Below are positions 1-64,000 of a DNA stretch of 64,000 nucleotides, piece after piece (position 1 is the first letter of the stretch; every line of letters starts with the position of its first letter). The notes under the pieces are model-generated. The model made no database searches. It worked only from the letters and a program-made list of their open reading frames with translations, and was not told the DNA's origin. The DNA comes from Paenibacillus tianjinensis (GTDB taxonomy: Bacteria; Bacillota; Bacilli; Paenibacillales; Paenibacillaceae), in assembly GCF_017086365.1 (NCBI RefSeq), contig NZ_CP070969.1, forward strand, positions 2,542,001 to 2,606,000. Reading direction: 5' to 3'. The position numbers were made by a program, and so were the translations under genes.

Positions 1-2
1 AT

Positions 3-53
3 AAGCACTATTTGCGCAAACACGGGAAAGACGCCTACTACGGGCAGAAGTAA
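3..53 (+). CDS. araD: L-ribulose-5-phosphate 4-epimerase, C-terminal end (partial)
   Basis: Only the last 16 codons and the stop are inside the window; they read KHYLRKHGKDAYYGQK. This matches the conserved C-terminus of AraD as I know it (a tail of the form HYLRKHG-x-x-AYYGQ). The enzyme converts L-ribulose-5-phosphate to D-xylulose-5-phosphate, the last step of L-arabinose entry into the pentose phosphate pathway. araA follows 286 bp downstream on the same strand, which supports the call. The start lies outside the window, so length and promoter cannot be judged. Confidence 0.8.
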   Translation, partial: KHYLRKHGKDAYYGQK

Positions 54-63
54 TACAAACATC

Positions 64-310
64 TAGATTGAACTTGGAAAAATACAACTAGAGATAAGTG
101 GCGGAGGGGAATTTTGGAACTGGAGGAGCGATAGCGTCCGCCTGAAAGCTTTCCGAAGGAAAGCTAGCATCGTAAGCATAAGCAGTCTGCGGATTTCAAC
201 CGTGAAAACGGTATAAATCAAGAAATCTGCAGGCGGGCAGCGGCCGGAAGTCCAAACATTCTCCGTGGTCACGGCCAATCTCATAATAGAATAATCACAA
301 GTTCAATCTA
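64..310 (+). repeat. Structured intergenic element between araD and araA, bounded by 13-bp inverted repeats
   Basis: TAGATTGAACTTG (64-76) is the exact inverse of CAAGTTCAATCTA (298-310). Nested inside are several perfect or near-perfect stems: GGCGGA/TCCGCC (100-105 with 137-142), an AGCTTTCC/GGAAAGCT hairpin with a GAA loop (147-165), an ACCGT-GAAA-ACGGT tetraloop hairpin (199-212) inside a GATTT/AAATC stem (192-196 with 215-219), and GGCCG/CGGCC (242-246 with 272-276). There is no convincing coding frame. A related segment occurs at 30133-30259 (same strand), with shared blocks GCGGAG, AGCG-x-TAGCG, a CGGATTT...AAATC hairpin and CAGCG..GGAA. It may be a dispersed MITE-like repeat or a structured RNA in the ara transcript. 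Function unknown. Confidence 0.6.
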
Positions 311-339
311 TAAAACAACTCATGAAAAGAGGATGAATA

Positions 340-1764
340 ATGTCAACTGCAGGAACAAAAGTATTCTGGTTTGTCGTAGGTTCACAACATCTGTACGGGG
401 AAGAAGCACTCGCAGAAGTTAAAGCTAATGCACAAGTAATGACGGATGCCCTGAATGAAAGCGGCGTTCTGCCATACCCGCTGGTATTGCAGGATCTGGC
501 AGTTAGTGCAGACAAAATTACTACCCTCATGAAGGAAGTTAACTATCGTGACGAGGTTGCCGGGGTTATTACCTGGATGCATACTTTCTCCCCTGCAAAA
601 ATGTGGATCCGCGGGACTAAATTACTGCAGAAGCCGCTGCTTCATCTGGCCACGCAATACAATGAAAGTATTCCTTGGGCTACCATCGATATGGACTTCA
701 TGAACCTCAATCAGGCTGCTCATGGTGACCGTGAATATGGATTTATCAATGCCCGTCTGAAAAAACAGAATAAAGTGGTAGTAGGGTACTGGGGACGCGC
801 AGAAGTTCAGAAGCAAATCGCAGAATGGATGGATGTAGCGGTTGCTTACAACGAAAGCTTCACGATCAAAGTTGCACGTTTTGGCGATAACATGCGCAAC
901 GTTGGCGTAACGGAAGGCGATAAGGTAGAAGCGCAGATTCAATTTGGCTGGACCGTTGACTACTTCGGCATCGGCGATCTTGTTCAGTACGTAAATGCTG
1001 TAAAGGAAGAAGAAATTGATGCTCTGTTTGCTGAGTATGCTGAACTTTATGATTTCGAATATGGATCATACAGCAAGGAAGCCTGGGAAGCCAGCGTAAA
1101 AGTTCAGGCGAGTTATGAAATTGCCCTCAAACGCTTCCTGGATAACGGCGGCTATACAGCCTTCACAACGAACTTTGAAGATCTCTACGGAATGAAACAG
1201 CTTCCAGGTCTGGCCGTTCAGCGTCTGATGGCACAAGGATACGGTTTCGCCGGAGAAGGAGACTGGAAGACTGCAGCACTCGATCGTCTGTTGAAAGTAA
1301 TGAGCCATAACCAGAACACCGGTTTCATGGAAGATTATACTTATGAATTGGCCGCAGGCCAAGAATCGATTCTGCAATCCCACATGCTTGAGGTTGACCC
1401 GACACTGGCCAGCAATAAACCTAAGGTTCTCGTATCCCCGCTCGGTATCGGCGACCGTGAAGATCCGGCCCGTCTGGTGTTTGACGGTAAGGCAGGAGAT
1501 GGCGTGGTTGTTTCCATGGCTGACTTCGGCACGCATTACAAACTGCTGATCAATGAGGTTACTGCCTTTGAACCGACAGTTCCTGCTCCAAATCTTCCTG
1601 TAGCCCGTGTACTGTGGAACGTAAAGCCAAACTTCCAGGACGGGGTTAAAGCATGGATTGAAAACGGCGGCGGTCACCACACTGTGGTTTCCTTGAATCT
1701 GACGACAGATCAAATCGTTACTTATGCTAAGCTGGTTAACCTGGAATACGTAGTTATTAAATAA
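340..1764 (+). CDS. araA: L-arabinose isomerase
   Basis: The 474-residue protein is an AraA family member, which interconverts L-arabinose and L-ribulose using a divalent metal in the cytoplasm. The family landmarks are visible: [11 protein letters not shown] near residues 14-24, [10 protein letters not shown] at 81-90, [10 protein letters not shown], then MEDYTYE and QSHMLEVDP, and finally GGGHHTVV near the C-terminus. These carry the Glu and His residues that bind metal in characterised AraA enzymes. The length is close to the usual 470-500. The ATG at 340 is preceded by AGAGGAT. The gene sits after araD; the unusual araD-araA spacer holds a structured element. A strong terminator follows, so araA is probably the last gene of its transcript. 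Confidence 0.95.
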
Positions 1765-1785
1765 TTCAGAAGATTATCCGCTTCC

Positions 1786-1825
1786 AAAAAGCATTGGGTT
1801 CCTTCACAGGACTCAATGCTTTTTT
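1786..1825 (+). terminator. Rho-independent terminator after araA
   Basis: AAAAAGCATTGGG pairs with CTCAATGCTTTTT around a TTCCTTCACAGGA loop region, and the right arm runs into the T tract. Confidence 0.85.
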
Positions 1826-1930
1826 GTGATGATATGGATGAAGATACACAAATCCGGTTTGTCAAAAGACTGACCATCCGGTTCACTTTCGTGTATGTGA
1901 GGTAAAGGTTAAGGAAAGAACTTCATAGGT

Positions 1931-1946
1931 CAGCAAAATTTTGCTG
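1931..1946. promoter_or_regulatory. 16-bp perfect palindrome upstream of the SDR gene (possible operator)
   Basis: CAGCAAAATTTTGCTG is a perfect 16-bp palindrome placed about 30 bp before the start codon of the oxidoreductase gene, just ahead of its ribosome binding site. Its symmetry and position fit a repressor site, but no cognate regulator is encoded nearby. Confidence 0.35.
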
Positions 1947-1976
1947 GTTCTACTACTGTGAGGAGGAAGCAGAGAT

Positions 1977-2768
1977 ATGACAGTTCAAAAGCTTGCAGGC
2001 AAGGTAGCGATTGTAACAGGCGGGGGTTCGGGTATCGGACGGGCATCGGTGCTGGAATTCGCAAGAAACGGTGCTAAGGTCGTAATGCTAGACCGTACTC
2101 CGGAACATGCCGAAAAAGTAAAACGGCAGATCGAACAGGAAGGCGGGGAAGCCGTTGTGATTGCCTGTGATATCGAGCACCCGCAGCAGGTGGAAGAAGC
2201 GGTGAAACAGGCTGCCGAGAAGTGGAGGCGGCTGGATATCGTCTTTGCCAATGCCGGCATTAACGGGGCGATGACACCGATTGAGACGATGGATATCGAA
2301 GCCTGGGACCAGACGATTCATATTAATCTCCGTGGAACGTTTGCGACAGTCAAATATGCGATCCCATATATGAAGGAGAAAGGCGGCAGCATTCTGATCA
2401 ACAGCTCGATCAACGGCAACCGCGTATTCTCAAATATCGGATTTTCGGCATACAGCACGACTAAGGCAGGCCAGGTTGCTTTTATGAAAATGGCGGCACT
2501 GGAGCTGGCTCAATACAAAATCAGGGTCAATGCCATCTGCCCGGGTGCGATCACTACCAATATTGATGACAACACCTATCCATCCGACGATCTGAAAGAA
2601 GTGCAGATTGAAGTGAACTTTCCGGATGGCGGACAGCCGCTGGAGGATGGACCCGGACGGCCTGATCAGGTGGCCAGACTGGCACTGTTCCTGGCTTCAG
2701 AAGATTCAGATCACATTACGGGTACGGAAATCTATTGCGACGGCGCAGAATCGCTCCTGCATGGCTAG
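1977..2768 (+). CDS. SDR-family oxidoreductase (NAD(P)-dependent short-chain dehydrogenase)
   Basis: A 263-residue classical short-chain dehydrogenase/reductase. The Rossmann motif TGGGSGIG is at residues 14-21, the NAG motif at about 92-94, and the catalytic set is Ser144 (or 143), Tyr159 and Lys163 in YSTTK. The C-terminal ITGTEIYCDGAESLL is the family's usual substrate-loop end. Such enzymes reduce or oxidise alcohols and sugars in the cytosol; the substrate cannot be read from the sequence. AGGAGGAAG lies 8 bases before the ATG. The gene stands alone between the araA terminator and a long hairpin, with a palindrome upstream that may regulate it. Confidence 0.88.
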   Translation: MTVQKLAGKVAIVTGGGSGIGRASVLEFARNGAKVVMLDRTPEHAEKVKRQIEQEGGEAVVIACDIEHPQQVEEAVKQAAEKWRRLDIVFANAGINGAMTPIETMDIEAWDQTIHINLRGTFATVKYAIPYMKEKGGSILINSSINGNRVFSNIGFSAYSTTKAGQVAFMKMAALELAQYKIRVNAICPGAITTNIDDNTYPSDDLKEVQIEVNFPDGGQPLEDGPGRPDQVARLALFLASEDSDHITGTEIYCDGAESLLHG

Positions 2769-2822
2769 GTCATTCTAATTCTGTTCAGCCGGGCATAAAA
2801 TAAACAGAATAGTTCCTTATCT

Positions 2823-2913
2823 GAAGAAACGGATTCCGTCCTCAGCAGTCCTGCATAGCCCTCAGCGGCAGATATGAGATGCAGTTTGCGGCAGGCCGGC
2901 AATGCGTTTCTTC
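2823..2913. repeat. Long imperfect hairpin, unknown role
   Basis: GAAGAAACG (2823-2831) pairs with CGTTTCTTC (2905-2913). With two mismatches the stem continues for about 16 bp, and CTGCAT/ATGCAG (2851-2856 with 2879-2884) is nested inside. There is no T tract, so it is not a typical terminator. It lies between the SDR gene and the mgtC-like leader. A decayed small repeat or a structured RNA are both possible. Confidence 0.35.
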
Positions 2914-2986
2914 TTGCTATAAATAAACTAAAGCTTTTGCACTGTTTTCAGGTATACTGATCCTATCTGTTTTTTTTATATGGCTG

Positions 2987-3053
2987 ATGCTTCCGGAGCG
3001 AGTTTTGTACGGAGTCAACCAGAGATGATTATGCTAACAAAACTTTTAGGAGG
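2987..3053 (+). promoter_or_regulatory. Leader element, copy A, directly upstream of the mgtC-like gene
   Basis: The element begins ATGCTTCCGGAGCG, followed by AGTTTTGT (3001-3008), which pairs perfectly with ACAAAACT (3037-3044). The right arm is followed at once by the ribosome binding site AGGAGG (3048-3053). The same layout occurs twice more, in tandem, at 25560-25693 before a transporter gene. The conserved bases fall in different codon phases in the 5' half of the copies, which points to selection on RNA or DNA rather than on a peptide. It may control translation initiation or be a dispersed repeat. Confidence 0.55.
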
Positions 3054-3057
3054 AATT

Positions 3058-3780
3058 ATGAGTATTGATCTGCACACGGAATCCATTGTAAAACTGCTTG
3101 TGGCCATGCTGTTCGGGCTGTTCATCGGTATTGACCGGCAATTGAAGCAGAAACCGCTGGGGATTCGGACCAGTATGGTCATTAGTATTGCAAGCTGTCT
3201 GGTTACACTTGTCTCCATTCATGCTTACGACAAATTCGGGGGGAACGAGCATCCCAATATGGACCCGATGCGTCTGGCGGCGCAGATCGTCAGCGGGATC
3301 GGTTTCCTGGGGGCAGGCGTTATCCTGCGCAGAGGCGGGGATGCCATATCGGGTCTGACTTCTGCAGCACTGATCTGGACGGCTTCCGGGATTGGAATCG
3401 CGGTCGGCGCCGGTTTTTATGTAGAAGCGGGTTATGCAGTTGTGCTCCTGATGTTCGCGGTCAATGCTGTCCCACTGTTAATCAAAGCGGTTGGCCCGGA
3501 AGTGCTGAACAAACATGAAATTTCAGTGAAAATCATTATGGAGCCGAACTATGTACTGACCGAGGTGATTCAGAAGATTGAAGGGCGGCAGATGACCGAT
3601 AAGCGAAAAACGCGGAGTCCCGGCCGGACCATCCGGCGGATGAAAATTAAAGATCTGGATGACGGCAGACAGCTGATCGATATGGTGCTGTCAGCACCGG
3701 ACCGGGATTATGCTACGGAAATTTATTATGATGTGAAGAAAATCGAACATGTGATGAGCGTAGAAGTCGAACAGTTATAA
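3058..3780 (+). CDS. MgtC/SapB-family membrane protein
   Basis: The 240-residue protein has an N-terminal hydrophobic domain with the MgtC/SapB signature: GLFIGIDRQLKQKPLGIRT, then AAQIVSGIGFLGAGVI and GLTSAALIWTASGIGIAVG. About four membrane segments are followed by a soluble C-terminal domain of about 90 residues. Family members are linked to magnesium homeostasis and modulation of membrane ATPases, not to bulk transport. I use the ATG at 3058, because AGGAGG at 3048-3053 precedes it. An in-frame ATG at 2980 would read through the leader element and is unlikely to be the start. The leader may regulate this gene. Confidence 0.85.
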   Translation: MSIDLHTESIVKLLVAMLFGLFIGIDRQLKQKPLGIRTSMVISIASCLVTLVSIHAYDKFGGNEHPNMDPMRLAAQIVSGIGFLGAGVILRRGGDAISGLTSAALIWTASGIGIAVGAGFYVEAGYAVVLLMFAVNAVPLLIKAVGPEVLNKHEISVKIIMEPNYVLTEVIQKIEGRQMTDKRKTRSPGRTIRRMKIKDLDDGRQLIDMVLSAPDRDYATEIYYDVKKIEHVMSVEVEQL

Positions 3781-3864
3781 AAATGCCATGTTTCCGCTTA
3801 CTCAAATGTGTTAATCTATTTAAGAGAGTCATTTTGAGATTATGGAAGGGAGAAGGAAATTACG

Positions 3865-4854
3865 ATGTCAATTACTGCATATGAAGGACATTATGAGGGA
3901 GAAGCTGCAGTCTGGCTGAAGGCCGGACGTTATGAGGCGGCAATCCTGCCGGGGATCGGGGGGAACCTGATCTGTTTCCGCGATACCGAAAACGGTTACC
4001 GTTTCCTGCATGAGCCAGGAGCGGAAGAGATGGAAGGGTTCAAGGCTAATCCGGGAATTCACGGGATACCAGTACTGTTTCCTCCAAACCGCTATGAAGA
4101 CGGCGAGTTCCCCTGGAATGGACAAACCTACCGGTTCCCGGTGAATGAGACAGCAACAGGCAACCATCTGCATGGCTTTTTACATACAGCTGCGTGGGAA
4201 GTTGAGGAATTCGGTAGCGGTAGAAGTGAAAGCTTCGTCACTGTAGCGATCAAAGTGGATGAGAATCACCCGTCCTATCAATACCTGCCGTTTAAATATA
4301 CCATCAAGCTGCGCTATACACTTGGTGAAGGCGGCTTGTCCCAGCAGCTGCTGGTGCATAATGACGGGGAAGAACGGATGCCTTGCCTGCTGGCGTTCCA
4401 TACGGCAATCAATGCGCCATTCGCGCCGGGAAGCACCGCTCAGGATTACCTTGTGAAGCTGACCATCGGCGAACGCTGGAACCTCAACAATCGCATGCTG
4501 CCAACGGGTACCTTCCAGGAGCTGACAGCGGACGAGATTGCCTTGCGTGATCAAGGTGTGAATCCTTTTTACGCGGCAATGGACAACCATTATACCGCTG
4601 TGGCTCAGAATGGCCGTAACCGCATGGAGCTAACCGACAGCAAAGCCGGTGTAACACTGGTCTATGATGTTGGAACCTCGTACAAGCAGTGGATGATCTG
4701 GAACAATGGGGCGACAGAAGGCTTCTTCTGCCCTGAGCCGCAGATTAACCTGGTCAATGCGCCGAAGGTGGACCTTCCGGCTGATGAAATCGGTTTGTTT
4801 GGCCTTGAGCCGGGCGAATACTGGGAAGAAACCAGCCGTCTGTATGTAAAATAG
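3865..4854 (+). CDS. Aldose 1-epimerase family protein (GalM-like)
   Basis: A 329-residue member of the galactose mutarotase-like superfamily, which interconverts alpha and beta anomers of sugars. The sequence shows an N-terminal beta-sandwich start (LKAGRYEAAILPGIGGNLI), GIPVLFPPNRYEDGEF with the usual substrate-site Asn-Arg, NHLHGFLH with the catalytic-type His, and WNNGATEGFFCPEPQ near the C-terminus. AAGGGAGAAGGAAA precedes the ATG. It is a single gene followed by a strong terminator. The exact sugar is unknown; nearby arabinose genes make a role in sugar catabolism plausible but unproven. Confidence 0.85.
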   Translation: MSITAYEGHYEGEAAVWLKAGRYEAAILPGIGGNLICFRDTENGYRFLHEPGAEEMEGFKANPGIHGIPVLFPPNRYEDGEFPWNGQTYRFPVNETATGNHLHGFLHTAAWEVEEFGSGRSESFVTVAIKVDENHPSYQYLPFKYTIKLRYTLGEGGLSQQLLVHNDGEERMPCLLAFHTAINAPFAPGSTAQDYLVKLTIGERWNLNNRMLPTGTFQELTADEIALRDQGVNPFYAAMDNHYTAVAQNGRNRMELTDSKAGVTLVYDVGTSYKQWMIWNNGATEGFFCPEPQINLVNAPKVDLPADEIGLFGLEPGEYWEETSRLYVK

Positions 4855-4896
4855 CAGGGTTTCTCTGGGACAGCCTGCTGTGCAGGGACCTATAGT

Positions 4897-4939
4897 AAGG
4901 CGGAATGCAGTGAAATTTGCTGCGTTCCGCCTTTTTTTT
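4897..4939 (+). terminator. Rho-independent terminator after the epimerase gene
   Basis: AAGGCGGAATGCAG pairs with CTGCGTTCCGCCTT (one G-U wobble), followed by eight T residues. Confidence 0.9.
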
Positions 4940-5084
4940 GCAGCTTTTGGAGAGGTAGGTATACGCTGAGCAGATCCTTGCGCAGAATAGTGGCAGTGCA
5001 TGGAGATTTTCCAGTGGTTTTTTAATGCTGTTTTAAGCAAAGTGGCGTATACTACACGTTTAGTAGAGATTGGAGTGATTGTAC

Positions 5085-6890
5085 TTGCGTCATACGCTGC
5101 GTTCATGGCGGCTTGGCATCCTGCTGCTTAGCCTGCTCCTTACGGGGCTTTTGCTGAATTTGTTTATGCAGGCGGCCACATTGGAGCTGAATCTGTTAAA
5201 AGTCTTCCTATGGATCGGGGAATATCCGCTGCTTTATGCTGCCGGCAGTCTGTTTTTCTTCTTTCTTCTGCTGGCCTGTTCCGCAATCTTACCTAATCTT
5301 TATTTAGGCCCGGTGCTTATCTCCCTGCTATGTACCGTTTTGGGGATCGCAGATTATAAAAAGCTGACTACCACCGGGGAGCCGCTGTTCCCCTGGGATT
5401 TGCTGCTGCTCAAAAATGCCGGGGAAATGGGCAAAATCACCAAGGGCATGGTGTCGCCGCTGGCGCTTGCTGGAGCAGTTCTGCTCGTCGCCCTGCTGGT
5501 ATGGCTGCTTATAAAGCTGCCTAAGACGAAACTTCGCCTGCCGCTGCGGGTGCTTCTTGCCGGGATTTCCGCGGTTATGCTTGCCGGATTCATAACGATG
5601 GTCGGCGGGCAGACGACACTTGCTTCGTCACTGAAGTACCAGAATATATTCTGGAACCAGAAGGTGAACTATACGCAGAACGGGTTCCTCTTTGCCTTTG
5701 CCGGAAATCTCCGGCAGAATCTGCTGGAGCAGCCCGACGGTTACAGCCGTAAGGCCATTGAAGAGATAGCTGCCAAATACAGCGCATTACCGGATTCTGC
5801 CGCTGCGGGTACTGCTGTAGAGCAGCCGAATATCATCTTTATGATGGATGAAGCCTTTTTCGATCCAACCCGGCTAAGCGGGCTCACCTTCAGTGAGGAT
5901 CCGCTGAAGTTCATCCATAAGGAAGAGTCCGCCACACCTTCCGGTTATCTGCTCTCCCCTGAATTCGGCGGTAATACGGCCAATGTCGAGTTTGAGGCTT
6001 TAACAGGGATGTCGATGTATTTCCTTAACGACGGATCGATTCCCTATCAGCAGCGGCTCGTGAAAATGTCTACGCTGCCTTCCATAGTCAGCATTCTGAG
6101 AGACCGGGGCTACCGGGCACTGGCCCTGCATCCGTTTGATGAGACCTTCTATAATCGTAACCGCGTCTATCCGGTGCTGGGTTTCGACTCTTTTACCAGT
6201 GAAAAGGATCTGGAGCATGCGGCCCGGATGACCCCGGACGGTTATGTTTCAGATAAGGCTGCGGTTCAGGAGGCTGTGCGTGAGCTTAAGGCTTCATCCG
6301 CCCCGGTGTTCCTGCACCTGGTGACGATGCAGAACCATTTTCCTTTTACCAAAGGACTCAATGGACCGAATACGATTGCTGTAAACGGCGTTCAGGCGGG
6401 GTATAAGGATGAGCTTGAGACCTACTTCCAGGACACCAAGCTGACGGACGAGTCGCTTGTCTTTCTGCAGCAGGAGCTGAAGACGATTGAGCGGCCGACG
6501 ATAGCCGTTTTCTGGGGGGATCACCTGCCGGCGCTGTCGGCAGGAATTTATTCAGCGGCGGGTTGGGATACCGAGCCGAGACTGAAGCATGAGACGAAGC
6601 TGATGATCCTGGCGAACTTTGACATCGGCAATTCTCCACTGGGAACCCTCAGCCCGGCTTATCTCGGGCCGACAGTGTTCCGGCTGTCCGGGCAGACGAT
6701 GCCGGCTTACTATAAGCTGCTGGAGAAGGTGCAGGCGGAAATTCCCGGTCTCAGCAAAAGTGTGCTAATCGGCGCTTCGGGCACTCTCACCGGGTTGACA
6801 GAGGAGCAGCAGAAGCTGCTGGATGACTACCGGCTGGTGGAATATGACATCCTGGAGGGTGAAAACTACTCGGACAGCCTGCTTTTCTGA
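5085..6890 (+). CDS. LTA synthase family protein (membrane sulfatase-like phosphotransferase)
   Basis: About 601 residues. Five hydrophobic segments lie in the first 180 residues, followed by an extracellular sulfatase-fold domain. Family motifs are PNIIFMMDEAFFDPT (metal site), GGNTANVEFEALTG with the nucleophile-type Thr near residue 298, HPFDETFYNR, TMQNHFPF and FWGDHLPAL. LtaS-type enzymes transfer glycerol-phosphate from phosphatidylglycerol to build lipoteichoic acid or its primer. Paralogues differ in detail, so polymerase and primase activities cannot be separated here. I prefer the TTG at 5085, since GGAG at 5072-5075 is 9 bases away. A TTG at 5079 is the alternative. The gene stands alone. 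Confidence 0.88.
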   Translation: MRHTLRSWRLGILLLSLLLTGLLLNLFMQAATLELNLLKVFLWIGEYPLLYAAGSLFFFFLLLACSAILPNLYLGPVLISLLCTVLGIADYKKLTTTGEPLFPWDLLLLKNAGEMGKITKGMVSPLALAGAVLLVALLVWLLIKLPKTKLRLPLRVLLAGISAVMLAGFITMVGGQTTLASSLKYQNIFWNQKVNYTQNGFLFAFAGNLRQNLLEQPDGYSRKAIEEIAAKYSALPDSAAAGTAVEQPNIIFMMDEAFFDPTRLSGLTFSEDPLKFIHKEESATPSGYLLSPEFGGNTANVEFEALTGMSMYFLNDGSIPYQQRLVKMSTLPSIVSILRDRGYRALALHPFDETFYNRNRVYPVLGFDSFTSEKDLEHAARMTPDGYVSDKAAVQEAVRELKASSAPVFLHLVTMQNHFPFTKGLNGPNTIAVNGVQAGYKDELETYFQDTKLTDESLVFLQQELKTIERPTIAVFWGDHLPALSAGIYSAAGWDTEPRLKHETKLMILANFDIGNSPLGTLSPAYLGPTVFRLSGQTMPAYYKLLEKVQAEIPGLSKSVLIGASGTLTGLTEEQQKLLDDYRLVEYDILEGENYSDSLLF

Positions 6891-7095
6891 AGTGAGGAGC
6901 TACTGTCGATCCTAAATCAGGGTTAGAAATTAAAGGGCTCACCATACAGGTGGGCCCTATTACTGCTGGCAAGTCGTAGCCCTAGTGGTTAATCATGACA
7001 TGAATCCCACTTAAATTTCTATTTCCTTCCCCGGGTAAACAAGGTATTATGGCGGTAGCCATTTATCTTCCTCGGTTTTGAAAGGGGTTACATTT

Positions 7096-8109
7096 GTGAA
7101 AAAGCTGTGGCTGGTCTATGTGCTGCTCATCGGAATTTTCCTCATTTATGTACTGAATTATAAGCTGCAGGCAAACAGCACAGATGAATGGGAAACCGCA
7201 GGACTGCGCGGCAATATTGAAGATAAATATGTGATGGTGACCTTCCAGATTGGAATCGATTACTGGAAAAGTGTCCTCAAGGGTTTTGAGGATGCCGCGG
7301 AAGAGCTGAATGTATCGGTCGAATACCATGGCTCCACCCAGCATGATGCCAATGAGCAGATGACGGTGCTGGAGCAGATTATTGCCAAGAAGCCGGCCGG
7401 CATCGCCATATCGGCAGTAAATTCCAAGCTATTGACGGAGACGATTAATAAGGCGGTAGACAGCGGGATACCAGTTGTCTTATTTGATTCCGGTGCGCCG
7501 GACAGCAAGGCCTATTCATTTCTCGGTACTGATAACTACAATGCAGGGGTAGAGGCCGCGCGAAAAATGGCCGAGCTAACCGGAGGCAAAGGTGAAGTAG
7601 CGATTATTACAACGCCTGAACAGCATAATCATCAGGAGCGGACAGACGGGTTCAGTATGACCATCCGCAGTGAGTTTCCGGAGATGAAGGTGGCTGCCAT
7701 CAAGGACGGGCGCGGAGATCAGGTGGCCTCCAGGGAAGCCGCGGAGCAGCTGCTCACAGCGTATCCGCAGCTGGATGGGATTTTTGCGACGGAGTCTAAT
7801 GGCGGGATCGGGGTGGCAGAAGCCGTTGAGAAAATGCAGGGCAGCCGCTCCTTGCTCAAGATTATAAGCTTTGATACGGATAAAGGTACGCTGGATCTGG
7901 TCAAAGAAGGCAAAATCGCCGCAACGATGGCTCAAGGCACCTGGAATATGGGTTACTGGTCGCTGACAGAGCTATTCCGTTTACACCGGGATTTGCAGGA
8001 GGATGGCTCCTCTTATGACAATAATAAGCCGCTGCCGGTGCCGGACAAAGTAGATACCGGAATTGATGTGGTAACCCGGGCAAATGTGGACAACTATTAT
8101 GCCAAGTAG
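7096..8109 (+). CDS. Membrane-anchored sugar-binding sensor protein (periplasmic-binding-protein fold)
   Basis: A 337-residue protein with one N-terminal membrane segment (about residues 4-22), no lipobox Cys, and a full type I periplasmic binding domain of the RbsB/LacI kind (GIDYWKSVLKGFEDAA, then a VLEQIIAKKPAGIAIS region and LGTDNYNAGVEAAR). It resembles XylFII-type sensors, which bind a sugar outside the cell and signal through a partner kinase. The kinase gene overlaps its end by 11 bases, and the regulator and a CUT2-type transporter follow. GTG at 7096 is chosen because AAAGGGG lies 8 bases upstream; a TTG at 7078 is possible. The ligand is unknown. Confidence 0.82.
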   Translation: MKKLWLVYVLLIGIFLIYVLNYKLQANSTDEWETAGLRGNIEDKYVMVTFQIGIDYWKSVLKGFEDAAEELNVSVEYHGSTQHDANEQMTVLEQIIAKKPAGIAISAVNSKLLTETINKAVDSGIPVVLFDSGAPDSKAYSFLGTDNYNAGVEAARKMAELTGGKGEVAIITTPEQHNHQERTDGFSMTIRSEFPEMKVAAIKDGRGDQVASREAAEQLLTAYPQLDGIFATESNGGIGVAEAVEKMQGSRSLLKIISFDTDKGTLDLVKEGKIAATMAQGTWNMGYWSLTELFRLHRDLQEDGSSYDNNKPLPVPDKVDTGIDVVTRANVDNYYAK

Positions 8110-9958
8110 GCTCTTAACGATAGAAAAACTGAAGCTGAACAACATGCCGATCAGGTATAAGCTGATTATCCATTTTCTGCTGATCAGCATCCTGCCGTCC
8201 ATTGGACTTGGACTATTAATCGGCTGGACGGTAGACCGCAGAGTTGAAGAACAGAGCAGTGAGAATACGATGCAGCTGATCGGCAAGGTGAATACCGCAC
8301 TGGAGAATGATGTGGAGAATCTTCAGAAGATCACTTATTTAATCTCCTTTGATCCGGGGGTTCAGGCCTTTTTGAAGGGAACGATGAAGGACGGGGCTGT
8401 GCCGGTCAAAACCGGTGTAAACGGGGAGTCGGCGGAATATAATATCCGCAAGTTTTTGCAGGGTTTCACTACGCTAAGCTCTGAAATCGCCGGAATCATG
8501 CTGGTGAACCAGGCAGGTGAGTTCATCAGCAACGAGATGTATACCCGGCCGGGGACCGAAGTGAAGAATGAAGCATGGTATCAAGCAGCGGCCGCCAATA
8601 AAGGAATCTTTAAAATGATCGGACATCCTTACGGCCGCGCAGTGATGTCTCATGCCGACTACAAAGAGAGCGAGGTCGTCTCAGCCGTCAGAGCAATTGT
8701 GGATCCTGATACCCAGGTGGTCCAGGGTGTTGTGCTGGTCGATCTAAAACTGCGGGTTATTGCAGAGACGGCAAGGGATGTAACACTGGGCAAAACCGGA
8801 TATTTAACTGTAGTCGATGACAATGGTGAGCTCGTCTATGCGCCGCAGCATCCCTTTATGCAGTCGATACCGGCCGGACTCTTCAGCGAGACGTCAGGGA
8901 TCACTTCCGAAACGATAAGCGGCCGAGATATCCAGCTGATTTACCGTACCTCGTCTTTTACCGGCTGGACGACAGTAGGCGTTTTTCCAATGGATGAATC
9001 GGCGTATGGTGTCCGGGAGATTACCTTTAATGTGGTTACCTTCGTATTTGTGGTCTGCATGCTGGGGATGACAGCATCGTTCTATTTGGCTTATTCAATC
9101 TCCCGCCCTATCGGGCAGCTCGCTTCCTTTATGAGTAAGGCGCAGTCAGGTGACCTCACTATCCGCTATTGGGGCAAACGCTCGGACGAAATCGGGATGC
9201 TTGGCCGCAGCTTTAATACAATGTTGGCCCAGATCAGCCGGCTGCTCACCCTGACAGAGCTTCAGGCGAGGCAGAAGCGGGAAGCGGAGCTGCGCAGTCT
9301 GCAGGCGCATATCAAGCCGCATTTTCTCTACAACACACTGGATACCATTCACTGGATGGCCCGCAGCAGAGACGCCGAGGATATTGCTGAGGTCGTACAG
9401 TCCTTATCCAAGCTATTCCGTCTGGGGCTCAGCAAGGGCAGCGATATTATCCCGCTCTCCGATGAGCTGGAGCATATTGTCAGTTATCTGAAAATCCAGC
9501 ATACCCGCTACAACAGTAAGCTGTCTTATACCATAGAGTCGGAGCCGCAGTTCGGGGAGCTGTATGTGCTGAAATTACTTCTTCAGCCGATTGTAGAGAA
9601 TGCAATCTATCACGGAATTAAGGAGCGGCGCGGTCCCGGGAATATCAGGATCTCTGTGGCTGAGCGAGGCGGTGACTTGTATTTGACAGTAGCTGACGAC
9701 GGCGCCGGCATTCCGGCGGAGCGGCTTGCACAGCTGAGGAAACGTCTGGAAGACATAGGTACGGGAAGTATTGAAGCGGAGCAGCCAATATCTGAAAGCG
9801 CCGGAACCGGCTACGGCATCCTGAACGTGCAGGCACGGATCAGACTGACTTACGGAGCGCCATACGGCCTGAGTATTGACAGTGAACCGGGTGGCGGTAC
9901 CCTTGTGACTGTCCGTCATCCCGTAGTCCGCAGCAGCTATCCTGAAGATCATAAATAA
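8099..9958 (+). CDS. YesM/LytS-type sensor histidine kinase
   Basis: About 619 residues: a membrane segment near 25-45, an extracellular sensor region of about 260 residues (Cache-like), a second membrane segment near 311-334, HAMP (SISRPIGQLASFMSKAQSG), the His-kinase segment IKPHFLYNTLDTIHWM with the phospho-acceptor His near residue 407, and an HATPase domain (PIVENAIYHG, ADDGAGIP, GTGYGILNV). It autophosphorylates and passes phosphate to the regulator encoded 19 bases downstream. The ATG at 8099 overlaps the sensor gene, suggesting translational coupling; the ATG at 8144 is an alternative. No strong Shine-Dalgarno is visible for either. Together with the preceding gene it forms a sugar-sensing pair. 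Confidence 0.88.
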   Translation: MPSRLLTIEKLKLNNMPIRYKLIIHFLLISILPSIGLGLLIGWTVDRRVEEQSSENTMQLIGKVNTALENDVENLQKITYLISFDPGVQAFLKGTMKDGAVPVKTGVNGESAEYNIRKFLQGFTTLSSEIAGIMLVNQAGEFISNEMYTRPGTEVKNEAWYQAAAANKGIFKMIGHPYGRAVMSHADYKESEVVSAVRAIVDPDTQVVQGVVLVDLKLRVIAETARDVTLGKTGYLTVVDDNGELVYAPQHPFMQSIPAGLFSETSGITSETISGRDIQLIYRTSSFTGWTTVGVFPMDESAYGVREITFNVVTFVFVVCMLGMTASFYLAYSISRPIGQLASFMSKAQSGDLTIRYWGKRSDEIGMLGRSFNTMLAQISRLLTLTELQARQKREAELRSLQAHIKPHFLYNTLDTIHWMARSRDAEDIAEVVQSLSKLFRLGLSKGSDIIPLSDELEHIVSYLKIQHTRYNSKLSYTIESEPQFGELYVLKLLLQPIVENAIYHGIKERRGPGNIRISVAERGGDLYLTVADDGAGIPAERLAQLRKRLEDIGTGSIEAEQPISESAGTGYGILNVQARIRLTYGAPYGLSIDSEPGGGTLVTVRHPVVRSSYPEDHK

Positions 9959-9977
9959 GGGAGGAAGCCATAGAGTT

Positions 9978-11210
9978 ATGGATAAGTGGAAGGTACTAAT
10001 CGCTGATGACGAAGATATTATCCGTGACGGGATCAGGCGCTGCGTAGACTGGGAGGCGCTCGGTCTGCAGGTTGCAGCAGAGGCTGAGGATGGGGAAGAG
10101 GCGCTTGAACTTGCGCTGCACCACTCCGTGCATATCGCACTTGTGGATCTGAACATGCCGATCATGCATGGGATGGAGTTAATGAAGCAGCTTAGAGAGC
10201 GGCTGCCCTTATGCAGAATTATTGTAATCACCGGGCATGATGAGTTTACCTATGCCCAGGAGTCGATCCGCCTGCAGGTGAATGATTATATTCTCAAGCC
10301 TGCAGATCCGGGGGCGCTGATGCAGGTGCTGCGCGGGGTGAGGGATGATCTGGAGGCGGAGCGCCGGCAAAGCGAGCATCTGCAGCAGGCCTCCAGGCAG
10401 ATCCTGAAGAACTTTCCGCTGCTGCGCGAACGTTTCTGCCAGGAATGGCTGGACGGCAATCTCAGCCGGGAGGAAATCTGCGAGCAGCTGCAGTTCCTGA
10501 AGCTTCCGCAGGCCCCTCCTCAGCTGATCTCCATTATCCGCTGGCGGGGAGAAGTCCGCCAGCCCGCGATGAAGGAGAACGAGCGCCAGCTGTTTCTGTT
10601 TGCCATCGAGAATATCAGCACCGAGCTGCTGGAGCCTTACCCGAAGGTCATCTTCCGCGATGCTGCAGGTCTGATTGTAATCCTGCTCTGGGATGCCGGA
10701 GGCGAGCCGGTCCTGGCCGGCATTGAAGCAGCGGTGCGCAGCCATCTCAAAATTGCGGTCGAGGTGGGCATACAGCAGGCTGAAGCTGATATCACCAGCC
10801 TGCCTGCAGCCTACCGCAAATGCAGAGTGGCGCTGGCCAAGGAGCAGCCCTTATCGCCGCTGGTCCGCCGGGCCAGGCAGTATGTGCAGGAGCATTACAC
10901 GGAATACGGTCTGACGCTGGAGTCGATGGCCGGTATCCTGCAAGCCTCCCCGGTGTATCTCAGCCGTCTGTTCAAGCAGGAGCTGGGCGAATCATTCGGA
11001 ACTTATCTGACCCAAATCCGGATCCGTAAAGCTGCGCAACTGCTCCACTCCACAGATATGAGCATTAATGAGGTGGCAGAGCGGTCAGGCTATGAGACGC
11101 AGCACTATTTCAGTACAGCCTTTAAGAAACAAACCGGTGTTTCTCCCCTGCAATTCCGCAAAGGCGTGCTCCCGGAAGAAGGGGACAGCGGAGTGTCCGG
11201 GAACGGCTAA
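9978..11210 (+). CDS. YesN-type response regulator with AraC DNA-binding domain
   Basis: The 410-residue protein has an N-terminal receiver domain (IADDEDIIRDG, phospho-acceptor Asp57 in ALVDLNMP, a Lys in YILKPADP). A linker of about 150 residues follows, then a C-terminal AraC-type double helix-turn-helix (LESMAGILQASPVYLSRLF and SINEVAERSGYETQHYFSTAF). It is expected to activate the ChvE-type transporter genes downstream in response to the sensor kinase. The start has AGGGAGGAAG 9-10 bases upstream. A 13-bp perfect hairpin follows the gene and separates it from the transporter genes, which probably have their own promoter under its control. Confidence 0.9.
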   Translation: MDKWKVLIADDEDIIRDGIRRCVDWEALGLQVAAEAEDGEEALELALHHSVHIALVDLNMPIMHGMELMKQLRERLPLCRIIVITGHDEFTYAQESIRLQVNDYILKPADPGALMQVLRGVRDDLEAERRQSEHLQQASRQILKNFPLLRERFCQEWLDGNLSREEICEQLQFLKLPQAPPQLISIIRWRGEVRQPAMKENERQLFLFAIENISTELLEPYPKVIFRDAAGLIVILLWDAGGEPVLAGIEAAVRSHLKIAVEVGIQQAEADITSLPAAYRKCRVALAKEQPLSPLVRRARQYVQEHYTEYGLTLESMAGILQASPVYLSRLFKQELGESFGTYLTQIRIRKAAQLLHSTDMSINEVAERSGYETQHYFSTAFKKQTGVSPLQFRKGVLPEEGDSGVSGNG

Positions 11211-11249
11211 GCTCAGGCCCGGTTCAATGAAATACTTGTACACTCCTTC

Positions 11250-11287
11250 AATAAGCACATGCTGGCTATAAGCGGCATGTGCTTATT
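11250..11287 (+). terminator. Hairpin (probable terminator) after the response regulator
   Basis: AATAAGCACATGC (11250-11262) pairs perfectly with GCATGTGCTTATT (11275-11287). The T tract after it is short and broken. Confidence 0.6.
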
Positions 11288-11297
11288 TGAGCTTCTA

Positions 11298-11311
11298 TGA
11301 AAACGCAATCA
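11298..11311. promoter_or_regulatory. cre-like site (possible CcpA operator) upstream of chvE
   Basis: TGAAAACGCAATCA matches the CcpA consensus TGWAANCGNTNWCA at all but position 10. It lies about 135 bp before the binding-protein gene, which fits carbon catabolite control of a sugar transporter. CcpA itself is not in the window. Confidence 0.45.
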
Positions 11312-11445
11312 ATAAAGGTTTGTTTTTTATAAAAACAGTAGCTTCAGTGTAAATACGCCGCTATACACCGGTTGCTATACTCAACTTGTCGAACGGGAGG
11401 CACCCGCTTCGGACGAACAACAGACCAGTTCAGGGGGTATGCAGG

Positions 11446-12531
11446 ATGAAGAAGGTTTCATTAATGATGTTGACGCTTGCTCTAATGCTGATGATGTCCG
11501 CTTGCAGTAACGGGAACGGCTCAGGCGGCTCAGAAGGAAAAGAAGGCAAAGTGGGTATCGCGATGCCTACGAAATCATCGGAGCGCTGGGTGAATGACGG
11601 CAACAACATGGTGAAGGAATTTGAAGCGCTGGGGTATGGGACAGACCTGCAATATGCGGAGGATGTTGTAGAGAATCAGGTGTCGCAGATTGAGAATATG
11701 ATCACTAAAGGTGTGAAAGCGCTTGTCATTGCTTCAATCGATGGAGAGGCGCTGACTGATGTGCTGCAAAAAGCGCATGACGCAGGCGTAAAAGTTATTG
11801 CTTACGACCGGCTGATCAAAAAGAGTGAATATGTTGACTACTACGCTACCTTTGATAACTTCAAAGTCGGCGTGCTGCAGGGCTCTTACATTGAAGAAAA
11901 GCTGGGCTTGAAAGAAGGCAAAGGCCCCTTCAACATCGAGCTGTTCGGCGGCTCGCCGGATGACAACAATGCCTACTTCTTCTTCGATGGAGCGATGTCC
12001 ATTCTGAAACCTTATATCGATTCCGGTAAGCTGGTTGTCCGCAGCAAACAGACCACGATGGAGCAGGTAGCTACACTGCGCTGGGATGGGGCCACTGCCC
12101 AGTCGCGCATGGATAACTTGCTGAGTGCCAATTATGCGAGCGATAACCTTGATGCCGTGCTCTCACCGTATGACGGCATCAGCATCGGTATCCTTTCTTC
12201 CCTGAAAGGCGTTGGTTACGGATCCGGGGACAAGAAGCTTCCGGTTGTTACTGGACAGGATGCCGAACTGGCCTCTGTGAAATCGATCCTCGCCGGAGAA
12301 CAGACACAGACGGTCTTTAAAGACACCCGTGAGCTGGCCAAAAAAGCGGTACAGATGACCGAAAGCGTGCTGAAAGGTACGGAAGCGGAAGTCAATGACA
12401 CAACTACCTATGATAACGGAGTCAAAATCGTCCCTTCCTACCTGCTGGAGCCGGTCTCTGTAGACGCAAGCAACGTGGATAAGGTGCTGGTGGAAGGCGG
12501 CTACTATACCAAAGATCAGCTGGGTCAATAA
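11446..12531 (+). CDS. chvE: ChvE-type multiple-monosaccharide ABC transporter, substrate-binding lipoprotein
   Basis: A 361-residue lipoprotein with a signal peptide and lipobox MSAC (lipidated Cys20). The mature protein follows the ChvE pattern closely: [72 protein letters not shown] and a C-terminal [18 protein letters not shown]. ChvE-like proteins bind several aldoses, including arabinose, galactose, xylose and glucose. The ATG at 11446 follows GGGGGTATGCAGG; an upstream in-frame start at 11386 would bury the signal peptide. It is the first gene of the transporter unit, with the ATPase and permease downstream, and is probably activated by the preceding two-component system. Confidence 0.88.
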
Positions 12532-12629
12532 CCGGCTGGAGCCTATTGGCGGCATGCGGCGGCAGTTCTCTCCTGAAACTCCGCCGTCATACCGCTGTAC
12601 AGTAACAAGGAAAGCTGGGTGAAGGGCAG

Positions 12630-14159
12630 ATGAGTGAGTATATTTTGGAGATGAAGAGCATCACGAAGACTTTTCCCGGGGTCAAAGCCCTCTCGAACGT
12701 GAACCTTAAGGTGAGGGCAGGCGAAATCCATGCACTCTGCGGGGAGAACGGGGCTGGGAAGTCCACGCTAATGAAGGTGCTCAGCGGAGTCTATCCGCAT
12801 GGAACGTATGAAGGCGATATTCTGTTTGGCGGTGAGGTATGCCAGTTCAAGGATATCAAAGACAGTGAAAGACTGGGGATTGTCATTATTCATCAGGAGC
12901 TGGCGCTGATTCCGTATTTGTCGATTTCGGAGAATATCTTTCTCGGCAATGAAAGGGCAAATCGTGGGGTGATTAACTGGAGTGAGACAACGGTGAGGAC
13001 GAAGGAGCTGCTGGAGACGGTTGGCCTTCAGGAATCACCGCTTACCCGGGTATCCACAATAGGTGTGGGGAAGCAGCAGCTGGTGGAGATTGCCAAAGCA
13101 CTCTCTAAGGAAGTGAAGCTGCTTATACTCGACGAGCCGACAGCGGCGCTGAACGAGGATGACAGCGAGAATCTGCTGACCCTGATCCTTGAGCTGAAGA
13201 AGCGGGGAATCTCATCGATTATCATTTCACACAAATTGAACGAAATCGAGAAGGTAGCGGATTCGGTAACGATTTTACGGGACGGCCAAACCATCAAGAC
13301 ACTGGATATGAAGGTGGATGCGGTTACAGAGGATGTCATTATTAAAGGTATGGTCGGCCGGGATTTGACTAACCGTTATCCTGAGCGGACACCGGAACTC
13401 GGGGAGACCATCTTCGAAATCCGTAACTGGGAGGTATATCACCCTACGCAGGCTGAACGCAAAATGCTCGATCAGATCAATCTGCATATCCGCCGCGGGG
13501 AAGTCGTCGGTATTGCCGGTCTGATGGGCGCAGGCCGGACAGAGCTGGCGATGAGTGTATTCGGCAAATCCTACGGCAAGCGGATCAGCGGACAGCTGTA
13601 CATGCATGGCGAAGAGGTCCATTTAAATAACATCAACCAAGCCATTGAAGGCGGACTGGCCTATGTAACGGAGGACCGCAAACAATATGGGCTGATCCTC
13701 ATTGACGATATTAAACGCAATATTTCACTTAGCAGCCTGAAGAAGCTGTCCCGCCGGGGCGTAATCAATGAAAATGAGGAAGTGCTGGTGGCTGAGGAAT
13801 ACCGCAGGAAATTGAACATTAAGACACCTAGCATTTTGCAGAAAACAGTCAATCTAAGCGGCGGTAATCAACAAAAAGTGGTTCTCAGCAAATGGATCTA
13901 TGCCCAGCCTGATGTGCTTATTCTGGATGAGCCGACCAGGGGGATCGATGTGGGTGCCAAATATGAAATCTACTCGATCATCAACGGATTGGCGGCAGAA
14001 GGAAGAGGCGTACTGGTGATCTCTTCCGAGCTCCCGGAGATTATCGGGATGTGCGACCGGATTTATACCATGTGCGAAGGACGGATTACGGGGGAAGTTG
14101 AACGGCAGGACGCCACGCAAGAGCTGCTGATGAAATATATGACACGAAGCAGGGGGTAG
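12630..14159 (+). CDS. mmsA: Multiple-monosaccharide ABC transporter, ATP-binding protein (GguA/MmsA-type)
   Basis: The 509-residue protein is a CUT2-family ATPase with two fused ABC domains. The first has Walker [10 protein letters not shown] and the DEPTAALN Walker B region. The second has a degenerate P-loop ([10 protein letters not shown]), signature LSGGNQQKV and [22 protein letters not shown] is typical of sugar importers of the RbsA/XylG/GguA group. It powers uptake with the ChvE-like receptor and the permease that starts 6 bases downstream. The 98-bp gap to chvE contains a GC-rich inverted segment but no clear terminator. The ribosome binding site is modest (GAAGGGCAG). Confidence 0.9.
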
Positions 14160-14165
14160 CACCAT

Positions 14166-15329
14166 ATGGGAGCAATCAGTGAAATTTTCAAAAAGAATAT
14201 CCGCCAATACGGCATGATTATTGCCTTAATCTTTATTTCTGTCTTCTTTCAGATTCTGACGGACGGCATTCTGCTTAAGCCGCTTAACATCACGAACCTT
14301 ATTTTGCAAAACAGCTATATTCTGGTGCTTGCTATCGGCATGGTGCTGGTTATCATCACCGGACATATCGATCTTTCCGTAGGGTCTGTTGCCGCCTTCA
14401 TCGGGGCACTGTCAGCGATTATGATGGTGGATATGCAGATGAATCCTGTGCTTGCCGTCATCCTCTCCCTGCTGATGGGGGCGCTTGTCGGTGCCTGGCA
14501 GGGGTTCTGGGTTGCCTATATCAAAATCCCGGCGTTTATCGTTACTCTGGCAGGTATGCTGCTGTTCCGCGGGTTAACGATGATTGTACTGAACGGGCAG
14601 TCGATTGCCCCTTTTCCCAAAGCTTTTCAAAAAATCAGCTCCGGCTTCATCCCGGATCTCATCAGCGGAAGCTCACTGAATGTACTGACGCTGGCCGCAG
14701 GCATCATTCTTTCCGTCCTGATCGTCTATCAGGAATTCAGAACACGCAAAACCTCCGTGAAATACGGGTTTGAGCTTCCGCCGGTATGGATTCCCATTGC
14801 CAAAGCGGCTGCCTTGGTTGTCGTAATTAATCTGTTCACCTTCGTTCTTGCCCAATATAACGGGATTCCGAACATCCTTGTAATCCTGCTGGTACTGATT
14901 GCGATCTACTCCTTTGTCATGAACAACATGACGATGGGCCGTCATATCTATGCACTGGGCGGGAACGAGAAGGCAGCCAGCCTCTCCGGTGTGAAAACCA
15001 AACGGGTGACCTTCTGGGTATTCGTTAATATGGGCGTCCTGGCCGCATTGTCCGGTCTGGTCTTTGCAGCACGCCTTAACTCCGCAACACCGAAAGCGGG
15101 CACCAACTTTGAGCTGGATGCCATTGCAGCCTGCTTCATCGGAGGAGCATCGGCTTCGGGCGGAATCGGAACGGTGGTTGGGGCGATTATCGGCGGTCTG
15201 GTCATGGGCGTCATGAATAACGGAATGTCCCTGGTAGGTCTCGGTGTCGATTGGCAGCAGGGGATCAAAGGACTGGTGCTGCTGCTCGCGGTGGGCTTCG
15301 ATATTTACAACAAGTCCAAGACAGCTTAG
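14166..15329 (+). CDS. mmsB: Multiple-monosaccharide ABC transporter, permease (GguB/MmsB-type)
   Basis: A 387-residue integral membrane protein of the BPD_transp_2 (CUT2) family with about ten hydrophobic segments. Family hallmarks are IGMVLVIITGHIDLSVGSVAAF, AFIVTLAGMLLFRGLTM, and GIGTVVGAIIGGLVMGVMNNGM near the end. It forms the membrane channel of the ChvE/GguAB-type importer. It begins 6 bases after the ATPase gene, so translation is likely coupled. A terminator follows at 15362, closing the operon. The XylH-type alternative is possible, but the ChvE-like receptor favours the multiple-monosaccharide group. Confidence 0.9.
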   Translation: MGAISEIFKKNIRQYGMIIALIFISVFFQILTDGILLKPLNITNLILQNSYILVLAIGMVLVIITGHIDLSVGSVAAFIGALSAIMMVDMQMNPVLAVILSLLMGALVGAWQGFWVAYIKIPAFIVTLAGMLLFRGLTMIVLNGQSIAPFPKAFQKISSGFIPDLISGSSLNVLTLAAGIILSVLIVYQEFRTRKTSVKYGFELPPVWIPIAKAAALVVVINLFTFVLAQYNGIPNILVILLVLIAIYSFVMNNMTMGRHIYALGGNEKAASLSGVKTKRVTFWVFVNMGVLAALSGLVFAARLNSATPKAGTNFELDAIAACFIGGASASGGIGTVVGAIIGGLVMGVMNNGMSLVGLGVDWQQGIKGLVLLLAVGFDIYNKSKTA

Positions 15330-15361
15330 ACGCGAAGTCTGATGTAATAGAACAAATGCTG

Positions 15362-15402
15362 AGCCGTTTTCCCGATCTGCCGGGGAACCGGCTTTTGTTT
15401 TT
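15362..15402 (+). terminator. Rho-independent terminator after the transporter operon
   Basis: AGCCGTTTTCCC pairs with GGGGAACCGGCT (one mismatch), followed by a TTTTGTTTTT tract. Confidence 0.8.
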
Positions 15403-15530
15403 GGATATCCGGTGGAACAACTTGTGTTAATAGACGTATATCTTGTAGGATATGGATGCAGGCACAAATAATTGTCCATGCAATCATGTGAAGTCAGCTT
15501 TCACCTGATGAACTTTACAGGAGGCCGGAG

Positions 15531-16181
15531 ATGCAGATTATTGCAATGCTGACAATGCTGATTGACCATATCGGCTATATTTTTTTCCCGGGAGAGCTTG
15601 GCTGGAGATACATTGGAAGGATTGCTTTTCCGATATACTGCTACGCGCTGGTGCAAGGGCATATACATACTAAATCAAGGCCCCGATATTTGCGGAGGCT
15701 GTTCCTGATTGCCTTAATTGCCCAGATTCCTTATAATTTAGCGCTGGACCCCGGCGGCTGGAATGTTGTTTTTACGCTGCTGCTGTCCGCCGTCGTACTG
15801 GTCATTCTGGATAAACTGCCGTCGCTCTGGCTTGGCATTCCGGTTGTACTGGCGGCAATTTTTCTGATGGATTATTTTCCGGTCGATTACAATGCCTATG
15901 GGCTCATTCTGGTACTATTTTTTCGTTATGCACGCTCCTACTGGCTGATTGCGGGACATTTTTTGCTAAATGGCTTCTATTTATTTTATAGCGGCTGGCT
16001 GGTCCAGTTGTTCAGCATTGTTCCTACAATATTCATTGCCTTAACACCAGGGGTATGGGGCTTTCTGGAGAAAAAAAGGCTGCCGCGCTGGGTGTGGTGG
16101 TCCTTTTATCCGGCTCATCTGGCGGTGCTGGCAGCAGTGAAGATTCTGACTTCCAAAGAATGGGTAACTATTGAGTGGTGA
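15531..16181 (+). CDS. TraX family membrane protein
   Basis: The 216-residue protein is very hydrophobic with about six to seven membrane segments. It carries TraX-family features: MQIIAMLTMLIDHIGYIFFP at the N-terminus, then RYIGRIAFPIYCYALVQG and LRRLFLIALIAQIPYNLAL. TraX of F-like plasmids acetylates pilin. Chromosomal homologues in Firmicutes have no proven role, and no conjugation genes are nearby, so a conjugation function should not be assumed. CAGGAGGCC lies just upstream of the ATG. It is a single gene. Confidence 0.85.
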   Translation: MQIIAMLTMLIDHIGYIFFPGELGWRYIGRIAFPIYCYALVQGHIHTKSRPRYLRRLFLIALIAQIPYNLALDPGGWNVVFTLLLSAVVLVILDKLPSLWLGIPVVLAAIFLMDYFPVDYNAYGLILVLFFRYARSYWLIAGHFLLNGFYLFYSGWLVQLFSIVPTIFIALTPGVWGFLEKKRLPRWVWWSFYPAHLAVLAAVKILTSKEWVTIEW

Positions 16182-16289
16182 AGTCTGCTCACTTTATGAT
16201 TTTTTTACATATCGGCCTTGCCACTTCAGGTCCTTCCTCATTTGAGTTGATGGATAGATTTAAACAATATTCGTAAAAGGAGTCTTGCT

Positions 16290-17804
16290 ATGAGGAAAAT
16301 GAAAGCACGAACAAAGTGGCTGATGCCGGTTCTGGCACTGCTGCTGATTCTGGCTGGTTGCCAAAGCGTTGGCGGTCTGGATGTCAATAAGGCACTGCTG
16401 GGGGGTCTGGATGTTAAGTCTTCGGAATCAAGTACAACCTTTGCATTAAATGTGGTTCCGGCAAGCGGAATAACCAGTGAAGACCGGGAAATAATCGACC
16501 TTATTAATTCTTTTTCAGTGAATATCGCTCATGTAAAGCTGCAGGATAACGGTAATGTTTCTGCTGCCGGATCGGTTACGTACAAACAATCCGTTGTGCC
16601 GTTTACCTTCTTTATGGATAAGGAAGCGGTTGTGTTCACTGCTGAAGGTGCGAAGCAACCGTTCTACTTCCCGCTGGAGAGCTATCAAGATTCCATGGGC
16701 ATTGAAGGATTGGATCAGGCCAAAATCCAGGATATCTCCAAGCTCGTTACAGGGTTTGTCGTGAAGAATCTTCCGAACCCAGCCGCCATCAGTGCTTCTT
16801 CGGTAAGTGAAAACGTCTATGGCCAGCAGCTGAATCTGACTAAGCTACATACGGAGATCACAGGTGATGAGCTGCCTGCTTTAGTGAAGGGGTTCCTAAA
16901 ATCAGTCTCCAAAGATACAGAAGGCTTTACTGCTTTGATCAGCGGCCTCTACGATTACCTGTATCCGGTTCTGACCGCAGCTGATGTTGATTCAGAGCTG
17001 AACGATCTTGGATTTGGTGAGATTCCGCTGAATGACAAAGAAGGTGTTGTAACCGTAGCCCATGATGCTGCTAAGCTGGCTGTGGATGCGCTGCTGCTTG
17101 TTTATGATAAACAGCTCGAAAGTCTTTATGAATCTACTCCTGAGCTGAAGACCGTTCTCAGCAAAGATACGAAGCTGCAGGTGGATTTATTCGTGGACAG
17201 CGGGCTGCACATCCGTAAGCAGAATGTTGATCTTAAGGTTGCACTTCCAGCCAGCGAAGATCTGCCGATCCAGAGCCTTTCGATAAAGATGGAAAGTCAG
17301 ACCTGGAATGTGAATGGACCGGTTACAGCTGATCCGATCTCTACAGAAGGTGCACTGGATCTGTCTTCAGCAAATCTTACACCAGGTGAAACTCTTCGCA
17401 GCTTTGAAACGGGTTCTACTGTTTACAACCTGCTTAAAGATGATTTAGGCATTACGGCGAGAACCTTAGTCATTGCTCCGGATGATGAGTATTATTATCC
17501 GATTGTTGATAGAGGCACAACTTATGTTCCGCTGCGTTACGTGGCAGAAGACCTTGATGCAGCCGTGACATGGGATGGTGCAAACCGGGCGATTACAGTT
17601 ACCGATGATGTCTACGGCGATAAGCTGGTGTTCAAAATCGGTTCCGATCAGGCGCTCATTAAAGGCGCTACTGTGAAGCTTCCACAGCCGGTATTCGTTG
17701 ATGAATACGGCGATGCCTATGTGCCGCTCCGCATCCTTGCAGAGGCGCTGCATGCCAAAGTAGAGAAGGATGAGGAAGGTTATATTTATATTGACCGGCC
17801 GTAG
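16290..17804 (+). CDS. Stalk-domain lipoprotein (copper amine oxidase N-terminal-like domain)
   Basis: A 504-residue exported lipoprotein with a basic N-terminus and lipobox LAGC (Cys24). The central 300 residues have no family I can name. The last 110 residues contain the copper amine oxidase N-terminal-like domain (PF07833 type), recognised from DRGTTYVPLRYVAEDLDAAVTWD and DEYGDAYVPLRILAEALHAKV. In Paenibacillus such domains are common non-catalytic parts of envelope proteins, so amine oxidase activity is not implied. AAAGGAG precedes the ATG. It is transcribed alone, converging on the metallophosphoesterase gene across a shared terminator. Confidence 0.82.
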   Translation: MRKMKARTKWLMPVLALLLILAGCQSVGGLDVNKALLGGLDVKSSESSTTFALNVVPASGITSEDREIIDLINSFSVNIAHVKLQDNGNVSAAGSVTYKQSVVPFTFFMDKEAVVFTAEGAKQPFYFPLESYQDSMGIEGLDQAKIQDISKLVTGFVVKNLPNPAAISASSVSENVYGQQLNLTKLHTEITGDELPALVKGFLKSVSKDTEGFTALISGLYDYLYPVLTAADVDSELNDLGFGEIPLNDKEGVVTVAHDAAKLAVDALLLVYDKQLESLYESTPELKTVLSKDTKLQVDLFVDSGLHIRKQNVDLKVALPASEDLPIQSLSIKMESQTWNVNGPVTADPISTEGALDLSSANLTPGETLRSFETGSTVYNLLKDDLGITARTLVIAPDDEYYYPIVDRGTTYVPLRYVAEDLDAAVTWDGANRAITVTDDVYGDKLVFKIGSDQALIKGATVKLPQPVFVDEYGDAYVPLRILAEALHAKVEKDEEGYIYIDRP

Positions 17805-17829
17805 TATAACTTATTACGTATAACACAAG

Positions 17830-17866
17830 AAGGCCGAAGCTCCTGAAATCAGGGCTCCGGCCTTTT
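17830..17866. terminator. Terminator hairpin between convergent genes
   Basis: AAGGCCGAAGCTCCTGA pairs with TCAGGGCTCCGGCCTT, followed by T residues on the plus strand; the position between two convergent genes fits use by the plus-strand gene and possibly both. Confidence 0.75.
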
Positions 17867-17916
17867 TGGTATCTATTAGTTCCAATGGGATTTTACCTGG
17901 TACAGAGTCCAGGCTC

Positions 17917-19353
17917 CTATTGTGTGGTCAGAATCATTTCAAGTGATACCTTACTCACTTCCTGCGGCTCCAGCATGCTGTCAATATAGCCTGACATAAA
18001 TCCTTCCTTTTGACTCTTCCATAACTTATAACCGGGCATAGCTTTGATCTCAGCGGCAGCGCTGGCGGCTTGACCGGCAAAATATTTCACATTCAGCTTA
18101 GACATCATTTCCGCCATGGCCTGTTTTTCCGTTTCCGTGAAGGGACTATCCTGCAGATTCTTTAATGCTTTGTTGTAAGACCCCCCGGCAAAGCTCTGCT
18201 CAGCATAAGCCTTAAAGTTTAACAGATTGGGGTCGGTAATTCCTTCCGCTGCGGCCCAGCCCTCAACATTAACAGATTGCGTATTATATCTGACTTTCCG
18301 GGAGAGCGGATCAAAGGTCATGGCACCATACTGATGCGGGTTGACGGCAAACGCACTTGTGGCAATATCATATACCGGCAGGGCGCCGGAGTCAGCTGTA
18401 CTCTCTTGATCAGAGGCCGGATCGCGGCGGATATCCTGCATGTGGATATGACCGGATAACACCAGATTAAGGCCATCCTTGCGCAGTACTTCCATCGTTT
18501 CCTGACTGTTATTCAGCTTAAAGCCGGAAATAGGCATGGAGGTGTGGCTGAGCAGGTTATGGTGCATTACTGTAATGATGGAGGCATGCTGCTCAGCTGC
18601 CAGCTTCACACAGCCATCCATCCAGTCTAAAGTCTCAGGCAGAATCCGCCCGTCTGTCTGCGGAAATCCATATTTCTCATTGTTCCGGTATTGACTGCTG
18701 TCGATCATAAGCAGCCATAATCCGGGTGCAGCGCTGACAACATAACTCAGACTGTTCTGATCGCGCGAAATCGCCTCATCATATCCATAATCAGCATATA
18801 ACGTTGTAAAGTCCCCATCGGTAATATGTCCGGTAACAATCTGCTGATCTCCCTTGAAGGATCTTGCCCAAGGATTGAACAGATCATGATTTCCGGGAAT
18901 GACATAAACAGAGGTGCCCAGCTCCTCAATACGCTTCAGCTTGGCGGCCAGCTGCTTATGGCTGCTCGCTTCACCGTTGTTCGTCAGATCGCCGCTCAGG
19001 ATCAGAAATTTAGGTTTCTGCTGCTGTACATCATACACCAATGCTTCCATCAGCTCATCGCTGTAAGGCAGCATTTTGCCATCTCCGCCGGATACATAGC
19101 TTTGAAAGGCAGCACCGCCGTCCTGCAGTGCTTTATCAAGATAATGGGTGTCGGTAGCTACCCAGAAGGAAACAGGCTGTTTATAGTCCTTAGGATTTGA
19201 GGAAGCAGCGGCTGTGGAAGCTTCAATGGAGACTGTTGACGATATTGTGTCCCGGCACCCTCCCAGAAGCGATGCAGAGATAATCAGTATAGATAAAGTG
19301 AAAAGCGGTGTTTTTTTTAGCGGAAAAAGCGCTTTTTGCGGTGATGATTTCAT
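17917..19353 (-). CDS. Metallophosphoesterase (calcineurin-like), lipoprotein
   Basis: A 478-residue exported protein with signal peptide and lipobox LLGGC (Cys33). The calcineurin-like dimetal site motifs appear in order: ATDTHYLD (D-x-H), LSGDLTNNG (G-D), IPGNHD (GNHD), TVMHHNL and LSGHIHMQD (GH-x-H). Such enzymes hydrolyse phosphomono- or diesters outside the membrane. The C-terminal 130 residues look like an additional helical domain. The substrate cannot be predicted. It is a single minus-strand gene with a plus-strand neighbour 270 bp upstream. Confidence 0.85.
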   Translation of the reverse strand: MKSSPQKALFPLKKTPLFTLSILIISASLLGGCRDTISSTVSIEASTAAASSNPKDYKQPVSFWVATDTHYLDKALQDGGAAFQSYVSGGDGKMLPYSDELMEALVYDVQQQKPKFLILSGDLTNNGEASSHKQLAAKLKRIEELGTSVYVIPGNHDLFNPWARSFKGDQQIVTGHITDGDFTTLYADYGYDEAISRDQNSLSYVVSAAPGLWLLMIDSSQYRNNEKYGFPQTDGRILPETLDWMDGCVKLAAEQHASIITVMHHNLLSHTSMPISGFKLNNSQETMEVLRKDGLNLVLSGHIHMQDIRRDPASDQESTADSGALPVYDIATSAFAVNPHQYGAMTFDPLSRKVRYNTQSVNVEGWAAAEGITDPNLLNFKAYAEQSFAGGSYNKALKNLQDSPFTETEKQAMAEMMSKLNVKYFAGQAASAAAEIKAMPGYKLWKSQKEGFMSGYIDSMLEPQEVSKVSLEMILTTQ

Positions 19354-19553
19354 ATTTTATGACCTTCCTTCAGCAAATTGGCTGAATTATTGTAGCTTAC
19401 CAGCAGCTACATTGTATATCGGAAAATAGGAGGTGTTTCGAAAATGGTCTATGTGATTATAGAAATTAGTGGAAGGTGAATAAATCACCAGAATACAGCG
19501 ACAATAAGTGTGGGGATTCCGTGTGATATTAGGAAAAAGCTGTGAAATAGTTG

Positions 19554-19582
19554 TTGTCTTATCGGAATTAAAGTGTTATGAT
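19554..19582 (+). promoter_or_regulatory. Sigma-A-type promoter of the nitroreductase gene
   Basis: TTGTCT (19554-19559) and TATGAT (19577-19582) are separated by exactly 17 bp. Confidence 0.6.
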
Positions 19583-19589
19583 ATAAAAA

Positions 19590-19600
19590 AGTAAGTTACT
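19590..19600. promoter_or_regulatory. Inverted repeat AGTAA-G-TTACT (possible HxlR/YodB-type operator)
   Basis: AGTAAGTTACT is a perfect inverted repeat just downstream of the -10 box and before the ribosome binding site. DUF24/HxlR regulators such as YodB control nitroreductases in Bacillus and bind sites with AGTAA/TTACT-like arms. The assignment to that family is inference. Confidence 0.4.
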
Positions 19601-19623
19601 AATATAATGGAGGTAGTTATTTT

Positions 19624-20222
19624 ATGTCAAAACATTCCTGGAAGCTGTTGAAGCAAGACGTTCCGTATACGCCATCAGCAAAGAATCCCCGGTTTCCGAT
19701 GCACAAATCAAGGATATTGTTGAAGCGGCGGTATTACATAGCCCGACTTCATTTAACTCCCAAAGCTCCAGAGCTGTTGTTCTTTTGGGGGAACAGCACG
19801 ACAAGCTGTGGGATATAACAGCAGAAACGCTGCGTAAGATTGTACCTACTGAGCAATTCGAAGGTACAGCACAAAAATTGTCTTCGTTCAAAGCCGGCTA
19901 CGGCTCAGTATTGTTCTTCGAAGACCAGACAGTCGTGAAGAGTCTCCAAGAGAATTTTGCGCTGTATGCAGATAATTTCCCGATTTGGTCTAACCAATCC
20001 TCCGGTATTCTGCAGTTTGTCGTGTGGACGGCATTTGCTGAAGCAGGTCTGGGCGCTTCCCTCCAGCACTACAACCCGCTGATTGACGACGAAGTAAAAG
20101 CAACGTTCGGAATTCCGGCAGAGTGGAAGCTGATTGCCCAAATGCCATTCGGCAAGACGGTTACCCCTCCAGGGGAAAAAGAATTCCAGCCGATTGAAGA
20201 ACGTGTAAAAGTGTTGAAATAA
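19624..20222 (+). pseudogene. Nitroreductase family protein, frameshifted near the start
   Basis: A good ribosome binding site (GGAGG at 19609-19613) leads to ATG at 19624, but that frame soon loses similarity. One frame over, continuous nitroreductase-like sequence runs from 19632 to the stop at 20222 (FLEAVEARRSVYAISKESPV, then SPTSFNSQSSRAVVLLGEQH and AGLGASLQHYNPLID). The sequence would be whole if TCAAAACA had five A residues instead of four, so one base is missing in an A run at codons 2-4. The similarity frame has no usable start upstream, since a stop lies at 19614. The family (YodC/YfkO-like FMN oxidoreductases) reduces nitro compounds and quinones. A true mutation or a sequencing error are both possible. 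Confidence 0.8.
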
Positions 20223-20243
20223 GCACATCACAGAAATGTTTAG

Positions 20244-20294
20244 AACCTCCTTGATCAGGCTAAGTATAACTATAACCTGATCAAGGAGGTTTTT
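20244..20294 (+). terminator. Terminator of the nitroreductase gene that contains the next gene's ribosome binding site
   Basis: AACCTCCTTGATCAGG (20244-20259) pairs perfectly over 16 bp with CCTGATCAAGGAGGTT (20276-20291), followed by TTTTT. The right arm contains AAGGAGGT (20283-20290), the Shine-Dalgarno of the gene starting at 20298. The hairpin would therefore mask that site in any read-through transcript. Confidence 0.85.
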
Positions 20295-20297
20295 GTT

Positions 20298-20492
20298 ATG
20301 CCTTGGAACAAAGATGATTATCCGGACTCGCTGAAGAATTTCATGGCTCCCGTGCGCAACAAGGCGATTGAAATCGCCAATGCACTTTTGGAGGACGGCT
20401 ATGATGAAGGGCGGGCGATCTCCATTGCTACGGCACAGGCCAAGGAATGGGGCGAGAATCACGATAAACAAATCCGCAAGAAAAACACATAA
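20298..20492 (+). CDS. Small YdaT-like protein
   Basis: A 64-residue hydrophilic protein (MPWNKDDYPDSLKNFMAPVR...) that matches the N-terminal domain of B. subtilis YdaT as I remember it: MPW-x-x-DYP-x-S-x-KN, then RNKAIEIANALLEDGYDEGR and AISIATAQAKEW. YdaT is longer and carries an extra C-terminal domain, which is absent here. The biochemical function is unknown; YdaT is a general-stress protein in B. subtilis. AAGGAGGT lies 7 bases before the ATG but is buried in a terminator hairpin, so expression may need a promoter within the loop or hairpin opening. Confidence 0.75.
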   Translation: MPWNKDDYPDSLKNFMAPVRNKAIEIANALLEDGYDEGRAISIATAQAKEWGENHDKQIRKKNT

Positions 20493-20511
20493 TAGGATAA
20501 TAATCTGATTG

Positions 20512-20564
20512 TAAGCGCAGCAAACAGGCCCGGCGGAATCCGCCGGGCCTGTTTGCTGCGCTTA
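20512..20564. terminator. 25-bp perfect hairpin between convergent genes (bidirectional terminator)
   Basis: Positions 20512-20536 are exactly complementary to 20540-20564, with a three-base AAT loop. The stem is GC-rich in its core (CAGGCCCGGCGG). It starts 20 bp after the YdaT-like stop and ends two bases from the PPIase stop codon on the other strand. Confidence 0.8.
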
Positions 20565-20565
20565 A

Positions 20566-21771
20566 TTATTTAGTAGCCGGAGCTTCCGTTGCTGCTGCTT
20601 CTGCGCTAGCCTCAGGGGAAGCAGATGCTTCCGCTTTATCAGTTAGCGTGTTAGTGATTTTAGCTTTGGCCGTCAGATCCTGGAGCCAAGTGGAAGACAT
20701 TTCGGAAACCTTCTGGGAAATCAGCGTCTTTTTGATGTCGTCTTTCTTTTCTTCCAGCGTATATTCTTTTGCTTCTTTGCGGTCAGTCACTTTAATAACG
20801 TGGTAACCGTATTCGGTCTTCACAGCACCACTGGTTTCTCCGACCTTAAGCTTAAAGGCGGCATCCGAGAACTCGGCAACCATGTCTCCTTTTTTGAAGA
20901 AGTCGAGATCTCCGCCCTTATCTTTCGATCCGGTATCCGAGGATTTCTCTTTAGCCAGAGTAGCGAAATCGGCACCGTCTTTAAGCTGTTGAACGATAGC
21001 GTCGGCTTCTTCCTTGGTTTTAACAAGGATGTGGGAAGCGCGAACTTCTTCTTCCTGGTTGAAGGTAGCTTTATTTTCTGTATAGTATTTTGAGATATCT
21101 TCATCCGTAATCTTAACCTGCGGTTCAAGCAGCTTGCGGATCTCGACCTGCAGTGGCATTTGCTTCTTAAGATCATCAAGTGTCATCGAGCTTTGAGCCA
21201 ATGCGGAGTTCAGTGCCTCTTCACCGCCGAACTGGGTCTTCAAATCTTCAATCTCCGTATTGATATCTTCATCGGTAACGGTGATGTTGGCTTTCTTGGC
21301 TTCCTGATCTACGAGTGTAGTGGTGATCAGATTTTGGAGGGTTGATTCACCACCGGCTTCAACGAGTTTATCATACAGCTGTGCCTTGGTAATATCCGTC
21401 CCATTCACGGAAGCTACCGCTGTACTGCTGTCATCTTTTTGGAATGGCGGTTTGATTAGGACAATAATCAGTGCTGCAGCGAGCACGATGGAAGCGATCA
21501 TCCATCCTTTGCCGCCTTTGGAAGCAGGGGAAGGAGGAGGAGTGCTGCCGCCAACTTTGCTCATTACAGGAACAGTTTCAGTAACGCCGGCTGGTGCAGC
21601 GATATGTGCCGGTTTGTGTGCGGCTTCTTCTGAAGCAGTAACTTCTTCTACAGGAGCAGGTACTGCTTCTGCGTCGAGTGAATCTTCATTGTTGTTTACG
21701 GAAGCGTTAACCTCTTCCGGTGTACTGCTGGTACTTTGTTGCTCATTGCCTTCAAATTCTTTTTTGTCCAT
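20566..21771 (-). CDS. Membrane-anchored peptidyl-prolyl cis-trans isomerase (SurA/PrsA-like)
   Basis: A 401-residue protein. Residues 1-88 are a low-complexity, Glu/Ala/Ser/Pro-rich cytoplasmic tail. One membrane helix (about 90-106) follows, then a SurA_N-like helical region and a parvulin PPIC domain at about 243-335 (ASHILVKTKEEA, GGDLDFFKKGDM, YGYHVIKV). The C-terminus is Ala/Ser/Glu-rich. It should help fold exported proteins outside the membrane. It differs from PrsA, which is a lipoprotein with a short signal peptide. GAAGGGAG precedes the ATG at a longish 13-14 bases. It is a single gene. Confidence 0.85.
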   Translation of the reverse strand: MDKKEFEGNEQQSTSSTPEEVNASVNNNEDSLDAEAVPAPVEEVTASEEAAHKPAHIAAPAGVTETVPVMSKVGGSTPPPSPASKGGKGWMIASIVLAAALIIVLIKPPFQKDDSSTAVASVNGTDITKAQLYDKLVEAGGESTLQNLITTTLVDQEAKKANITVTDEDINTEIEDLKTQFGGEEALNSALAQSSMTLDDLKKQMPLQVEIRKLLEPQVKITDEDISKYYTENKATFNQEEEVRASHILVKTKEEADAIVQQLKDGADFATLAKEKSSDTGSKDKGGDLDFFKKGDMVAEFSDAAFKLKVGETSGAVKTEYGYHVIKVTDRKEAKEYTLEEKKDDIKKTLISQKVSEMSSTWLQDLTAKAKITNTLTDKAEASASPEASAEAAATEAPATK

Positions 21772-21900
21772 TATAAGTAATGACTCCCTTCGATATAGGT
21801 GATGCCTGTCTTTCTACAACTTTACCAGAAATCATGATTCCAAACCTTAAGAAAGTATAAAAAAGCACATTTTCTTTTTAAGTTTTCATTAATATAAAGG

Positions 21901-21942
21901 AAAAAGCCGGAGAAGCATGGGATCCCCACGCACCTCCGGCTT
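21901..21942 (-). terminator. Terminator of the LytTR gene (minus strand)
   Basis: AAGCCGGAG (21904-21912) pairs with CTCCGGCTT (21934-21942) around a GGGATCCC core. On the minus strand the hairpin ends in TTTTT. Confidence 0.75.
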
Positions 21943-22009
21943 AGTTGTAGAAGTTAAAAGAATGCATAAGAGGAACTGATTAAGCGTTCTTATGCTCAAC
22001 TTCAAATGC

Positions 22010-22345
22010 TTAAGAAGTAAGCCCTTTCAGCAAATGGCGTATGCTTTCCTGTTTCCGTCTGGGTACACGGACATTTTTGGCGTAGAGGCCCTTTTCTCCG
22101 AAATAGATACAGTCGTCTTCAATTGCGCTGATCTTATTCAGATTTACGTAGCAACCCCCGTAGACATGATAATAACTGGGATTCGACAATAAGCGGTTCA
22201 GTTGCTCGGCAGTCATTCTCTTTTTAATGTTATAGTTTCTGCCGTGAAAGATGACCAAATCATGGTCTCCGACCTTAAAGAACAGAATGTCTGTTTCCAC
22301 CTCGAAGTCCTCATATACGTTTCTGGCTTCCAGCAGGCTGCTCAT
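22010..22345 (-). CDS. LytTR-domain-only DNA-binding protein
   Basis: A 111-residue protein made almost wholly of a LytTR-like fold: DILFFKVGDHDLVIFHGRNY, then HVYGGCYVNLNKISAIEDDC and VRVPRRKQESIRHLLKGL. The usual LytTR pattern Y-x-V-x(4)-YVN-x-x-KI...RRK is clear. There is no receiver domain, so it is not a standard response regulator. It may bind DNA directly, perhaps under control of its own level or a partner. The ATG at 22345 is chosen because AAAGGGGGAAC precedes it. A TATAAT box (plus-strand positions 22393-22398) with an extended TG motif lies upstream. It is divergent from the lactonase gene. Confidence 0.75.
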   Translation of the reverse strand: MSSLLEARNVYEDFEVETDILFFKVGDHDLVIFHGRNYNIKKRMTAEQLNRLLSNPSYYHVYGGCYVNLNKISAIEDDCIYFGEKGLYAKNVRVPRRKQESIRHLLKGLTS

Positions 22346-22392
22346 TCGTGTTCCCCCTTTATACAAAATAAAAGACAGATGTTAGCGCTTTC

Positions 22393-22398
22393 ATTATA
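22393..22398 (-). promoter_or_regulatory. Extended -10 box upstream of the LytTR gene
   Basis: On the minus strand the sequence reads TGCTATAAT, a perfect -10 with the TGN extension. The -35 region (TTCTCA, 17 bp away) is weak. Confidence 0.5.
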
Positions 22399-22463
22399 GC
22401 ATATTTCTTTTCTCTTGAGAAGTCTTATTTTTGAAATGTTTTTTGTCATTTTTTCCGTTGCAT

Positions 22464-22492
22464 TTGTCATAGACGCAGAAAAATTGTAAATT
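22464..22492 (+). promoter_or_regulatory. Putative promoter of the lactonase-family gene
   Basis: TTGTCA (22464-22469) and TAAATT (22487-22492) are separated by 17 bp, about 75 bp before the start codon. Confidence 0.45.
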
Positions 22493-22567
22493 ATAAAGAT
22501 GGCTGCTGAATTAAAGACGGCTGGTATGCATAAACACCGGATGGACTAATGGAGGAGGAATACCGAG

Positions 22568-23674
22568 ATGAATGAGCATTCAAAGCTGTTATTGTTTACC
22601 GGCTCCTACGCGAGTGCGGCGGAAAATGGAGTGCAGGTGTATGAATTTAACGGAGAAGCCGGGGGCACGTTAGACCTGTTGGATAGTGTACAAGGCATTA
22701 TTAACCCTACCTTTGTTAACGTGGACGCTGCGAATCATCGTTTATATGCAATTGGGGAGAAGGCGAATGGTGAAGGCGGCAAAGAAGGCGAGATAGTCTC
22801 CTTCGCGATTGATCCGCAGACCGGTAAGCTGACCGAATTGAACCGGATTCCCACGATGCCAGCTCTCGGAGCAGGACAAACCACAACTTGCCATATTAAC
22901 AGGGATGCAGATAGTGAATATATGGTTGTCTGCAGTTATCACGGCGGCCTGGTTGGCTTAATCAGCGTGGATGAGAACGGCCAGCCCTTGCAGCTCATAG
23001 ATACTGCTGTACATACCGGTAAAGGAACCGTCCCCGGTCAGGAAAAGCCGCATCCGCATTCGGCTATCTTCAGTCTGGATGAACGGTACCTGTTCGTTTC
23101 CGACCTTGGTCTTGATCTGATCCGATCATACCGCATTAACCGGGATCAGAATACCCTTGAGGCTCATGGCGAAACTAAGGTACAGCCTGGCGCAGGTCCG
23201 CGGCATTTTGTCTTCCACCCGGACGGCAAATCGGCTTATGTTATTAACGAATTGAACAGCACAGTCACTTCGTTCCTCTATGACATCGAGGAAGGAACGT
23301 TGCAGACTGCAGTTACTCTTTCTACACTGCCTCAAGATTTCCCGGCGGCAAAGAATAGCTGCGCTGAGATCGCATTCTCGAAGGACGGATGTTTCTTATA
23401 CGGCTCCAACCGTGGTCATGACAGTATTGTAGTCTATGCTGTGAATCCGGATACGGCAGCATTGACCCTGGTGGAGCATGTGTCCACTCGAGGCGGGCAT
23501 CCGCGTCACTTCACTGTGACCCCAGACGGAGAATACTTAATCGTTGCCAACCGCGACGAAAATAACCTGGTGGTGTTCTCAATGGATACAGCCAGCGGCC
23601 GGCTGAGCTTTACCGGCAATACTGCTGAGCTGTCCAAGCCTGTTTGTGTGAAGCCGGCTGTATTCCCTGTCTAG
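22568..23674 (+). CDS. Lactonase family protein (seven-bladed beta-propeller, Pgl-like)
   Basis: A 368-residue protein of the YkgB/Pgl lactonase family. It begins LLLFTGSYASAAENGVQVYEF and shows repeated propeller strands, with PHPHSAIFSLDERYLFVSDLG, GPRHFVFHPDGKSAYVINEL and GGHPRHFTVTPDGEYLIVAN. In E. coli the homologue hydrolyses 6-phosphogluconolactone in the oxidative pentose phosphate pathway, though other lactones or no enzyme activity are possible. No signal peptide is present. GGAGGAGGAATACCGAG precedes the ATG. It is transcribed alone, with a strong terminator downstream. Confidence 0.87.
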   Translation: MNEHSKLLLFTGSYASAAENGVQVYEFNGEAGGTLDLLDSVQGIINPTFVNVDAANHRLYAIGEKANGEGGKEGEIVSFAIDPQTGKLTELNRIPTMPALGAGQTTTCHINRDADSEYMVVCSYHGGLVGLISVDENGQPLQLIDTAVHTGKGTVPGQEKPHPHSAIFSLDERYLFVSDLGLDLIRSYRINRDQNTLEAHGETKVQPGAGPRHFVFHPDGKSAYVINELNSTVTSFLYDIEEGTLQTAVTLSTLPQDFPAAKNSCAEIAFSKDGCFLYGSNRGHDSIVVYAVNPDTAALTLVEHVSTRGGHPRHFTVTPDGEYLIVANRDENNLVVFSMDTASGRLSFTGNTAELSKPVCVKPAVFPV

Positions 23675-23726
23675 GAGAATTATAGCGATTATTGGGAGCG
23701 GCCATTTATTCCGGCTGAACAACGGC

Positions 23727-23765
23727 AAAAGGAACACCGGACGGGTTAGCTCCGGTGTTCCTTTT
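23727..23765 (+). terminator. Rho-independent terminator after the lactonase gene
   Basis: AAAAGGAACACCGGA (23727-23741) pairs perfectly with TCCGGTGTTCCTTTT (23751-23765). The stem could act in both directions. Confidence 0.85.
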
Positions 23766-23828
23766 GAATTAGTGCTGCTATGTTCGTTTGTCGGATTGAA
23801 GAAGCTGAAATGATAAGGGAAGAGTAGC

Positions 23829-24050
23829 TTATTTAAGCGAGACGGGCTTTAACGGCACGATTGTCGAGACCGCAGATTTGAACAAAACGTTCTGTCTGCC
23901 ATCACCCTGGCCCTGCAGAGTAATTGTATAAGCGTCATATGAGGTAACGAGTCCCTGCATCTTGACCCCATTGGTTGTAAAAATCGTCACGGGCACCTTT
24001 GTTGAAATACACTGGTTCAACAAACGTTCCTGTAATTTTAGACTTTCCAC
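23829..24050 (-). CDS. Hfq-like RNA chaperone (divergent)
   Basis: A 73-residue Sm-fold protein. The N-terminal LKLQERLLNQ, Sm1 region VPVTIFTTNGVKMQGLVTSYD and Sm2 region VLFKSAVSTIVP follow Hfq. Hfq hexamers bind A- or U-rich RNA and assist small RNAs. The near-invariant His of the Sm2 motif (Y/F-K-H-A) is Ser59 here, which should alter the U-binding proximal face. I prefer GTG at 24050, because GGAG lies 9 bases before it; the ATG at 24065 lacks a Shine-Dalgarno. The usual hfq next to miaA is not in this window, so this may be a second copy. Confidence 0.75.
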   Translation of the reverse strand: MESLKLQERLLNQCISTKVPVTIFTTNGVKMQGLVTSYDAYTITLQGQGDGRQNVLFKSAVSTIVPLKPVSLK

Positions 24051-24090
24051 TTGGCAGCACTCCATCTTTTATGAATTGACTTCCGGGTTC

Positions 24091-24096
24091 ATTATA
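24091..24096 (-). promoter_or_regulatory. Extended -10 box upstream of the hfq-like gene
   Basis: The minus strand reads TGTTATAAT, a perfect -10 with TGN extension, about 40 bp before the proposed GTG start. No good -35 is visible. Confidence 0.5.
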
Positions 24097-24158
24097 ACAC
24101 GAGAACCCCTATCCCAGGAAATGACTTCCCAGTCTACAAAATAAACAAGGGGGTAGTT

Positions 24159-24803
24159 ATGCTTTATTATCGGAACTGGTCTAGAGGGGGCCGCTTGTTC
24201 TTGGGGTTTCTGCTGGGCTTTACTGTCATTGCCGTACTAGTGATGTTCGACCGGACCGCTTCCTTTGATAACTTCATCACACGTAATGTACAGTCAGCAG
24301 AGTCGCCAGTACTTACTGTGATAGCCAAAAACCTGTCCCTGATAGGTTCGACTTGGTTTGTTGTTGTCCTATCACTGGTGACTATAACACTGCTGTTCCT
24401 AGTGCTTAAACACCGCATGGAACTGATCCTGTTTGTCTGGGTTGCACTAGGCTCGCAGCTTCTAAATACATTGTTCAAGCTGTGGTTCCGCCGCGAGCGG
24501 CCTACCATTCACCGCCTGATCGAACAGGAAGGTTTCAGCTTTCCCAGCGGGCATTCCATGGCGGCTTTTTCCTTGTACGGGGCTGTTGCCTATTTGCTCT
24601 GGCGTCATATGCGGTATAGAGCGCAGAGGATTCTGCTAATTCTGTTTACTGTCTTGATGACAGCCGGCATTGGCTGGAGCCGGGTTTATCTGGGTGTCCA
24701 CTATCCCAGCGATGTTATCGGGGGGTACGCTGCCAGCGGGGCTTGGCTGATGTTGTCTATCGCAGGTTTCGAGGCATACCGGAGCAGAAGGCGGCGGAAA
24801 TAA
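24159..24803 (+). CDS. PAP2-family phosphatase
   Basis: A 214-residue integral membrane protein with about five to six segments and the three acid-phosphatase motifs: KLWFRRERP (K-x6-RP type, near 107-115), FPSGHS (PSGH, about 129-132) and SRVYLGVHYPSD (SR-x5-H-x3-D, about 174-185). Such enzymes dephosphorylate lipid pyrophosphates, for example undecaprenyl-pyrophosphate or phosphatidylglycerol-phosphate, on the outer face of the membrane. The substrate is not certain. GGGGGTAG precedes the ATG. The gene diverges from the hfq-like gene. Confidence 0.9.
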   Translation: MLYYRNWSRGGRLFLGFLLGFTVIAVLVMFDRTASFDNFITRNVQSAESPVLTVIAKNLSLIGSTWFVVVLSLVTITLLFLVLKHRMELILFVWVALGSQLLNTLFKLWFRRERPTIHRLIEQEGFSFPSGHSMAAFSLYGAVAYLLWRHMRYRAQRILLILFTVLMTAGIGWSRVYLGVHYPSDVIGGYAASGAWLMLSIAGFEAYRSRRRRK

Positions 24804-24816
24804 ACTTGGCCGTACC

Positions 24817-24862
24817 AAAAAATACGGATACCAGCGGCTAGCTTTGCTAAGGTATCCGTATT
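24817..24862 (-). terminator. Terminator hairpin between convergent genes (T tract on minus strand)
   Basis: AATACGGATACC (24821-24832) pairs perfectly with GGTATCCGTATT (24851-24862). On the minus strand a run of six T follows, so it ends the secreted-protein gene and probably also the PAP2 gene. Confidence 0.8.
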
Positions 24863-24870
24863 ATAATGCA

Positions 24871-25365
24871 TTACTTGGTCTTGAGCGGCTGCTCTGACGG
24901 TTTGCCTTTATGGGCATTTGTGGCATTACTGATGCTAAGCTTCAGAAGCGCGGGAAGACCCGCCTTCAGCTTTTTGACTTCATCCTTTGTGAGCTGGCCG
25001 TCCTGTATGGACTCATCCAGTTTCTGGCTTGCCGCGTCGCTCAGCTTCTGTATATATTGATCTTCGCTCCAGCCCTTTTTTTCCTTTGCCAGGCTGTAAA
25101 GGGATTGTCCGCTCTTCAGGCTGTTCATCAGCTCAGCGCGGTCCATATCCAGCAGTTTGGCGGTTTCACTCAGGATAAAAGGTCCTCCTGCCCTGAATCC
25201 CCGCGCGTGATGCGGATGCGACGGCTGTTCTTGACCGGATTGAACACTGTCCGCTGATGGTACGGGCGTGCTGCCGGAAGAATTCTCTGCAAATACAGCT
25301 GCCGGTGTCAGGCTTAGCATGACGGCTGCCGCAAATGCAGTCATTCTTTTAATGCTGCTATTCAT
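24871..25365 (-). CDS. Secreted protein of unknown function
   Basis: A 164-residue protein with a clear signal peptide (MNSSIKRMTAFAAAVMLSLTPAAVFAEN, likely cut after VFA) and a Ser/Pro/Gln/His-rich spacer. A helical domain of about 95 residues follows, starting at ILSETAKLLDMDRAELMNSL and continuing GQSLYSLAKEKKGWSEDQYIQKL. The repeated pattern of short helices with Leu-Asp-Lys spacing resembles small exported domains seen in Bacilli (DUF2680-like), but I cannot assign a function. It is a single minus-strand gene. Confidence 0.65.
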   Translation of the reverse strand: MNSSIKRMTAFAAAVMLSLTPAAVFAENSSGSTPVPSADSVQSGQEQPSHPHHARGFRAGGPFILSETAKLLDMDRAELMNSLKSGQSLYSLAKEKKGWSEDQYIQKLSDAASQKLDESIQDGQLTKDEVKKLKAGLPALLKLSISNATNAHKGKPSEQPLKTK

Positions 25366-25559
25366 GGGGTCACCTCTCGGGTATGTGATGGTACTGCCGT
25401 AATCAGTATTCCCGGGAAGCTGAAAGAATTCTGAAAGCCAGCTTAAGACTTTCTAAAATTCGTCTTCCTGCTTCATGGGTAATTACATTTGTACTCTATT
25501 AGAGATTGACCGAAGCTTCCGAGGATATACATAAAAGGTGTGAACATAACTTAAAGCGT

Positions 25560-25622
25560 ATGCTTCCGAAGCGAGTTTTGCCGAAGTACTTCAAATGGAG
25601 TCTATGCTATACAAAACTTTAG
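25560..25622 (+). promoter_or_regulatory. Leader element, copy B (first of a tandem pair)
   Basis: ATGCTTCCGAAGCG (25560-25573), then GTTTTG (25575-25580) pairing with CAAAAC (25612-25617). It shares TGGAGTCTATGCTATACAAA with copy C, which begins a few bases later. In this copy the right arm is followed by TTTAGGC, not by a ribosome binding site. Positions 25366-25559 upstream hold no gene I can support. Confidence 0.55.
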
Positions 25623-25626
25623 GCAT

Positions 25627-25693
25627 ATGCTTCCGAAGCGAGTTTTGTCGAAGAATCTCAGTGGAGTCTATGCTATACAAAACTTTAGGAGGG
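25627..25693 (+). promoter_or_regulatory. Leader element, copy C (second of a tandem pair)
   Basis: ATGCTTCCGAAGCG (25627-25640) is followed directly by AGTTTTGT (25641-25648), which pairs perfectly with ACAAAACT (25677-25684). TTTAGGAGGG follows at once and provides the ribosome binding site of the transporter gene. The element is nearly identical to copy B and shares its plan with copy A at 2987-3053. Confidence 0.55.
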
Positions 25694-25699
25694 ATGGAT

Positions 25700-26731
25700 T
25701 TGGCTTTTGGCGCCCGCATACTAAAAACAGGAATGGCAGTTACCCTTGCCCTCTATTTATCCGCTCTGCTGAATTTCACTTCTCCTGTCGGTGCGGCGAT
25801 TGCTGCAATTTTTGCCATGCAGCCGTCAATCTACCGTTCATGGCGTTATTTCCTGGACCAGATTCAGACGAGTACCATGGGCGCTGTGCTGGCGCTGCTT
25901 GGGGGTATGCTGCTGTCCAATGAACCGATAGCGGTCGGACTTGTATGTATCCTGGTCATTATGATAAGTATGAAGATGAACCGTGCCGATACCATCGGCC
26001 TGACTCTGGTTACGGTCATTTCGGTGATGGAGGCTTCCGGACAGTGGGAGTTTGCGCTGACCCGGTTTTTGCTTACACTGACGGGGATTGTCTCTGCATT
26101 TATCATCAATATCAGTGTATTTCCGCCGAAGCCGCGCAAGCAGTATATCCAGCAGATCGAAACCGTGTTTACCGGACTTTCGCTGCTGCTGCGGACTGCA
26201 GTTTCGCATGAGATGAAGGAGAGTGTATTTCGGGATGAGAAGAATGCGCTCGAGGGCTCGATAAAAGCGCTGGCTGACAAATATGCTTTATTTGAGGAAG
26301 AGCAGAAGCAGCTGCGCCGGGCCAAATACAGCCAGACCAGACAGATGGTGGTGTATAAGAATCTGCTGCATTCTTTGCAAAAAGGGTTTGAAGTGCTGGA
26401 AGCGGTAGACCGGCATTATTTCCAGGCAGAGCGGACGGAGCGGACGGATGAGCTGTTTGACAGGCATTTAGAGCAGCTGATCAAATACCATGAGTATATT
26501 CTGCTTAAGTTCGAAGATAAGCTGAAGCCGGGTGCTAATGACTCAGAGCCGCTCGGAGACGACAATGACAGTTTTCTGAATGCGGCGATTCAGGGGTATG
26601 ATCCTGAGAAATCGGGACAATTACGCTTGTCAGTTGTGGCAGCGGCGATTTATGATTATGGATACCAGCTCGAACGTCTCGACAAACTGGCGGATCAGAT
26701 CAACCGGCAGAATGGGGATGAGAAAGAATAA
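25700..26731 (+). CDS. Aromatic acid exporter / FUSC-like family membrane protein (DUF939 type)
   Basis: A 343-residue protein. The first 140 residues are hydrophobic with about five membrane segments (FGARILKTGMAVTLALYLSA, PVGAAIAAIFAMQPSIYRSW). The remaining 200 residues are cytoplasmic and helical (a coiled coil around the EEEQKQLRRAKYSQTRQ part). This is the layout of the YqjA/YgaE-type ArAE family, thought to export aromatic or other organic acids. The start is taken as TTG 25700, 7 bases from AGGAGG; the ATG at 25694 is adjacent to the Shine-Dalgarno and too close. The tandem leader elements upstream suggest regulation. Confidence 0.8.
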   Translation: MAFGARILKTGMAVTLALYLSALLNFTSPVGAAIAAIFAMQPSIYRSWRYFLDQIQTSTMGAVLALLGGMLLSNEPIAVGLVCILVIMISMKMNRADTIGLTLVTVISVMEASGQWEFALTRFLLTLTGIVSAFIINISVFPPKPRKQYIQQIETVFTGLSLLLRTAVSHEMKESVFRDEKNALEGSIKALADKYALFEEEQKQLRRAKYSQTRQMVVYKNLLHSLQKGFEVLEAVDRHYFQAERTERTDELFDRHLEQLIKYHEYILLKFEDKLKPGANDSEPLGDDNDSFLNAAIQGYDPEKSGQLRLSVVAAAIYDYGYQLERLDKLADQINRQNGDEKE

Positions 26732-26741
26732 TTGCACAAGC

Positions 26742-26767
26742 AAAAAATCCGGCCCCAGGGGCCGGAT
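26742..26767 (-). terminator. GC-rich hairpin after the exporter gene
   Basis: ATCCGGCCCC (26747-26756) pairs with GGGGCCGGAT (26758-26767). The T run lies on the minus-strand side, so its use as a plus-strand terminator is uncertain. Confidence 0.5.
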
Positions 26768-26820
26768 CATATACATAGTATAAAAAACATCCTAGAGAAC
26801 GTCACGAAGCACTATTCGAC

Positions 26821-26849
26821 TTGAAAAAGTGCAACGAAGTTGTTAGAAT
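26821..26849 (+). promoter_or_regulatory. Sigma-A-type promoter of helD
   Basis: TTGAAA (26821-26826) and TAGAAT (26844-26849) are spaced by exactly 17 bp, giving a 5' untranslated region of about 95 bases. Confidence 0.65.
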
Positions 26850-26949
26850 ATAAGGATATCGAAAGATGATAATATTTAGACATAGATAGTCAATTTAATT
26901 ATAACACGCACGAATTGTAATGTCAACCTTCCAAAGGGGATGAAATGCA

Positions 26950-29307
26950 TTGGAGAAACATGATAGCGAGTGGCAGGCGGAACAGGAGAGGGTAACGGGA
27001 ATTACAAAGCTGCTTACTTCCCGTATCCGGCAATTATCGGAGGAGCTTGGTCTTCATCGTAGCGATGTGGTAGATATGCGCAAAGATTTCTGGGAAGAGG
27101 TTACCGTGAACTTCAGCAGCCCGGATGATCTGGGTGAAACTTCTACAAGCCTGCGGCAGCAGGCGCAAATTCTGAATGAACGGGAGCGCCATCACCTGCA
27201 GTCCAGCAAAGCGCTTAAGAAATATAAGAAGCTGGTGGTCTCTCCGTATTTCGGACGGATTGATTTCTCTGAGAGCGGAGATAGCGGGGCAGAGAAAATC
27301 TATCTCGGAATCGGATCTTTAATGGAGGATAACGGCACATTCCTGATCTATGACTGGCGGGCGCCGATTTCCAGCTTGTATTACGACGGCGCCCCCGGTC
27401 CCGCAGCTTATGAGACACCGGGCGGCCTGGTGAACGGCACCATGGAGCTAAAACGCCAGTTTGTAATCGACAACGGCATCATTGAGGTAATGTTTGATAC
27501 AGGGATGACCATCGGTGATGAATTGCTCCAGCAGGTGCTCAGCCACAGTGCGGATGACCGGATGAAGAGTATTGTCGCAACGATTCAAAAAGAGCAGAAT
27601 GCCGTAATCCGTAATGACCGGAGCCGGATGCTGGTGGTTCAAGGGGCGGCCGGAAGCGGCAAAACATCAGCAGCGCTGCAACGAGTCGCTTATCTGCTCT
27701 ACAAGTACCGTGAGGTGCTGCAGGCGGATCAGATGCTTCTGTTCTCACCGAATCCGTTGTTTAACAGCTATGTATCCACAGTTCTCCCTGAGCTTGGCGA
27801 AGAAAATATGCAGCAGACTACATTCCAGATGTATCTGGAACACCGGCTGGGCCAGGAATTCCAGCTGGAGGATGTGTTCAGCCAGACGGAGAGCCTGCTC
27901 AACGCGCCGGATGGTCCGGCTGCGGCTGTGCGCCGTGAAGGGATTGGCTATAAATCCTCTGTTGCTTTTCTGGATGCTATCCGGCGTTATGTGAATCTGC
28001 TGGAACATGAGGGCATGAAGTTTAAACCGCTGATGTTCCAGGGAAGGGCAGTTGTCAGCAAAGAAGAGATGGAACGGCAGTTTTATGCTTATGATTCTAA
28101 TATTAAGCTGGCGAACCGGATCGACCTTATGACAGGCTGGCTGCTCAAAAAAATAGCCGCCTTCAGTGTGGAAGAGCGCAGTGCCTCCTGGGTGGAAGAT
28201 CAGATAGAAGTGCTTGATTCCAGCGATTATCAGCGTGCTTATCAGATGACACGGCGCAAAGGCGGCGGACATGACAACAGCTTTGATGATTTTGATACCG
28301 AAAAGAGCATGCTGGCCCGCTACATTGTCAGTCAGCGCCTGAAGCCGCTCCGTGTTTGGACCAAACGTGGACGTTTCGTTGATGTAAAGGGGCTGTACAG
28401 CAGGCTGTTTACCGACCGTCAGTTAATTGACAGTCTGAATGGCGAAAGCGTTTTGCCGGAGGCATGGGCTGAAATCTGTGCAATGACGCTGGATACCCTC
28501 GCTGCCGGAGAGCTTGCTTATGAAGATGCGACTCCATTTCTCTACCTGAAGGAACTCAGCCAAGGCTTCCGGACGAATACGTTGATCCGCCACGTGATTG
28601 TCGATGAAGTACAGGATTACTCCCCGTTCCAGCTGGAGTTCATGCGCCGGCTGTTCCCGCGGGCCAAGATGACGGTTCTCGGCGATTTAAACCAGGCGAT
28701 CTATGCCCAGGGAGAAGTGCTGGGTGACTTGGCCGGCCTGGTGAGTATTTACGGTGAGGAAAATACGGAGGTCATCTCCCTGACCCGCAGCTACCGCTCG
28801 ACCTACGAGATTGTTGAGTTTACGCGGGCGATGATTCCGGGCGGGGAACGGATCGTTCCCTTTAACCGCCGTGGGGAGACACCATCCCTAACTGTAGTGA
28901 ACACTGAGTCTGAGCTGCTGGCTTCAGTGGAGCAGGATGTGCTGAATCTGCATGCTGCCGGTTATCATTATGTGGCGGTCATCTGCAAAACAGCAGAGGA
29001 GAGCGCAGATGTGCATGCCAAGCTTCAGAACAGGCTTCCGGTCAGACTGGTTACCAAGGAGACCCCTAATTTTCAGAAGGGCACATTGGTTCTCCCGGCT
29101 TATCTGGCCAAAGGAGTTGAGTTCGATGCGGTTATTATTTACGACGGTTCGGACCATAAATACAGCAGAGAAAATGAACGCAAATTGTTCTATACAGCCT
29201 GCACCCGCGCAATGCATCTGCTTCATATCTACAGTCTGGGGCAGCTTAGCCGCTTTTTGCCTGCTGCAGCCCGTGAGTCTGTGACTGCAGCCTCGCTGAA
29301 GAGCTGA
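26950..29307 (+). CDS. helD: HelD-like UvrD/Rep-family ATPase (RNA polymerase recycling factor)
   Basis: A 785-residue superfamily 1 protein. The N-terminal coiled-coil arm (WQAEQERVTGITKLLTSRI...), then YFGRIDF and YLGIGSLMEDNGTFLIYDWRAP, are typical of HelD. Walker A GAAGSGKTSAAL lies near residues 233-244, VIVDEVQDYSPFQLEFM gives Walker B, and LTRSYRST and ACTRAMHLL complete the helicase motifs. HelD enters stalled RNA polymerase and releases it from nucleic acid using ATP. TTG at 26950 is the start, behind AAAGGGGATGAAA; a nearby ATG leads to an immediate stop. It has its own promoter. Confidence 0.93.
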   Translation: MEKHDSEWQAEQERVTGITKLLTSRIRQLSEELGLHRSDVVDMRKDFWEEVTVNFSSPDDLGETSTSLRQQAQILNERERHHLQSSKALKKYKKLVVSPYFGRIDFSESGDSGAEKIYLGIGSLMEDNGTFLIYDWRAPISSLYYDGAPGPAAYETPGGLVNGTMELKRQFVIDNGIIEVMFDTGMTIGDELLQQVLSHSADDRMKSIVATIQKEQNAVIRNDRSRMLVVQGAAGSGKTSAALQRVAYLLYKYREVLQADQMLLFSPNPLFNSYVSTVLPELGEENMQQTTFQMYLEHRLGQEFQLEDVFSQTESLLNAPDGPAAAVRREGIGYKSSVAFLDAIRRYVNLLEHEGMKFKPLMFQGRAVVSKEEMERQFYAYDSNIKLANRIDLMTGWLLKKIAAFSVEERSASWVEDQIEVLDSSDYQRAYQMTRRKGGGHDNSFDDFDTEKSMLARYIVSQRLKPLRVWTKRGRFVDVKGLYSRLFTDRQLIDSLNGESVLPEAWAEICAMTLDTLAAGELAYEDATPFLYLKELSQGFRTNTLIRHVIVDEVQDYSPFQLEFMRRLFPRAKMTVLGDLNQAIYAQGEVLGDLAGLVSIYGEENTEVISLTRSYRSTYEIVEFTRAMIPGGERIVPFNRRGETPSLTVVNTESELLASVEQDVLNLHAAGYHYVAVICKTAEESADVHAKLQNRLPVRLVTKETPNFQKGTLVLPAYLAKGVEFDAVIIYDGSDHKYSRENERKLFYTACTRAMHLLHIYSLGQLSRFLPAAARESVTAASLKS

Positions 29308-29445
29308 TTCGCCGTACCTGGCTGTTATAATAAAGGGCCTGTCCCAAAAGTAGATTTTCTACGAGCAGAGACTGATCCTTCTCCTTTTAAAGCCGCAAAA
29401 AAGTCAAAAGAGCAGCCATTCTCCCGTCACTGGAGAATGGCTGCT

Positions 29446-29990
29446 CTATGTTTTTGGTCATTCGCAGCTTGCTTCAATAGATTGTGGGCAAGCGAAAGTC
29501 AACCGACCTCAAGCGTCACCTTTTCGATGCCCGAAGCAGGATTGCGGATGCAGGCTACGGCAGCGGAAAACTATGCATATCTGGAAGTCATGCGGTCGTA
29601 AAATATGGCAGCTACCACAAAGAAAAGAGCAAAGCTTGGAAAAAGAAGGTCGGAAAAATTGAGAACTGGACTTACGACGATGCCGTGGACAGGTGGATAT
29701 GCCCCACCGGACACATGCTGCGTGAAATTCGGAAACGTCATTACCGAAGCCAAAGTTGTGAAGGCTGCCCTCGGAAGTTTACCCAAGATCTTCTTTGCCT
29801 TTTCCATATGCGGCTCTAAACAACGGGTGTCAGTAGGTCTCGGGTGTAGACTATAGGTTAAAATAAACTGGTTTTCCGTACCAATAAGTACATTGTTTCC
29901 AGGTTTGAGTTGACCATTTCGCATGTGGTCATCCTTCATCCGCATGAAAGTCGCATCCGGGACGCTTGCTAAAACTGTTCCGGTCGCCAA
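29446..29990 (-). pseudogene. IS1182-family transposase remnant with an inverted internal block
   Basis: The minus strand from about 29990 to 29769 encodes the central part (DATFMRMKDDHMRNGQLKPG, IGTENQFILTYSLHPRPTDT). The next block (IADAGYGS...YHKEKSKAWKKKVGKIENW...CPTGHM...SCEGCP) lies on the plus strand at 29541-29771. The C-terminus (KVTLEVG-stop-LSLAHNLLKQAANDQKH) is again on the minus strand, ending at 29446. Flipping about 29536-29770 restores the normal order. There are also frameshifts and a stop codon in place of the usual Trp, so the gene is dead. Confidence 0.8.
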
Positions 29991-30132
29991 GCAGCATCTG
30001 GTACTGTTCGTACTTTAGCAATCGGGGCATTGGCCAGCAAAGTTGGTTCATGGTATATGTACAAAGAAATCCCAAAAGGCGATTTCTTTATTGCGTTTTA
30101 ATAAATGTTACAGTACATTTCCCGCTTAAACA

Positions 30133-30259
30133 GCGGAGAGAACGAAAGGATTGTGGAAAAGCGGTAGCGGTTGCCTTGGTCTCCGGATTTTCACCGCTAA
30201 GGGGAATGAAAAAAATCTGGAGAGCACAGCGATTGGAACAACGTTTCGTTCGCGGAGCG
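30133..30259 (+). repeat. Second copy of the structured intergenic element (within the IS remnant)
   Basis: It shares with the araD-araA element, in the same order, GCGGAG, GGA, AGCGGTAGCG (there AGCGATAGCG), GCCT, a CGGATTT/AAATC-type stem and CAGCG..TGGAA. Here the stem TCTCCGGATTTT (30180-30191) pairs with AAAATCTGGAGA (30212-30223). CCGCT-TAAAC-AGCGG forms a hairpin at its left edge. It lies just inside the right end of the insertion sequence and replaces the transposase N-terminus. Confidence 0.5.
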
Positions 30260-30359
30260 TCCACCCAAGTGCTCACGTTAATCCTACTTAAAAACAGAGG
30301 GCTATTTCAAACAGCCACTTCAAGGCTTTTGGGACAGCCCTTTTGGTGTTTTATGAATA

Positions 30360-31562
30360 TTATTTACTGGATAACCCGGATAATGCAGTACGGTTGCGGC
30401 GCTGTACCCTAAGAATAATGATGTAGATGACCAGCAGAAGAAGAGGAGCAAGTGCAGAGTAGCGGTACATTACAGCATAAGAGTTATAAAGGGCTACTGA
30501 TCCAAGGAGCATAGTACCGATAGCTACCCCAAAATCGAGTGAATTGAAAAACATGCCGTTTGCCATGCCCCGTTGCCGCGCATCTACAGATTGGATCATC
30601 CAGGTCTGTAGCGCAGGCTGCATGGATCCGAAGCCGATGCCATAGCAAATGGCGGCGGGGAAAAGTGCAGCGGTTGAAGCAGCAAAGGAGAGCAGCATCA
30701 ATCCGCCAATGATGAACAGGCTGCCGGGGATGAGTAAGGCTGCCGGACCGAAGCGGTCATATATTTTGCCGGAGACCGGACGTATGATGACGATGGCCAC
30801 AGCGTTAAACAGGAAAAAGTAAGCAATATGCTCCAGATGAACCTCCTGGCCATATAAGGCAAGAAAACCAAGCAAACCACCGTAGGAGATGGACAGCAGC
30901 AAATTCAGCAGGCAGGGAATAAACAGCTTGCGGAATACACTGCCCTTAGGGCCAGATGCGGATACCGGAACGGGTTCTTTGTGATTGGCCGGCAGGCTTT
31001 TAGTCAGGCGGTAGCCAAGCGGCAGAATGAATGCAAGCGCAAGGCCGGTGCTCAGGAGCAGTGAACCGAAGCCCGGCCCCTGCAGCAGGCTGAGTCCGAT
31101 CAGCGGGCCGGCGGACATCGCCAGACTGGTGGACAACCCGAAGTAGCCCATGCCTTCGCCCATCCGGCGGATGGGAATGACATCTGAGGCCATCGTGGGA
31201 AATGCGGTACTGGCCATCCCGAACCCTATGCCGAAGAGCATCCGCATCAGCAGCAGGACGATAATCGTTCCTGACCAATAGTAGCCGGCTACTGCAGCAA
31301 GAGAGATGGCCAGACCGAGGAAGATTAGCAGATTACGGCCGCCTTTTTCCATGGCTTTGGCCGCGAATACCCGTGAAGCGATGGCGCTTAAGGCGAACAG
31401 ACTGGTTACGAGACTGATTTGCACGGAGGAAGCATGAAGGGTTCCTTCAGCATAAACCGGCAGGGTGGATAAGGTCATCTGCAGGCCGGTGAACAGCAGC
31501 AGATTGCAGAGAGTTAGTTGGATAAAGGATTTGGTCCATAAACGTTCAGAGTTATTATTCAA
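30360..31562 (-). CDS. MFS transporter
   Basis: A 400-residue protein with twelve predicted membrane segments. Major-facilitator features include the loop after TM2 (ASRVFAAKAMEKGGRN, a degenerate motif A), a MLFGIGFGMASTAFPTMASD segment and ISGKIYDRFGPAALLIPG in the second half (VRPVSGKIYDRFG). It is probably an efflux or uptake permease for small molecules. It begins 12 bases after a MarR regulator gene on the same strand, a common layout for drug or toxicant efflux. The ligand is unknown. The gene ends close to the insertion-sequence remnant. Confidence 0.9.
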   Translation of the reverse strand: MNNNSERLWTKSFIQLTLCNLLLFTGLQMTLSTLPVYAEGTLHASSVQISLVTSLFALSAIASRVFAAKAMEKGGRNLLIFLGLAISLAAVAGYYWSGTIIVLLLMRMLFGIGFGMASTAFPTMASDVIPIRRMGEGMGYFGLSTSLAMSAGPLIGLSLLQGPGFGSLLLSTGLALAFILPLGYRLTKSLPANHKEPVPVSASGPKGSVFRKLFIPCLLNLLLSISYGGLLGFLALYGQEVHLEHIAYFFLFNAVAIVIIRPVSGKIYDRFGPAALLIPGSLFIIGGLMLLSFAASTAALFPAAICYGIGFGSMQPALQTWMIQSVDARQRGMANGMFFNSLDFGVAIGTMLLGSVALYNSYAVMYRYSALAPLLLLVIYIIILRVQRRNRTALSGLSSK

Positions 31563-31574
31563 TACGAATTGCTC

Positions 31575-32018
31575 CTATTCTTGATGTGGGTTCCCTGTGT
31601 TGTGATAGATGAGCTTAAGCATCTTCCGCAGCTGTTCAAGCTGCTCAGAGGTCAGTCCGGTGACGGCAGTATCAATCACCTGCTGCTCCAGGGCCAGAGT
31701 GCTGTTGATTAGTGCCTTGCCCTCCTCGGTTGCGTAGAGCTGGAAAGCACGGCGGTCACTCTGGTTCATCGTTTTTGTGATAAAACCTTTTTTCTGGAGA
31801 AGCTCAACGATTCGGGCAGTGGTAGGCTGGTCCTTGGCTGCCGATGCGGCCACTTCTTTCTGGTTGATTCCGTCCCGGTCTACAATCATCAGCAGGACAG
31901 ACCATTGTTCAGGGGTAATATCGTAAGGCTTCAGCACACGGGCAAAGGCAGTTGAAATCCGCCGGTGGGTGGAGCCGAGCAGGAATCCGAGAAATTGCTG
32001 CGGTGAGGAATCAGGCAT
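31575..32018 (-). CDS. MarR family transcriptional regulator
   Basis: A 147-residue winged-helix regulator. It contains LKPYDITPEQWSVLLMIVD, the recognition region QKEVAASAAKDQPTTARIVELL and the wing TKTMNQSDRRAFQLYATEEG. It is the first gene of a two-gene unit with the MFS transporter. Its promoter (TTGACA-17-TATAAT) overlaps an inverted repeat TTGTCAT-13-ATGACAA, which suggests that it represses its own operon until an effector binds. GGAAGGAAG lies upstream of the ATG. Confidence 0.9.
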   Translation of the reverse strand: MPDSSPQQFLGFLLGSTHRRISTAFARVLKPYDITPEQWSVLLMIVDRDGINQKEVAASAAKDQPTTARIVELLQKKGFITKTMNQSDRRAFQLYATEEGKALINSTLALEQQVIDTAVTGLTSEQLEQLRKMLKLIYHNTGNPHQE

Positions 32019-32041
32019 AGCAAATCTTCCTTCCTAAATAG

Positions 32042-32081
32042 TTGTCATAACAATTATATTCATGACAATTAAAACTGTCAA
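32042..32081 (-). promoter_or_regulatory. Promoter and MarR-type operator of the marR-MFS operon
   Basis: On the minus strand TTGACA (plus positions 32076-32081) and TATAAT (32053-32058) are 17 bp apart, matching the sigma-A consensus perfectly. TTGTCAT (32042-32048) and ATGACAA (32062-32068) form a 7-bp inverted repeat centred 20 bp apart, covering the -10 region. Confidence 0.75.
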
Positions 32082-32093
32082 TTAAGATACAGC

Positions 32094-32160
32094 AAAAAAC
32101 ACCCCCCGGAAAAATATCAGATCTTACATAAGATCCAACATAGTTTCTGAAGAGGTGCCT
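32094..32160 (-). terminator. Probable terminator of the aldolase gene
   Basis: On the minus strand GCACCTC can pair with GGGGTGT, with a GATCTTA/TAAGATC hairpin between, followed by TTTTTT. Confidence 0.4.
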
Positions 32161-32182
32161 TATTTGTTGTTAGCTTTGATTA

Positions 32183-32836
32183 TTATTTAGCCGCTTGCGG
32201 AACAGTTTCCCAGTCTTTCAGGAAACGCTCAATGCCGCTGTCTGTCAGCGGGTGTTTCCAGAGGGAAGGGAGCAGGGAGCCAGGGATTGTTGCAATGTGC
32301 GCTCCGGCAATGGCTGCTTCCTCTACGTGAGCGATGTTGCGGATGCTGGCTGCAATAATTTCAGAAGACAGTCCATAATTGGTCAGGATGGTTTTGAGAT
32401 CCTTGATCAGCTTCATACCGTCTACACCGATATCATCCAGACGTCCAACGAACGGGCTGATATAAGTAGCGCCTGCTTTGGCGGCCATCAGGCCTTGAGC
32501 GGCGGAGAATATGAGGGTAACGTTGGTCTTGATCCCTTTTTTAGTCAGCTCGTAGCAGGCAGCCAGTCCATCTTCGGTCATCGGCAGTTTAATAACTACG
32601 TTAGGTGCCCATTCCGCGATTTCGAAGGCTTCCTTAAGCATTTCTTCGGTTGTAAGGCCAATAACCTCTGCACTTACAGGACCAGGTACAATCTCAACGA
32701 TTTCTTTAATTACATCTTTGAACAGTCTGCCTTCTTTGGCGATCAGCGACGGGTTAGTCGTCACGCCATCCACTAATCCTAGGCGGGTAATACGTTTGAT
32801 TTCTTCAATGTTTCCAGTATCCAAGAAAAATTTCAT
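32183..32836 (-). CDS. fsa: Fructose-6-phosphate aldolase / transaldolase-like protein
   Basis: A 217-residue TIM-barrel aldolase of the short transaldolase (FSA/TalC) group. [15 protein letters not shown] at the start, [13 protein letters not shown], and [11 protein letters not shown] with the Schiff-base Lys83 are diagnostic, as are [20 protein letters not shown] and [11 protein letters not shown]. Members either cleave fructose-6-phosphate to glyceraldehyde-3-phosphate and dihydroxyacetone or act as transaldolases in the pentose phosphate pathway; sequence alone does not fully separate these. GGGAGGAATAATTTACA precedes the ATG. It is transcribed alone from a good promoter. Confidence 0.9.
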
Positions 32837-32892
32837 TGTAAATTATTCCTCCCTTGATTTCATATGGATTGACAAACAGTGTACATAACTTC

Positions 32893-32921
32893 ATTATGTA
32901 TCATGCCAACTGAAGTTTCAA
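32893..32921 (-). promoter_or_regulatory. Putative promoter of the aldolase gene
   Basis: On the minus strand TTGAAA (plus 32916-32921) and CATAAT (32893-32898) are 17 bp apart, about 57 bp before the start codon. Confidence 0.55.
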
Positions 32922-33067
32922 CTGTTAATATGAATATTTCAAAATAACTTTATAGAAATCCCTTAGAATAAATTGAATTCCACCATTAGACCATTTCCCG
33001 TCACCTTCCTCCCATGATAATATAGAAACGGTATGGTTTAAAAAGTTGTGAATGGCTGGTGACAGTG

Positions 33068-33535
33068 ATGATAACTGTAATTGCCGGAGTTGCCTTATTT
33101 CTGCTGGCAGCTGCCGGACTTCTCGCCTACCAGAACAGCAGGCTGATCGCTGAGCAGGAAGCTGACAGCACTGCGGTCCCCACGGGTATGCTGATGTATT
33201 CCGTGTTTAATGAACGGTTTTTGGAGAATGATGAAAGACCTGGAGCTGTTCCCCTATTTCAGTACACAGTGTCATCGGAGCCTGGTGAGCAGCTCTCTCG
33301 GGGAGAATCCGGAACAACGTTTGCCCTATGCCGTGTACCGGCCGGTACCGGAGAAATGATTCTTTGGGATGCACAAAACTGGATGGTGAACAATATCCGC
33401 AAAGCTGCTATCCAAGGTGTACTGATGGAGCATTCCGGATTTCCTGATAAAGCTGCCCGCAAAGGTGAGAAAGAGCTGATTATTAATCTGGAGGCTACAG
33501 TAAAGGAGGAAACCGGACATGCAGATCCATATTAA
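33068..33535 (+). CDS. Single-pass membrane protein of unknown function
   Basis: About 155 residues. An N-terminal hydrophobic segment (ITVIAGVALFLLAAAGLLAY) is followed by a soluble domain with no family I recognise. The domain contains MLMYSVFNERFLENDERPG and FALCRVPAGTGEMILWDAQNW. The start is uncertain: ATG 33068 has GGTGA 5 bases upstream; GTG 33059 and GTG 33065 are alternatives. It overlaps the macrodomain gene by 17 bases, so the two are probably co-translated and may be functionally linked. Confidence 0.6.
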   Translation: MITVIAGVALFLLAAAGLLAYQNSRLIAEQEADSTAVPTGMLMYSVFNERFLENDERPGAVPLFQYTVSSEPGEQLSRGESGTTFALCRVPAGTGEMILWDAQNWMVNNIRKAAIQGVLMEHSGFPDKAARKGEKELIINLEATVKEETGHADPY

Positions 33536-34073
33536 TCATGTGGATATCTCAGTCAGTGTAGGAGATATTACGACCTGGCAAGGCGATATGATCGTGAACG
33601 CCTCCAACTCGGGATTGTATGGAGGCGGCGGTGTGGATGGTGCGATCCATCGTGCAGGCGGGCCGCAGATTGCTGCCGAATGTGCGCTCATCCGCCAGAA
33701 GCAGGGAGGCATCCTGCCGGGGGAAGCTGCTGTTACCACCGCAGGGAAATTACCGTACCTGGGGATCATACATACCGTCGGACCGATCTGGAAAGGCGGC
33801 GGTGCAGGAGAGGCCGCAACTTTGGCCAAATGTTATATAAACAGCCTTGACATGGCGATTGTCCGCGGCGCGCAAAGCATTGCTTTTCCGAACATCAGCA
33901 CGGGGGTTTATAATTTCCCGAAGCTGCTGGCCTGCCAGACGGCGCTTTCTACAGTGGTCCAATATGTGTCAGACAGGGATTCCCGGGTGCTGCCACTGAA
34001 GACTATTGCGTTTATTTGCTTTGAGCAGGACAATGCTAAGCTGTATGAGGAAACGCTTAAAAGTTATATGTAA
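33519..34073 (+). CDS. Macrodomain protein (ADP-ribose / O-acetyl-ADP-ribose binding or hydrolase)
   Basis: A 184-residue single macrodomain of the MacroD/YmdB type. VGDITTWQGDMIVNASNSGL then GGGGVDGAIHRAGG forms the ADP-ribose loop. GEAAVTTAGKLPYLGIIHTVGP and SIAFPNISTGVYNFP supply the other binding segments. The Asn-Ala-x-Asn and GGGGVDGAIH elements are those used by deacetylases of O-acetyl-ADP-ribose and by mono-ADP-ribose hydrolases. AAAGGAGGAAACCGGAC precedes the ATG. It overlaps the membrane protein gene upstream and is followed 38 bases later by a GNAT gene. Confidence 0.92.
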   Translation: MQIHINHVDISVSVGDITTWQGDMIVNASNSGLYGGGGVDGAIHRAGGPQIAAECALIRQKQGGILPGEAAVTTAGKLPYLGIIHTVGPIWKGGGAGEAATLAKCYINSLDMAIVRGAQSIAFPNISTGVYNFPKLLACQTALSTVVQYVSDRDSRVLPLKTIAFICFEQDNAKLYEETLKSYM

Positions 34074-34111
34074 AGAAACCGGTATGCCGGATGAAACGGG
34101 GGAAGCAGGAG

Positions 34112-34588
34112 ATGTCATCTGTTACTGAAGTGAAATTTGTTGAAGTCCATCCTGATAATGAGGACTTGCACGAGCTAATCAACCAACTGGACGAAGATTT
34201 AAAGGTGCGGTACCCCCATGAAATGATTTACGTTGTGGATTTCTCCGATCCCAAAGTTCACGAGATGACCTTCGTAGTGGCTTATCTTAGCGGGAGACCG
34301 GTAGGCTGCGGAGGACTGCGGCCGCTTGACAGCGGGAGCAAGGTCATGGAATTGAAACGTTTCTACGTGGATCCGGGCAGCCGCAAGCAGGGGATTGCGA
34401 ACAAAATGCTCCTCCATCTTGAGGCCAGAGCGATAGCTGCCGGCTGCGGGGAGATTAAACTGGAGACAGGAATTAAGCAGCCGGAAGCCATCGCACTCTA
34501 CGTAAAACACGGCTACCGGCCGATTGATCTGTTCGGTCCTTATATTGGTGATCCGGACAGCCTCTGCTACGGTAAAATATTGTCCTGA
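34112..34588 (+). CDS. GNAT family N-acetyltransferase
   Basis: About 158 residues with the GNAT core. VVAYLSGRPVGCGGLRPL is the beta-4 strand area, MELKRFYVDPGSRKQGIANKML contains the acetyl-CoA loop (R/Q-x-x-G-x-A type), and AIALYVKHGYRPIDLFGPY is the C-terminal motif B. It transfers acetyl groups to an unknown amine. The ATG at 34112 lies just after GGGGGAAGCAGGAG; an in-frame ATG at 34091 has no ribosome binding site. It is the third gene of a likely unit with the membrane and macrodomain genes. Confidence 0.88.
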   Translation: MSSVTEVKFVEVHPDNEDLHELINQLDEDLKVRYPHEMIYVVDFSDPKVHEMTFVVAYLSGRPVGCGGLRPLDSGSKVMELKRFYVDPGSRKQGIANKMLLHLEARAIAAGCGEIKLETGIKQPEAIALYVKHGYRPIDLFGPYIGDPDSLCYGKILS

Positions 34589-34597
34589 CCGCAGGGG

Positions 34598-34795
34598 TTA
34601 AGCATGATATTTGCCTGCAGGCGCATTCAATACCCATTCGAGCATAAGGATCATATCCTCGAGTCTGCCGATCTGCGCGTTCAGGCTCTCCCGCTGGGAG
34701 TTGTCTGATTCAAGGGGGGCAAGGCGGGTCTCCAGGGATCTGCGCTGGAGCGTTAGTTCATTGATTTTGGATTGAATCTGATTTTCGGTTCTCAT
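34598..34795 (-). CDS. Small coiled-coil protein
   Basis: A 65-residue hydrophilic protein (MRTENQIQSKINELTLQRRS...) with heptad-like spacing of Ile and Leu throughout, so a coiled coil is likely. The family is not known to me. It has a strong AGGAGG ribosome binding site 6-7 bases before the ATG, which argues that it is real. It lies opposite in strand to its neighbours and diverges from rpiA. Confidence 0.6.
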   Translation of the reverse strand: MRTENQIQSKINELTLQRRSLETRLAPLESDNSQRESLNAQIGRLEDMILMLEWVLNAPAGKYHA

Positions 34796-34868
34796 CCGGA
34801 ATCCTCCTGGTGATTATAGATTAAAGTCATGATTAGTTCATTATAACGGATAACATGGAGGTATTAAA

Positions 34869-35555
34869 ATGAGTGTCAATGTGAAGCAGCTGGCTGCGGA
34901 GAAAGCCGTGGAATATGTGCAGGATGGCATGAAGGTGGGACTGGGTACAGGTTCAACCGCCTATTGGGCCATCCGTAAGCTGGGAGAGCGCGTGCAGCAG
35001 GGGCTGAAAATTACCGCTGTCGCCACTTCCCAGGCTTCCGAGGATCAGGCGCGCGAGCTGGGGATTCCGCTGGTTGCTTTTGGTGATATTGACAGCCTGG
35101 ATCTGACAATTGACGGCGCGGATGAATTGGACGGGGAGCTTCAGCTGATTAAAGGGGGAGGCGGGGCTCTGCTGCGCGAGAAAATCGTAGCTATGGGCAG
35201 CACCCGCATGATTGTTGTTGCCGACGAGAGTAAAGCGGTGCAGACGCTTGGTAAATTCCCGCTTCCGGTAGAGATCGTTCCCTTTGCCTGGGAATGGACG
35301 GTTGCGAAGCTTGCGAAGCTCGGCTGCAAACCGGAGCTGCGCCGAAACGGCGATGAGCTCTACAAGACGGATAACGGCAATTACATTGCGGACTGCCGGT
35401 TTGAAGTCATTCCTTCCGCTCCTGAACTGGCCTTATCGCTGCAGAGTATTTCAGGTGTAGTGGATCACGGGCTGTTCATTGGAATCGCCAGCATGGCCAT
35501 TATCGGCAAGAATGACGGCAGCATCGAAATTATCGAAGGTGAGACCCATCGCTAA
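34869..35555 (+). CDS. rpiA: Ribose-5-phosphate isomerase A
   Basis: A 228-residue RpiA. The phosphate loop GLGTGSTAYWAI, the DGADELDGELQLIKGGGGALLREKIVA segment with the catalytic Asp and Lys residues, and the C-terminal VDHGLFIGIASMAIIG are characteristic. The enzyme interconverts ribose-5-phosphate and ribulose-5-phosphate in the non-oxidative pentose phosphate pathway. AACATGGAGGTATTAAA precedes the ATG. The VanZ-type gene overlaps its last 17 bases. Confidence 0.95.
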   Translation: MSVNVKQLAAEKAVEYVQDGMKVGLGTGSTAYWAIRKLGERVQQGLKITAVATSQASEDQARELGIPLVAFGDIDSLDLTIDGADELDGELQLIKGGGGALLREKIVAMGSTRMIVVADESKAVQTLGKFPLPVEIVPFAWEWTVAKLAKLGCKPELRRNGDELYKTDNGNYIADCRFEVIPSAPELALSLQSISGVVDHGLFIGIASMAIIGKNDGSIEIIEGETHR

Positions 35556-36030
35556 ACCGCGAAAACAACGAAGCAGTTCATCACGTACCGGAAGCTCACA
35601 GAGCCGTCCGCGTCTGCAGCTTGGGAAATGGATGTTGCTGTTTCTGTATAGTGCGGCCGTGATCTACTGGATGTTTCTTGGTTTTGGACGGACTGTCCGG
35701 ACAGAGGGGCCGTTGAAATATAATCTGGAGCTGCTGCGTACCGTGAAGCTTTATTTTAATTTGGATAATGGAGTATCCGTCACCGGCAGATTAATTAATC
35801 TCGTTGGCAATGTGGCTGTATTCATTCCGTTTGGCGTGTTATTCCCGCTGCTGCTGAGAAAATTCCGTTCCTTACTTATACTGACCTTATGGGCAGTTCC
35901 TAGTATTTTGCTGCTGGAAATCTTTCAGATGCTGCTGCGGGTTGGCAGCTTCGATGTGGATGATCTTCTGCTCAATTTAATAGGTGTATGGGTAGGATAT
36001 GTACTGCTTCGTATGAATAAACACTTTTAG
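35539..36030 (+). CDS. VanZ family protein
   Basis: About 163 residues: a basic N-terminal tail rich in Arg, Ser and Gln, then four membrane segments. VanZ features include WMFLGFGRT, NLVGNVAVFIPFGVLFPLLL and LLEIFQMLLRVGSFDVDDLLLNLIG, with the Glu and the D-x-x-D pair conserved in the family. VanZ of enterococci gives low-level teicoplanin resistance; chromosomal relatives have no proven role. The GTG at 35539 overlaps the end of rpiA, and its start is uncertain because no strong ribosome binding site is visible. Confidence 0.75.
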   Translation: MRPIAKPRKQRSSSSRTGSSQSRPRLQLGKWMLLFLYSAAVIYWMFLGFGRTVRTEGPLKYNLELLRTVKLYFNLDNGVSVTGRLINLVGNVAVFIPFGVLFPLLLRKFRSLLILTLWAVPSILLLEIFQMLLRVGSFDVDDLLLNLIGVWVGYVLLRMNKHF

Positions 36031-36044
36031 GAGGATTAACATTT

Positions 36045-36485
36045 ATGCTGATAGATCTGAAGCAGCGTGTCGGAACAGCCGAAGTGGATGAGCTGCTGTC
36101 TTACGCCGTAATCGAAGAACCGGATGCGCTGTGGCGCGCTTCAGCCGAATACAGCAAGCATGCTGCGCTGCAGCTGTGCGGCTGGGAAGAAGAAGGGCTG
36201 CTGCTAGGCCTGGTAGGCTTTGAAGAGACCGAGGACGGTTCACTTGACATCCGCCACATTGCTGTTCTGCCTGAGAACAGAGGCAAAGGCTATGCGCGCG
36301 GCATGATACTTGAGCTGCTGACGGCCCGTCAGCCGCGTTACTTGCTTGCAGAGACTGAAGATGAGATTGCTGCGGACTTTTATCGGGCGCTGGGTTTCAT
36401 GGTGTATAGTCTTGGCGAGAATCCGGCGGGCATTGAGATGTTCCGCTGTGTGTATGAAGTAGAAGAGACTGAGGACGAGGAATAA
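36045..36485 (+). CDS. GNAT family N-acetyltransferase
   Basis: A 146-residue acetyltransferase. GLVGFEETEDGSLDIRHIAVLPENRGKGYARGMI shows the beta-4/beta-5 strands and the acetyl-CoA loop (R-G-K-G-Y-A). IAADFYRALGFMVYSLGE is the C-terminal motif. The protein ends in an acidic tail. TTAGGAGGATTAACA lies 4-5 bases before the ATG. It begins 14 bases after the VanZ-type gene, so the two may share a transcript; a strong terminator follows. The substrate is unknown. Confidence 0.85.
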   Translation: MLIDLKQRVGTAEVDELLSYAVIEEPDALWRASAEYSKHAALQLCGWEEEGLLLGLVGFEETEDGSLDIRHIAVLPENRGKGYARGMILELLTARQPRYLLAETEDEIAADFYRALGFMVYSLGENPAGIEMFRCVYEVEETEDEE

Positions 36486-36514
36486 AGGGCACTCAGCTGG
36501 TGCCGTTCAAATGA

Positions 36515-36548
36515 AGCTATCCGGGAGCCCCTCCCAGATAGCTTTTTT
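36515..36548 (+). terminator. Rho-independent terminator
   Basis: AGCTATCCGGGAG pairs with CTCCCAGATAGCT (one mismatch), followed by TTTTTT. Confidence 0.9.
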
Positions 36549-36594
36549 GTTGGCTCTAGGGAGTGAAAGATTCCAGAAAGGAACCCGTGCCCGG

Positions 36595-36639
36595 TTGACT
36601 TTTTAGGCTGAGGACAATATAGTTTTACTGTGAAACTAT
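36595..36639 (+). promoter_or_regulatory. Promoter and operator of the marR-mmpL operon
   Basis: TTGACT (36595-36600) and TATAGT (36618-36623) are 17 bp apart. ATAGTTT (36619-36625) and AAACTAT (36633-36639) form a perfect inverted repeat with a 7-bp spacer that covers the -10 box. This is a typical position for MarR repression. Confidence 0.7.
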
Positions 36640-36675
36640 TCTACTCGTGAACTATTATGGGAACAGGAGGCAGCA

Positions 36676-37152
36676 GTGTTGAAGGAAGATGCAGAACGGT
36701 GGATAAACCGCTACGTGGATGCCTATCTCGTAGTGACAAGGCAGATCAATGCCCGGATCAAGGAGCGGATGGCTGAAGGTCTGACGACTGACCAGTTTCT
36801 GATTCTGCGGCTGATCAAAGGCCAAGAGATGTGCACCTCCACTTATCTGGCGGAAGCCGTATGTGTCGGCAAGAGCTCCATTACCGCAATTATCAACCGG
36901 CTTGCTGAAGCGGGAATGATCGAACGGACCCGTGATGAGCATGACCGGCGCCAGGTATACTTGTCGCTCACTGAGCTGGGGGAGCAAATATATCTGCTGG
37001 CTGAGAAGCAGGTAAAGGAAGTGATCTCTCCTTATCTGCTCTATTTTATGGAAGAAGATATCGAGAAATTCATCACCATGTTTGAGAAGCTGGCATTTTT
37101 AATGCAGGAGAAACAGGAGGGAGAAACGATTGAAGACCATACTGAAAGCTAG
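36676..37152 (+). CDS. MarR family transcriptional regulator
   Basis: A 158-residue winged-helix protein: LTTDQFLILRLIKGQ, helix-turn-helix CTSTYLAEAVCVGKSSITAIINRLA, wing ERTRDEHDRRQVYLSLTELG. It probably represses its own operon through the inverted repeat in its promoter, and controls the MMPL transporter, whose gene overlaps its end by 23 bases. Start GTG 36676 has AGGAGG 5 bases upstream; the next codon, TTG 36679, would have 8-base spacing, so either is possible. Confidence 0.9.
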   Translation: MLKEDAERWINRYVDAYLVVTRQINARIKERMAEGLTTDQFLILRLIKGQEMCTSTYLAEAVCVGKSSITAIINRLAEAGMIERTRDEHDRRQVYLSLTELGEQIYLLAEKQVKEVISPYLLYFMEEDIEKFITMFEKLAFLMQEKQEGETIEDHTES

Positions 37153-40100
37153 ATGGGCTGTGATAACAGTCTGGCTCGCCGTCGCTGTTGTGTTATTCAT
37201 GACTGCACCGGCCATGTCCGATCTGGTTCGCGAGAAGGGGCAAATCTCCGTTCCGGACGGATATACCTCTTCCCGTGCAGCCGAAATTATGCGCGAGGTC
37301 GCAGCTGCCAAGGGCGGAGAGACTCTGCACCAGGTAGCCCTTGTGTTCAATAAGCCGGAAGGGCTTAGCGCCGAAGATAAAGAGAGCATCAAACAAGGCG
37401 TGGAGAAGCTGGCTGGAGACAAGGAGGCACTTAAGCTTGACTCCATAACAGATCCTTTTTCGCAGTCAGAGCTGGCGGATACGCTGATTGCCAAAGACGG
37501 TAATACCATCATGGTGGCGCTGTCGGTAAAAGGCGGGGAGGAAGAGGTAAAAGCGCTGCCGGATAAGGTGGATGAATTGCTCGGAGATGTCACTGCCGAT
37601 CACTATCTGACCAGTGAAGGGCTGATTACCGAAGATACGATTGTCAGTTCGGAAGCGGGCCTGAAGAAATCAGAATACATTACCGTTATTTTTATTCTGC
37701 TGATTCTGTTTGTAGTGTTCCGTTCCTTCGTGGCGCCATTTGTGCCGCTGCTGACGGTAGGACTGAGTTATATTGTATCGCAGTCGATCGTATCCTTCCT
37801 GGTTGACCGTTTTGACTTCCCGTTATCGACCTTCACACAAATCTTCATGGTTGCTGTAATGTTCGGGATCGGGACGGATTACTGTATTCTGCTGATCAGC
37901 CGCTTTAAGGAAGAAATGGCTACTGCAGAAGATACGAAAAGCGCCATTATATCAACTTACCGTAAAGCAGGCGGCACAGTGTTTTATTCGGGTCTTGCCG
38001 TATTCGTCGGCTTTTTGGCAATCGGCCTCTCGAAGTTCATGCTGTACCGTTCAGCGGTGGCCGTGGCGGTAGGGATTGCGGTAATGCTGCTGGCCCTCGT
38101 GACCGTAGTTCCCTTTTTTATGGCCGTTCTAGGCAAAAAGCTGTTCTGGCCTTCACGCGGCAAGCTGGAGCATAGTGAAAGCCGTATTTGGGGCGCTGCA
38201 GGCTCCTTCTCACTGAAAAGACCCTGGGCGGCGCTGCTGATTGTAGCGGCTGTCGTTGCTCCGTTCCTGATCACTTATGACGGGAAGCTGTCTTTCAACA
38301 GCATGGATGAAATCGGTTCGAATTATGCCTCGGTGAAAGGCTTTAATATCATTTCGGAGAGCTTTGGCCCGGGTGAATCGATGACGGGTAAAATCGTGAT
38401 CAAAAATGACGACCGCATGGATAGCTCGGAATATATGGGCCTGGCTGAAAAAATCAGCCGCGAGCTGGAAAAGGTGGATGGCGTCAAGTCGGTACGCAGT
38501 ATGTCACGTCCAACCGGGGAACAAATCAATGATTTCCTGATTCCGACCCAGGTAGCTACCCTGTCAGACGGTCTGGATCAGAGCAATGACGGACTGACCA
38601 AGATCCAGTCAGGGCTTGCGGAAGCTAGCAAGCAGCTGAGCGACAATGAACCGAAGCTCCAGGAGGCTGTATCCGGCAGTGCGAAGCTGACGGAAGGCAC
38701 GGCGGAGCTCAAACAGGGCATTGCTGCGCTTGGCGACGGCCTCTCCCGGATTGAGAGCGGCATTAAAAGCGGTTCTGCAGGCGCCGGAGAGATCAAGGCC
38801 GGTCTGGCCCAGGCTGCAGCCAGTGCGAAGCAGCTGGCAGCTGCGAATGCTGCGCTGCTCCAAGGCTATAAGAAAATTGGCGCAGGGCTGACTGCGCTTG
38901 ACGGAGGTCTTGGCGGACTGCAAACCCAGCTCGAAGGTGTGGCCTCCGCATTAACTGGACTGGATGCTTCATTCACCGGACTTGAAGGCAGTCATCCTGA
39001 GCTGCTTCAAGATATGAATTACCAGACGATCAAAGGTACTGTAACTCAAACCGGCACAGGTGCTACACAGCTTGCAGCAGGGCTCGGTCAGATTTCCGGC
39101 CAGCTTCAAAACGCAGCGGCAGGCTTGACTGAAGCTAACGCCGGTTATGCCAAGGCGGCGGCAGGTCAGACTGCACTGGCCCAGGGCCTTGAGAAGCTGG
39201 TGGCCGGAATCGGACAGCTGCAGACAGGTTTGAACCAGGCGGCAGCCGGCCAAGGCCAGATTGTGGATAAGATTCCGTCGATCAGCAGCGGGCTGGATCA
39301 GCTTCAGGGCGGACAGCAGCAGCTGGCTGACGGCTTTGGACAGCTGACCGGGCAGATTGGTGAGCTGACCAGCGGCCTTAGCGACAGTGCGGACGGCCTC
39401 AAGCAGATCACTACCGGACTAAGCTCTGCCCAGGATTACCTGCAGCAGATTCAGGATGCCAAAGACGATGAGCTGAGCGGATTCTTTGTTCCGGCGGAAG
39501 CTTTGGAAGCCAAAGGCATGCAGCAGGTCTTTGACACTTATCTGTCTGATGACCGTAAGGTGATGACGCTGGATGTTGTATTTTCTTATAATCCTTACAG
39601 CTCCGAAGCGATTGACAGTATGGGAGATATTCAGGCGGCAGTTGACCGTGCGGTTAAAGGCACGAAGCTGGAAAATGCCGAAACAGCAATCAGCGGGGTT
39701 ACCAGCACCTACAGCGACTTGCAAAAGATCTCTAACGAGGACTATACGCGGACGGTTGTGCTGATGCTTGCGGGTATCTTTATCATTCTCGTATTGCTGC
39801 TTCGCTCGGTTATTATGCCGCTTTATTTGATTGTATCCCTAGTAATCACTTACTTTACGGCGCTTGGCATTACCGAAGCGATCTTCGTGAATCTGATGGA
39901 TTATTCCGGCATTACCTGGACCACACCGTTCTTCAGCTTTGTAATGCTGATTGCACTTGGAGTAGACTACAGTATCTTCCTGATGGCCCGCTTTAACGAG
40001 AACAAAACATGGGATGTGCGTGAAGCGATTCTGCATGCGATGCGCAATATGGGTACGGTTATCCTGTCAGCAGTAGTCATTTTGGGCGGCACCTTTGCTT

Positions 40101-40291
40101 CCATGTATCCATCCGGTGTATTGTCGATGATGCAGATTGCCACTGTGGTACTCTCAGGGCTTGCCCTGTACGCTTTGGTCTTCCTGCCGTTCTTCGTACC
40201 TGTCATGGTCCGTATGTTCGGCCGCGCGAACTGGTGGCCATTTAGCGTCAAGGACAGCGGAGAGACTACCAAGCATGACATGCATATGTAA
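37130..40291 (+). CDS. MMPL family (RND-type) transporter
   Basis: A 1053-residue membrane protein with two repeats of an RND/MMPL membrane domain. The N-terminal half has a TM1, an extracellular domain, then TMs with VMFGIGTDYCILLISRFKEE; the C-terminal half has LIALGVDYSIFLMARFNENK. Both contain the Asp-Tyr proton-relay motif. Between them lies an unusual extracellular region of about 300 residues (roughly 478-780), built of Gly-Leu-rich helical repeats (GLTKIQSGLAEASKQL and similar), resembling the coil part of YhgE/Pip proteins. It may export lipids or drugs. TTG at 37130 follows AGGAGGGAGAAACGA. Overlap with marR implies joint expression. Confidence 0.9.
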   Translation: MKTILKARWAVITVWLAVAVVLFMTAPAMSDLVREKGQISVPDGYTSSRAAEIMREVAAAKGGETLHQVALVFNKPEGLSAEDKESIKQGVEKLAGDKEALKLDSITDPFSQSELADTLIAKDGNTIMVALSVKGGEEEVKALPDKVDELLGDVTADHYLTSEGLITEDTIVSSEAGLKKSEYITVIFILLILFVVFRSFVAPFVPLLTVGLSYIVSQSIVSFLVDRFDFPLSTFTQIFMVAVMFGIGTDYCILLISRFKEEMATAEDTKSAIISTYRKAGGTVFYSGLAVFVGFLAIGLSKFMLYRSAVAVAVGIAVMLLALVTVVPFFMAVLGKKLFWPSRGKLEHSESRIWGAAGSFSLKRPWAALLIVAAVVAPFLITYDGKLSFNSMDEIGSNYASVKGFNIISESFGPGESMTGKIVIKNDDRMDSSEYMGLAEKISRELEKVDGVKSVRSMSRPTGEQINDFLIPTQVATLSDGLDQSNDGLTKIQSGLAEASKQLSDNEPKLQEAVSGSAKLTEGTAELKQGIAALGDGLSRIESGIKSGSAGAGEIKAGLAQAAASAKQLAAANAALLQGYKKIGAGLTALDGGLGGLQTQLEGVASALTGLDASFTGLEGSHPELLQDMNYQTIKGTVTQTGTGATQLAAGLGQISGQLQNAAAGLTEANAGYAKAAAGQTALAQGLEKLVAGIGQLQTGLNQAAAGQGQIVDKIPSISSGLDQLQGGQQQLADGFGQLTGQIGELTSGLSDSADGLKQITTGLSSAQDYLQQIQDAKDDELSGFFVPAEALEAKGMQQVFDTYLSDDRKVMTLDVVFSYNPYSSEAIDSMGDIQAAVDRAVKGTKLENAETAISGVTSTYSDLQKISNEDYTRTVVLMLAGIFIILVLLLRSVIMPLYLIVSLVITYFTALGITEAIFVNLMDYSGITWTTPFFSFVMLIALGVDYSIFLMARFNENKTWDVREAILHAMRNMGTVILSAVVILGGTFASMYPSGVLSMMQIATVVLSGLALYALVFLPFFVPVMVRMFGRANWWPFSVKDSGETTKHDMHM

Positions 40292-40302
40292 ATAAGCAAC
40301 GA

Positions 40303-40355
40303 AAGAACCTCTGTGAATCACTGGTGTCCCAGTCATACGCAGAGGTTCTTGTTTC
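40303..40355 (+). terminator. Rho-independent terminator after the MMPL gene
   Basis: AAGAACCTCTG (40303-40313) pairs perfectly with CAGAGGTTCTT (40340-40350), followed by GTTTC. Confidence 0.7.
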
Positions 40356-40385
40356 AAAGCATTGAGTTATGTAGCAGTGCACACC

Positions 40386-41057
40386 TTAACGCATCTTTGC
40401 AAAATAGCTGCGCAGTGCCCAGCCGCGTTCCTGGCGTTTTTTGTATTTCGGAAGGGTGCGGTAGATTGCCGTGGATTCCTCAAAAGCCCGTTTGGCATCT
40501 TCATTCCTGCCGAGTGCCTTATACATAGAGCCGGCAAGGTAGTAGGCTTCACTGGATGAAGACTGGATCTCTTGAAATTGGCTCACGTAGTACAGTGCTT
40601 TGTCCTGATCTACACCACGGAACGTCTCCGCGAGCTGGAGATAAGGCTGGCCGTATCGTGCTCTGCGGTTGATCTCAAGTCCCTGGAGCATCTGAGCCTC
40701 ACCTTCCGGCATCAGACCCAGCTTCAGATTCACGTATCCGAGCTCCACCCAATATTCGGCAGATTGTTCATACCTGTCTGTGATCTGCAGGAGAAGATCT
40801 TTGGATTCGTTATACCGCTTGCGTTCAACAAGCAGACGGGCCAGTTCGAATTTAGCGGAAACATCGTTTGGATTAAGCGAAATGGTGGTCCGCAGTCTGG
40901 AAATTTGCCGGCTCCGCCGGAAAGGTCTGGCGATGCTGGGGAAGATGCCGACGTAACGGCGGTCCAGAAAATACAGAATTACCAGCAAAACAATCAAGGC
41001 AAGAAAAGGATTGCCCACCAGACGGTATAGCAGTAAAAAACCCAAGATTTTAAACAT
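40386..41057 (-). CDS. Membrane-anchored tetratricopeptide-repeat protein
   Basis: A 223-residue protein with an N-terminal hydrophobic hairpin (FKILGFLLLYRLVGNPFLALIVLLVILYFLD split over two short segments) and a cytoplasmic domain of TPR-like helices. Repeats include SAKFELARLLVERKRYNESKDLL, AEYWVELGYVNLKLGLMPEGE and EAYYLAGSMYKALGRNEDAKRAF. Such proteins are usually scaffolds; the partner is unknown. It is a single minus-strand gene, divergent from the aldo/keto reductase gene. Confidence 0.8.
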   Translation of the reverse strand: MFKILGFLLLYRLVGNPFLALIVLLVILYFLDRRYVGIFPSIARPFRRSRQISRLRTTISLNPNDVSAKFELARLLVERKRYNESKDLLLQITDRYEQSAEYWVELGYVNLKLGLMPEGEAQMLQGLEINRRARYGQPYLQLAETFRGVDQDKALYYVSQFQEIQSSSSEAYYLAGSMYKALGRNEDAKRAFEESTAIYRTLPKYKKRQERGWALRSYFAKMR

Positions 41058-41211
41058 GAATTCCCTCCGTTAAAATGGTAACTCCGGATTGGCATTTCGA
41101 TTACTATCGAACTGCAGAGCAGGGTAATTATACCATATTCCTGCAATATTCCACGATGTCATTTCTGAACGAAGACGCTTTATATTCTATTTAATGAAAG
41201 AGGGATAAGAG

Positions 41212-42210
41212 ATGAGTACAGTGACATCACCAATCGAATTACGTAAGCTAGGACAATCGGATCTGGAGGTTTCACCGCTGGGCCTCGGATGCTGGCAATT
41301 TAGCCGGGGGAGCGGAATTGTAGGGAAGTACTGGAGTAATCTTGAGGATGCGGATATCCTCGAGATTGTGCGGGCGAGTCTGGAGGGCGGCATGAACTGG
41401 GTGGATACAGCGGAAATTTACGGGGGCGGGAAGTCGGAACAGGCGCTTGCGTATGTGCTGGACCAGCTGAAGCGCGAGGGCAGCATCCATGCCACACCGC
41501 TGATTGCCACCAAGTGGTGGCCGATGCTCCGCACAGCGGGGTCGATAACCTCTACCATTGATGAACGTATCCGCTGTCTGGGCGGACGTAATATTGATTT
41601 ATATCAGATTCACCAGCCCTTTTCGTTATCTTCCATCGCAAGGGAGATGAAGGCGATGGCCGGTTTAGTTAAAGCAGGCAAAATCCGATATGTTGGTGTA
41701 AGCAATTATTCGGCCAAACAAATGACGGAAGCGCACCGCCTGCTGCAGCAATATGGCTTGTCGTTAGTCTCGAACCAGGTGAAATACAATCTGCTGCACC
41801 GCAATATTGACCATAACGGCACGATGGCAGCCGCTAAGGAGCTCGGTATCTCGATTATTGCCTATTCTCCGTTACAGCAGGGTATTCTAACCGGTCGATT
41901 CCATAATGACCCCGCACAGATCCGTGCGGTATCGCGACTGCGGAGGATGCAATCGGGCCTGGGTGAGAAGAGCCTGGCCCGCAGCAAGCCACTGATTGAT
42001 CTTCTTGCCGTCTTAGCCGGAAAATATGGAGTTACACCGGGCCAGATTGCCCTAAACTGGCTGATTTATTATCACGGCGATACGGTGGTTGCTATACCCG
42101 GTGCTTCTAAGGTCCGGCACGCCCGGGAGAATATAGGTGCCATGAGCTTCCGGCTGGATAAGCAGGAGCTGGAACAATTGAATGATGCCTCATGGGCGGC
42201 TTTGAAATAG
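41212..42210 (+). CDS. Aldo/keto reductase
   Basis: A 332-residue NADPH-dependent oxidoreductase of the AKR superfamily. GLGCWQFSRGSG, WVDTAEIYGGGKSE (catalytic Asp and Tyr), IATKWW (catalytic Lys), and DLYQIHQPF (the His position) appear in the order expected for the (beta/alpha)8 barrel. YVGVSNYSAKQM and IAIPGASKVRHARENIGA complete the nucleotide site. It reduces aldehydes or ketones; the substrate is unknown. GAGGGATAAGAG precedes the ATG. It is monocistronic, with a terminator 11 bases after the stop. Confidence 0.9.
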   Translation: MSTVTSPIELRKLGQSDLEVSPLGLGCWQFSRGSGIVGKYWSNLEDADILEIVRASLEGGMNWVDTAEIYGGGKSEQALAYVLDQLKREGSIHATPLIATKWWPMLRTAGSITSTIDERIRCLGGRNIDLYQIHQPFSLSSIAREMKAMAGLVKAGKIRYVGVSNYSAKQMTEAHRLLQQYGLSLVSNQVKYNLLHRNIDHNGTMAAAKELGISIIAYSPLQQGILTGRFHNDPAQIRAVSRLRRMQSGLGEKSLARSKPLIDLLAVLAGKYGVTPGQIALNWLIYYHGDTVVAIPGASKVRHARENIGAMSFRLDKQELEQLNDASWAALK

Positions 42211-42220
42211 AATGTATTAT

Positions 42221-42256
42221 AGCTTTGGACCGGATAAACGGTCTGAAGCTTTTTTT
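42221..42256 (+). terminator. Rho-independent terminator
   Basis: AGCTTTGGACCG pairs with CGGTCTGAAGCT (two internal mismatches), followed by a T run. Confidence 0.85.
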
Positions 42257-42378
42257 ATATGGAATGCAAAAAAAATGCAAAAAAACTGTTTAGGATTGGA
42301 AGCCCGGGGTTAAATAAGGGATAAGAAAATGCGCAACCACGAAAATGGGTGCAGATTACGGAAGGAGGCTGAACCATT

Positions 42379-42537
42379 ATGAGCATGACAGTACATAATC
42401 TTATGGCTTTCAATCATCAGTTTTTTAGACCTCAACCTGTCATCGAGCCCAAGCAGTCCAGAACAGATGAGAAGACGCAGAGCTTCCAGGATATCCTTAA
42501 CGAGAAGCTGAAGGTCCAGAATCAGATGAAGCGGTAG
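42379..42537 (+). CDS. Small 52-residue protein of unknown function
   Basis: ATG at 42379 is preceded by GGAAGGAGGCTGAACC, a very strong ribosome binding site. The frame encodes 52 residues (MSMTVHNLMAFNHQFFRPQP...QSFQDILNEKLKVQNQMKR) and is followed by a clean terminator. The FQDILNEKL stretch resembles short helical motifs in flagellar or assembly proteins, but I do not recognise a family. Its own terminator and ribosome binding site support expression. Confidence 0.6.
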   Translation: MSMTVHNLMAFNHQFFRPQPVIEPKQSRTDEKTQSFQDILNEKLKVQNQMKR

Positions 42538-42585
42538 CCTGGAGAACAACGAAGCAATTATCGCAGAATATTCATGAAATTGAAT

Positions 42586-42632
42586 AGAAGCCGGACATTT
42601 AGCCATATAAGGCCATGTGTCCGGCTTCTTTG
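42586..42632. terminator. Rho-independent terminator
   Basis: AGAAGCCGGACA (42586-42597) pairs perfectly with TGTCCGGCTTCT (42618-42629), followed by T residues. It may also serve the minus-strand HNH gene. Confidence 0.8.
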
Positions 42633-42701
42633 TGTTTCTGTAGACTTCGGGGAACTCAGCGTCAGTTTCTTGGCAACTGTTGAACAGGCAGAAGTGGAGT
42701 T

Positions 42702-43007
42702 TCACCGTTTGCTCCGGACCCTCTGTGACTTGCGCACCTTTGGTTCGGCTCCCGGGGGCTGCTTGCTTATCCACTTCAAATATGCAGCAATCTGCTGGTC
42801 CTGACGCAGGGCTTGGATGGTAGTCAAGTGCATCCGGACAAGATCGGAATTGGTATAAAGCGCATGAATCTGCCGGTGGCAGGCTTTGCAGAGCAGCGCA
42901 GTGGGCTGCATTGCGCCCCCTTTTTCCCGGGGAACGAGATGATGGACCGTAGTAGCCACCGGTGAACGTCCGCACAATTCACAGGTGCCTGCAGCCTGTC
43001 CCTTCAT
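42702..43007 (-). CDS. HNH endonuclease domain protein
   Basis: A 101-residue protein. CELCGR at the N-terminus and CKACH form a zinc-binding Cys set. TVHHLVPREKGG is the HNH beta-beta-alpha core with the catalytic-type His pair, and LLCKACHRQIHALYTNSDL completes it. The layout is like the YisB group of small HNH proteins in Bacilli. The basic C-terminus may help DNA binding. The target is unknown. It follows a 70-residue gene by only 3 bases, so the two are co-translated. Confidence 0.85.
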   Translation of the reverse strand: MKGQAAGTCELCGRSPVATTVHHLVPREKGGAMQPTALLCKACHRQIHALYTNSDLVRMHLTTIQALRQDQQIAAYLKWISKQPPGAEPKVRKSQRVRSKR

Positions 43008-43010
43008 AGT

Positions 43011-43223
43011 CTAAGTTCTGACCTCGAAGAACTGGCAGGTCCGGCGGGAATAATAAGTTAAGTCGCTTACCCGCGACTGGATAACTACGTCCGAATCCGT
43101 GAAGCGGACAACGGTTGCCCCCGAATTCACCAGATGATCATCCTCAAAGACCCGGACAGGCAGTTTATGGTCAATCGCTTCCTGGAAATCGCTGTCGGTC
43201 ATAAGCGGGCGGTTGATAGGCAT
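43011..43223 (-). CDS. Small protein of unknown function, co-transcribed with HNH gene
   Basis: A 70-residue soluble protein (MPINRPLMTDSDFQEAIDHK...YYSRRTCQFFEVRT) with alternating beta-type residues. I do not recognise its family. AAAAGGAGAG lies 7-8 bases before the ATG, so it is a real translated gene. It is the first gene of a two-gene minus-strand unit with the HNH protein. Confidence 0.6.
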   Translation of the reverse strand: MPINRPLMTDSDFQEAIDHKLPVRVFEDDHLVNSGATVVRFTDSDVVIQSRVSDLTYYSRRTCQFFEVRT

Positions 43224-43330
43224 GAGAGCACTCTCCTTTTAGCGGTGAATAATAGCTGGAAATACAACCAGTATACCTGGGGAGGAGGGATAAATCCAAT
43301 CCGTTAGCCCAAAAGAGCAGCTGCCTGCAG

Positions 43331-43344
43331 TGTAAACGCCATCA
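43331..43344. promoter_or_regulatory. cre-like site (possible CcpA operator) upstream of the CUT1 transporter
   Basis: TGTAAACGCCATCA matches TGWAANCGNTNWCA except at position 10. It is about 120 bp before the binding-protein gene. The site at 11298-11311 before chvE deviates at the same position. Confidence 0.45.
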
Positions 43345-43463
43345 CATTTGAACGTAATCGTAAGTATTTCCACCTCAAATCGGAAGTTTGACTCCTCAAA
43401 AAAAGATTTCTCCTACGTTACACTAAGTCTTGTAAGAGAAACCTTTGAAAGGGGTACAAAGGA

Positions 43464-44825
43464 ATGAAAAAAGTAAAGCACCTGGCGCTGACACTTGCGT
43501 CCATCATGCTTGTAGGTTCACTTGCAGCATGCGGAGGCAACAACAACGCAGGAAACAATGCTACGAAAGAGAATACAGGTAACAACGCAGCAAGCACTAA
43601 TGCACCGGCAACAGAAGAAGCAAGCGCAGAGCCGGCTGAAAAAGTGGAGCTTTCGTTCTGGACACTCGGTAACGTCAACTATGAAGAGCTGGCGAACGAG
43701 TATACGAAGGAGCACCCGAACGTTACGATCAAAATTCAGAATACCGGTGACCAGACGGCACATCACAACAATCTGACGACTGCTTTGTCTGCCGGTTCAG
43801 GCGCACCTGATATTTTCCAGCTTGAAATCGGTTTCATGGAGCGCTTTATCAGTGCTCAGGACAAATTTTACAACTTGAACGATTTGGGTGCCAAAGACAT
43901 TCAGGCTAACTATCTGGACTGGAAATGGAAGCAGGCTTCCTCCATCGACGGCAGCTTCCAGCTTGGGCTTCCGACAGATATCGGCCCTACAGTTGTATAT
44001 TATCGTACCGATTTGGCTGAAGCAGCCGGACTGCCAAGCGATCCGGAAGGATTCAGCGCAGCTATCGACACTTGGGACAAATTCGCAGCTGTAGCCAAAG
44101 CTTACAAAGACAAAACCGGCAAATATTTCTCCGATTTGACCGATCTTACGTACAACGCTTTGCGTGACCAGTCCGAAGATGAAATCTACTTCAGCAAAGC
44201 TGACGGCAAATTCATCGGTGATACTAATCCGCAAGTGAAAAAGGCTTACGACTTCACCGTTAAAGGTATTCAAGAAGGCTGGATCAGCAACTATCTGCTG
44301 TGGTCGCCTGAGTGGGGCCAAGGTATGAGCGACGGTTCGTTCGCTGTAGTTATGGGTCCTGCATGGATGGCCGGCAACATCAAGAGCAATGCGCCGGATT
44401 CCTCCGGCAAATGGAAAATCGCACAGCTTCCTGAAGGTGCCGGCAACTGGGGCGGTTCGTTCATCACCCTGCCGAAAGAAGGCAAGCATCCGAAAGAAGC
44501 CTATGATTTCATTTCTTGGTTGGTCAACAAAGACAATCAGCTCGAATCGTTCAAGACAAAGGGCCTGATGCCTTCGATTCCTGCACTGTATGAAGATCCG
44601 GCATTTGTAGATTTCAAAGATGATTTCTTTGGTGGCCAGCAAACAGCGGTAGAATTCGGTAAAGCGGCAAACCGCGTTAAACCGGTATACTACGGACCAC
44701 TGCATGACCAGACTGACACTTTCTTCAAAAACGCGCTTAAAAACGTGATTGAAAAGAAAGCGGACCCTGCAAAAGAGTGGGACGATGCTGTAAAACAAGC
44801 GAAGACCTTGGCTGAACGGAGCTAG
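43464..44825 (+). CDS. Extracellular solute-binding lipoprotein of a CUT1 sugar ABC transporter
   Basis: A 453-residue lipoprotein with signal peptide and lipobox LAAC (Cys23), followed by an Asn/Thr/Ala/Glu-rich linker. The mature part is a family 1 (SBP_bac_1) solute-binding protein: VELSFWTLGNVNYEELANEY, APDIFQLEIGFMERF, GLPTDIGPTVVYYRTDL and GKWKIAQLPEGAGNWGGSFITLP. It captures an oligosaccharide or sugar for the two permeases downstream. No ATPase gene is nearby, so a shared MsmX-type ATPase elsewhere is likely. A hairpin follows, which often gives the binding protein higher expression than the permeases. Confidence 0.9.
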   Translation: MKKVKHLALTLASIMLVGSLAACGGNNNAGNNATKENTGNNAASTNAPATEEASAEPAEKVELSFWTLGNVNYEELANEYTKEHPNVTIKIQNTGDQTAHHNNLTTALSAGSGAPDIFQLEIGFMERFISAQDKFYNLNDLGAKDIQANYLDWKWKQASSIDGSFQLGLPTDIGPTVVYYRTDLAEAAGLPSDPEGFSAAIDTWDKFAAVAKAYKDKTGKYFSDLTDLTYNALRDQSEDEIYFSKADGKFIGDTNPQVKKAYDFTVKGIQEGWISNYLLWSPEWGQGMSDGSFAVVMGPAWMAGNIKSNAPDSSGKWKIAQLPEGAGNWGGSFITLPKEGKHPKEAYDFISWLVNKDNQLESFKTKGLMPSIPALYEDPAFVDFKDDFFGGQQTAVEFGKAANRVKPVYYGPLHDQTDTFFKNALKNVIEKKADPAKEWDDAVKQAKTLAERS

Positions 44826-44859
44826 GACTCCACGGCGCCAAGACTGATATGAACCGGAT

Positions 44860-44900
44860 ATCCGGATTCCTGGAGAGTAAGCCTCCCCGGGAATCCGGAT
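44860..44900 (+). terminator. Hairpin between binding protein and permease genes (partial terminator or RNA stabiliser)
   Basis: ATCCGGATTCC (44860-44870) pairs perfectly with GGAATCCGGAT (44890-44900), with a GGAG/CTCC stem inside. Only a weak T-rich stretch follows, so read-through into the permease genes is expected. Confidence 0.6.
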
Positions 44901-44942
44901 TCTTCGGAAATGGGGTTTTCTTAATTTTCCTGGAGGTGTGAC

Positions 44943-45896
44943 ATGGCAGAACCCGTAATTACGAGTCCGCATGCCGAGAGCAAACGCCCTTTTTTAACTG
45001 AACAAAGACGGAGCCGGATTACGGCCTATACCTTCATTTCTCCGTTCTTTATTCTGTTCTCGATATTTGGACTATACCCGATTTTCTTCACCTTTTATTT
45101 GTCCTTCTTTAAATGGGATGCACTCAATCCGATGAAGTTTGTCGGCTTCAAGAACTATGATCTGGTCACCAGTGACCCGACCTTCTGGATTTCATTTACC
45201 AATACACTCATTATGGGGCTTATGGGAACGGTTCCCCAGGTTATGCTGGCTCTGCTGCTGGCAGTCCTTCTGCACTCAGGGATGACCAAATTCAAAAAAA
45301 CGTTTCGCATTCTTTACTTCATGCCGAATATTACGTCCATTGTGGCCGTTACACTTGTATTCAGCACCTTGTTCGGAAACAACGGAATGATCAACTGGAT
45401 GCTGAACGGCCTAGGGCTTGATAGCGTCGCCTTTAACTCCGGCTGGTGGGGAGTAAAGATAGCCATTTCCACCATGGTAATGTGGCGCTGGACTGGTTAC
45501 AATGCAATTCTCTTCCTGTCCGGGCTGCAGAGTATCCCGATGGATTTGTACGAAGCCGCCCGCATCGACGGCGCGAACCGCAGACAGCAGCTGTTCTCGA
45601 TCACTTTGCCGCTGCTTAAGCCCTTCATTATCTTCGTGTCCCTGCAGTCAACGATCGGCGCGCTGCAGCTCTTCACAGAACCTTATGTATTCCTCGGACA
45701 GGCGGGCACAGGCTCTACCCGTCAGGAAGGGATTACGATGGTTACGTATCTTTACAGCGAAGCATTCCGCAACGGATTCTTTGGTACAGCGGCGGCCACA
45801 GCAGTCATGCTGTTCCTCGTTACAATTCTATTCTCCATCCTTAATATGCTGATTTCCAGAGGCGCAGTCGGAGACACTGGAGGTAAAAAAGCGTGA
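44943..45896 (+). CDS. Sugar ABC transporter permease (CUT1, MalF/UgpA-type)
   Basis: A 317-residue protein with six membrane segments (ITAYTFISPFFILFSIFGLYPIFF at the N-terminus). The EAA loop is present: ALYEAARIDGANRRQQLFSITLPLLKP (begins DLYEAARIDGANRRQ). It pairs with the following permease to form the channel. CTGGAGGTGTGAC precedes the ATG. The next gene starts 4 bases before its stop, so the two permeases are translationally coupled. Confidence 0.93.
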   Translation: MAEPVITSPHAESKRPFLTEQRRSRITAYTFISPFFILFSIFGLYPIFFTFYLSFFKWDALNPMKFVGFKNYDLVTSDPTFWISFTNTLIMGLMGTVPQVMLALLLAVLLHSGMTKFKKTFRILYFMPNITSIVAVTLVFSTLFGNNGMINWMLNGLGLDSVAFNSGWWGVKIAISTMVMWRWTGYNAILFLSGLQSIPMDLYEAARIDGANRRQQLFSITLPLLKPFIIFVSLQSTIGALQLFTEPYVFLGQAGTGSTRQEGITMVTYLYSEAFRNGFFGTAAATAVMLFLVTILFSILNMLISRGAVGDTGGKKA

Positions 45897-46756
45897 GTAC
45901 ACTGCGTATATTTAGGAAAAAACCGGATGATCTCGGGTTCTTCGGCAAATTAGGCTTCTATCTCTTCTTGATTATTGGAGCACTCATTTCGGTCTTCCCG
46001 TTTTACTGGATGTTTGTCGTAGGAACCAATGACAAGGGTGCTGTGTTTCATGTACCGCCATTGCTGACGGTCGGAGACCAGTTCTTCCACAATTTCAAGC
46101 GAGTGCTGGAGAAGGCTGACTTCTTCCAGGCGCTCGGCAACTCGTTGTTTGTTTCGTCAGCGGTAACCCTTTCTGTTGTATTTTTCTGTACTCTGGCCGG
46201 TTATGCCTTTGCCAAATATGAATTTCCGCTTAAAAACGGGCTCTTTATATTTGTTATTGCCACGTTAATCGTTCCGCAGCAGCTCGGTGTATTGCCTACT
46301 TATGTCATTATGGCTAAACTGCACTGGATTGACAGCTATAAAGCGCTAATTGTTCCGGCCATGGTTAATGCCTTCGGGATCTTCTGGATGCGCCAGTATA
46401 TTTCTACGGCCGTTCCAACCGAGCTGATAGAGGCTGGACGGATTGACGGAGGCGGTCATTTCCGCATCTTCTGGAAAATTGCCGTACCTGTAATTACACC
46501 TGCAATGGCGACCCTGGGCATCCTCAACTTCATGACGGTATGGAATGATTTCTTCTGGCCGCTCGTAGTCTTGAAAAACAAGGAACATTATACGATTCAG
46601 CTCGCCCTGCAGCAGCTCTTTACAACCCGTGACGGTCTTGATTATGGTATGATCATGTCCGCAACCTTTACCGCCACCCTGCCGCTGCTGATCGTGTTCC
46701 TTCTGTTCAGCCGCTGGGTCATTGCCGGCCTGACTTCAGGCGCAATCAAGAGTTAA
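45893..46756 (+). CDS. Sugar ABC transporter permease (CUT1, MalG/UgpE-type)
   Basis: A 287-residue protein with six membrane segments. The EAA loop reads ELIEAGRIDGGGHFRIFWKIAVP, then GILNFMTVWNDFFWPLVVL, as usual for MalG-type partners. The start is GTG at 45893 inside a GTGA overlap with the upstream permease; GGAGGTAAAAAAGC is its ribosome binding site. It completes the transporter with the lipoprotein and an ATPase encoded elsewhere. A hairpin follows at 46828, before the signalling genes. Confidence 0.92.
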   Translation: MSTLRIFRKKPDDLGFFGKLGFYLFLIIGALISVFPFYWMFVVGTNDKGAVFHVPPLLTVGDQFFHNFKRVLEKADFFQALGNSLFVSSAVTLSVVFFCTLAGYAFAKYEFPLKNGLFIFVIATLIVPQQLGVLPTYVIMAKLHWIDSYKALIVPAMVNAFGIFWMRQYISTAVPTELIEAGRIDGGGHFRIFWKIAVPVITPAMATLGILNFMTVWNDFFWPLVVLKNKEHYTIQLALQQLFTTRDGLDYGMIMSATFTATLPLLIVFLLFSRWVIAGLTSGAIKS

Positions 46757-46827
46757 ATCTGGTTTGGTCGGTAAACAAGGAAACCGGAAGTTCCGTGAAG
46801 AATAGTAAATAAAGCAGAAACGGCAGA

Positions 46828-46852
46828 GCCGTCCTTTTAAAAAAAGGGCGGC
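46828..46852 (+). terminator. Hairpin after the permease genes (weak terminator)
   Basis: GCCGTCCTTTT pairs with AAAAGGGCGGC-type sequence at 46842-46852 (one wobble). No strong T run follows, so part of the transcript may continue into the kinase gene. Confidence 0.45.
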
Positions 46853-46903
46853 ATTCGTTTCGCTTAAGTCAGGCTTAAGGCAGCAGGGAGAAGGTAAGGA
46901 GAA

Positions 46904-48628
46904 ATGAAGCTACGGCGCAAAATTTTATTCGCAATTATTCTTCTCGTGTTCATTCCCGTAATCATTATGGGTACCGTTACCTACGTATATTTCTCAAGTG
47001 CGATGGAGAAGAAATCAAGTAATTTCTATTGGATCTCTCTTTTGGAGACAGACCGCAAACTTAAATTTGCGCTCAGTGAAATCTCTTCGATCACCAATTC
47101 GGCCATTACACAGCCTGCGATTCAGCAGTCGCTGAAGCAGCCGAATTTTGTGCTGACGTATGACCGCAAGCAGGAAATCAACAATCTGTTGATCAACCAT
47201 CCGATGATTACCTCCTTCAGCCTTTACGGCAAGGACCGTTTGCTTTATCAGTACAATGCACCGATGTCTTTTGCAGACATGCGAAAACAGGTGTGGTATG
47301 GCGCCATGGAAAGTGCGGAGGGCCGGCCCGTCTGGTCAGGTCCAGGAGAGAATGGCTCCGAAACCTCCGGAAATCCGGTGCTTGTACAAGCCAGAGTCAT
47401 CAAAGACTATTATTCCCTTGAGGATATAGGCTACCTCGTCGTTTATGTTAAGCCTGATTTGCTTGATCAGATTTTCTGGGAAGCAGCAACGCTGAAGAAA
47501 GGGGATATTCTGCTTGTCAACAAACAGGGCAATATCGTCTTCAATAAATCCGGGGAGCATATCGGACAGCGGACGGATTTTCCTTTTTTACAGGAGGATT
47601 ATACCCAGACGCAGGACTATTACATCGACAATTATCAAGGAGAGAAGTCACTGATTACTTATCTCCCTTCACATAATGCGGACTGGTATCTGGCAGCGAT
47701 CACACCAATGAATCTGATTTCCTCGGAGTCGGCTTCCATCCGCAATTTAGCCATTATCTTGGGAACGGTTTCACTTTTGTCCGCCTTTTTGTTTGACCGT
47801 TATTTTATCCGGAGGCTTGTGCGCAGCATCAACAGTGCGGTCAACGGGATGAAAAGGGTGAAGCAAGGGATTTTTATGCCCATATACAGCCCTGTCCGGT
47901 CCGATGATGAAAGCGACCTGCTGATTGACGGATTCAACCGGATGAGCTCACAAATTAGTGAACTGATCCAGCAGGTGCAGACAGAACAGGGACGCAAAAA
48001 GGAAGCGGAAATGCAGGCGCTCATGGCGCAGATCAATCCGCATTTTATCTATAATTCACTCGAATCCATCAACTCCATGGCGGTGCTGGCAGGTAACCGT
48101 GATATCAGTAAGATGGTCGTCTCACTCGGCAAGCTGCTGCGGATCAGCATCAGTCAGAATCAGGAGCTGATTCCGCTGCAGATGGAGTTTGAGCATGTCC
48201 GGCATTATCTGGATATCCAGAAATTCCGCTTTGAAGATAAGTTTAGTTATGCCATCGATCTGCCGGATCCGCTCAAACTGGTGATGACCCAGAAGCTGAT
48301 CGTACAGCCAATCGTAGAGAACGCGCTATATCACGCCATTGAGCAGATGGAAGAGCACGGGGTGATTACAATCGGTGCACAGGAGAACGGCAAGGATATT
48401 ATTATCATTGTGAAGGACAATGGTCCGGGCTTTGATCTGTCAACCTTGATGAGTCTATGGGATAAGGAACACAGCAATCCGAAGAAATACAGCGACAACG
48501 GGGTGGGGCTCCGGAATGTGCATGAGCGTCTCAACATCCGTTTTGGCAATCCATACGGCATTTTAGTCTGTTCATCTCCGGGATTCGGCTCGACCATCTG
48601 TATCCGTATTCCAAAAATACAGCCATGA
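46904..48628 (+). CDS. YesM-type sensor histidine kinase
   Basis: A 574-residue kinase: TM1 at about 4-28, an extracellular sensor domain of about 250 residues, TM2 at about 281-299, HAMP, then the His-kinase segment INPHFIYNSLESINSM with the phospho-acceptor His near residue 380. The HATPase domain shows PIVENALYHAI, VKDNGPGFD and NGVGLRNVHERL. AAGGAGAA precedes the ATG. It overlaps or nearly touches the membrane-anchored binding protein gene downstream. It should sense the same sugar as that protein and phosphorylate the AraC-type regulator at 50028. Confidence 0.9.
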   Translation: MKLRRKILFAIILLVFIPVIIMGTVTYVYFSSAMEKKSSNFYWISLLETDRKLKFALSEISSITNSAITQPAIQQSLKQPNFVLTYDRKQEINNLLINHPMITSFSLYGKDRLLYQYNAPMSFADMRKQVWYGAMESAEGRPVWSGPGENGSETSGNPVLVQARVIKDYYSLEDIGYLVVYVKPDLLDQIFWEAATLKKGDILLVNKQGNIVFNKSGEHIGQRTDFPFLQEDYTQTQDYYIDNYQGEKSLITYLPSHNADWYLAAITPMNLISSESASIRNLAIILGTVSLLSAFLFDRYFIRRLVRSINSAVNGMKRVKQGIFMPIYSPVRSDDESDLLIDGFNRMSSQISELIQQVQTEQGRKKEAEMQALMAQINPHFIYNSLESINSMAVLAGNRDISKMVVSLGKLLRISISQNQELIPLQMEFEHVRHYLDIQKFRFEDKFSYAIDLPDPLKLVMTQKLIVQPIVENALYHAIEQMEEHGVITIGAQENGKDIIIIVKDNGPGFDLSTLMSLWDKEHSNPKKYSDNGVGLRNVHERLNIRFGNPYGILVCSSPGFGSTICIRIPKIQP

Positions 48629-48663
48629 AGAACGTAAGCGGGACGAAAGTGGGGAGAAATGCT

Positions 48664-50010
48664 GTGAGATGGTTAACCAAATGGGGCTGGATTCTGCTCT
48701 ATATCTTAATAATGGCCGGAGCGGTGCTGTTTATTACAATAGGCTACAAGGAGCCGATCGAAGACAACTCTCCCGAGAAAATAACGCTGACCTTCCGCCA
48801 TTTCTGGATGAAGGAGCATGACCGGCCGCTGCTTGACATCTTTGAAGAGGTCGTACGGGATTATCAGAAGGACCATCCGAATGTGAAGGTAAACTTCGAA
48901 GGCTTAGACCAGACGATTCACCGTGAGCAGAAGCTGAAAAGCGAAATGGTCACCGGTACGCCGCCCGATATGTTTGTGCTCTTCGGCGGTGCCGAAATCG
49001 AGCCTTATGTTCGTTCCAACCGGCTGATGGATCTGACAGATTTCGTGCAGGAGAACGGTCTGAGAGACCAGTTCAGCGATCTGCATCTGTGGACCTTCAA
49101 TAATCATATTTACGGGCTGCCGATTGAAGGAAATGCGGAACCACTCTATTATAACAAGGCTTTGTTCAATAAGCTGGGTATCAAACCTCCAGGGACGGTG
49201 GAAGAGCTTGATAAAGCGATCAGACAGCTGAAAAAAGCCGGCTTCATCCCCTTTGCCCTCGGCAATGAAGACCGCTGGCCCGCAGGCATTTTTGCACATT
49301 ATCTGATGGACCGTTATGCCGGACCGGAGCTGATTCAGAAGCTGGTAACAGGCAAAGATGCAGTCACCTTTATGAATAAGGCCTATCAGCAGGCTTTTGG
49401 GCATCTGAAGAAATGGATAGATGAAGGGGCATTTAGCAGCGCTTCAAATGATACCTCACCAGAAGAGGCGGTCCGGATGTTCACGGACGGCGAAGCCGGG
49501 ATGTACCTTAACGGTAACTGGGACATCAATCTTTTTACGGGGGAGACAGCTCCTGCTGATTTTCAGAACCAGGTAGGCGTCATTCCCTTTCCTTCATTGA
49601 ACAAAGGAACTGAAGCCTCGATTGCAGGCGGATATACGATCGGGATCGGCCTCTCTTCCAGCCTGACAGAGGCTAAGCGTGAGGCGGCACTGGAATTGAT
49701 GAAAGCCTTCTATACGAAGGAAATCCAGACACGGATCGTCTATGAAGGATTAAGAATTCCCTCTATGCGCATTACCTTTGATCCGGAGAAGACGGGTCCG
49801 GTGTTCGCACAAGTCATGACGGTGATGGAAGAGAACCACCAGAGCTTCGTGCCATATGACAATTTACTGTCACCTGAAGTGAAAAAGACCTTCCTCAGCG
49901 TGATCGAAGATATGATCGATGGCGGCCTGTCTGCTGATGATGCTCTTGGGCAGCTGCAGTCCTCGTCCGAGCAATATTGGAATCTCATACAAAGCTCAAC
50001 ATTTCAATAA
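48664..50010 (+). CDS. Membrane-anchored extracellular solute-binding protein (SBP_bac_1), probable sensor
   Basis: About 448 residues: one N-terminal membrane segment (WGWILLYILIMAGAVLFITI) with no lipobox Cys, then a complete family 1 binding domain (ITLTFRHFWMKEHDRPLLDI, TGTPPDMFVLFGG, YGLPIEGNAEPLYYNKALF and AGGYTIGIGL). It is encoded between the kinase and its regulator and is a second binding protein for the locus; the lipoprotein at 43464 belongs to the transporter. I infer a sensory role like XylFII-type proteins. GTG 48664 has GGGGAG 7 bases upstream; an ATG at 48625 overlapping the kinase stop is an alternative. Confidence 0.82.
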   Translation: MRWLTKWGWILLYILIMAGAVLFITIGYKEPIEDNSPEKITLTFRHFWMKEHDRPLLDIFEEVVRDYQKDHPNVKVNFEGLDQTIHREQKLKSEMVTGTPPDMFVLFGGAEIEPYVRSNRLMDLTDFVQENGLRDQFSDLHLWTFNNHIYGLPIEGNAEPLYYNKALFNKLGIKPPGTVEELDKAIRQLKKAGFIPFALGNEDRWPAGIFAHYLMDRYAGPELIQKLVTGKDAVTFMNKAYQQAFGHLKKWIDEGAFSSASNDTSPEEAVRMFTDGEAGMYLNGNWDINLFTGETAPADFQNQVGVIPFPSLNKGTEASIAGGYTIGIGLSSSLTEAKREAALELMKAFYTKEIQTRIVYEGLRIPSMRITFDPEKTGPVFAQVMTVMEENHQSFVPYDNLLSPEVKKTFLSVIEDMIDGGLSADDALGQLQSSSEQYWNLIQSSTFQ

Positions 50011-50027
50011 TCTGGGAGGTGCCGGGA

Positions 50028-51629
50028 ATGGGTGCACGGCAAGAGAAATATAAAGTGCTGCTGGTGGATGATGAGCCGATCATTCTGCGCAGCCTGAAAG
50101 TGGCGATCCCATGGGAGGAGCTGGGTCTTACCATCGCGGGTGAAGCGCGGAACGGTGAAGCGGCATTAAGGCTCATTGAAGAGCATTCTCCGCATATTGT
50201 GATCAGTGATATCCGCATGCCTGTGATCGACGGGATTGCTTTAATGAAAGAAGTGCTGCCGCGAAGTGCAAAGCTGCTGTTTATATTTATCAGCGGTTAC
50301 GGTGAATTCGAATACGCACGGGATGCGCTGCGCCTGGGTGCATTTGACTATCTGCTGAAGCCGATTGACCATGACGAGCTGACGGAAATGCTGACCCGGG
50401 CGCGGCTTAAGCTTGACCGCCAGAAAGAGAATGAGCAGCTGATGCATTCGGTGCAGATGCTGTCCATGCTTGCGAGAGAGAGGATGTTCACCGAGTTCAC
50501 ACTTGGCAATCCGCGTCCGCTGCAGCATCTGAAGTGGCTGGAGAACAGCGAACTGGAAGGGGAATATTTCATGGCTGTAGTCCGGCTGGACGATTATGCC
50601 GCCCTTACCGCCAAATGGAGCGCCGGGGAGAAACATCTCTGGCTGTTCGCGATCCGCAATATTCTTGAAGAGTGGTCACTGGAGAACGGGGCATTGTCGA
50701 TCTTCCCATTCTACAATGGGGAGTGGGTGCTGTTGTTCCCAGGAAGCCTAAGTACAGTCAAAAAAGAACTTGGCGAGCGGCTGGTTGCCGATATTAAGCG
50801 CTATTCCAAGCTGCATTGCTCGGTGGGCATCAGCCGCAGCACCCAGGGAATTGACCAGTTAAGCACCGTATATCCGCTTGCTGCCAAAGCGCTGTATCAG
50901 CGCTTTTACTCCGGTCAGGCGGGAGTATTCATCGAAGAGGAAACGCCGGATGACGCCGGCCGTGAGGTGCAGTATCCGAAGGAGCTGGAGCTTTCGCTCA
51001 TTGAGAGTATCCGTACCTTGAATCTGGAGCGGATGATGGCCCTGTTCGATGAAATGGCCAGCTTTATCGAATCCCAGTCGCTGCCAAAGGAATTGGCACA
51101 GCGGATCATTATCGAGCTTGTAGTTGTCTTGTACAGACAATTTGAGCAGCTGAACATGCAGGCGGAGTTGTCGCTCGAAGGGCTGCTGGGCAAGCTGCAG
51201 GGACTGGGGACACTAGCCTCTGTTATTAATGTCCTCAAGGAGGACTTCCGCGGCTGGATGCAGGAGGGCAGCAAGCAGGTGACCCGGGAAGACGGCCGCA
51301 GTGTTGTTGATAAGGCCAAACGTTACATTGAAGAAAACTACCATAAAGACCTCAGTATCGAAGAAGTAGCAGAAGTAGCGGACTTAAGCATCAGCCATTT
51401 CTGCACCTTGTTCAAACAGATCTCGGGCTATACCTTCCTGGAGTTTGTGACCTACTACCGGATGGAGAAGGCTAAATATATCCTTCAGAACAGCAGTGTA
51501 AAGGTCTATCAGGTGGCGCCGCTCGTCGGTTATCAGGACCCCAGATACTTCACCCAGGTGTTCAAAAAGGCAACCGGCAAGACGCCGACAGAATACCGCG
51601 AGGCTTTTACCCAGCAGGCAAATGAATAA
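50028..51629 (+). CDS. YesN-type response regulator with AraC DNA-binding domain
   Basis: A 533-residue regulator: receiver domain with LLVDDEPIILRS, Asp61 in VISDIRMP, and LLKPIDHDEL; a long middle region of about 290 residues; and a C-terminal AraC helix-turn-helix pair (LSIEEVAEVADLSISHFCTLF and VYQVAPLVGYQDPRYFTQVF). It should activate the CUT1 transporter genes. TGGGAGGTGCCGGGA precedes ATG 50028; an in-frame start at 49977 lies within the previous gene and has no ribosome binding site. A 13-bp perfect terminator hairpin follows. Confidence 0.9.
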   Translation: MGARQEKYKVLLVDDEPIILRSLKVAIPWEELGLTIAGEARNGEAALRLIEEHSPHIVISDIRMPVIDGIALMKEVLPRSAKLLFIFISGYGEFEYARDALRLGAFDYLLKPIDHDELTEMLTRARLKLDRQKENEQLMHSVQMLSMLARERMFTEFTLGNPRPLQHLKWLENSELEGEYFMAVVRLDDYAALTAKWSAGEKHLWLFAIRNILEEWSLENGALSIFPFYNGEWVLLFPGSLSTVKKELGERLVADIKRYSKLHCSVGISRSTQGIDQLSTVYPLAAKALYQRFYSGQAGVFIEEETPDDAGREVQYPKELELSLIESIRTLNLERMMALFDEMASFIESQSLPKELAQRIIIELVVVLYRQFEQLNMQAELSLEGLLGKLQGLGTLASVINVLKEDFRGWMQEGSKQVTREDGRSVVDKAKRYIEENYHKDLSIEEVAEVADLSISHFCTLFKQISGYTFLEFVTYYRMEKAKYILQNSSVKVYQVAPLVGYQDPRYFTQVFKKATGKTPTEYREAFTQQANE

Positions 51630-51641
51630 TAATTGAATCAG

Positions 51642-51673
51642 GGAGAGGGTATGATATTTGTCATACCCTCTCC
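51642..51673 (+). terminator. Rho-independent terminator after the second sugar locus
   Basis: GGAGAGGGTATGA (51642-51654) pairs perfectly with TCATACCCTCTCC (51661-51673); T-rich sequence follows. Confidence 0.75.
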
Positions 51674-51691
51674 TTGATGTTTATGCCTTAC

Positions 51692-51717
51692 TGTCATGAC
51701 ACTTCCTTCCTTATAAT
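51692..51717 (+). promoter_or_regulatory. des promoter with TGTCATGACA palindrome (probable DesR site)
   Basis: TGTCATGACA (51692-51701) is a perfect palindrome that covers the -35 region, and TATAAT lies at 51712-51717. The -35 (TACTGT) is poor, as expected for an activator-dependent promoter. DesR regulates des in Bacillus; the desKR genes are next door. Binding here is inferred. Confidence 0.55.
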
Positions 51718-51771
51718 GATAAGTATAGATGAATGTATCCCTTACCGGACACATGAGGAGGAAACGACCAG

Positions 51772-52836
51772 ATGACGAAGAGCAATGCTACCCAGCTCTC
51801 CAGCCTAAAAAAAAGCGTGGCCCCTTTTGAACAAAACGACCATAAAAGAAGTATTAACCAGCTTATTAATACCCTCGGACCACTGATCCTGTTATGGACC
51901 GCAGCCTATTTGAGTCTTTCTGTATCGTATTGGCTGACCCTGTTGTTCGCAGTACCGGCAGCGGGCTTCGTAATCCGTACCTTTATTATTTTCCATGACT
52001 GCTGTCATGGTTCATTCTTCAAGAACCGGAAAGCCAACGATATTCTCGGTACACTTACGGGGGTGCTGACCCTGGTGCCTTACCGCCAGTGGAAGCACAG
52101 CCATTCGATCCATCATGCCGGCAGCAGCAACCTCGACAAAAGAGGCATCGGCGACATTTGGATTATGACTGTAGATGAATATATTGCGGCGAGTCCGCTG
52201 AAACGCTTATACTACCGGATTTACCGCAATCCGCTGGTCATGTTCGGCGCCGGTCCGATTGCCGTATTCCTGATTCAATACCGCTTCAATGCCAAGGGTG
52301 CAAGACGTAAAGAGCGCATAAATACGTATCTGACCAATATCCTGATTGCGGCCCTGTACGGGGCGATGATCTGGGCGATCGGCTGGCAGGCTTTCCTGCT
52401 GGTACAGCTGCCGATCGTGTTCGTCTCCGGCTTTCTCGGCATCTGGCTGTTCTATGTACAGCATCAGTTCGAGGATACGTTCTTTGAGCATGAAGAGGAA
52501 TGGAGTTATGTGATGGCTGCTGTGGAAGGAAGCTCTTATTATAAGCTGCCGAAGGTCCTGCAATGGATTACAGGCAACATCGGCTTTCACCATGTGCATC
52601 ATTTAAGCCCGAAGGTGCCGAACTATAACCTTGAGCTGGCACATAACGCTACACCGCCGCTGCAGAAAGCAACGACAATCACCATCGGTACCAGTCTAAA
52701 GGCGCTCCATTTCCGGCTGTGGGATGAGGAGAATAAGGGTTTTGTAAGCTTCAAGGAGATCAAAGCACGGCTGCGTCATCCTTTGCCTTCGGTAGAGGGG
52801 CTTAAAGTTCGCAAACCGGAACTCCAGGCCAAATAG
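51772..52836 (+). CDS. des: Membrane fatty acid desaturase
   Basis: A 354-residue integral membrane di-iron desaturase. The three His boxes are present: HDCCHG near residue 74, HSHSIHH near 108 and HHVHH near 272. There are about four to six membrane segments. The family inserts a cis double bond into acyl chains of membrane lipids; B. subtilis Des is a delta-5 acyl-lipid desaturase induced by cold. GAGGAGGAAACGACC precedes the ATG. The adjacent desK-desR genes support the name. A palindrome in the promoter is a candidate DesR site. Confidence 0.93.
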   Translation: MTKSNATQLSSLKKSVAPFEQNDHKRSINQLINTLGPLILLWTAAYLSLSVSYWLTLLFAVPAAGFVIRTFIIFHDCCHGSFFKNRKANDILGTLTGVLTLVPYRQWKHSHSIHHAGSSNLDKRGIGDIWIMTVDEYIAASPLKRLYYRIYRNPLVMFGAGPIAVFLIQYRFNAKGARRKERINTYLTNILIAALYGAMIWAIGWQAFLLVQLPIVFVSGFLGIWLFYVQHQFEDTFFEHEEEWSYVMAAVEGSSYYKLPKVLQWITGNIGFHHVHHLSPKVPNYNLELAHNATPPLQKATTITIGTSLKALHFRLWDEENKGFVSFKEIKARLRHPLPSVEGLKVRKPELQAK

Positions 52837-52858
52837 TATGCTTCGCGTACGCAGTCAG

Positions 52859-52913
52859 GAGAGGAAGCCAGTCCCGGAGAATATCAGGCGGGTGCGGCTT
52901 CTTCTCTTTTTTT
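52859..52913 (+). terminator. Rho-independent terminator after des
   Basis: GAGAGGAAGCC (52859-52869) pairs with GGCTTCTTCTC (52896-52906), one wobble, followed by seven T. Confidence 0.8.
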
Positions 52914-52945
52914 CCGGGGATTGCCGGTTATCGCAAGCTTTATGC

Positions 52946-52951
52946 TAAAAT
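52946..52951 (+). promoter_or_regulatory. Extended -10 box of desKR
   Basis: TGCTAAAAT lies 35-40 bases before desK; no good -35 at normal spacing, so the TGN extension may compensate. Confidence 0.4.
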
Positions 52952-52985
52952 GGGGGTAATCTAGCTGGCTAAAAGGGTGGCTGAC

Positions 52986-54125
52986 ATGCAGAAGTGGCAT
53001 CATATTTTTCATAAAAGTACAGGTCTGAGCCCTTATGTTTGGGTTGTGTTCTACATCCTTCCGTTTTACTCGATTTTCCGCTCCTCTTCGATGGATCGAT
53101 GGGTATATGGAATTGTGATGATTATTATGTTTTTTGCCTGTTATGTGCTTGCTTTCAAATCTAAGGGATGGGTTGTTTATTTCTGGACGAGTGTGCAGAT
53201 TATCGTATCCATTACGATGACGCTGATGTTCGGTTATATGTATTTTGCACTGTTTCTGGCTTTTTTTATCGGTAATATCCAGAACCGCGTCGGCTTCTTC
53301 ACCATTTACACGATCCATTTGCTGACGACCATCGTAGCCATTAACTACGAGCTGATTACCCGAAATCCGGTATTTCTGTCGCAGCTGCCGTTTGTGCTGG
53401 TGAGTATCATTGCTGTAGTACTGCTTCCCGTCACAACCTATAACCGCAATAATCAGGATAAGCTGCAGGGACAGCTGGAGGATGCCAATAAGAGGATTTC
53501 TGAACTGGTCATCATGGAGGAGCGTCAGCGGATCTCCCGTGACCTGCATGATACCCTGGGTCAGAAGCTGTCGCTGATCGGGCTAAAGAGTGACTTGGCC
53601 AGCAAGCTGATCAGCAAAAACCCGGCTCAGGCGGTCGTGGAGATCAATGATGTCCGCCAGACAGCCAGAAGCGCGCTGAAAGAGGTCCGTGAAATGATCA
53701 CACAGATGCGCGGCATCCGGCTGGAAGATGAGCTTGTGCGGATCCGGCAGTTTCTTCAGGCAGCAGAAATTGAATTCGTACTCGAGGGCAGTCCCAAGCT
53801 GACAAATACTTCACTGATTACGGAAAATGTGCTCAGCATGTGCATTAAAGAAGCTGTCACGAATGTGGTGAGACACAGCGGCGCTACGTATTGCCGGATT
53901 GGAATAGAGCCTTCCCGAACGGATCTGGTAATCAAGGTTTCCGATAACGGGAAAGGCATCACTCCCCCAAATCCGGATGATAAGGGACATGGTCTGCAGG
54001 GCATGCGGGAGCGGCTTGAATTTATTAACGGGAGCATGGAAATTGTGCAGAACAGCGGGACAACCATAGTGGTTAAGGTACCTACGGTGATCCGGCAGCT
54101 GGAGCAGGAGGGGAAAGAGGAATGA
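52986..54125 (+). CDS. desK: Thermosensor histidine kinase DesK
   Basis: A 379-residue kinase with about five membrane segments in the first 150 residues and a dimerisation/phospho-acceptor helix ERQRISRDLHDTLGQKLSLI, with the His at about 187. This is nearly the DesK sequence of B. subtilis (His188). The HATPase_c domain shows TNVVRHSGATYC, DNGKGITPP and GHGLQGMRERLE. DesK senses membrane thickness or order and controls DesR. ATG 52986 has AAGGGTG 6 bases upstream; GTG 52977 is an alternative. The desR gene overlaps its stop by 4 bases. Confidence 0.93.
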   Translation: MQKWHHIFHKSTGLSPYVWVVFYILPFYSIFRSSSMDRWVYGIVMIIMFFACYVLAFKSKGWVVYFWTSVQIIVSITMTLMFGYMYFALFLAFFIGNIQNRVGFFTIYTIHLLTTIVAINYELITRNPVFLSQLPFVLVSIIAVVLLPVTTYNRNNQDKLQGQLEDANKRISELVIMEERQRISRDLHDTLGQKLSLIGLKSDLASKLISKNPAQAVVEINDVRQTARSALKEVREMITQMRGIRLEDELVRIRQFLQAAEIEFVLEGSPKLTNTSLITENVLSMCIKEAVTNVVRHSGATYCRIGIEPSRTDLVIKVSDNGKGITPPNPDDKGHGLQGMRERLEFINGSMEIVQNSGTTIVVKVPTVIRQLEQEGKEE

Positions 54126-54724
54126 TAAAGATAGTAATTGCTGAGGATCAGCGCATGCTGCTGGGTGCACTGGCTTCGCTGCTTGATCTGGAAGAGGATA
54201 TGAAGGTGGTCGGGCGTGCAGCCAACGGGGAGGAAGCCGTTAAGCTGGTGAAGCTGCATACGCCTGATATTTGTATTATGGATATAGAAATGCCTGCCAT
54301 GACCGGACTCGAAGCAGCGGAGGCTCTGAAGAATTCCGGCTGTAAAGTCATGATCCTCACTACCTTTGCCCGGGCCGGCTATTTCGAGCGCGCTGTGAAG
54401 GCTGGAGTGGACGCCTATCTGCTGAAGGACAGCCCTAGTGAAGAGCTGGCCCTCTCCATCCGCAGTGTAATGGCCGGCAGACGGATTTATGCACCGGAGC
54501 TCATGGATGAAGCTTACAGCAGTGAAGCCAATCCGCTGACGCAGCGGGAGAAGGAAGTGCTCGGACTGATTGCCGACGGCAAAAATACCAAGGAAATCGC
54601 CAGCCAGCTGTACATTACAACAGGAACGGTACGAAACTATATCTCAGTTATTCTTGATAAGCTGGATGTTGGCAACCGGATTGAGGCCATTACACGTTTT
54701 AAGGAAAAAGGCTGGTTTAAGTAA
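54122..54724 (+). CDS. desR: Response regulator DesR (NarL/LuxR type)
   Basis: A 200-residue regulator: receiver domain with VIAEDQRMLLGAL, Asp54 in ICIMDIEMP and a Lys in YLLKDSPSEE, followed by a LuxR-type helix-turn-helix (LTQREKEVLGLIADGKNTKEIA, LYITTGTVRNYISVILDKL). The phospho-Asp number matches B. subtilis DesR. The ATG overlaps the desK stop (ATGA). When phosphorylated, DesR activates des at low temperature. A terminator follows about 75 bases later. Confidence 0.93.
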   Translation: MIKIVIAEDQRMLLGALASLLDLEEDMKVVGRAANGEEAVKLVKLHTPDICIMDIEMPAMTGLEAAEALKNSGCKVMILTTFARAGYFERAVKAGVDAYLLKDSPSEELALSIRSVMAGRRIYAPELMDEAYSSEANPLTQREKEVLGLIADGKNTKEIASQLYITTGTVRNYISVILDKLDVGNRIEAITRFKEKGWFK

Positions 54725-54796
54725 GCGGGGTGCCGCATATATTTCATCAAGAGGTGGAACTGTCATCCTTAATGTACAGTCACACCCGATCATCAC

Positions 54797-54827
54797 GGGG
54801 GACCGCCAAGGTCTGCCCTGTTTTTTT
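54797..54827 (+). terminator. Terminator after desR
   Basis: GGGGGACC pairs with GGTCTGCCC (one bulge), followed by TGTTTTTTT. The rest of the 314-bp gap up to 55038 holds the dyad at 54962-54994 and no gene. Confidence 0.65.
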
Positions 54828-54961
54828 GCGCGGATTTTCTTGGATAAGCTAATTTATCTAGTTCCTTTCTCCTGTTTTTACCATTTGGAGGCGGTTGAGA
54901 TTGGAAGCGGAAATGATTTTTGCTAAGATTAATGCAAACATGTGATCTTATTCCCTGTACT

Positions 54962-54994
54962 TGGGTAATAGAGAACATGTTCCAATTTTACCCA
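54962..54994. promoter_or_regulatory. Nested 33-bp dyad upstream of the SWIM/MoxR/VWA operon
   Basis: TGGGTAA (54962-54968) is the inverse of TTACCCA (54988-54994), and between them lies the perfect palindrome GAACATGTTC (54973-54982), almost co-centred. It ends about 45 bp before the first start codon of the five-gene cluster. It could be an operator for the cluster. It is not a LexA box, since GAAC and GTTC are separated by two, not four, bases. Confidence 0.45.
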
Positions 54995-55038
54995 GATATT
55001 CTGTTTAATTCAGCTAAACCAGTCAGGAGGAATCTGAT

Positions 55039-56478
55039 TTGCCTGAACTCACTTCATCCTATGTAGATTCGTTAGCACCGAATGCCGCCTCTATTAAGAA
55101 CGGACAGGGGCTGGTACGTAAAAAAAGCTTCATCCAGCTTCACCGTACAGAGAACGGAGAGCTGCTATTCGGGCAATGTGCGGGAAGTGGGAAGACACCG
55201 TATGAATGCTCTGTAGATTTTGTAGCTCCGGAGAATCCTGTCTTCCGCTGTTCCTGCCCGAGCCGGCAATTTCCCTGCAAGCACACCCTGGGCCTGCTGT
55301 ATGCCTATGTGGAAGGCCAGCCCTTTACCCCGGCACAAGTTCCTGAGACGATCGCAGCCAAACGCGAAAAGGCGGAGAAACGGGAAGAGAATAAGGTGAA
55401 ACAGGCTGCCGAAGGCAGCGGGAGTAAACCGAAGAAAGTCAATAAATCAGCACTTAAGAAAAAAATATCAGCCCAGCTTGAAGGGCTGGCCCTACTGGAG
55501 AAGCTGGTGCTTTCATTGATCCGCGGCGGGTTATCTGCGATTGATGCCAAGACACTTAAGACCGTTCAGGAGCATGTGAAACAGCTGGGCAACTATTATT
55601 TGTCAGGTGCGCAGATTGAGCTGCGCCAGTTCGCGCTGCTGCTGGGGAAAGGGCAGGACCGTGAGCAGAGCTATACATATGCTGTGGAGCAATTGACACG
55701 GCTGCATGCCTTCATTAAGAAAGGCCGGAGTTACCTTACCGCAAGAAGCGAGGACCCGGAGCTTGCACCGGATGTTGAATCAACCATTGATGAATGGCTG
55801 GGTCACGCCTGGCAGCTGGCAGAACTGAAGGAGTACGGGCTTACAGAGGCAGATGTTGAACTGCTGCAGCTCGCCTTCTACAGCTATGATGATCAGGCAC
55901 GGCAGGAATTCGTCGATCTCGGGTACTGGCTCGACATGGCCGGCGGCAGGATCCACAAGACTGTACATTACCGTCCTTACAAAGCAGCCAAGCTGCTGCG
56001 GGAGGATGACAGCTTCTTTGATGTAGCCAAGATTCCGTTGCTCTACAAATATCCCGGAGAACTCAATGCACGGGTACGTTATGAAGAGATGACAGCAAGA
56101 CCGGTCATTCCGGCAGATCTGGCTCAGGTTCGGGTGCATGCACACCGCAGCTTTGCGGAAGCAATCAAGAGTGTGAAAAATCAGTTGAAGAATCCGCTCA
56201 GCGATAAGCAACCGGTTCTGCTTCTATATGCAGCAAGCCTTGGAGTGACAGAGAACGGCCAATATGTCATAACGGATGAAGCCGGCGGGCAGCTTGTGCT
56301 GGGGGATATTTCCTCACTGGCCCAGGGTACGCTCCAGCTGCTGCCATTCCTGCCTCCTGCCAGTCTCAAGGGCTGCTCGCTGCTGGTAATGTTTGAACAT
56401 GAACTGGACCAGGGCAAGCTGGTTGCCCAGCCGCTAAGCGTCATCACGGATGAGGGGATTACACGTCTTCTATACTAA
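55039..56478 (+). CDS. SWIM zinc finger family protein
   Basis: A 479-residue protein. The SWIM zinc finger is at residues 71-82 with pattern C-x-C-x6-C-x-H (FRCSCPSRQFPCKH). A charged, Lys/Glu-rich linker follows (residues 110-150), then a long helical region and a C-terminal beta-rich part. SWIM domains bind DNA or protein. The start is TTG at 55039 with CAGGAGGAATCTGA upstream. It opens a five-gene cluster with a HEAT-like protein, a MoxR ATPase, DUF5682 and a VWA protein, a set I recall from other bacteria. Biochemical role unknown. Confidence 0.88.
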   Translation: MPELTSSYVDSLAPNAASIKNGQGLVRKKSFIQLHRTENGELLFGQCAGSGKTPYECSVDFVAPENPVFRCSCPSRQFPCKHTLGLLYAYVEGQPFTPAQVPETIAAKREKAEKREENKVKQAAEGSGSKPKKVNKSALKKKISAQLEGLALLEKLVLSLIRGGLSAIDAKTLKTVQEHVKQLGNYYLSGAQIELRQFALLLGKGQDREQSYTYAVEQLTRLHAFIKKGRSYLTARSEDPELAPDVESTIDEWLGHAWQLAELKEYGLTEADVELLQLAFYSYDDQARQEFVDLGYWLDMAGGRIHKTVHYRPYKAAKLLREDDSFFDVAKIPLLYKYPGELNARVRYEEMTARPVIPADLAQVRVHAHRSFAEAIKSVKNQLKNPLSDKQPVLLLYAASLGVTENGQYVITDEAGGQLVLGDISSLAQGTLQLLPFLPPASLKGCSLLVMFEHELDQGKLVAQPLSVITDEGITRLLY

Positions 56479-56529
56479 GCAGACTTTATATATTAATTTT
56501 CGTATACCTTTGAGTAGGGGGGACTGCCC

Positions 56530-58374
56530 ATGAGTACATCGTTATTACAAGAGCTTCATCTGGAAGTCAGAAGGCTTTATATTGCCGGCAGCGACCTGGC
56601 GGCAGACGACTTCCGCCTGAAACGCCTGCTGCCGCAGTTTCAGCAGCTGGGTGAGCGGGCAGCTGTCTTTAAGCGGCTCGGCGAAGGCGTGGCGGCCCTT
56701 CTTAAGCAGGAGAGTGCGGGGGAGGCTGCTCCGGCGGTGAAGCTGCTGGAGCTGACCCTTCTGCTGGAGTCTGTGCTCTATACACAGGGCACTACATCAC
56801 CTGCCGGTATTCCAGACGAGCTGCCGCGCAGCAGCTTTACCCTTGAAACCAAAGTATCTTACCGTAAGCTGGCTGCGGTCCGGCAGGCGCTGACCACAAC
56901 GGGCGGCGGCAGATATGAGACGGTAGTAGAAGCGTTCAATGAGGGAATGTTTCAAGATTTGCGTCTGCTGCCGCTGGCTATCGGTGCCTTAGGTGACCCG
57001 TATGCCGAGATCGCTGAATTTGCCATGAAGCAGATTCTGCCCTCCTATGGCCCCGCAATCGCTGATTATCTCATGCGGGAATTCGATCCTTCCGGCGGGA
57101 AAAGCGATGTACGCAAGCTGCAGGTGATCGGAGAGACAGGCGGGCCGGAGCTGCTTCCTGAGATATTCAAGGCAGCTGAGAACGGCAGCGATGAGGTCCG
57201 TGCTGCTGCTATCGGATGTCTGGCCGGACACGGGGAGTACACGCCGTCATTACTGGAATGGACGAAGGATAAGAAGAAGCCGATCCGAGAAGCCGCCTAT
57301 GCAGCATTGGCGGCCGGCGGTTCGGCGGAGGGCAGGGAACGGCTGTTTGAGGCGTTTGCCGGTAAGAAGGACCGGGTACTGGCAGCAGAAGCAGTCGCGA
57401 AGTGGCCATCCGCACCGCTTGCGGAGCGGCTGTCAGTTCGGTTTATGGAGGAGCTTCAGGAAGCCTCACAGCAGGACAAAACCGACAAGAAAAAGAATGA
57501 GAACGTCTGGACCAGCATTGAGCCGTATTTAACTGCGCTTGAGGAAGCACGAAATCCACTGCTCGACGAATTATACAGCTTTGTGATACAGAATTATGAA
57601 ACATTTATCACTTTAGGATGGCTGCCTCTGCTGGATCAGGCAGCTTATTATGAGGAGAGAACTGCATCGGAACAGGGACTGGACCTTCTCAGGGAGCTGG
57701 AGCAGCGTAATTCGCGTTATTTGCCTCACTATTTCCGTGCGGCGCAGCAATTGCTGAGTGCGAAGGAGCTCTATAAGCTGTTCGGCGGAACGATGATGAG
57801 CAGGCTGAGATCAAAAATATCGAAAGAAGCGGCAAAGCGTGACCTTCAGCTGCTGGAAACGCTGGAGCGGCAGATTATAAACGCTGAAAGCGTTGTATAT
57901 GAGGTCCCCTGGGATTCCTCCAGAGACCGTCAGCAATTCTGGAGGGAAATGCTGTCTGCTGACAAGATTGCAGCAGCCTGGGACCCCCGCTGGCTCGACT
58001 GGTTCATTGAGCAGGACGCGCTGGATCTGGTGTGTGCCTTTGCCCGGCCGGATTCTGCAGACGCACGTAATTATCTGCTCGGCAAACTTCAGGAGCAGAG
58101 CGGTAAACGGAAAGGACACGATTTCATCCCCCATATTTTTATGGGGCTGGAGCGTGCAGGCATGGCAGAGCCGGAACGGCAGGAGCTTCTGATGTCCATC
58201 CTTGAGAAGGATAGACAGTATAACCCGTATATGATTCCTTATCATTTATTTGATTTAATGCTCCGTTTTCCTTCAAGCTACATTAGCCGGATCGAGGCTG
58301 TTGCACCTAATTTCCGCTATGAATGCAAAACACAGCTGGAATATCTGCTGAATCATCTGCAGAGACAGAAATAG
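56530..58374 (+). CDS. HEAT-repeat-like protein, second gene of the MoxR/VWA cluster
   Basis: A 614-residue soluble protein rich in paired amphipathic helices, including HEAT-like stretches such as ELLPEIFKAAENGSDEVRAA and RVLAAEAVAKWPSAPLAERL. No enzyme motif is visible, so a scaffold or adaptor role is likely. In comparable clusters I recall a DUF5691-type protein at this position, but I cannot confirm it here. GGGGGGACTGCCC precedes the ATG, 51 bases after the SWIM gene. The next gene starts 47 bases later on the same strand. Confidence 0.75.
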   Translation: MSTSLLQELHLEVRRLYIAGSDLAADDFRLKRLLPQFQQLGERAAVFKRLGEGVAALLKQESAGEAAPAVKLLELTLLLESVLYTQGTTSPAGIPDELPRSSFTLETKVSYRKLAAVRQALTTTGGGRYETVVEAFNEGMFQDLRLLPLAIGALGDPYAEIAEFAMKQILPSYGPAIADYLMREFDPSGGKSDVRKLQVIGETGGPELLPEIFKAAENGSDEVRAAAIGCLAGHGEYTPSLLEWTKDKKKPIREAAYAALAAGGSAEGRERLFEAFAGKKDRVLAAEAVAKWPSAPLAERLSVRFMEELQEASQQDKTDKKKNENVWTSIEPYLTALEEARNPLLDELYSFVIQNYETFITLGWLPLLDQAAYYEERTASEQGLDLLRELEQRNSRYLPHYFRAAQQLLSAKELYKLFGGTMMSRLRSKISKEAAKRDLQLLETLERQIINAESVVYEVPWDSSRDRQQFWREMLSADKIAAAWDPRWLDWFIEQDALDLVCAFARPDSADARNYLLGKLQEQSGKRKGHDFIPHIFMGLERAGMAEPERQELLMSILEKDRQYNPYMIPYHLFDLMLRFPSSYISRIEAVAPNFRYECKTQLEYLLNHLQRQK

Positions 58375-58421
58375 CGGACTTCGGAAATTGAATTCACGGT
58401 TTACACAAAGGAGAGGTGTAC

Positions 58422-59525
58422 ATGTCAACGGGACAAGAGCAGCTTCAGGACTATATGCGGCTGCCTGCAGAGGTTTTGTATCGGGAGGAGCTTGAAGCAC
58501 TGCGCAGGGAGGATAAGGGCAGAATTCCGGCAGGCTGGCAGATGTCGCCGCGTGCAGTATTCACATTCATCGCCGGAGGTAAGGCCGGAAGCAAGGTCAT
58601 TACCCCGAAATATATTGGCAACACGCGGCTGATCGAAATGGCCGTCGCTACACTGGTCACCGACCGGGCGCTGCTGCTGATCGGAGAACCGGGAACGGCT
58701 AAATCCTGGCTGTCCGAGAATCTGGCTGCGGCGATTTACGGTAACTCCGGGCTGGTGGTCCAGGGGACAGCCGGTACAAGTGAGGAGCATGTGCGCTACT
58801 CCTGGAACTACGCCATGCTGCTGGCGAACGGACCGACCCCGGAGGCGCTGGTCAAAAGCCCGATTATGCGGGCAATGGAGGACGGGGGCATCGCCCGGTT
58901 TGAAGAGATTTCCCGCTGTGCTTCCGAAGTGCAGGATGCGCTGATCTCCATTCTCTCGGAGAAGACGATCTCCGTGCCGGAACTAGGCAAGGAGGCCGGT
59001 GCCCGCAAAGGCTTCTCGATCATTGCCACAGCCAACACCAGAGACCGCGGGGTCAATGAAATGTCCGCTGCGCTGAAGCGGCGGTTCAATATCATCGTGC
59101 TGCCTGCACCTTCAGATATTGAAACAGAGCTGTCCATTGTCAAGAAACGGGTTGCTGAGATCGCTTCCTCATACGAGCTTCAGGCTGCCGTACCCGCGGA
59201 TGATGCCCTGCTCAAAGTAGTGACGATTTTCCGGGAACTGCGCAGCGGGATGACGCTCGACAAGAAAGAGAAGTTGAAGACGCCGGCCGGGGTAATTTCC
59301 ACCGCAGAGGCGATTTCCCTCTTGACCAATAGCATGGCGCTGGCCGCAAGCTTCGGCAGCGGTGAGCTGACCGACAGTGATCTTGCTGCCGGCCTCCAGG
59401 GGGCTATCGTCAAGGATGATGAAAAGGATAAGCTCGTCTGGAAGGAATATCTGGATAATGTCATGAAGAAAAAAGGAACGGAGTGGCGCGGCCTTTATCA
59501 GGCCTGTAAGGAGATGAACGAGTGA
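58422..59525 (+). CDS. MoxR-type AAA+ ATPase
   Basis: A 367-residue ATPase. Walker A is GEPGTAKS (residues 88-95), the Walker B position reads IARFEEISR (Glu-Glu rather than Asp-Glu), sensor 1 is TANTRD, and the arginine finger region is LKRRFN. Such MoxR proteins form hexamers and act with VWA-domain partners to remodel or activate target proteins. AAAGGAGAGGTGTAC precedes ATG 58422. DUF5682 begins in a GTGA overlap at its stop. The VWA gene of the same cluster is its likely partner. Confidence 0.9.
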   Translation: MSTGQEQLQDYMRLPAEVLYREELEALRREDKGRIPAGWQMSPRAVFTFIAGGKAGSKVITPKYIGNTRLIEMAVATLVTDRALLLIGEPGTAKSWLSENLAAAIYGNSGLVVQGTAGTSEEHVRYSWNYAMLLANGPTPEALVKSPIMRAMEDGGIARFEEISRCASEVQDALISILSEKTISVPELGKEAGARKGFSIIATANTRDRGVNEMSAALKRRFNIIVLPAPSDIETELSIVKKRVAEIASSYELQAAVPADDALLKVVTIFRELRSGMTLDKKEKLKTPAGVISTAEAISLLTNSMALAASFGSGELTDSDLAAGLQGAIVKDDEKDKLVWKEYLDNVMKKKGTEWRGLYQACKEMNE

Positions 59526-61867
59526 TTAAGGCTGCTGAAGCTGGAGTGCATATTTTCGGGGTGCGGCATCTGTCTCCCGGCGGCGCACAGCATCTGCTGG
59601 AATATCTGGATAAGCTTCAGCCTACGGCGGTGCTGATCGAAGGTCCCAGCGATGCAACGGGAGAGATTACACATCTGACCCAGGGGGCGACCAAACCGCC
59701 GGTAGCGATTCTGGCCTTTACTGATGAACTACCCGTACGGACGGTGCTCTGGCCGTTTGCCGTCTATTCTCCCGAATATCAGGCAATGAAATGGGCTAAG
59801 ACACACGGTGCTGCAGCTGCATTTATTGATCTGCCTTCTTCGGTAACGCTCGGTTTGCAGGATGCCATGACCCGGGGGAGAAGCGCTATTCGGGAAGCAG
59901 TGCCTGCTGCCGATCCATCGGGTGAACCCTCCACCGCCGAGGTTCAGGACGAAGAATCGCTGTACAGCCAGATCGCCCAGCTTGCCGGTGAATATGATTA
60001 TGATATGTACTGGGAACGTAACTTCGAGCATAATGCGAGTACCGGTGCCTATCTGACCTCCATCCTTTCCTTCTCTTCGCAGATGCGAGAGCTTGGTGAG
60101 GAGAAGGAGCTGCGGGAACAGCCGTCGGAATATGCCTATAATGCGCTGCGCGAAGCATATATGAGCCGGCAGATTCAGGCAACAATAGCAGCCGGACATG
60201 AGCCGGGCAAAATTGTAGTGATCTGCGGAGCTTATCATGCTTCTGCACTTGCCGGTCAGGCGGCCCCTATGAGTGACGATGATCTGGCAGCCCTGCCGTC
60301 CCGCAGTACCAAGCTGACGCTGATGCCCTATTCGTATTATAAGCTGTCTACAATGTCCGGCTATGGGGCTGGCAACGCCGCTCCGCATTACTTCGAAATG
60401 ATGTGGGAGACAATTGAAGCGGGGCGGCCGGAGGAACTGCCGCACCGCTACCTGTCCTCGGTGGCCAGCCATGTGCGCAGCGGCGGTACCTACCGTTCTA
60501 CTGCCGAAGTCATTGAGGCAGTCAGGCTGGCGGAGTCGCTGGCGGCGCTGCACGGCGGCAGCAGGCCAACTCTGCGGGATTTACGCGATGCCGCACAGAC
60601 ACTGCTCGGGCATGGCGATCTCGCGGCTATCGCGGAGCAGCTGGCGAGAGTGGATGTGGGTACAGCAATCGGTTCTCTCGCGGAAGGCGTCAGCCAGACA
60701 CCGATTCAGGATGATCTGAACCGGCTGCTGAAGACCTACAAGCTGGAGAAATACAAATCCACAGTTGCCAGCGAGCTTCAGCTTGACCTCCGGGAGAACC
60801 GCAGAGTATCAAGCAGTGAAGCCGCATATCTGGATCTGAACCGCTCGGTGCTGTTTCACCGGCTGAATCTGCTGGGAATAACCTTTGCTAAGAACCGGCC
60901 CAGCAGCCAGGACAGTGCCACCTGGGCGGAGCATTGGGTCATCCAGTGGTCGCCGGAGGTGGAAATCCAGGTCGTGGAATCCACACTGCTCGGCGAGACG
61001 GTAGAGGTGGCTGCAGCCTATGTGCTGCGCGAGAAGCTGCAGGAGTGCCGCTCCATAGCGGAAGCTTCGGCACTGATACGGATTGCCTGCCAATGTGCGA
61101 TGACAACGCAGATGGAGGAAGGCAGCCGGGTGCTGCAGAACCTGGCAGCTCTAAGCAGGGATGTCGTAGGCATGGCCGCAGCGGCCCGTGAGCTGTCAAC
61201 CATCCTAAGTTTCGGGGACATCCGCAAGGTCGATACCGTCCCGCTGATGCCCCTGCTGGAAGAGCTGTTCCGCCGCGGCTGCCTGTTCCTGCTGGATGCT
61301 AGCGGCTGCAACGATGAAGCGGCAGGGGCTATGCTTACAGCAATGAATGAGCTAAACGGGATATCCCTTGAGCATGGGGATACCCTGGATGAGAAGCAGT
61401 GGCTGCAGGAGCTGCTGCTGCTCTCGGAACGGGATGACCGCAATCCGCGGCTCTCCGGCTATGCCTGCGCTATACTGATGGAGCGGGGGGCTGTATCGGC
61501 CGGAGAGGTCGCTGCTGAGGTGTCGCGGCGGCTTTCGCCGGGTATCTCTGCTGACCTTGGAGCAGGGTGGTTCGAAGGGCTGTCGATGCGCGGACATTAC
61601 GGTCTCCTGTCGCGTATGAGTCTGTGGGAACAGCTTAACGACTACATCAATGCGCTCGATGATGATGAATTCAAGCGGGCGCTGGTCTTCCTGCGCCGTG
61701 CATTCAGCACCTTCACGCCGCGCGAGAAGATCATGATATCCGAGCTGCTGGGCGAGCTGTGGGGTGTGAACACCGAACAGGCTGCAGAGATTCTCACCGG
61801 CGAGCTGAAGGAGGAAGAAGCCAAAATGCTGGAGGAGCTGAATGATTTTGACTTCGGGGACTTTTAG
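59522..61867 (+). CDS. DUF5682 family protein, TraB/TIKI-like N-terminal domain (inferred)
   Basis: A 781-residue protein. Its N-terminal third has GVRH (13-16), Glu40 in VLIEGP, REAYMSRQI (about 210-217) and CGAYHAS (G236-H239). These match the order of the GxxH, Glu, R-x-x-x-M and second GxxH motifs of the TraB/PrgY/TIKI/EreA superfamily of metal-dependent hydrolases; that match is my reading, not a database result. The C-terminal 500 residues are helical with no motif I know. GTG at 59522 overlaps the MoxR stop, and the VWA ATG directly follows its own stop. Confidence 0.85.
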   Translation: MIKAAEAGVHIFGVRHLSPGGAQHLLEYLDKLQPTAVLIEGPSDATGEITHLTQGATKPPVAILAFTDELPVRTVLWPFAVYSPEYQAMKWAKTHGAAAAFIDLPSSVTLGLQDAMTRGRSAIREAVPAADPSGEPSTAEVQDEESLYSQIAQLAGEYDYDMYWERNFEHNASTGAYLTSILSFSSQMRELGEEKELREQPSEYAYNALREAYMSRQIQATIAAGHEPGKIVVICGAYHASALAGQAAPMSDDDLAALPSRSTKLTLMPYSYYKLSTMSGYGAGNAAPHYFEMMWETIEAGRPEELPHRYLSSVASHVRSGGTYRSTAEVIEAVRLAESLAALHGGSRPTLRDLRDAAQTLLGHGDLAAIAEQLARVDVGTAIGSLAEGVSQTPIQDDLNRLLKTYKLEKYKSTVASELQLDLRENRRVSSSEAAYLDLNRSVLFHRLNLLGITFAKNRPSSQDSATWAEHWVIQWSPEVEIQVVESTLLGETVEVAAAYVLREKLQECRSIAEASALIRIACQCAMTTQMEEGSRVLQNLAALSRDVVGMAAAARELSTILSFGDIRKVDTVPLMPLLEELFRRGCLFLLDASGCNDEAAGAMLTAMNELNGISLEHGDTLDEKQWLQELLLLSERDDRNPRLSGYACAILMERGAVSAGEVAAEVSRRLSPGISADLGAGWFEGLSMRGHYGLLSRMSLWEQLNDYINALDDDEFKRALVFLRRAFSTFTPREKIMISELLGELWGVNTEQAAEILTGELKEEEAKMLEELNDFDFGDF

Positions 61868-63082
61868 ATGACGAAAGAACATAAGCAGGAGAATACCCTG
61901 TCCCGCTGGCGGCTGATTCTCGGCCAGGAAGCGGATGCTGCACTGTCCGGCTACGGTGAAGGCGGACAGCTGATGCTGACGGAAGAGGAGAAGGTAATGG
62001 ATGCGGCCCTTGCTGCTATTTATGACGAGACAGGAACGGGCGGCGTCTCAGGAACGGCCGCAGGGAGTGCTAAGGGCAAGGGCTCAAGCACCGGGCACGG
62101 TGCACTGCACCTGTCCAAATGGCTGGGGGATGTGCGCAGCTTCTTCCCGGAGGATGTGGTATCGATCATTCAGAGCGATGCCATGGAGCGCCGGGGCTGG
62201 AAGCAGCTGCTGTTTGAGCCGGAGCTGCTGGCTGCAGTCAAACCGGATATTCAGCTCGTTGGAACGCTGCTTTCGCTGAAGGGCAAGATTCCGGAGAAGA
62301 CCAAGGATACCGCAAGAATGCTTGTTCAGGCGCTGGTAGACGATTTGGTCAAGCTGCTGGAGACGGACATCCGGCGGGCAATCACCGGAGCGCTGAACAA
62401 GCGGCAGCACTCACCGCTGCCATCGCTCAGCGGGCTGGACTGGAAGCTGACGATTCAGCGGAATCTGAAGCATTATGACCAGGAACGTCGGATCATCATC
62501 CCCGAGCGTTTCTATTATTTTGACCGCGCCCGGCGAAGTAAGGAGTGGACGGTAATTGTGGATATTGATCAAAGCGGCTCCATGGCCGATTCGGTCATTT
62601 GGGCATCGGTCATCGGCTCGATCTTTGCCAGCATCCCTGCCCTCAATACCCGCGTGGTCGTATTTGATACGGAAGTGGTGGATCTAACGGAGCAGTGTGC
62701 CAATGATCCGGTTGATATGCTGTTCGGCATTCAGCTGGGCGGCGGAACAGACATCCATAAATCAGTGAAATACTGTGAGCAGTTTATTGAAGAGCCGAAG
62801 AAGACGCTGTTTATTATCGTTTCAGACCTTTATGAAAACGGTAACCAGGCCGGACTGGTGCGGCGGATGCGTGAACTCCGGGAGTCCGGCGTTCGGACAA
62901 TGACCTTACTGGCATTATCGGACTCAGGGAAACCCTCCTATGATGAGCATCTGGCCAGGCAGCTGACGCGGGACGGAACGCCTTGTTTTGCCTGTACCCC
63001 GGCTCTGCTTCCGGCGCTTGTTGAAGGTGCGCTGAAAGGACAGGATCTTGGAGAACTGGCGAAACGGCTCGGAACCGCATAG
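61868..63082 (+). CDS. VWA domain-containing protein (CoxE-like), MoxR partner
   Basis: A 404-residue protein with a helical N-terminal 220 residues and a von Willebrand A domain at about 225-385. The MIDAS motif D-x-S-x-S is at Asp234-Ser238 (DIDQSGS), with LGGGTDIHKS (Thr) and IVSDLYENG (Asp) completing the metal site. A Gly/Ser/Lys-rich stretch lies near 58-80. VWA proteins beside MoxR ATPases present or receive clients of the ATPase. It starts directly after the DUF5682 stop, so the last three genes are translationally coupled. Confidence 0.9.
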   Translation: MTKEHKQENTLSRWRLILGQEADAALSGYGEGGQLMLTEEEKVMDAALAAIYDETGTGGVSGTAAGSAKGKGSSTGHGALHLSKWLGDVRSFFPEDVVSIIQSDAMERRGWKQLLFEPELLAAVKPDIQLVGTLLSLKGKIPEKTKDTARMLVQALVDDLVKLLETDIRRAITGALNKRQHSPLPSLSGLDWKLTIQRNLKHYDQERRIIIPERFYYFDRARRSKEWTVIVDIDQSGSMADSVIWASVIGSIFASIPALNTRVVVFDTEVVDLTEQCANDPVDMLFGIQLGGGTDIHKSVKYCEQFIEEPKKTLFIIVSDLYENGNQAGLVRRMRELRESGVRTMTLLALSDSGKPSYDEHLARQLTRDGTPCFACTPALLPALVEGALKGQDLGELAKRLGTA

Positions 63083-63144
63083 CTTTTGAGCTTGTGGAAA
63101 GCGGGGAATTATACAAAAGGAAAGAGTTACTTTTCATTCACATA

Positions 63145-63173
63145 TTGTGTAAGCTGCGTATATCATTTATAAT
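63145..63173 (+). promoter_or_regulatory. Putative promoter of asd
   Basis: TTGTGT (63145-63150) and TATAAT (63168-63173) are 17 bp apart, about 56 bp before the start codon. No lysine riboswitch is visible in the short leader. Confidence 0.5.
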
Positions 63174-63228
63174 CGGTTATTAAAAAGCACCTATCCATAG
63201 GAGCGGCTTGAAAGGAAATGAATTTCTT

Positions 63229-64000
63229 ATGTCAAGTAAGTTGAGAGCGGGTATTGTTGGCGGTACCGGGATGGTGGGTCAACGTTTTATTGCACTCCTT
63301 GAGAATCATCCCTGGTTTCAAGTGACCGCAATTGCTGCAAGCCGGAATTCGGCAGGCAAAACGTATGAAGAATCAGTGAAGGGCAGATGGAAGCTGTCCA
63401 CACCTATGCCTGACGCGGTTAAGGGGATTATGGTTCAGGATGCTTCCAATGTGGAAGAAGTGGCTGCGGATGTGGATCTGATCTTCTGCGCTGTTGATAT
63501 GAAGAAAGAAGAGATTAAGGCATTGGAAGAAGCTTATGCGAAGACCGGAACACCAGTTATTTCCAACAACTCGGCACACCGCTGGACTCCAGATGTTCCG
63601 ATGGTTATTCCTGAGATCAATCCGGAGCATCTGGAAGTGATTGCCCAGCAGCGCAAACGTCTGGGGACAGAAACCGGATTTATCGCCGTGAAGCCGAACT
63701 GCTCGATTCAGAGCTACATGCCTGCACTAAATGCACTGAATGATTTCAAGCCTTCCAAGGTCGTAGTAACGACTTACCAGGCGATTTCCGGGGCCGGCAA
63801 AACCTTTGGCGATTGGCCGGAGATGCTTGACAACGTCATCCCATACATTGGCGGCGAAGAAGAGAAGAGTGAGCAAGAGCCGCTGCGGATCTGGGGCGAA
63901 GTGACCGATGCAGGGATCGTTAAAAGCGAGCAGCCTGTAATCACCAGCCAGTGTATCCGTGTACCGGTCGCTGACGGCCATTTGGCTGCGGTATTTGCCT
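63229..64000 (+). CDS. asd: Aspartate-semialdehyde dehydrogenase, archaeal/fungal type (partial)
   Basis: 257 codons are present and the gene runs off the window. The NADP-binding start GIVGGTGMVGQRFIALLENH, ISNNSAHRW, PMVIPEINPEH and the active-site KPNCSIQSYMPAL (nucleophile Cys) match the archaeal/fungal-type Asd, not the usual bacterial type with GATGAVG and NPNCSTI. The enzyme reduces aspartyl-phosphate to aspartate semialdehyde for lysine, threonine, methionine and diaminopimelate synthesis. AAAGGAAATG lies upstream of ATG 63229. It is separated from the VWA gene by 146 bp with its own promoter. Confidence 0.9.
   Translation, partial: MSSKLRAGIVGGTGMVGQRFIALLENHPWFQVTAIAASRNSAGKTYEESVKGRWKLSTPMPDAVKGIMVQDASNVEEVAADVDLIFCAVDMKKEEIKALEEAYAKTGTPVISNNSAHRWTPDVPMVIPEINPEHLEVIAQQRKRLGTETGFIAVKPNCSIQSYMPALNALNDFKPSKVVVTTYQAISGAGKTFGDWPEMLDNVIPYIGGEEEKSEQEPLRIWGEVTDAGIVKSEQPVITSQCIRVPVADGHLAAVFA

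Follow-up and report, generated by a model that had tools for sequence, protein, structure and literature searches.

The SWIM-HEAT-MoxR-DUF5682-VWA operon of Paenibacillus tianjinensis: a sister of E. coli yehLMPQ that may encode one MoxR-VWA machine with a probable TIKI-type hydrolase

The operon at 55039-63082 of the 64,000-nucleotide stretch of Paenibacillus tianjinensis DNA analysed here (the window; positions 2542001-2606000 of one 6.27-Mb contig) is, judged by sequence, a sister of E. coli yehL-yehM-yehP-yehQ, and its kind is already known. The initial annotation had called it an undescribed system, a description that has to be given up because of this kinship and because the YehL subfamily has been named in print. 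The five proteins may form one machine, the HEAT-lineage form of YehL-YehM-YehP-YehQ, in which a MoxR-VWA motor controls a TIKI-type DUF5682 hydrolase and a SWIM-OB protein and a solenoid recruit the trigger or target; we put this forward tentatively, at a little short of an even chance. The MoxR protein, of the YehL type, would form an ATPase ring, the VWA protein would be its peptide-holding partner, and the pair would use ATP to remodel or gate DUF5682. The SWIM-OB and HEAT proteins would bring the trigger or target, probably a nucleic acid or nucleoprotein, and DUF5682 would hydrolyse a peptide or ester bond of the target. Sequence shows the operon and its preservation as a unit, gene fusions among its relatives, and intact residues of the ATPase, the MIDAS, the zinc finger and the candidate active site; the folds of the DUF5682 and SWIM proteins are predicted.

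The operon consists of five open reading frames on the + strand. The first (55039..56478, 479 aa) encodes a SWIM zinc-finger protein (Pfam SWIM, E 1.1e-4, 22.1 bits against a cut-off of 19.6) and the second (56530..58374, 614 aa) a solenoid protein. They are followed by a MoxR AAA+ ATPase of the YehL subfamily (58416..59525, 369 aa; AAA_5, E 1.4e-37), the DUF5682 protein (59522..61867, 781 aa; DUF5682, E 1.1e-150) and a VWA protein of the CoxE/YehP type (61868..63082, 404 aa; VWA_CoxE, E 1.5e-47). The SWIM and HEAT genes are separated by 51 bp and the HEAT and MoxR genes by 41 bp, the MoxR and DUF5682 genes overlap by 4 bp (GTGA), and the VWA gene has a stop-adjacent start, 0 bp behind DUF5682. 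A tight one-strand operon was thus confirmed, and the ORF list and Pfam bore out the initial annotation both in its five closely spaced genes and in its joining of the last three. What had been described there as a helical adaptor could be refined to a HEAT-repeat protein (HEAT_2, E 2.8e-10). The MoxR gene may instead begin at an ATG two codons downstream of the listed GTG. Promoters and terminators were not clearly more numerous than in shuffled sequence (5 versus 4.8; 9 versus 7.6). The operon is flanked by a response-regulator-like gene, ending 314 bp before it, and a semialdehyde-dehydrogenase-like ORF, beginning 125 bp after it, both named by reading of the sequence. Among the 120 protein matches listed, relatives with a named source came from Paenibacillus, except one "Bacillota bacterium" bin and a few entries with bare names such as "hypothetical protein".

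The ATPase was much closer to E. coli YehL (43% identity, 267 bits) than to RavA (24 bits), and for this reason it was assigned to the YehL subfamily; the YehL-subfamily gene set with its VWA and DUF5682 partners was present in the window. Residue K96 was conserved in 129/131 sequences, and E163, E164, N207, R222 and R223 in 131/131; we take K96, E163/E164, N207 and R222/R223 to be the Walker A, Walker B, sensor and arginine-finger residues. The bpMoxR profile scored 28.1 bits on the ATPase (cut-off 27), covering just 51 of its 205 positions, and a sequence search of solved structures matched the ATPase to midasin (E about 6e-13). The VWA protein was 32% identical to YehP (209 bits), with intact MIDAS residues (D234, S236, S238 and D320 in 131/131 and T294 in 125/131). 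In this plain protein of 404 aa, Pfam found neither a second domain nor a propeller, and no solved structure resembled it by sequence at E <= 0.01. RavA-ViaA likewise combines a MoxR ATPase with a VWA partner, but the window VWA protein scored 25 bits there, about as low as the ATPase against RavA, and no DUF5682, SWIM or solenoid gene is annotated beside ravA-viaA; the window pair was not counted as a member. The available text of three papers names YehL as a MoxR subfamily (PMC3893208, PMC11834572, PMC11432383), and one of them gives YehL and RavA as the MoxR proteins of E. coli K-12 (PMC3893208). In the MoxR-vWA pairs described in the accessible part of PMC7159879, the vWA protein is considered to catch a peptide, and ATP to be used for remodelling of the bound protein.

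The likeness to E. coli extends to gene order. In MG1655, yehL (MoxR), yehM (DUF5682), yehP (VWA) and yehQ (SWIM) stand in a row, and yehF (WGR), the yehH pseudogene and yehI (DUF4132) lie upstream of yehL. MoxR, DUF5682 and VWA keep the same order as in the window with a SWIM-finger gene in the cluster, and the DUF5682 protein is 25% identical to YehM. In contrast, the SWIM gene of E. coli comes last and the similarity of YehQ to the window SWIM protein was not significant, DUF4132 and WGR proteins are found with no HEAT_2 gene seen, and E. coli falls in a clade separate from the window in both the DUF5682 and the MoxR trees. A function for yehLMPQ or the window set was not found in the open-licence papers searched, of which two contain two or more of the four yeh names, and DUF5682 was unnamed in the literature of this kind that was searched. 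A link of yehM to copper or biofilms was set aside as too thin, as the available text of PMC12409786 and PMC12114223 mentions the gene in lists alone.

The partners of DUF5682 proved constant across genomes. Scanning of genome_contigs with the DUF5682 alignment gave at least 566 confirmed relatives, of which the best 80 were analysed. Lachnospiraceae contributed 20 further regions, taken from 19 of the 21 genomes that matched among 200. Another 9 regions came from Gammaproteobacteria, 4 from Bacillota, 16 from Planctomycetota and 4 from Desulfobacterota, the last two groups having 19 and 6 matching genomes. The set was completed by 12 of 37 records of the plasmid collection (some chromosome-sized), one phage-labelled contig and E. 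coli, and the genes were labelled with profiles built from the window and its relatives. The order SWIM-HEAT-MoxR-DUF5682-VWA, with tandem HEAT copies collapsed, was found in 66 of the best 80 of the at least 566 relatives, more often than chance would give. The other 14, several of them short contigs, comprised five loci with no SWIM gene seen, four with neither SWIM nor HEAT, one with the SWIM and HEAT genes in reverse order, and four (L034, L050, L055, L069) with VWA or more missing.

MoxR lay directly upstream of DUF5682 in 129/132 loci with at least 1.2 kb of flank (scan 76/77, Lachnospiraceae 17/18, Gammaproteobacteria 6/6, Planctomycetota 14/14, Bacillota 3/3, plasmid 11/12, phage-labelled 1/1, E. 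coli 1/1), and VWA lay within 1.5 kb downstream in 126/136 (scan 75/79, Lachnospiraceae 19/20, Gammaproteobacteria 5/5, Planctomycetota 13/14, Bacillota 3/4, plasmid 9/12, phage-labelled 1/1, E. coli 1/1). These sums count two loci twice (L168 = L050, L169 = L010, equated by the length of the contig and the position on it) and omit six loci in which no ORF scored above 150 bits as DUF5682 (L166, L167, L211, L216-L218), as well as the distant case L215, which has a weak AAA+ match upstream and is without VWA. The three MoxR misses were an overlapping-frame artefact (L156), a MoxR gene 4.5 kb away (L121) and a locus where none was seen (L055). Among the ten VWA misses, three were fusions (L034, L153, L205), two had the VWA gene beyond a DUF4132 gene (L150, L154), two entries for the same contig had a TPR gene between (L050/L168), one had VWA 1.55 kb off (L119), and no VWA was seen in L055 and L069. 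MoxR, VWA, SWIM and a solenoid occurred together within 5 kb on both sides in 87/102 loci (by set, as listed, 58/61, 12/15, 1/2, 6/8, 3/3 and 6/12, and E. coli 1/1), where SWIM was counted from 25 bits, so that the SWIM calls of the DUF4132 lineage are weak. DUF5682 is thus seldom found without its MoxR and VWA partners, which is newly shown here; the opposite pattern, by which the initial annotation could have been refuted, was not seen in the survey, and its tie between an AAA+/VWA pair and a putative hydrolase gained support.

The same constancy would be expected if MoxR-VWA were a chaperone that matures or activates DUF5682 through a cofactor or metal, with any cutting being constitutive and the SWIM and HEAT proteins acting as assembly factors, as in RavA-ViaA and CoxD-CoxE. 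Known MoxR-vWA pairs do mature enzymes or insert cofactors, as far as the available text of PMC7159879 and PMC3893208 goes. When the neighbours of the scan loci were clustered, the families that recurred either flanked the operon locally in related species or were large ones scattered over mixed positions, and no further enzyme stood at a fixed place across lineages, clpS-clpA-aat in 8 loci being the nearest exception. The client would then have to be DUF5682 itself, but the solenoid and SWIM partners would be left unexplained, and we regard the chaperone role as unlikely, though a serious contender. Remodelling or gating of a DUF5682 hydrolase by MoxR-VWA, the preferred reading, would give these partners a part in recruitment.

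Trees of DUF5682 and of MoxR (124 loci) showed the same three clades, each with support of 0.97 to 1.0. They held 87 HEAT loci (with 6 or 5 more where no solenoid was seen), 10 DUF5691 loci (with 2 more) and 14 DUF4132 loci (with 5 more); L210, with no solenoid seen, fell outside all three in the MoxR tree. Six fused or overlapping loci were excluded from the trees by name and others for a missing gene. The MoxR tree joined the HEAT and DUF5691 clades at a node with support of 1.0, the DUF5682 tree at one with 0.45. The window belongs to the HEAT lineage and E. coli to the DUF4132 lineage, and the SWIM gene is usually first in the HEAT and DUF5691 lineages and mostly last in the DUF4132 lineage. 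Distances of the three core proteins correlated at 0.93-0.96, as expected of co-inheritance and equally of shared ancestry. The HEAT protein fills the solenoid slot in the window lineage, and a DUF5691 or DUF4132 protein does so in the remaining lineages. Profile comparison gave a probability of 79% over 70 columns for HEAT-DUF4132, 27% for HEAT-DUF5691 and 9% for DUF5691-DUF4132, values from which common descent of the three does not follow, and a single solenoid family was rejected.

Gene fusions pointed to two contacts within the set. DUF5682 and VWA formed a single ORF in L034 (Paenibacillus), L205 and L211 (Planctomycetota sample) and L153 (Streptomyces), and SWIM and DUF5691 did so in L147 (Hymenobacter), which argues for contact of VWA with DUF5682 and of SWIM with the solenoid. 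The four DUF5682-VWA fusions also strengthen the suggestion, made in the initial annotation, that DUF5682 itself is the client. Its other candidate, a DNA-bound SWIM protein, can be inferred from the fold only. In the SWIM protein the zinc-finger residues of the CxC...CxH motif were intact (C71, C73, C80, H82), and a ZSWIM8-like domain was predicted to be joined to a helical middle and tandem OB folds (~262-473), making the protein a possible nucleic-acid binder. It differs from ZSWIM8 (ZSWIM8-CUL3 complex, entry 9rwz) in that the rest of the protein is helical with predicted OB folds, and Pfam assigns none of the five window genes to the ubiquitin system.

The distribution of the family was uneven. 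DNA of yehLMPQ matched in 5301/5426 E. coli genomes, and in 5162 of them a single place covered 80% or more of the query; the family was present in 70/100 Paenibacillus genomes and in 8/299 of the Bacillota sample, the window phylum (5 above the family cut-off). At E <= 0.001, a limit that lets in weak distant matches, it was found in 21/200 Lachnospiraceae genomes and in 10/274 of the Gammaproteobacteria (8 above the cut-off), 19/149 of the Planctomycetota (18 above the cut-off) and 6/148 of the Desulfobacterota samples (five being short distant matches). The samples carry group names taken from the record titles of their central loci. Among 14 control genomes the family was found in E. coli and Deinobacterium. 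The five weak Desulfobacterota matches represent a distant relative, which adjoins a different MoxR-like AAA+ protein in the four regions analysed. Viral spread was rejected, as six peptide patterns gave zero matches in viral_contigs. A phage-labelled contig with MoxR-DUF5682-VWA (L158) is unannotated and marked unverified; it was included in the locus counts and was not accepted as a phage gene set.

Patchiness outside Paenibacillus and E. coli would suit an anti-invader system, in which MoxR-VWA fires the TIKI hydrolase once the SWIM-OB protein meets foreign nucleic acid, and so would the plasmid copies L151, L147 and L146, which lie beside restriction-modification, recombinase or toxin-antitoxin genes. 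MoxR-vWA ternary conflict systems have been described, with VMAP, iSTAND, FtsH or a beta-propeller as third partner and peptidase domains among the partners (PMC7159879, available text). The window set shares their MoxR and vWA core and a third conserved protein, but that protein is DUF5682, the set is not among the four ternary systems in the accessible part of that paper, and the system is near-universal in E. coli. Such near-universality, together with the 70/100 Paenibacillus genomes that carry the system, counts against a defence island. Related Paenibacillus also share the flanking genes, named by reading: histidine-kinase-like (13 loci) and desaturase-like (12 loci) genes upstream and a dehydrogenase-like gene downstream (8 loci). 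Defence by homology was rejected, as PADLOC (PADLOC-DB 2.0.0) called no system and matched the ATPase weakly (mad8, E 0.0017; PDC-M37B, E 0.058). An anti-invader role is therefore improbable on our reckoning, and a stress or quality-control role would fit the distribution better.

In the DUF5682 protein, the N-terminal part (~1-270) was predicted to be a TIKI/ChaN-like alpha/beta hydrolase domain and the C-terminal half a HEAT-like solenoid. The predicted N-domain showed the parallel-sheet core of the TIKI superfamily (ChaN, Ere esterases, Tiki), and the motifs of the ChaN family were matched by H16, E40 and H239, which supply a His-Glu pair and the second His; the guess of a hydrolase in the initial annotation gained from both. 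These three candidate catalytic residues were conserved in 139, 139 and 140 of 140 sequences, and R210, E211 and E169 in 140, 139 and 140. Unlike in that superfamily, one Glu of the 2His/2Glu set is missing, since the position two residues before the first His (position 14) was V/I in 69/70 and a gap in 1/70, and DUF5682 was for this reason filed under the TIKI superfamily fold and not as a canonical 2His/2Glu enzyme; it also differs in its long HEAT-like C-terminal half and in being encoded beside an AAA+ ATPase. No solved structure was similar by sequence at E <= 1, five weak structure matches of the DUF5682 profile (best E 0.033) were read as chance, and Foldseek with the whole model gave nothing at E <= 0.001. 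The missing Glu would be in keeping with a dead TIKI fold that acts as a scaffold or binds a ligand, as ChaN does with haem, and the available text of PMC6254334 describes PMT as a TIKI member without the 2His/2Glu set. However, polar clusters so strictly fixed are commoner among enzymes; a pseudo-enzyme seems quite improbable, and DUF5682 is probably a TIKI-type hydrolase.

In eight of the best 80 scan loci, all from Lachnospiraceae, clpS, then clpA, then aat followed the VWA gene, with aat seen in seven and the contig of the eighth (L078) stopping before it. The gap from VWA to clpS was 0 to 107 bp, and an overlap in L074 came from the choice of ORF start. Each of the eight genomes had one ClpS match. 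Seven of the loci were in the tree and fell in one nine-leaf clade with 87-100% identical DUF5682, in which L077 and L081 were without the link, so that the link looks like one event. No clpS was seen beside the DUF5682 set in the 20 further Lachnospiraceae regions, four of which were short contigs (L117, L118, L125, L130), with little sequence behind VWA in the last three. ClpS was found in 15/31 DUF5682 genomes searched and was absent from the window genome; with 8/80 loci from one clade, it was rejected as a general partner. Regulated proteolysis, in which a nucleic-acid-sensing SWIM-OB protein and the solenoid present a target that MoxR-VWA drives into a DUF5682 protease, and products with new N-termini pass to Aat, ClpS and ClpA for N-degron degradation in one Lachnospiraceae clade, is very improbable, and we know of no MoxR-driven protease and of no protease that makes N-degrons and is encoded together with the pathway degrading its products.

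New here are the constancy of the partners, the fold predictions for DUF5682 and SWIM, the three solenoid lineages, the fusions and the clpS-clpA-aat link of Lachnospiraceae. Nearly every E. coli genome in the collection carries this system, for which the open-licence papers searched offered no function. The probable TIKI-type DUF5682 with its named candidate residues and the possible nucleic-acid-binding SWIM protein make its biochemistry testable. If the proposed machine is real, a hydrolase would be added to the clients of MoxR-VWA pairs, and a TIKI-fold protein would be placed within an ATP-driven bacterial machine.

The MoxR ATPase of the window (369 aa; 58416..59525, forward strand) contained a Walker-B-like stretch at residues 161-167 that reads RFEE, and both of its glutamates were invariant across the aligned MoxR relatives (131/131). 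The more usual form of Walker B is hydrophobic-D-E, which is replaced by RFEE in this protein.

DUF5682 and VWA were encoded by a single open reading frame at the related loci of Paenibacillus (L034), Streptomyces (L153) and a Planctomycetota sample (L205 and L211), as were SWIM and DUF5691 in Hymenobacter (L147). In a Clostridia bin, DUF5682 and VWA were separated by the gene for a TPR protein of 569 aa that matched SUFU weakly (L050, 2486-4195, and L168, probably the same locus).

Directly behind VWA, clpS and clpA were found in a single Lachnospiraceae clade (L068, L071-L075, L078, and L089), with aat also downstream in seven of these loci. Tandem HEAT genes were present upstream, three each in L071 and L073 and two each in L074, L075, and L089.

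On an Iodobacter plasmid (L151), type I restriction-modification genes adjoined the DUF4132-type set. MoxR-DUF5682-VWA was also observed on a 14-kb contig labelled as phage (L158, MT835988.1), whose record is unannotated and marked unverified; this contig may be bacterial DNA.

Four Desulfobacterota regions (L215-L218), in which no VWA was seen, encoded a MoxR-like AAA+ protein of a different kind, followed directly by a remote DUF5682 relative (608-721 aa) whose likeness was best over approximately the first 120 residues. This arrangement is possibly a fourth, simpler form of the system.
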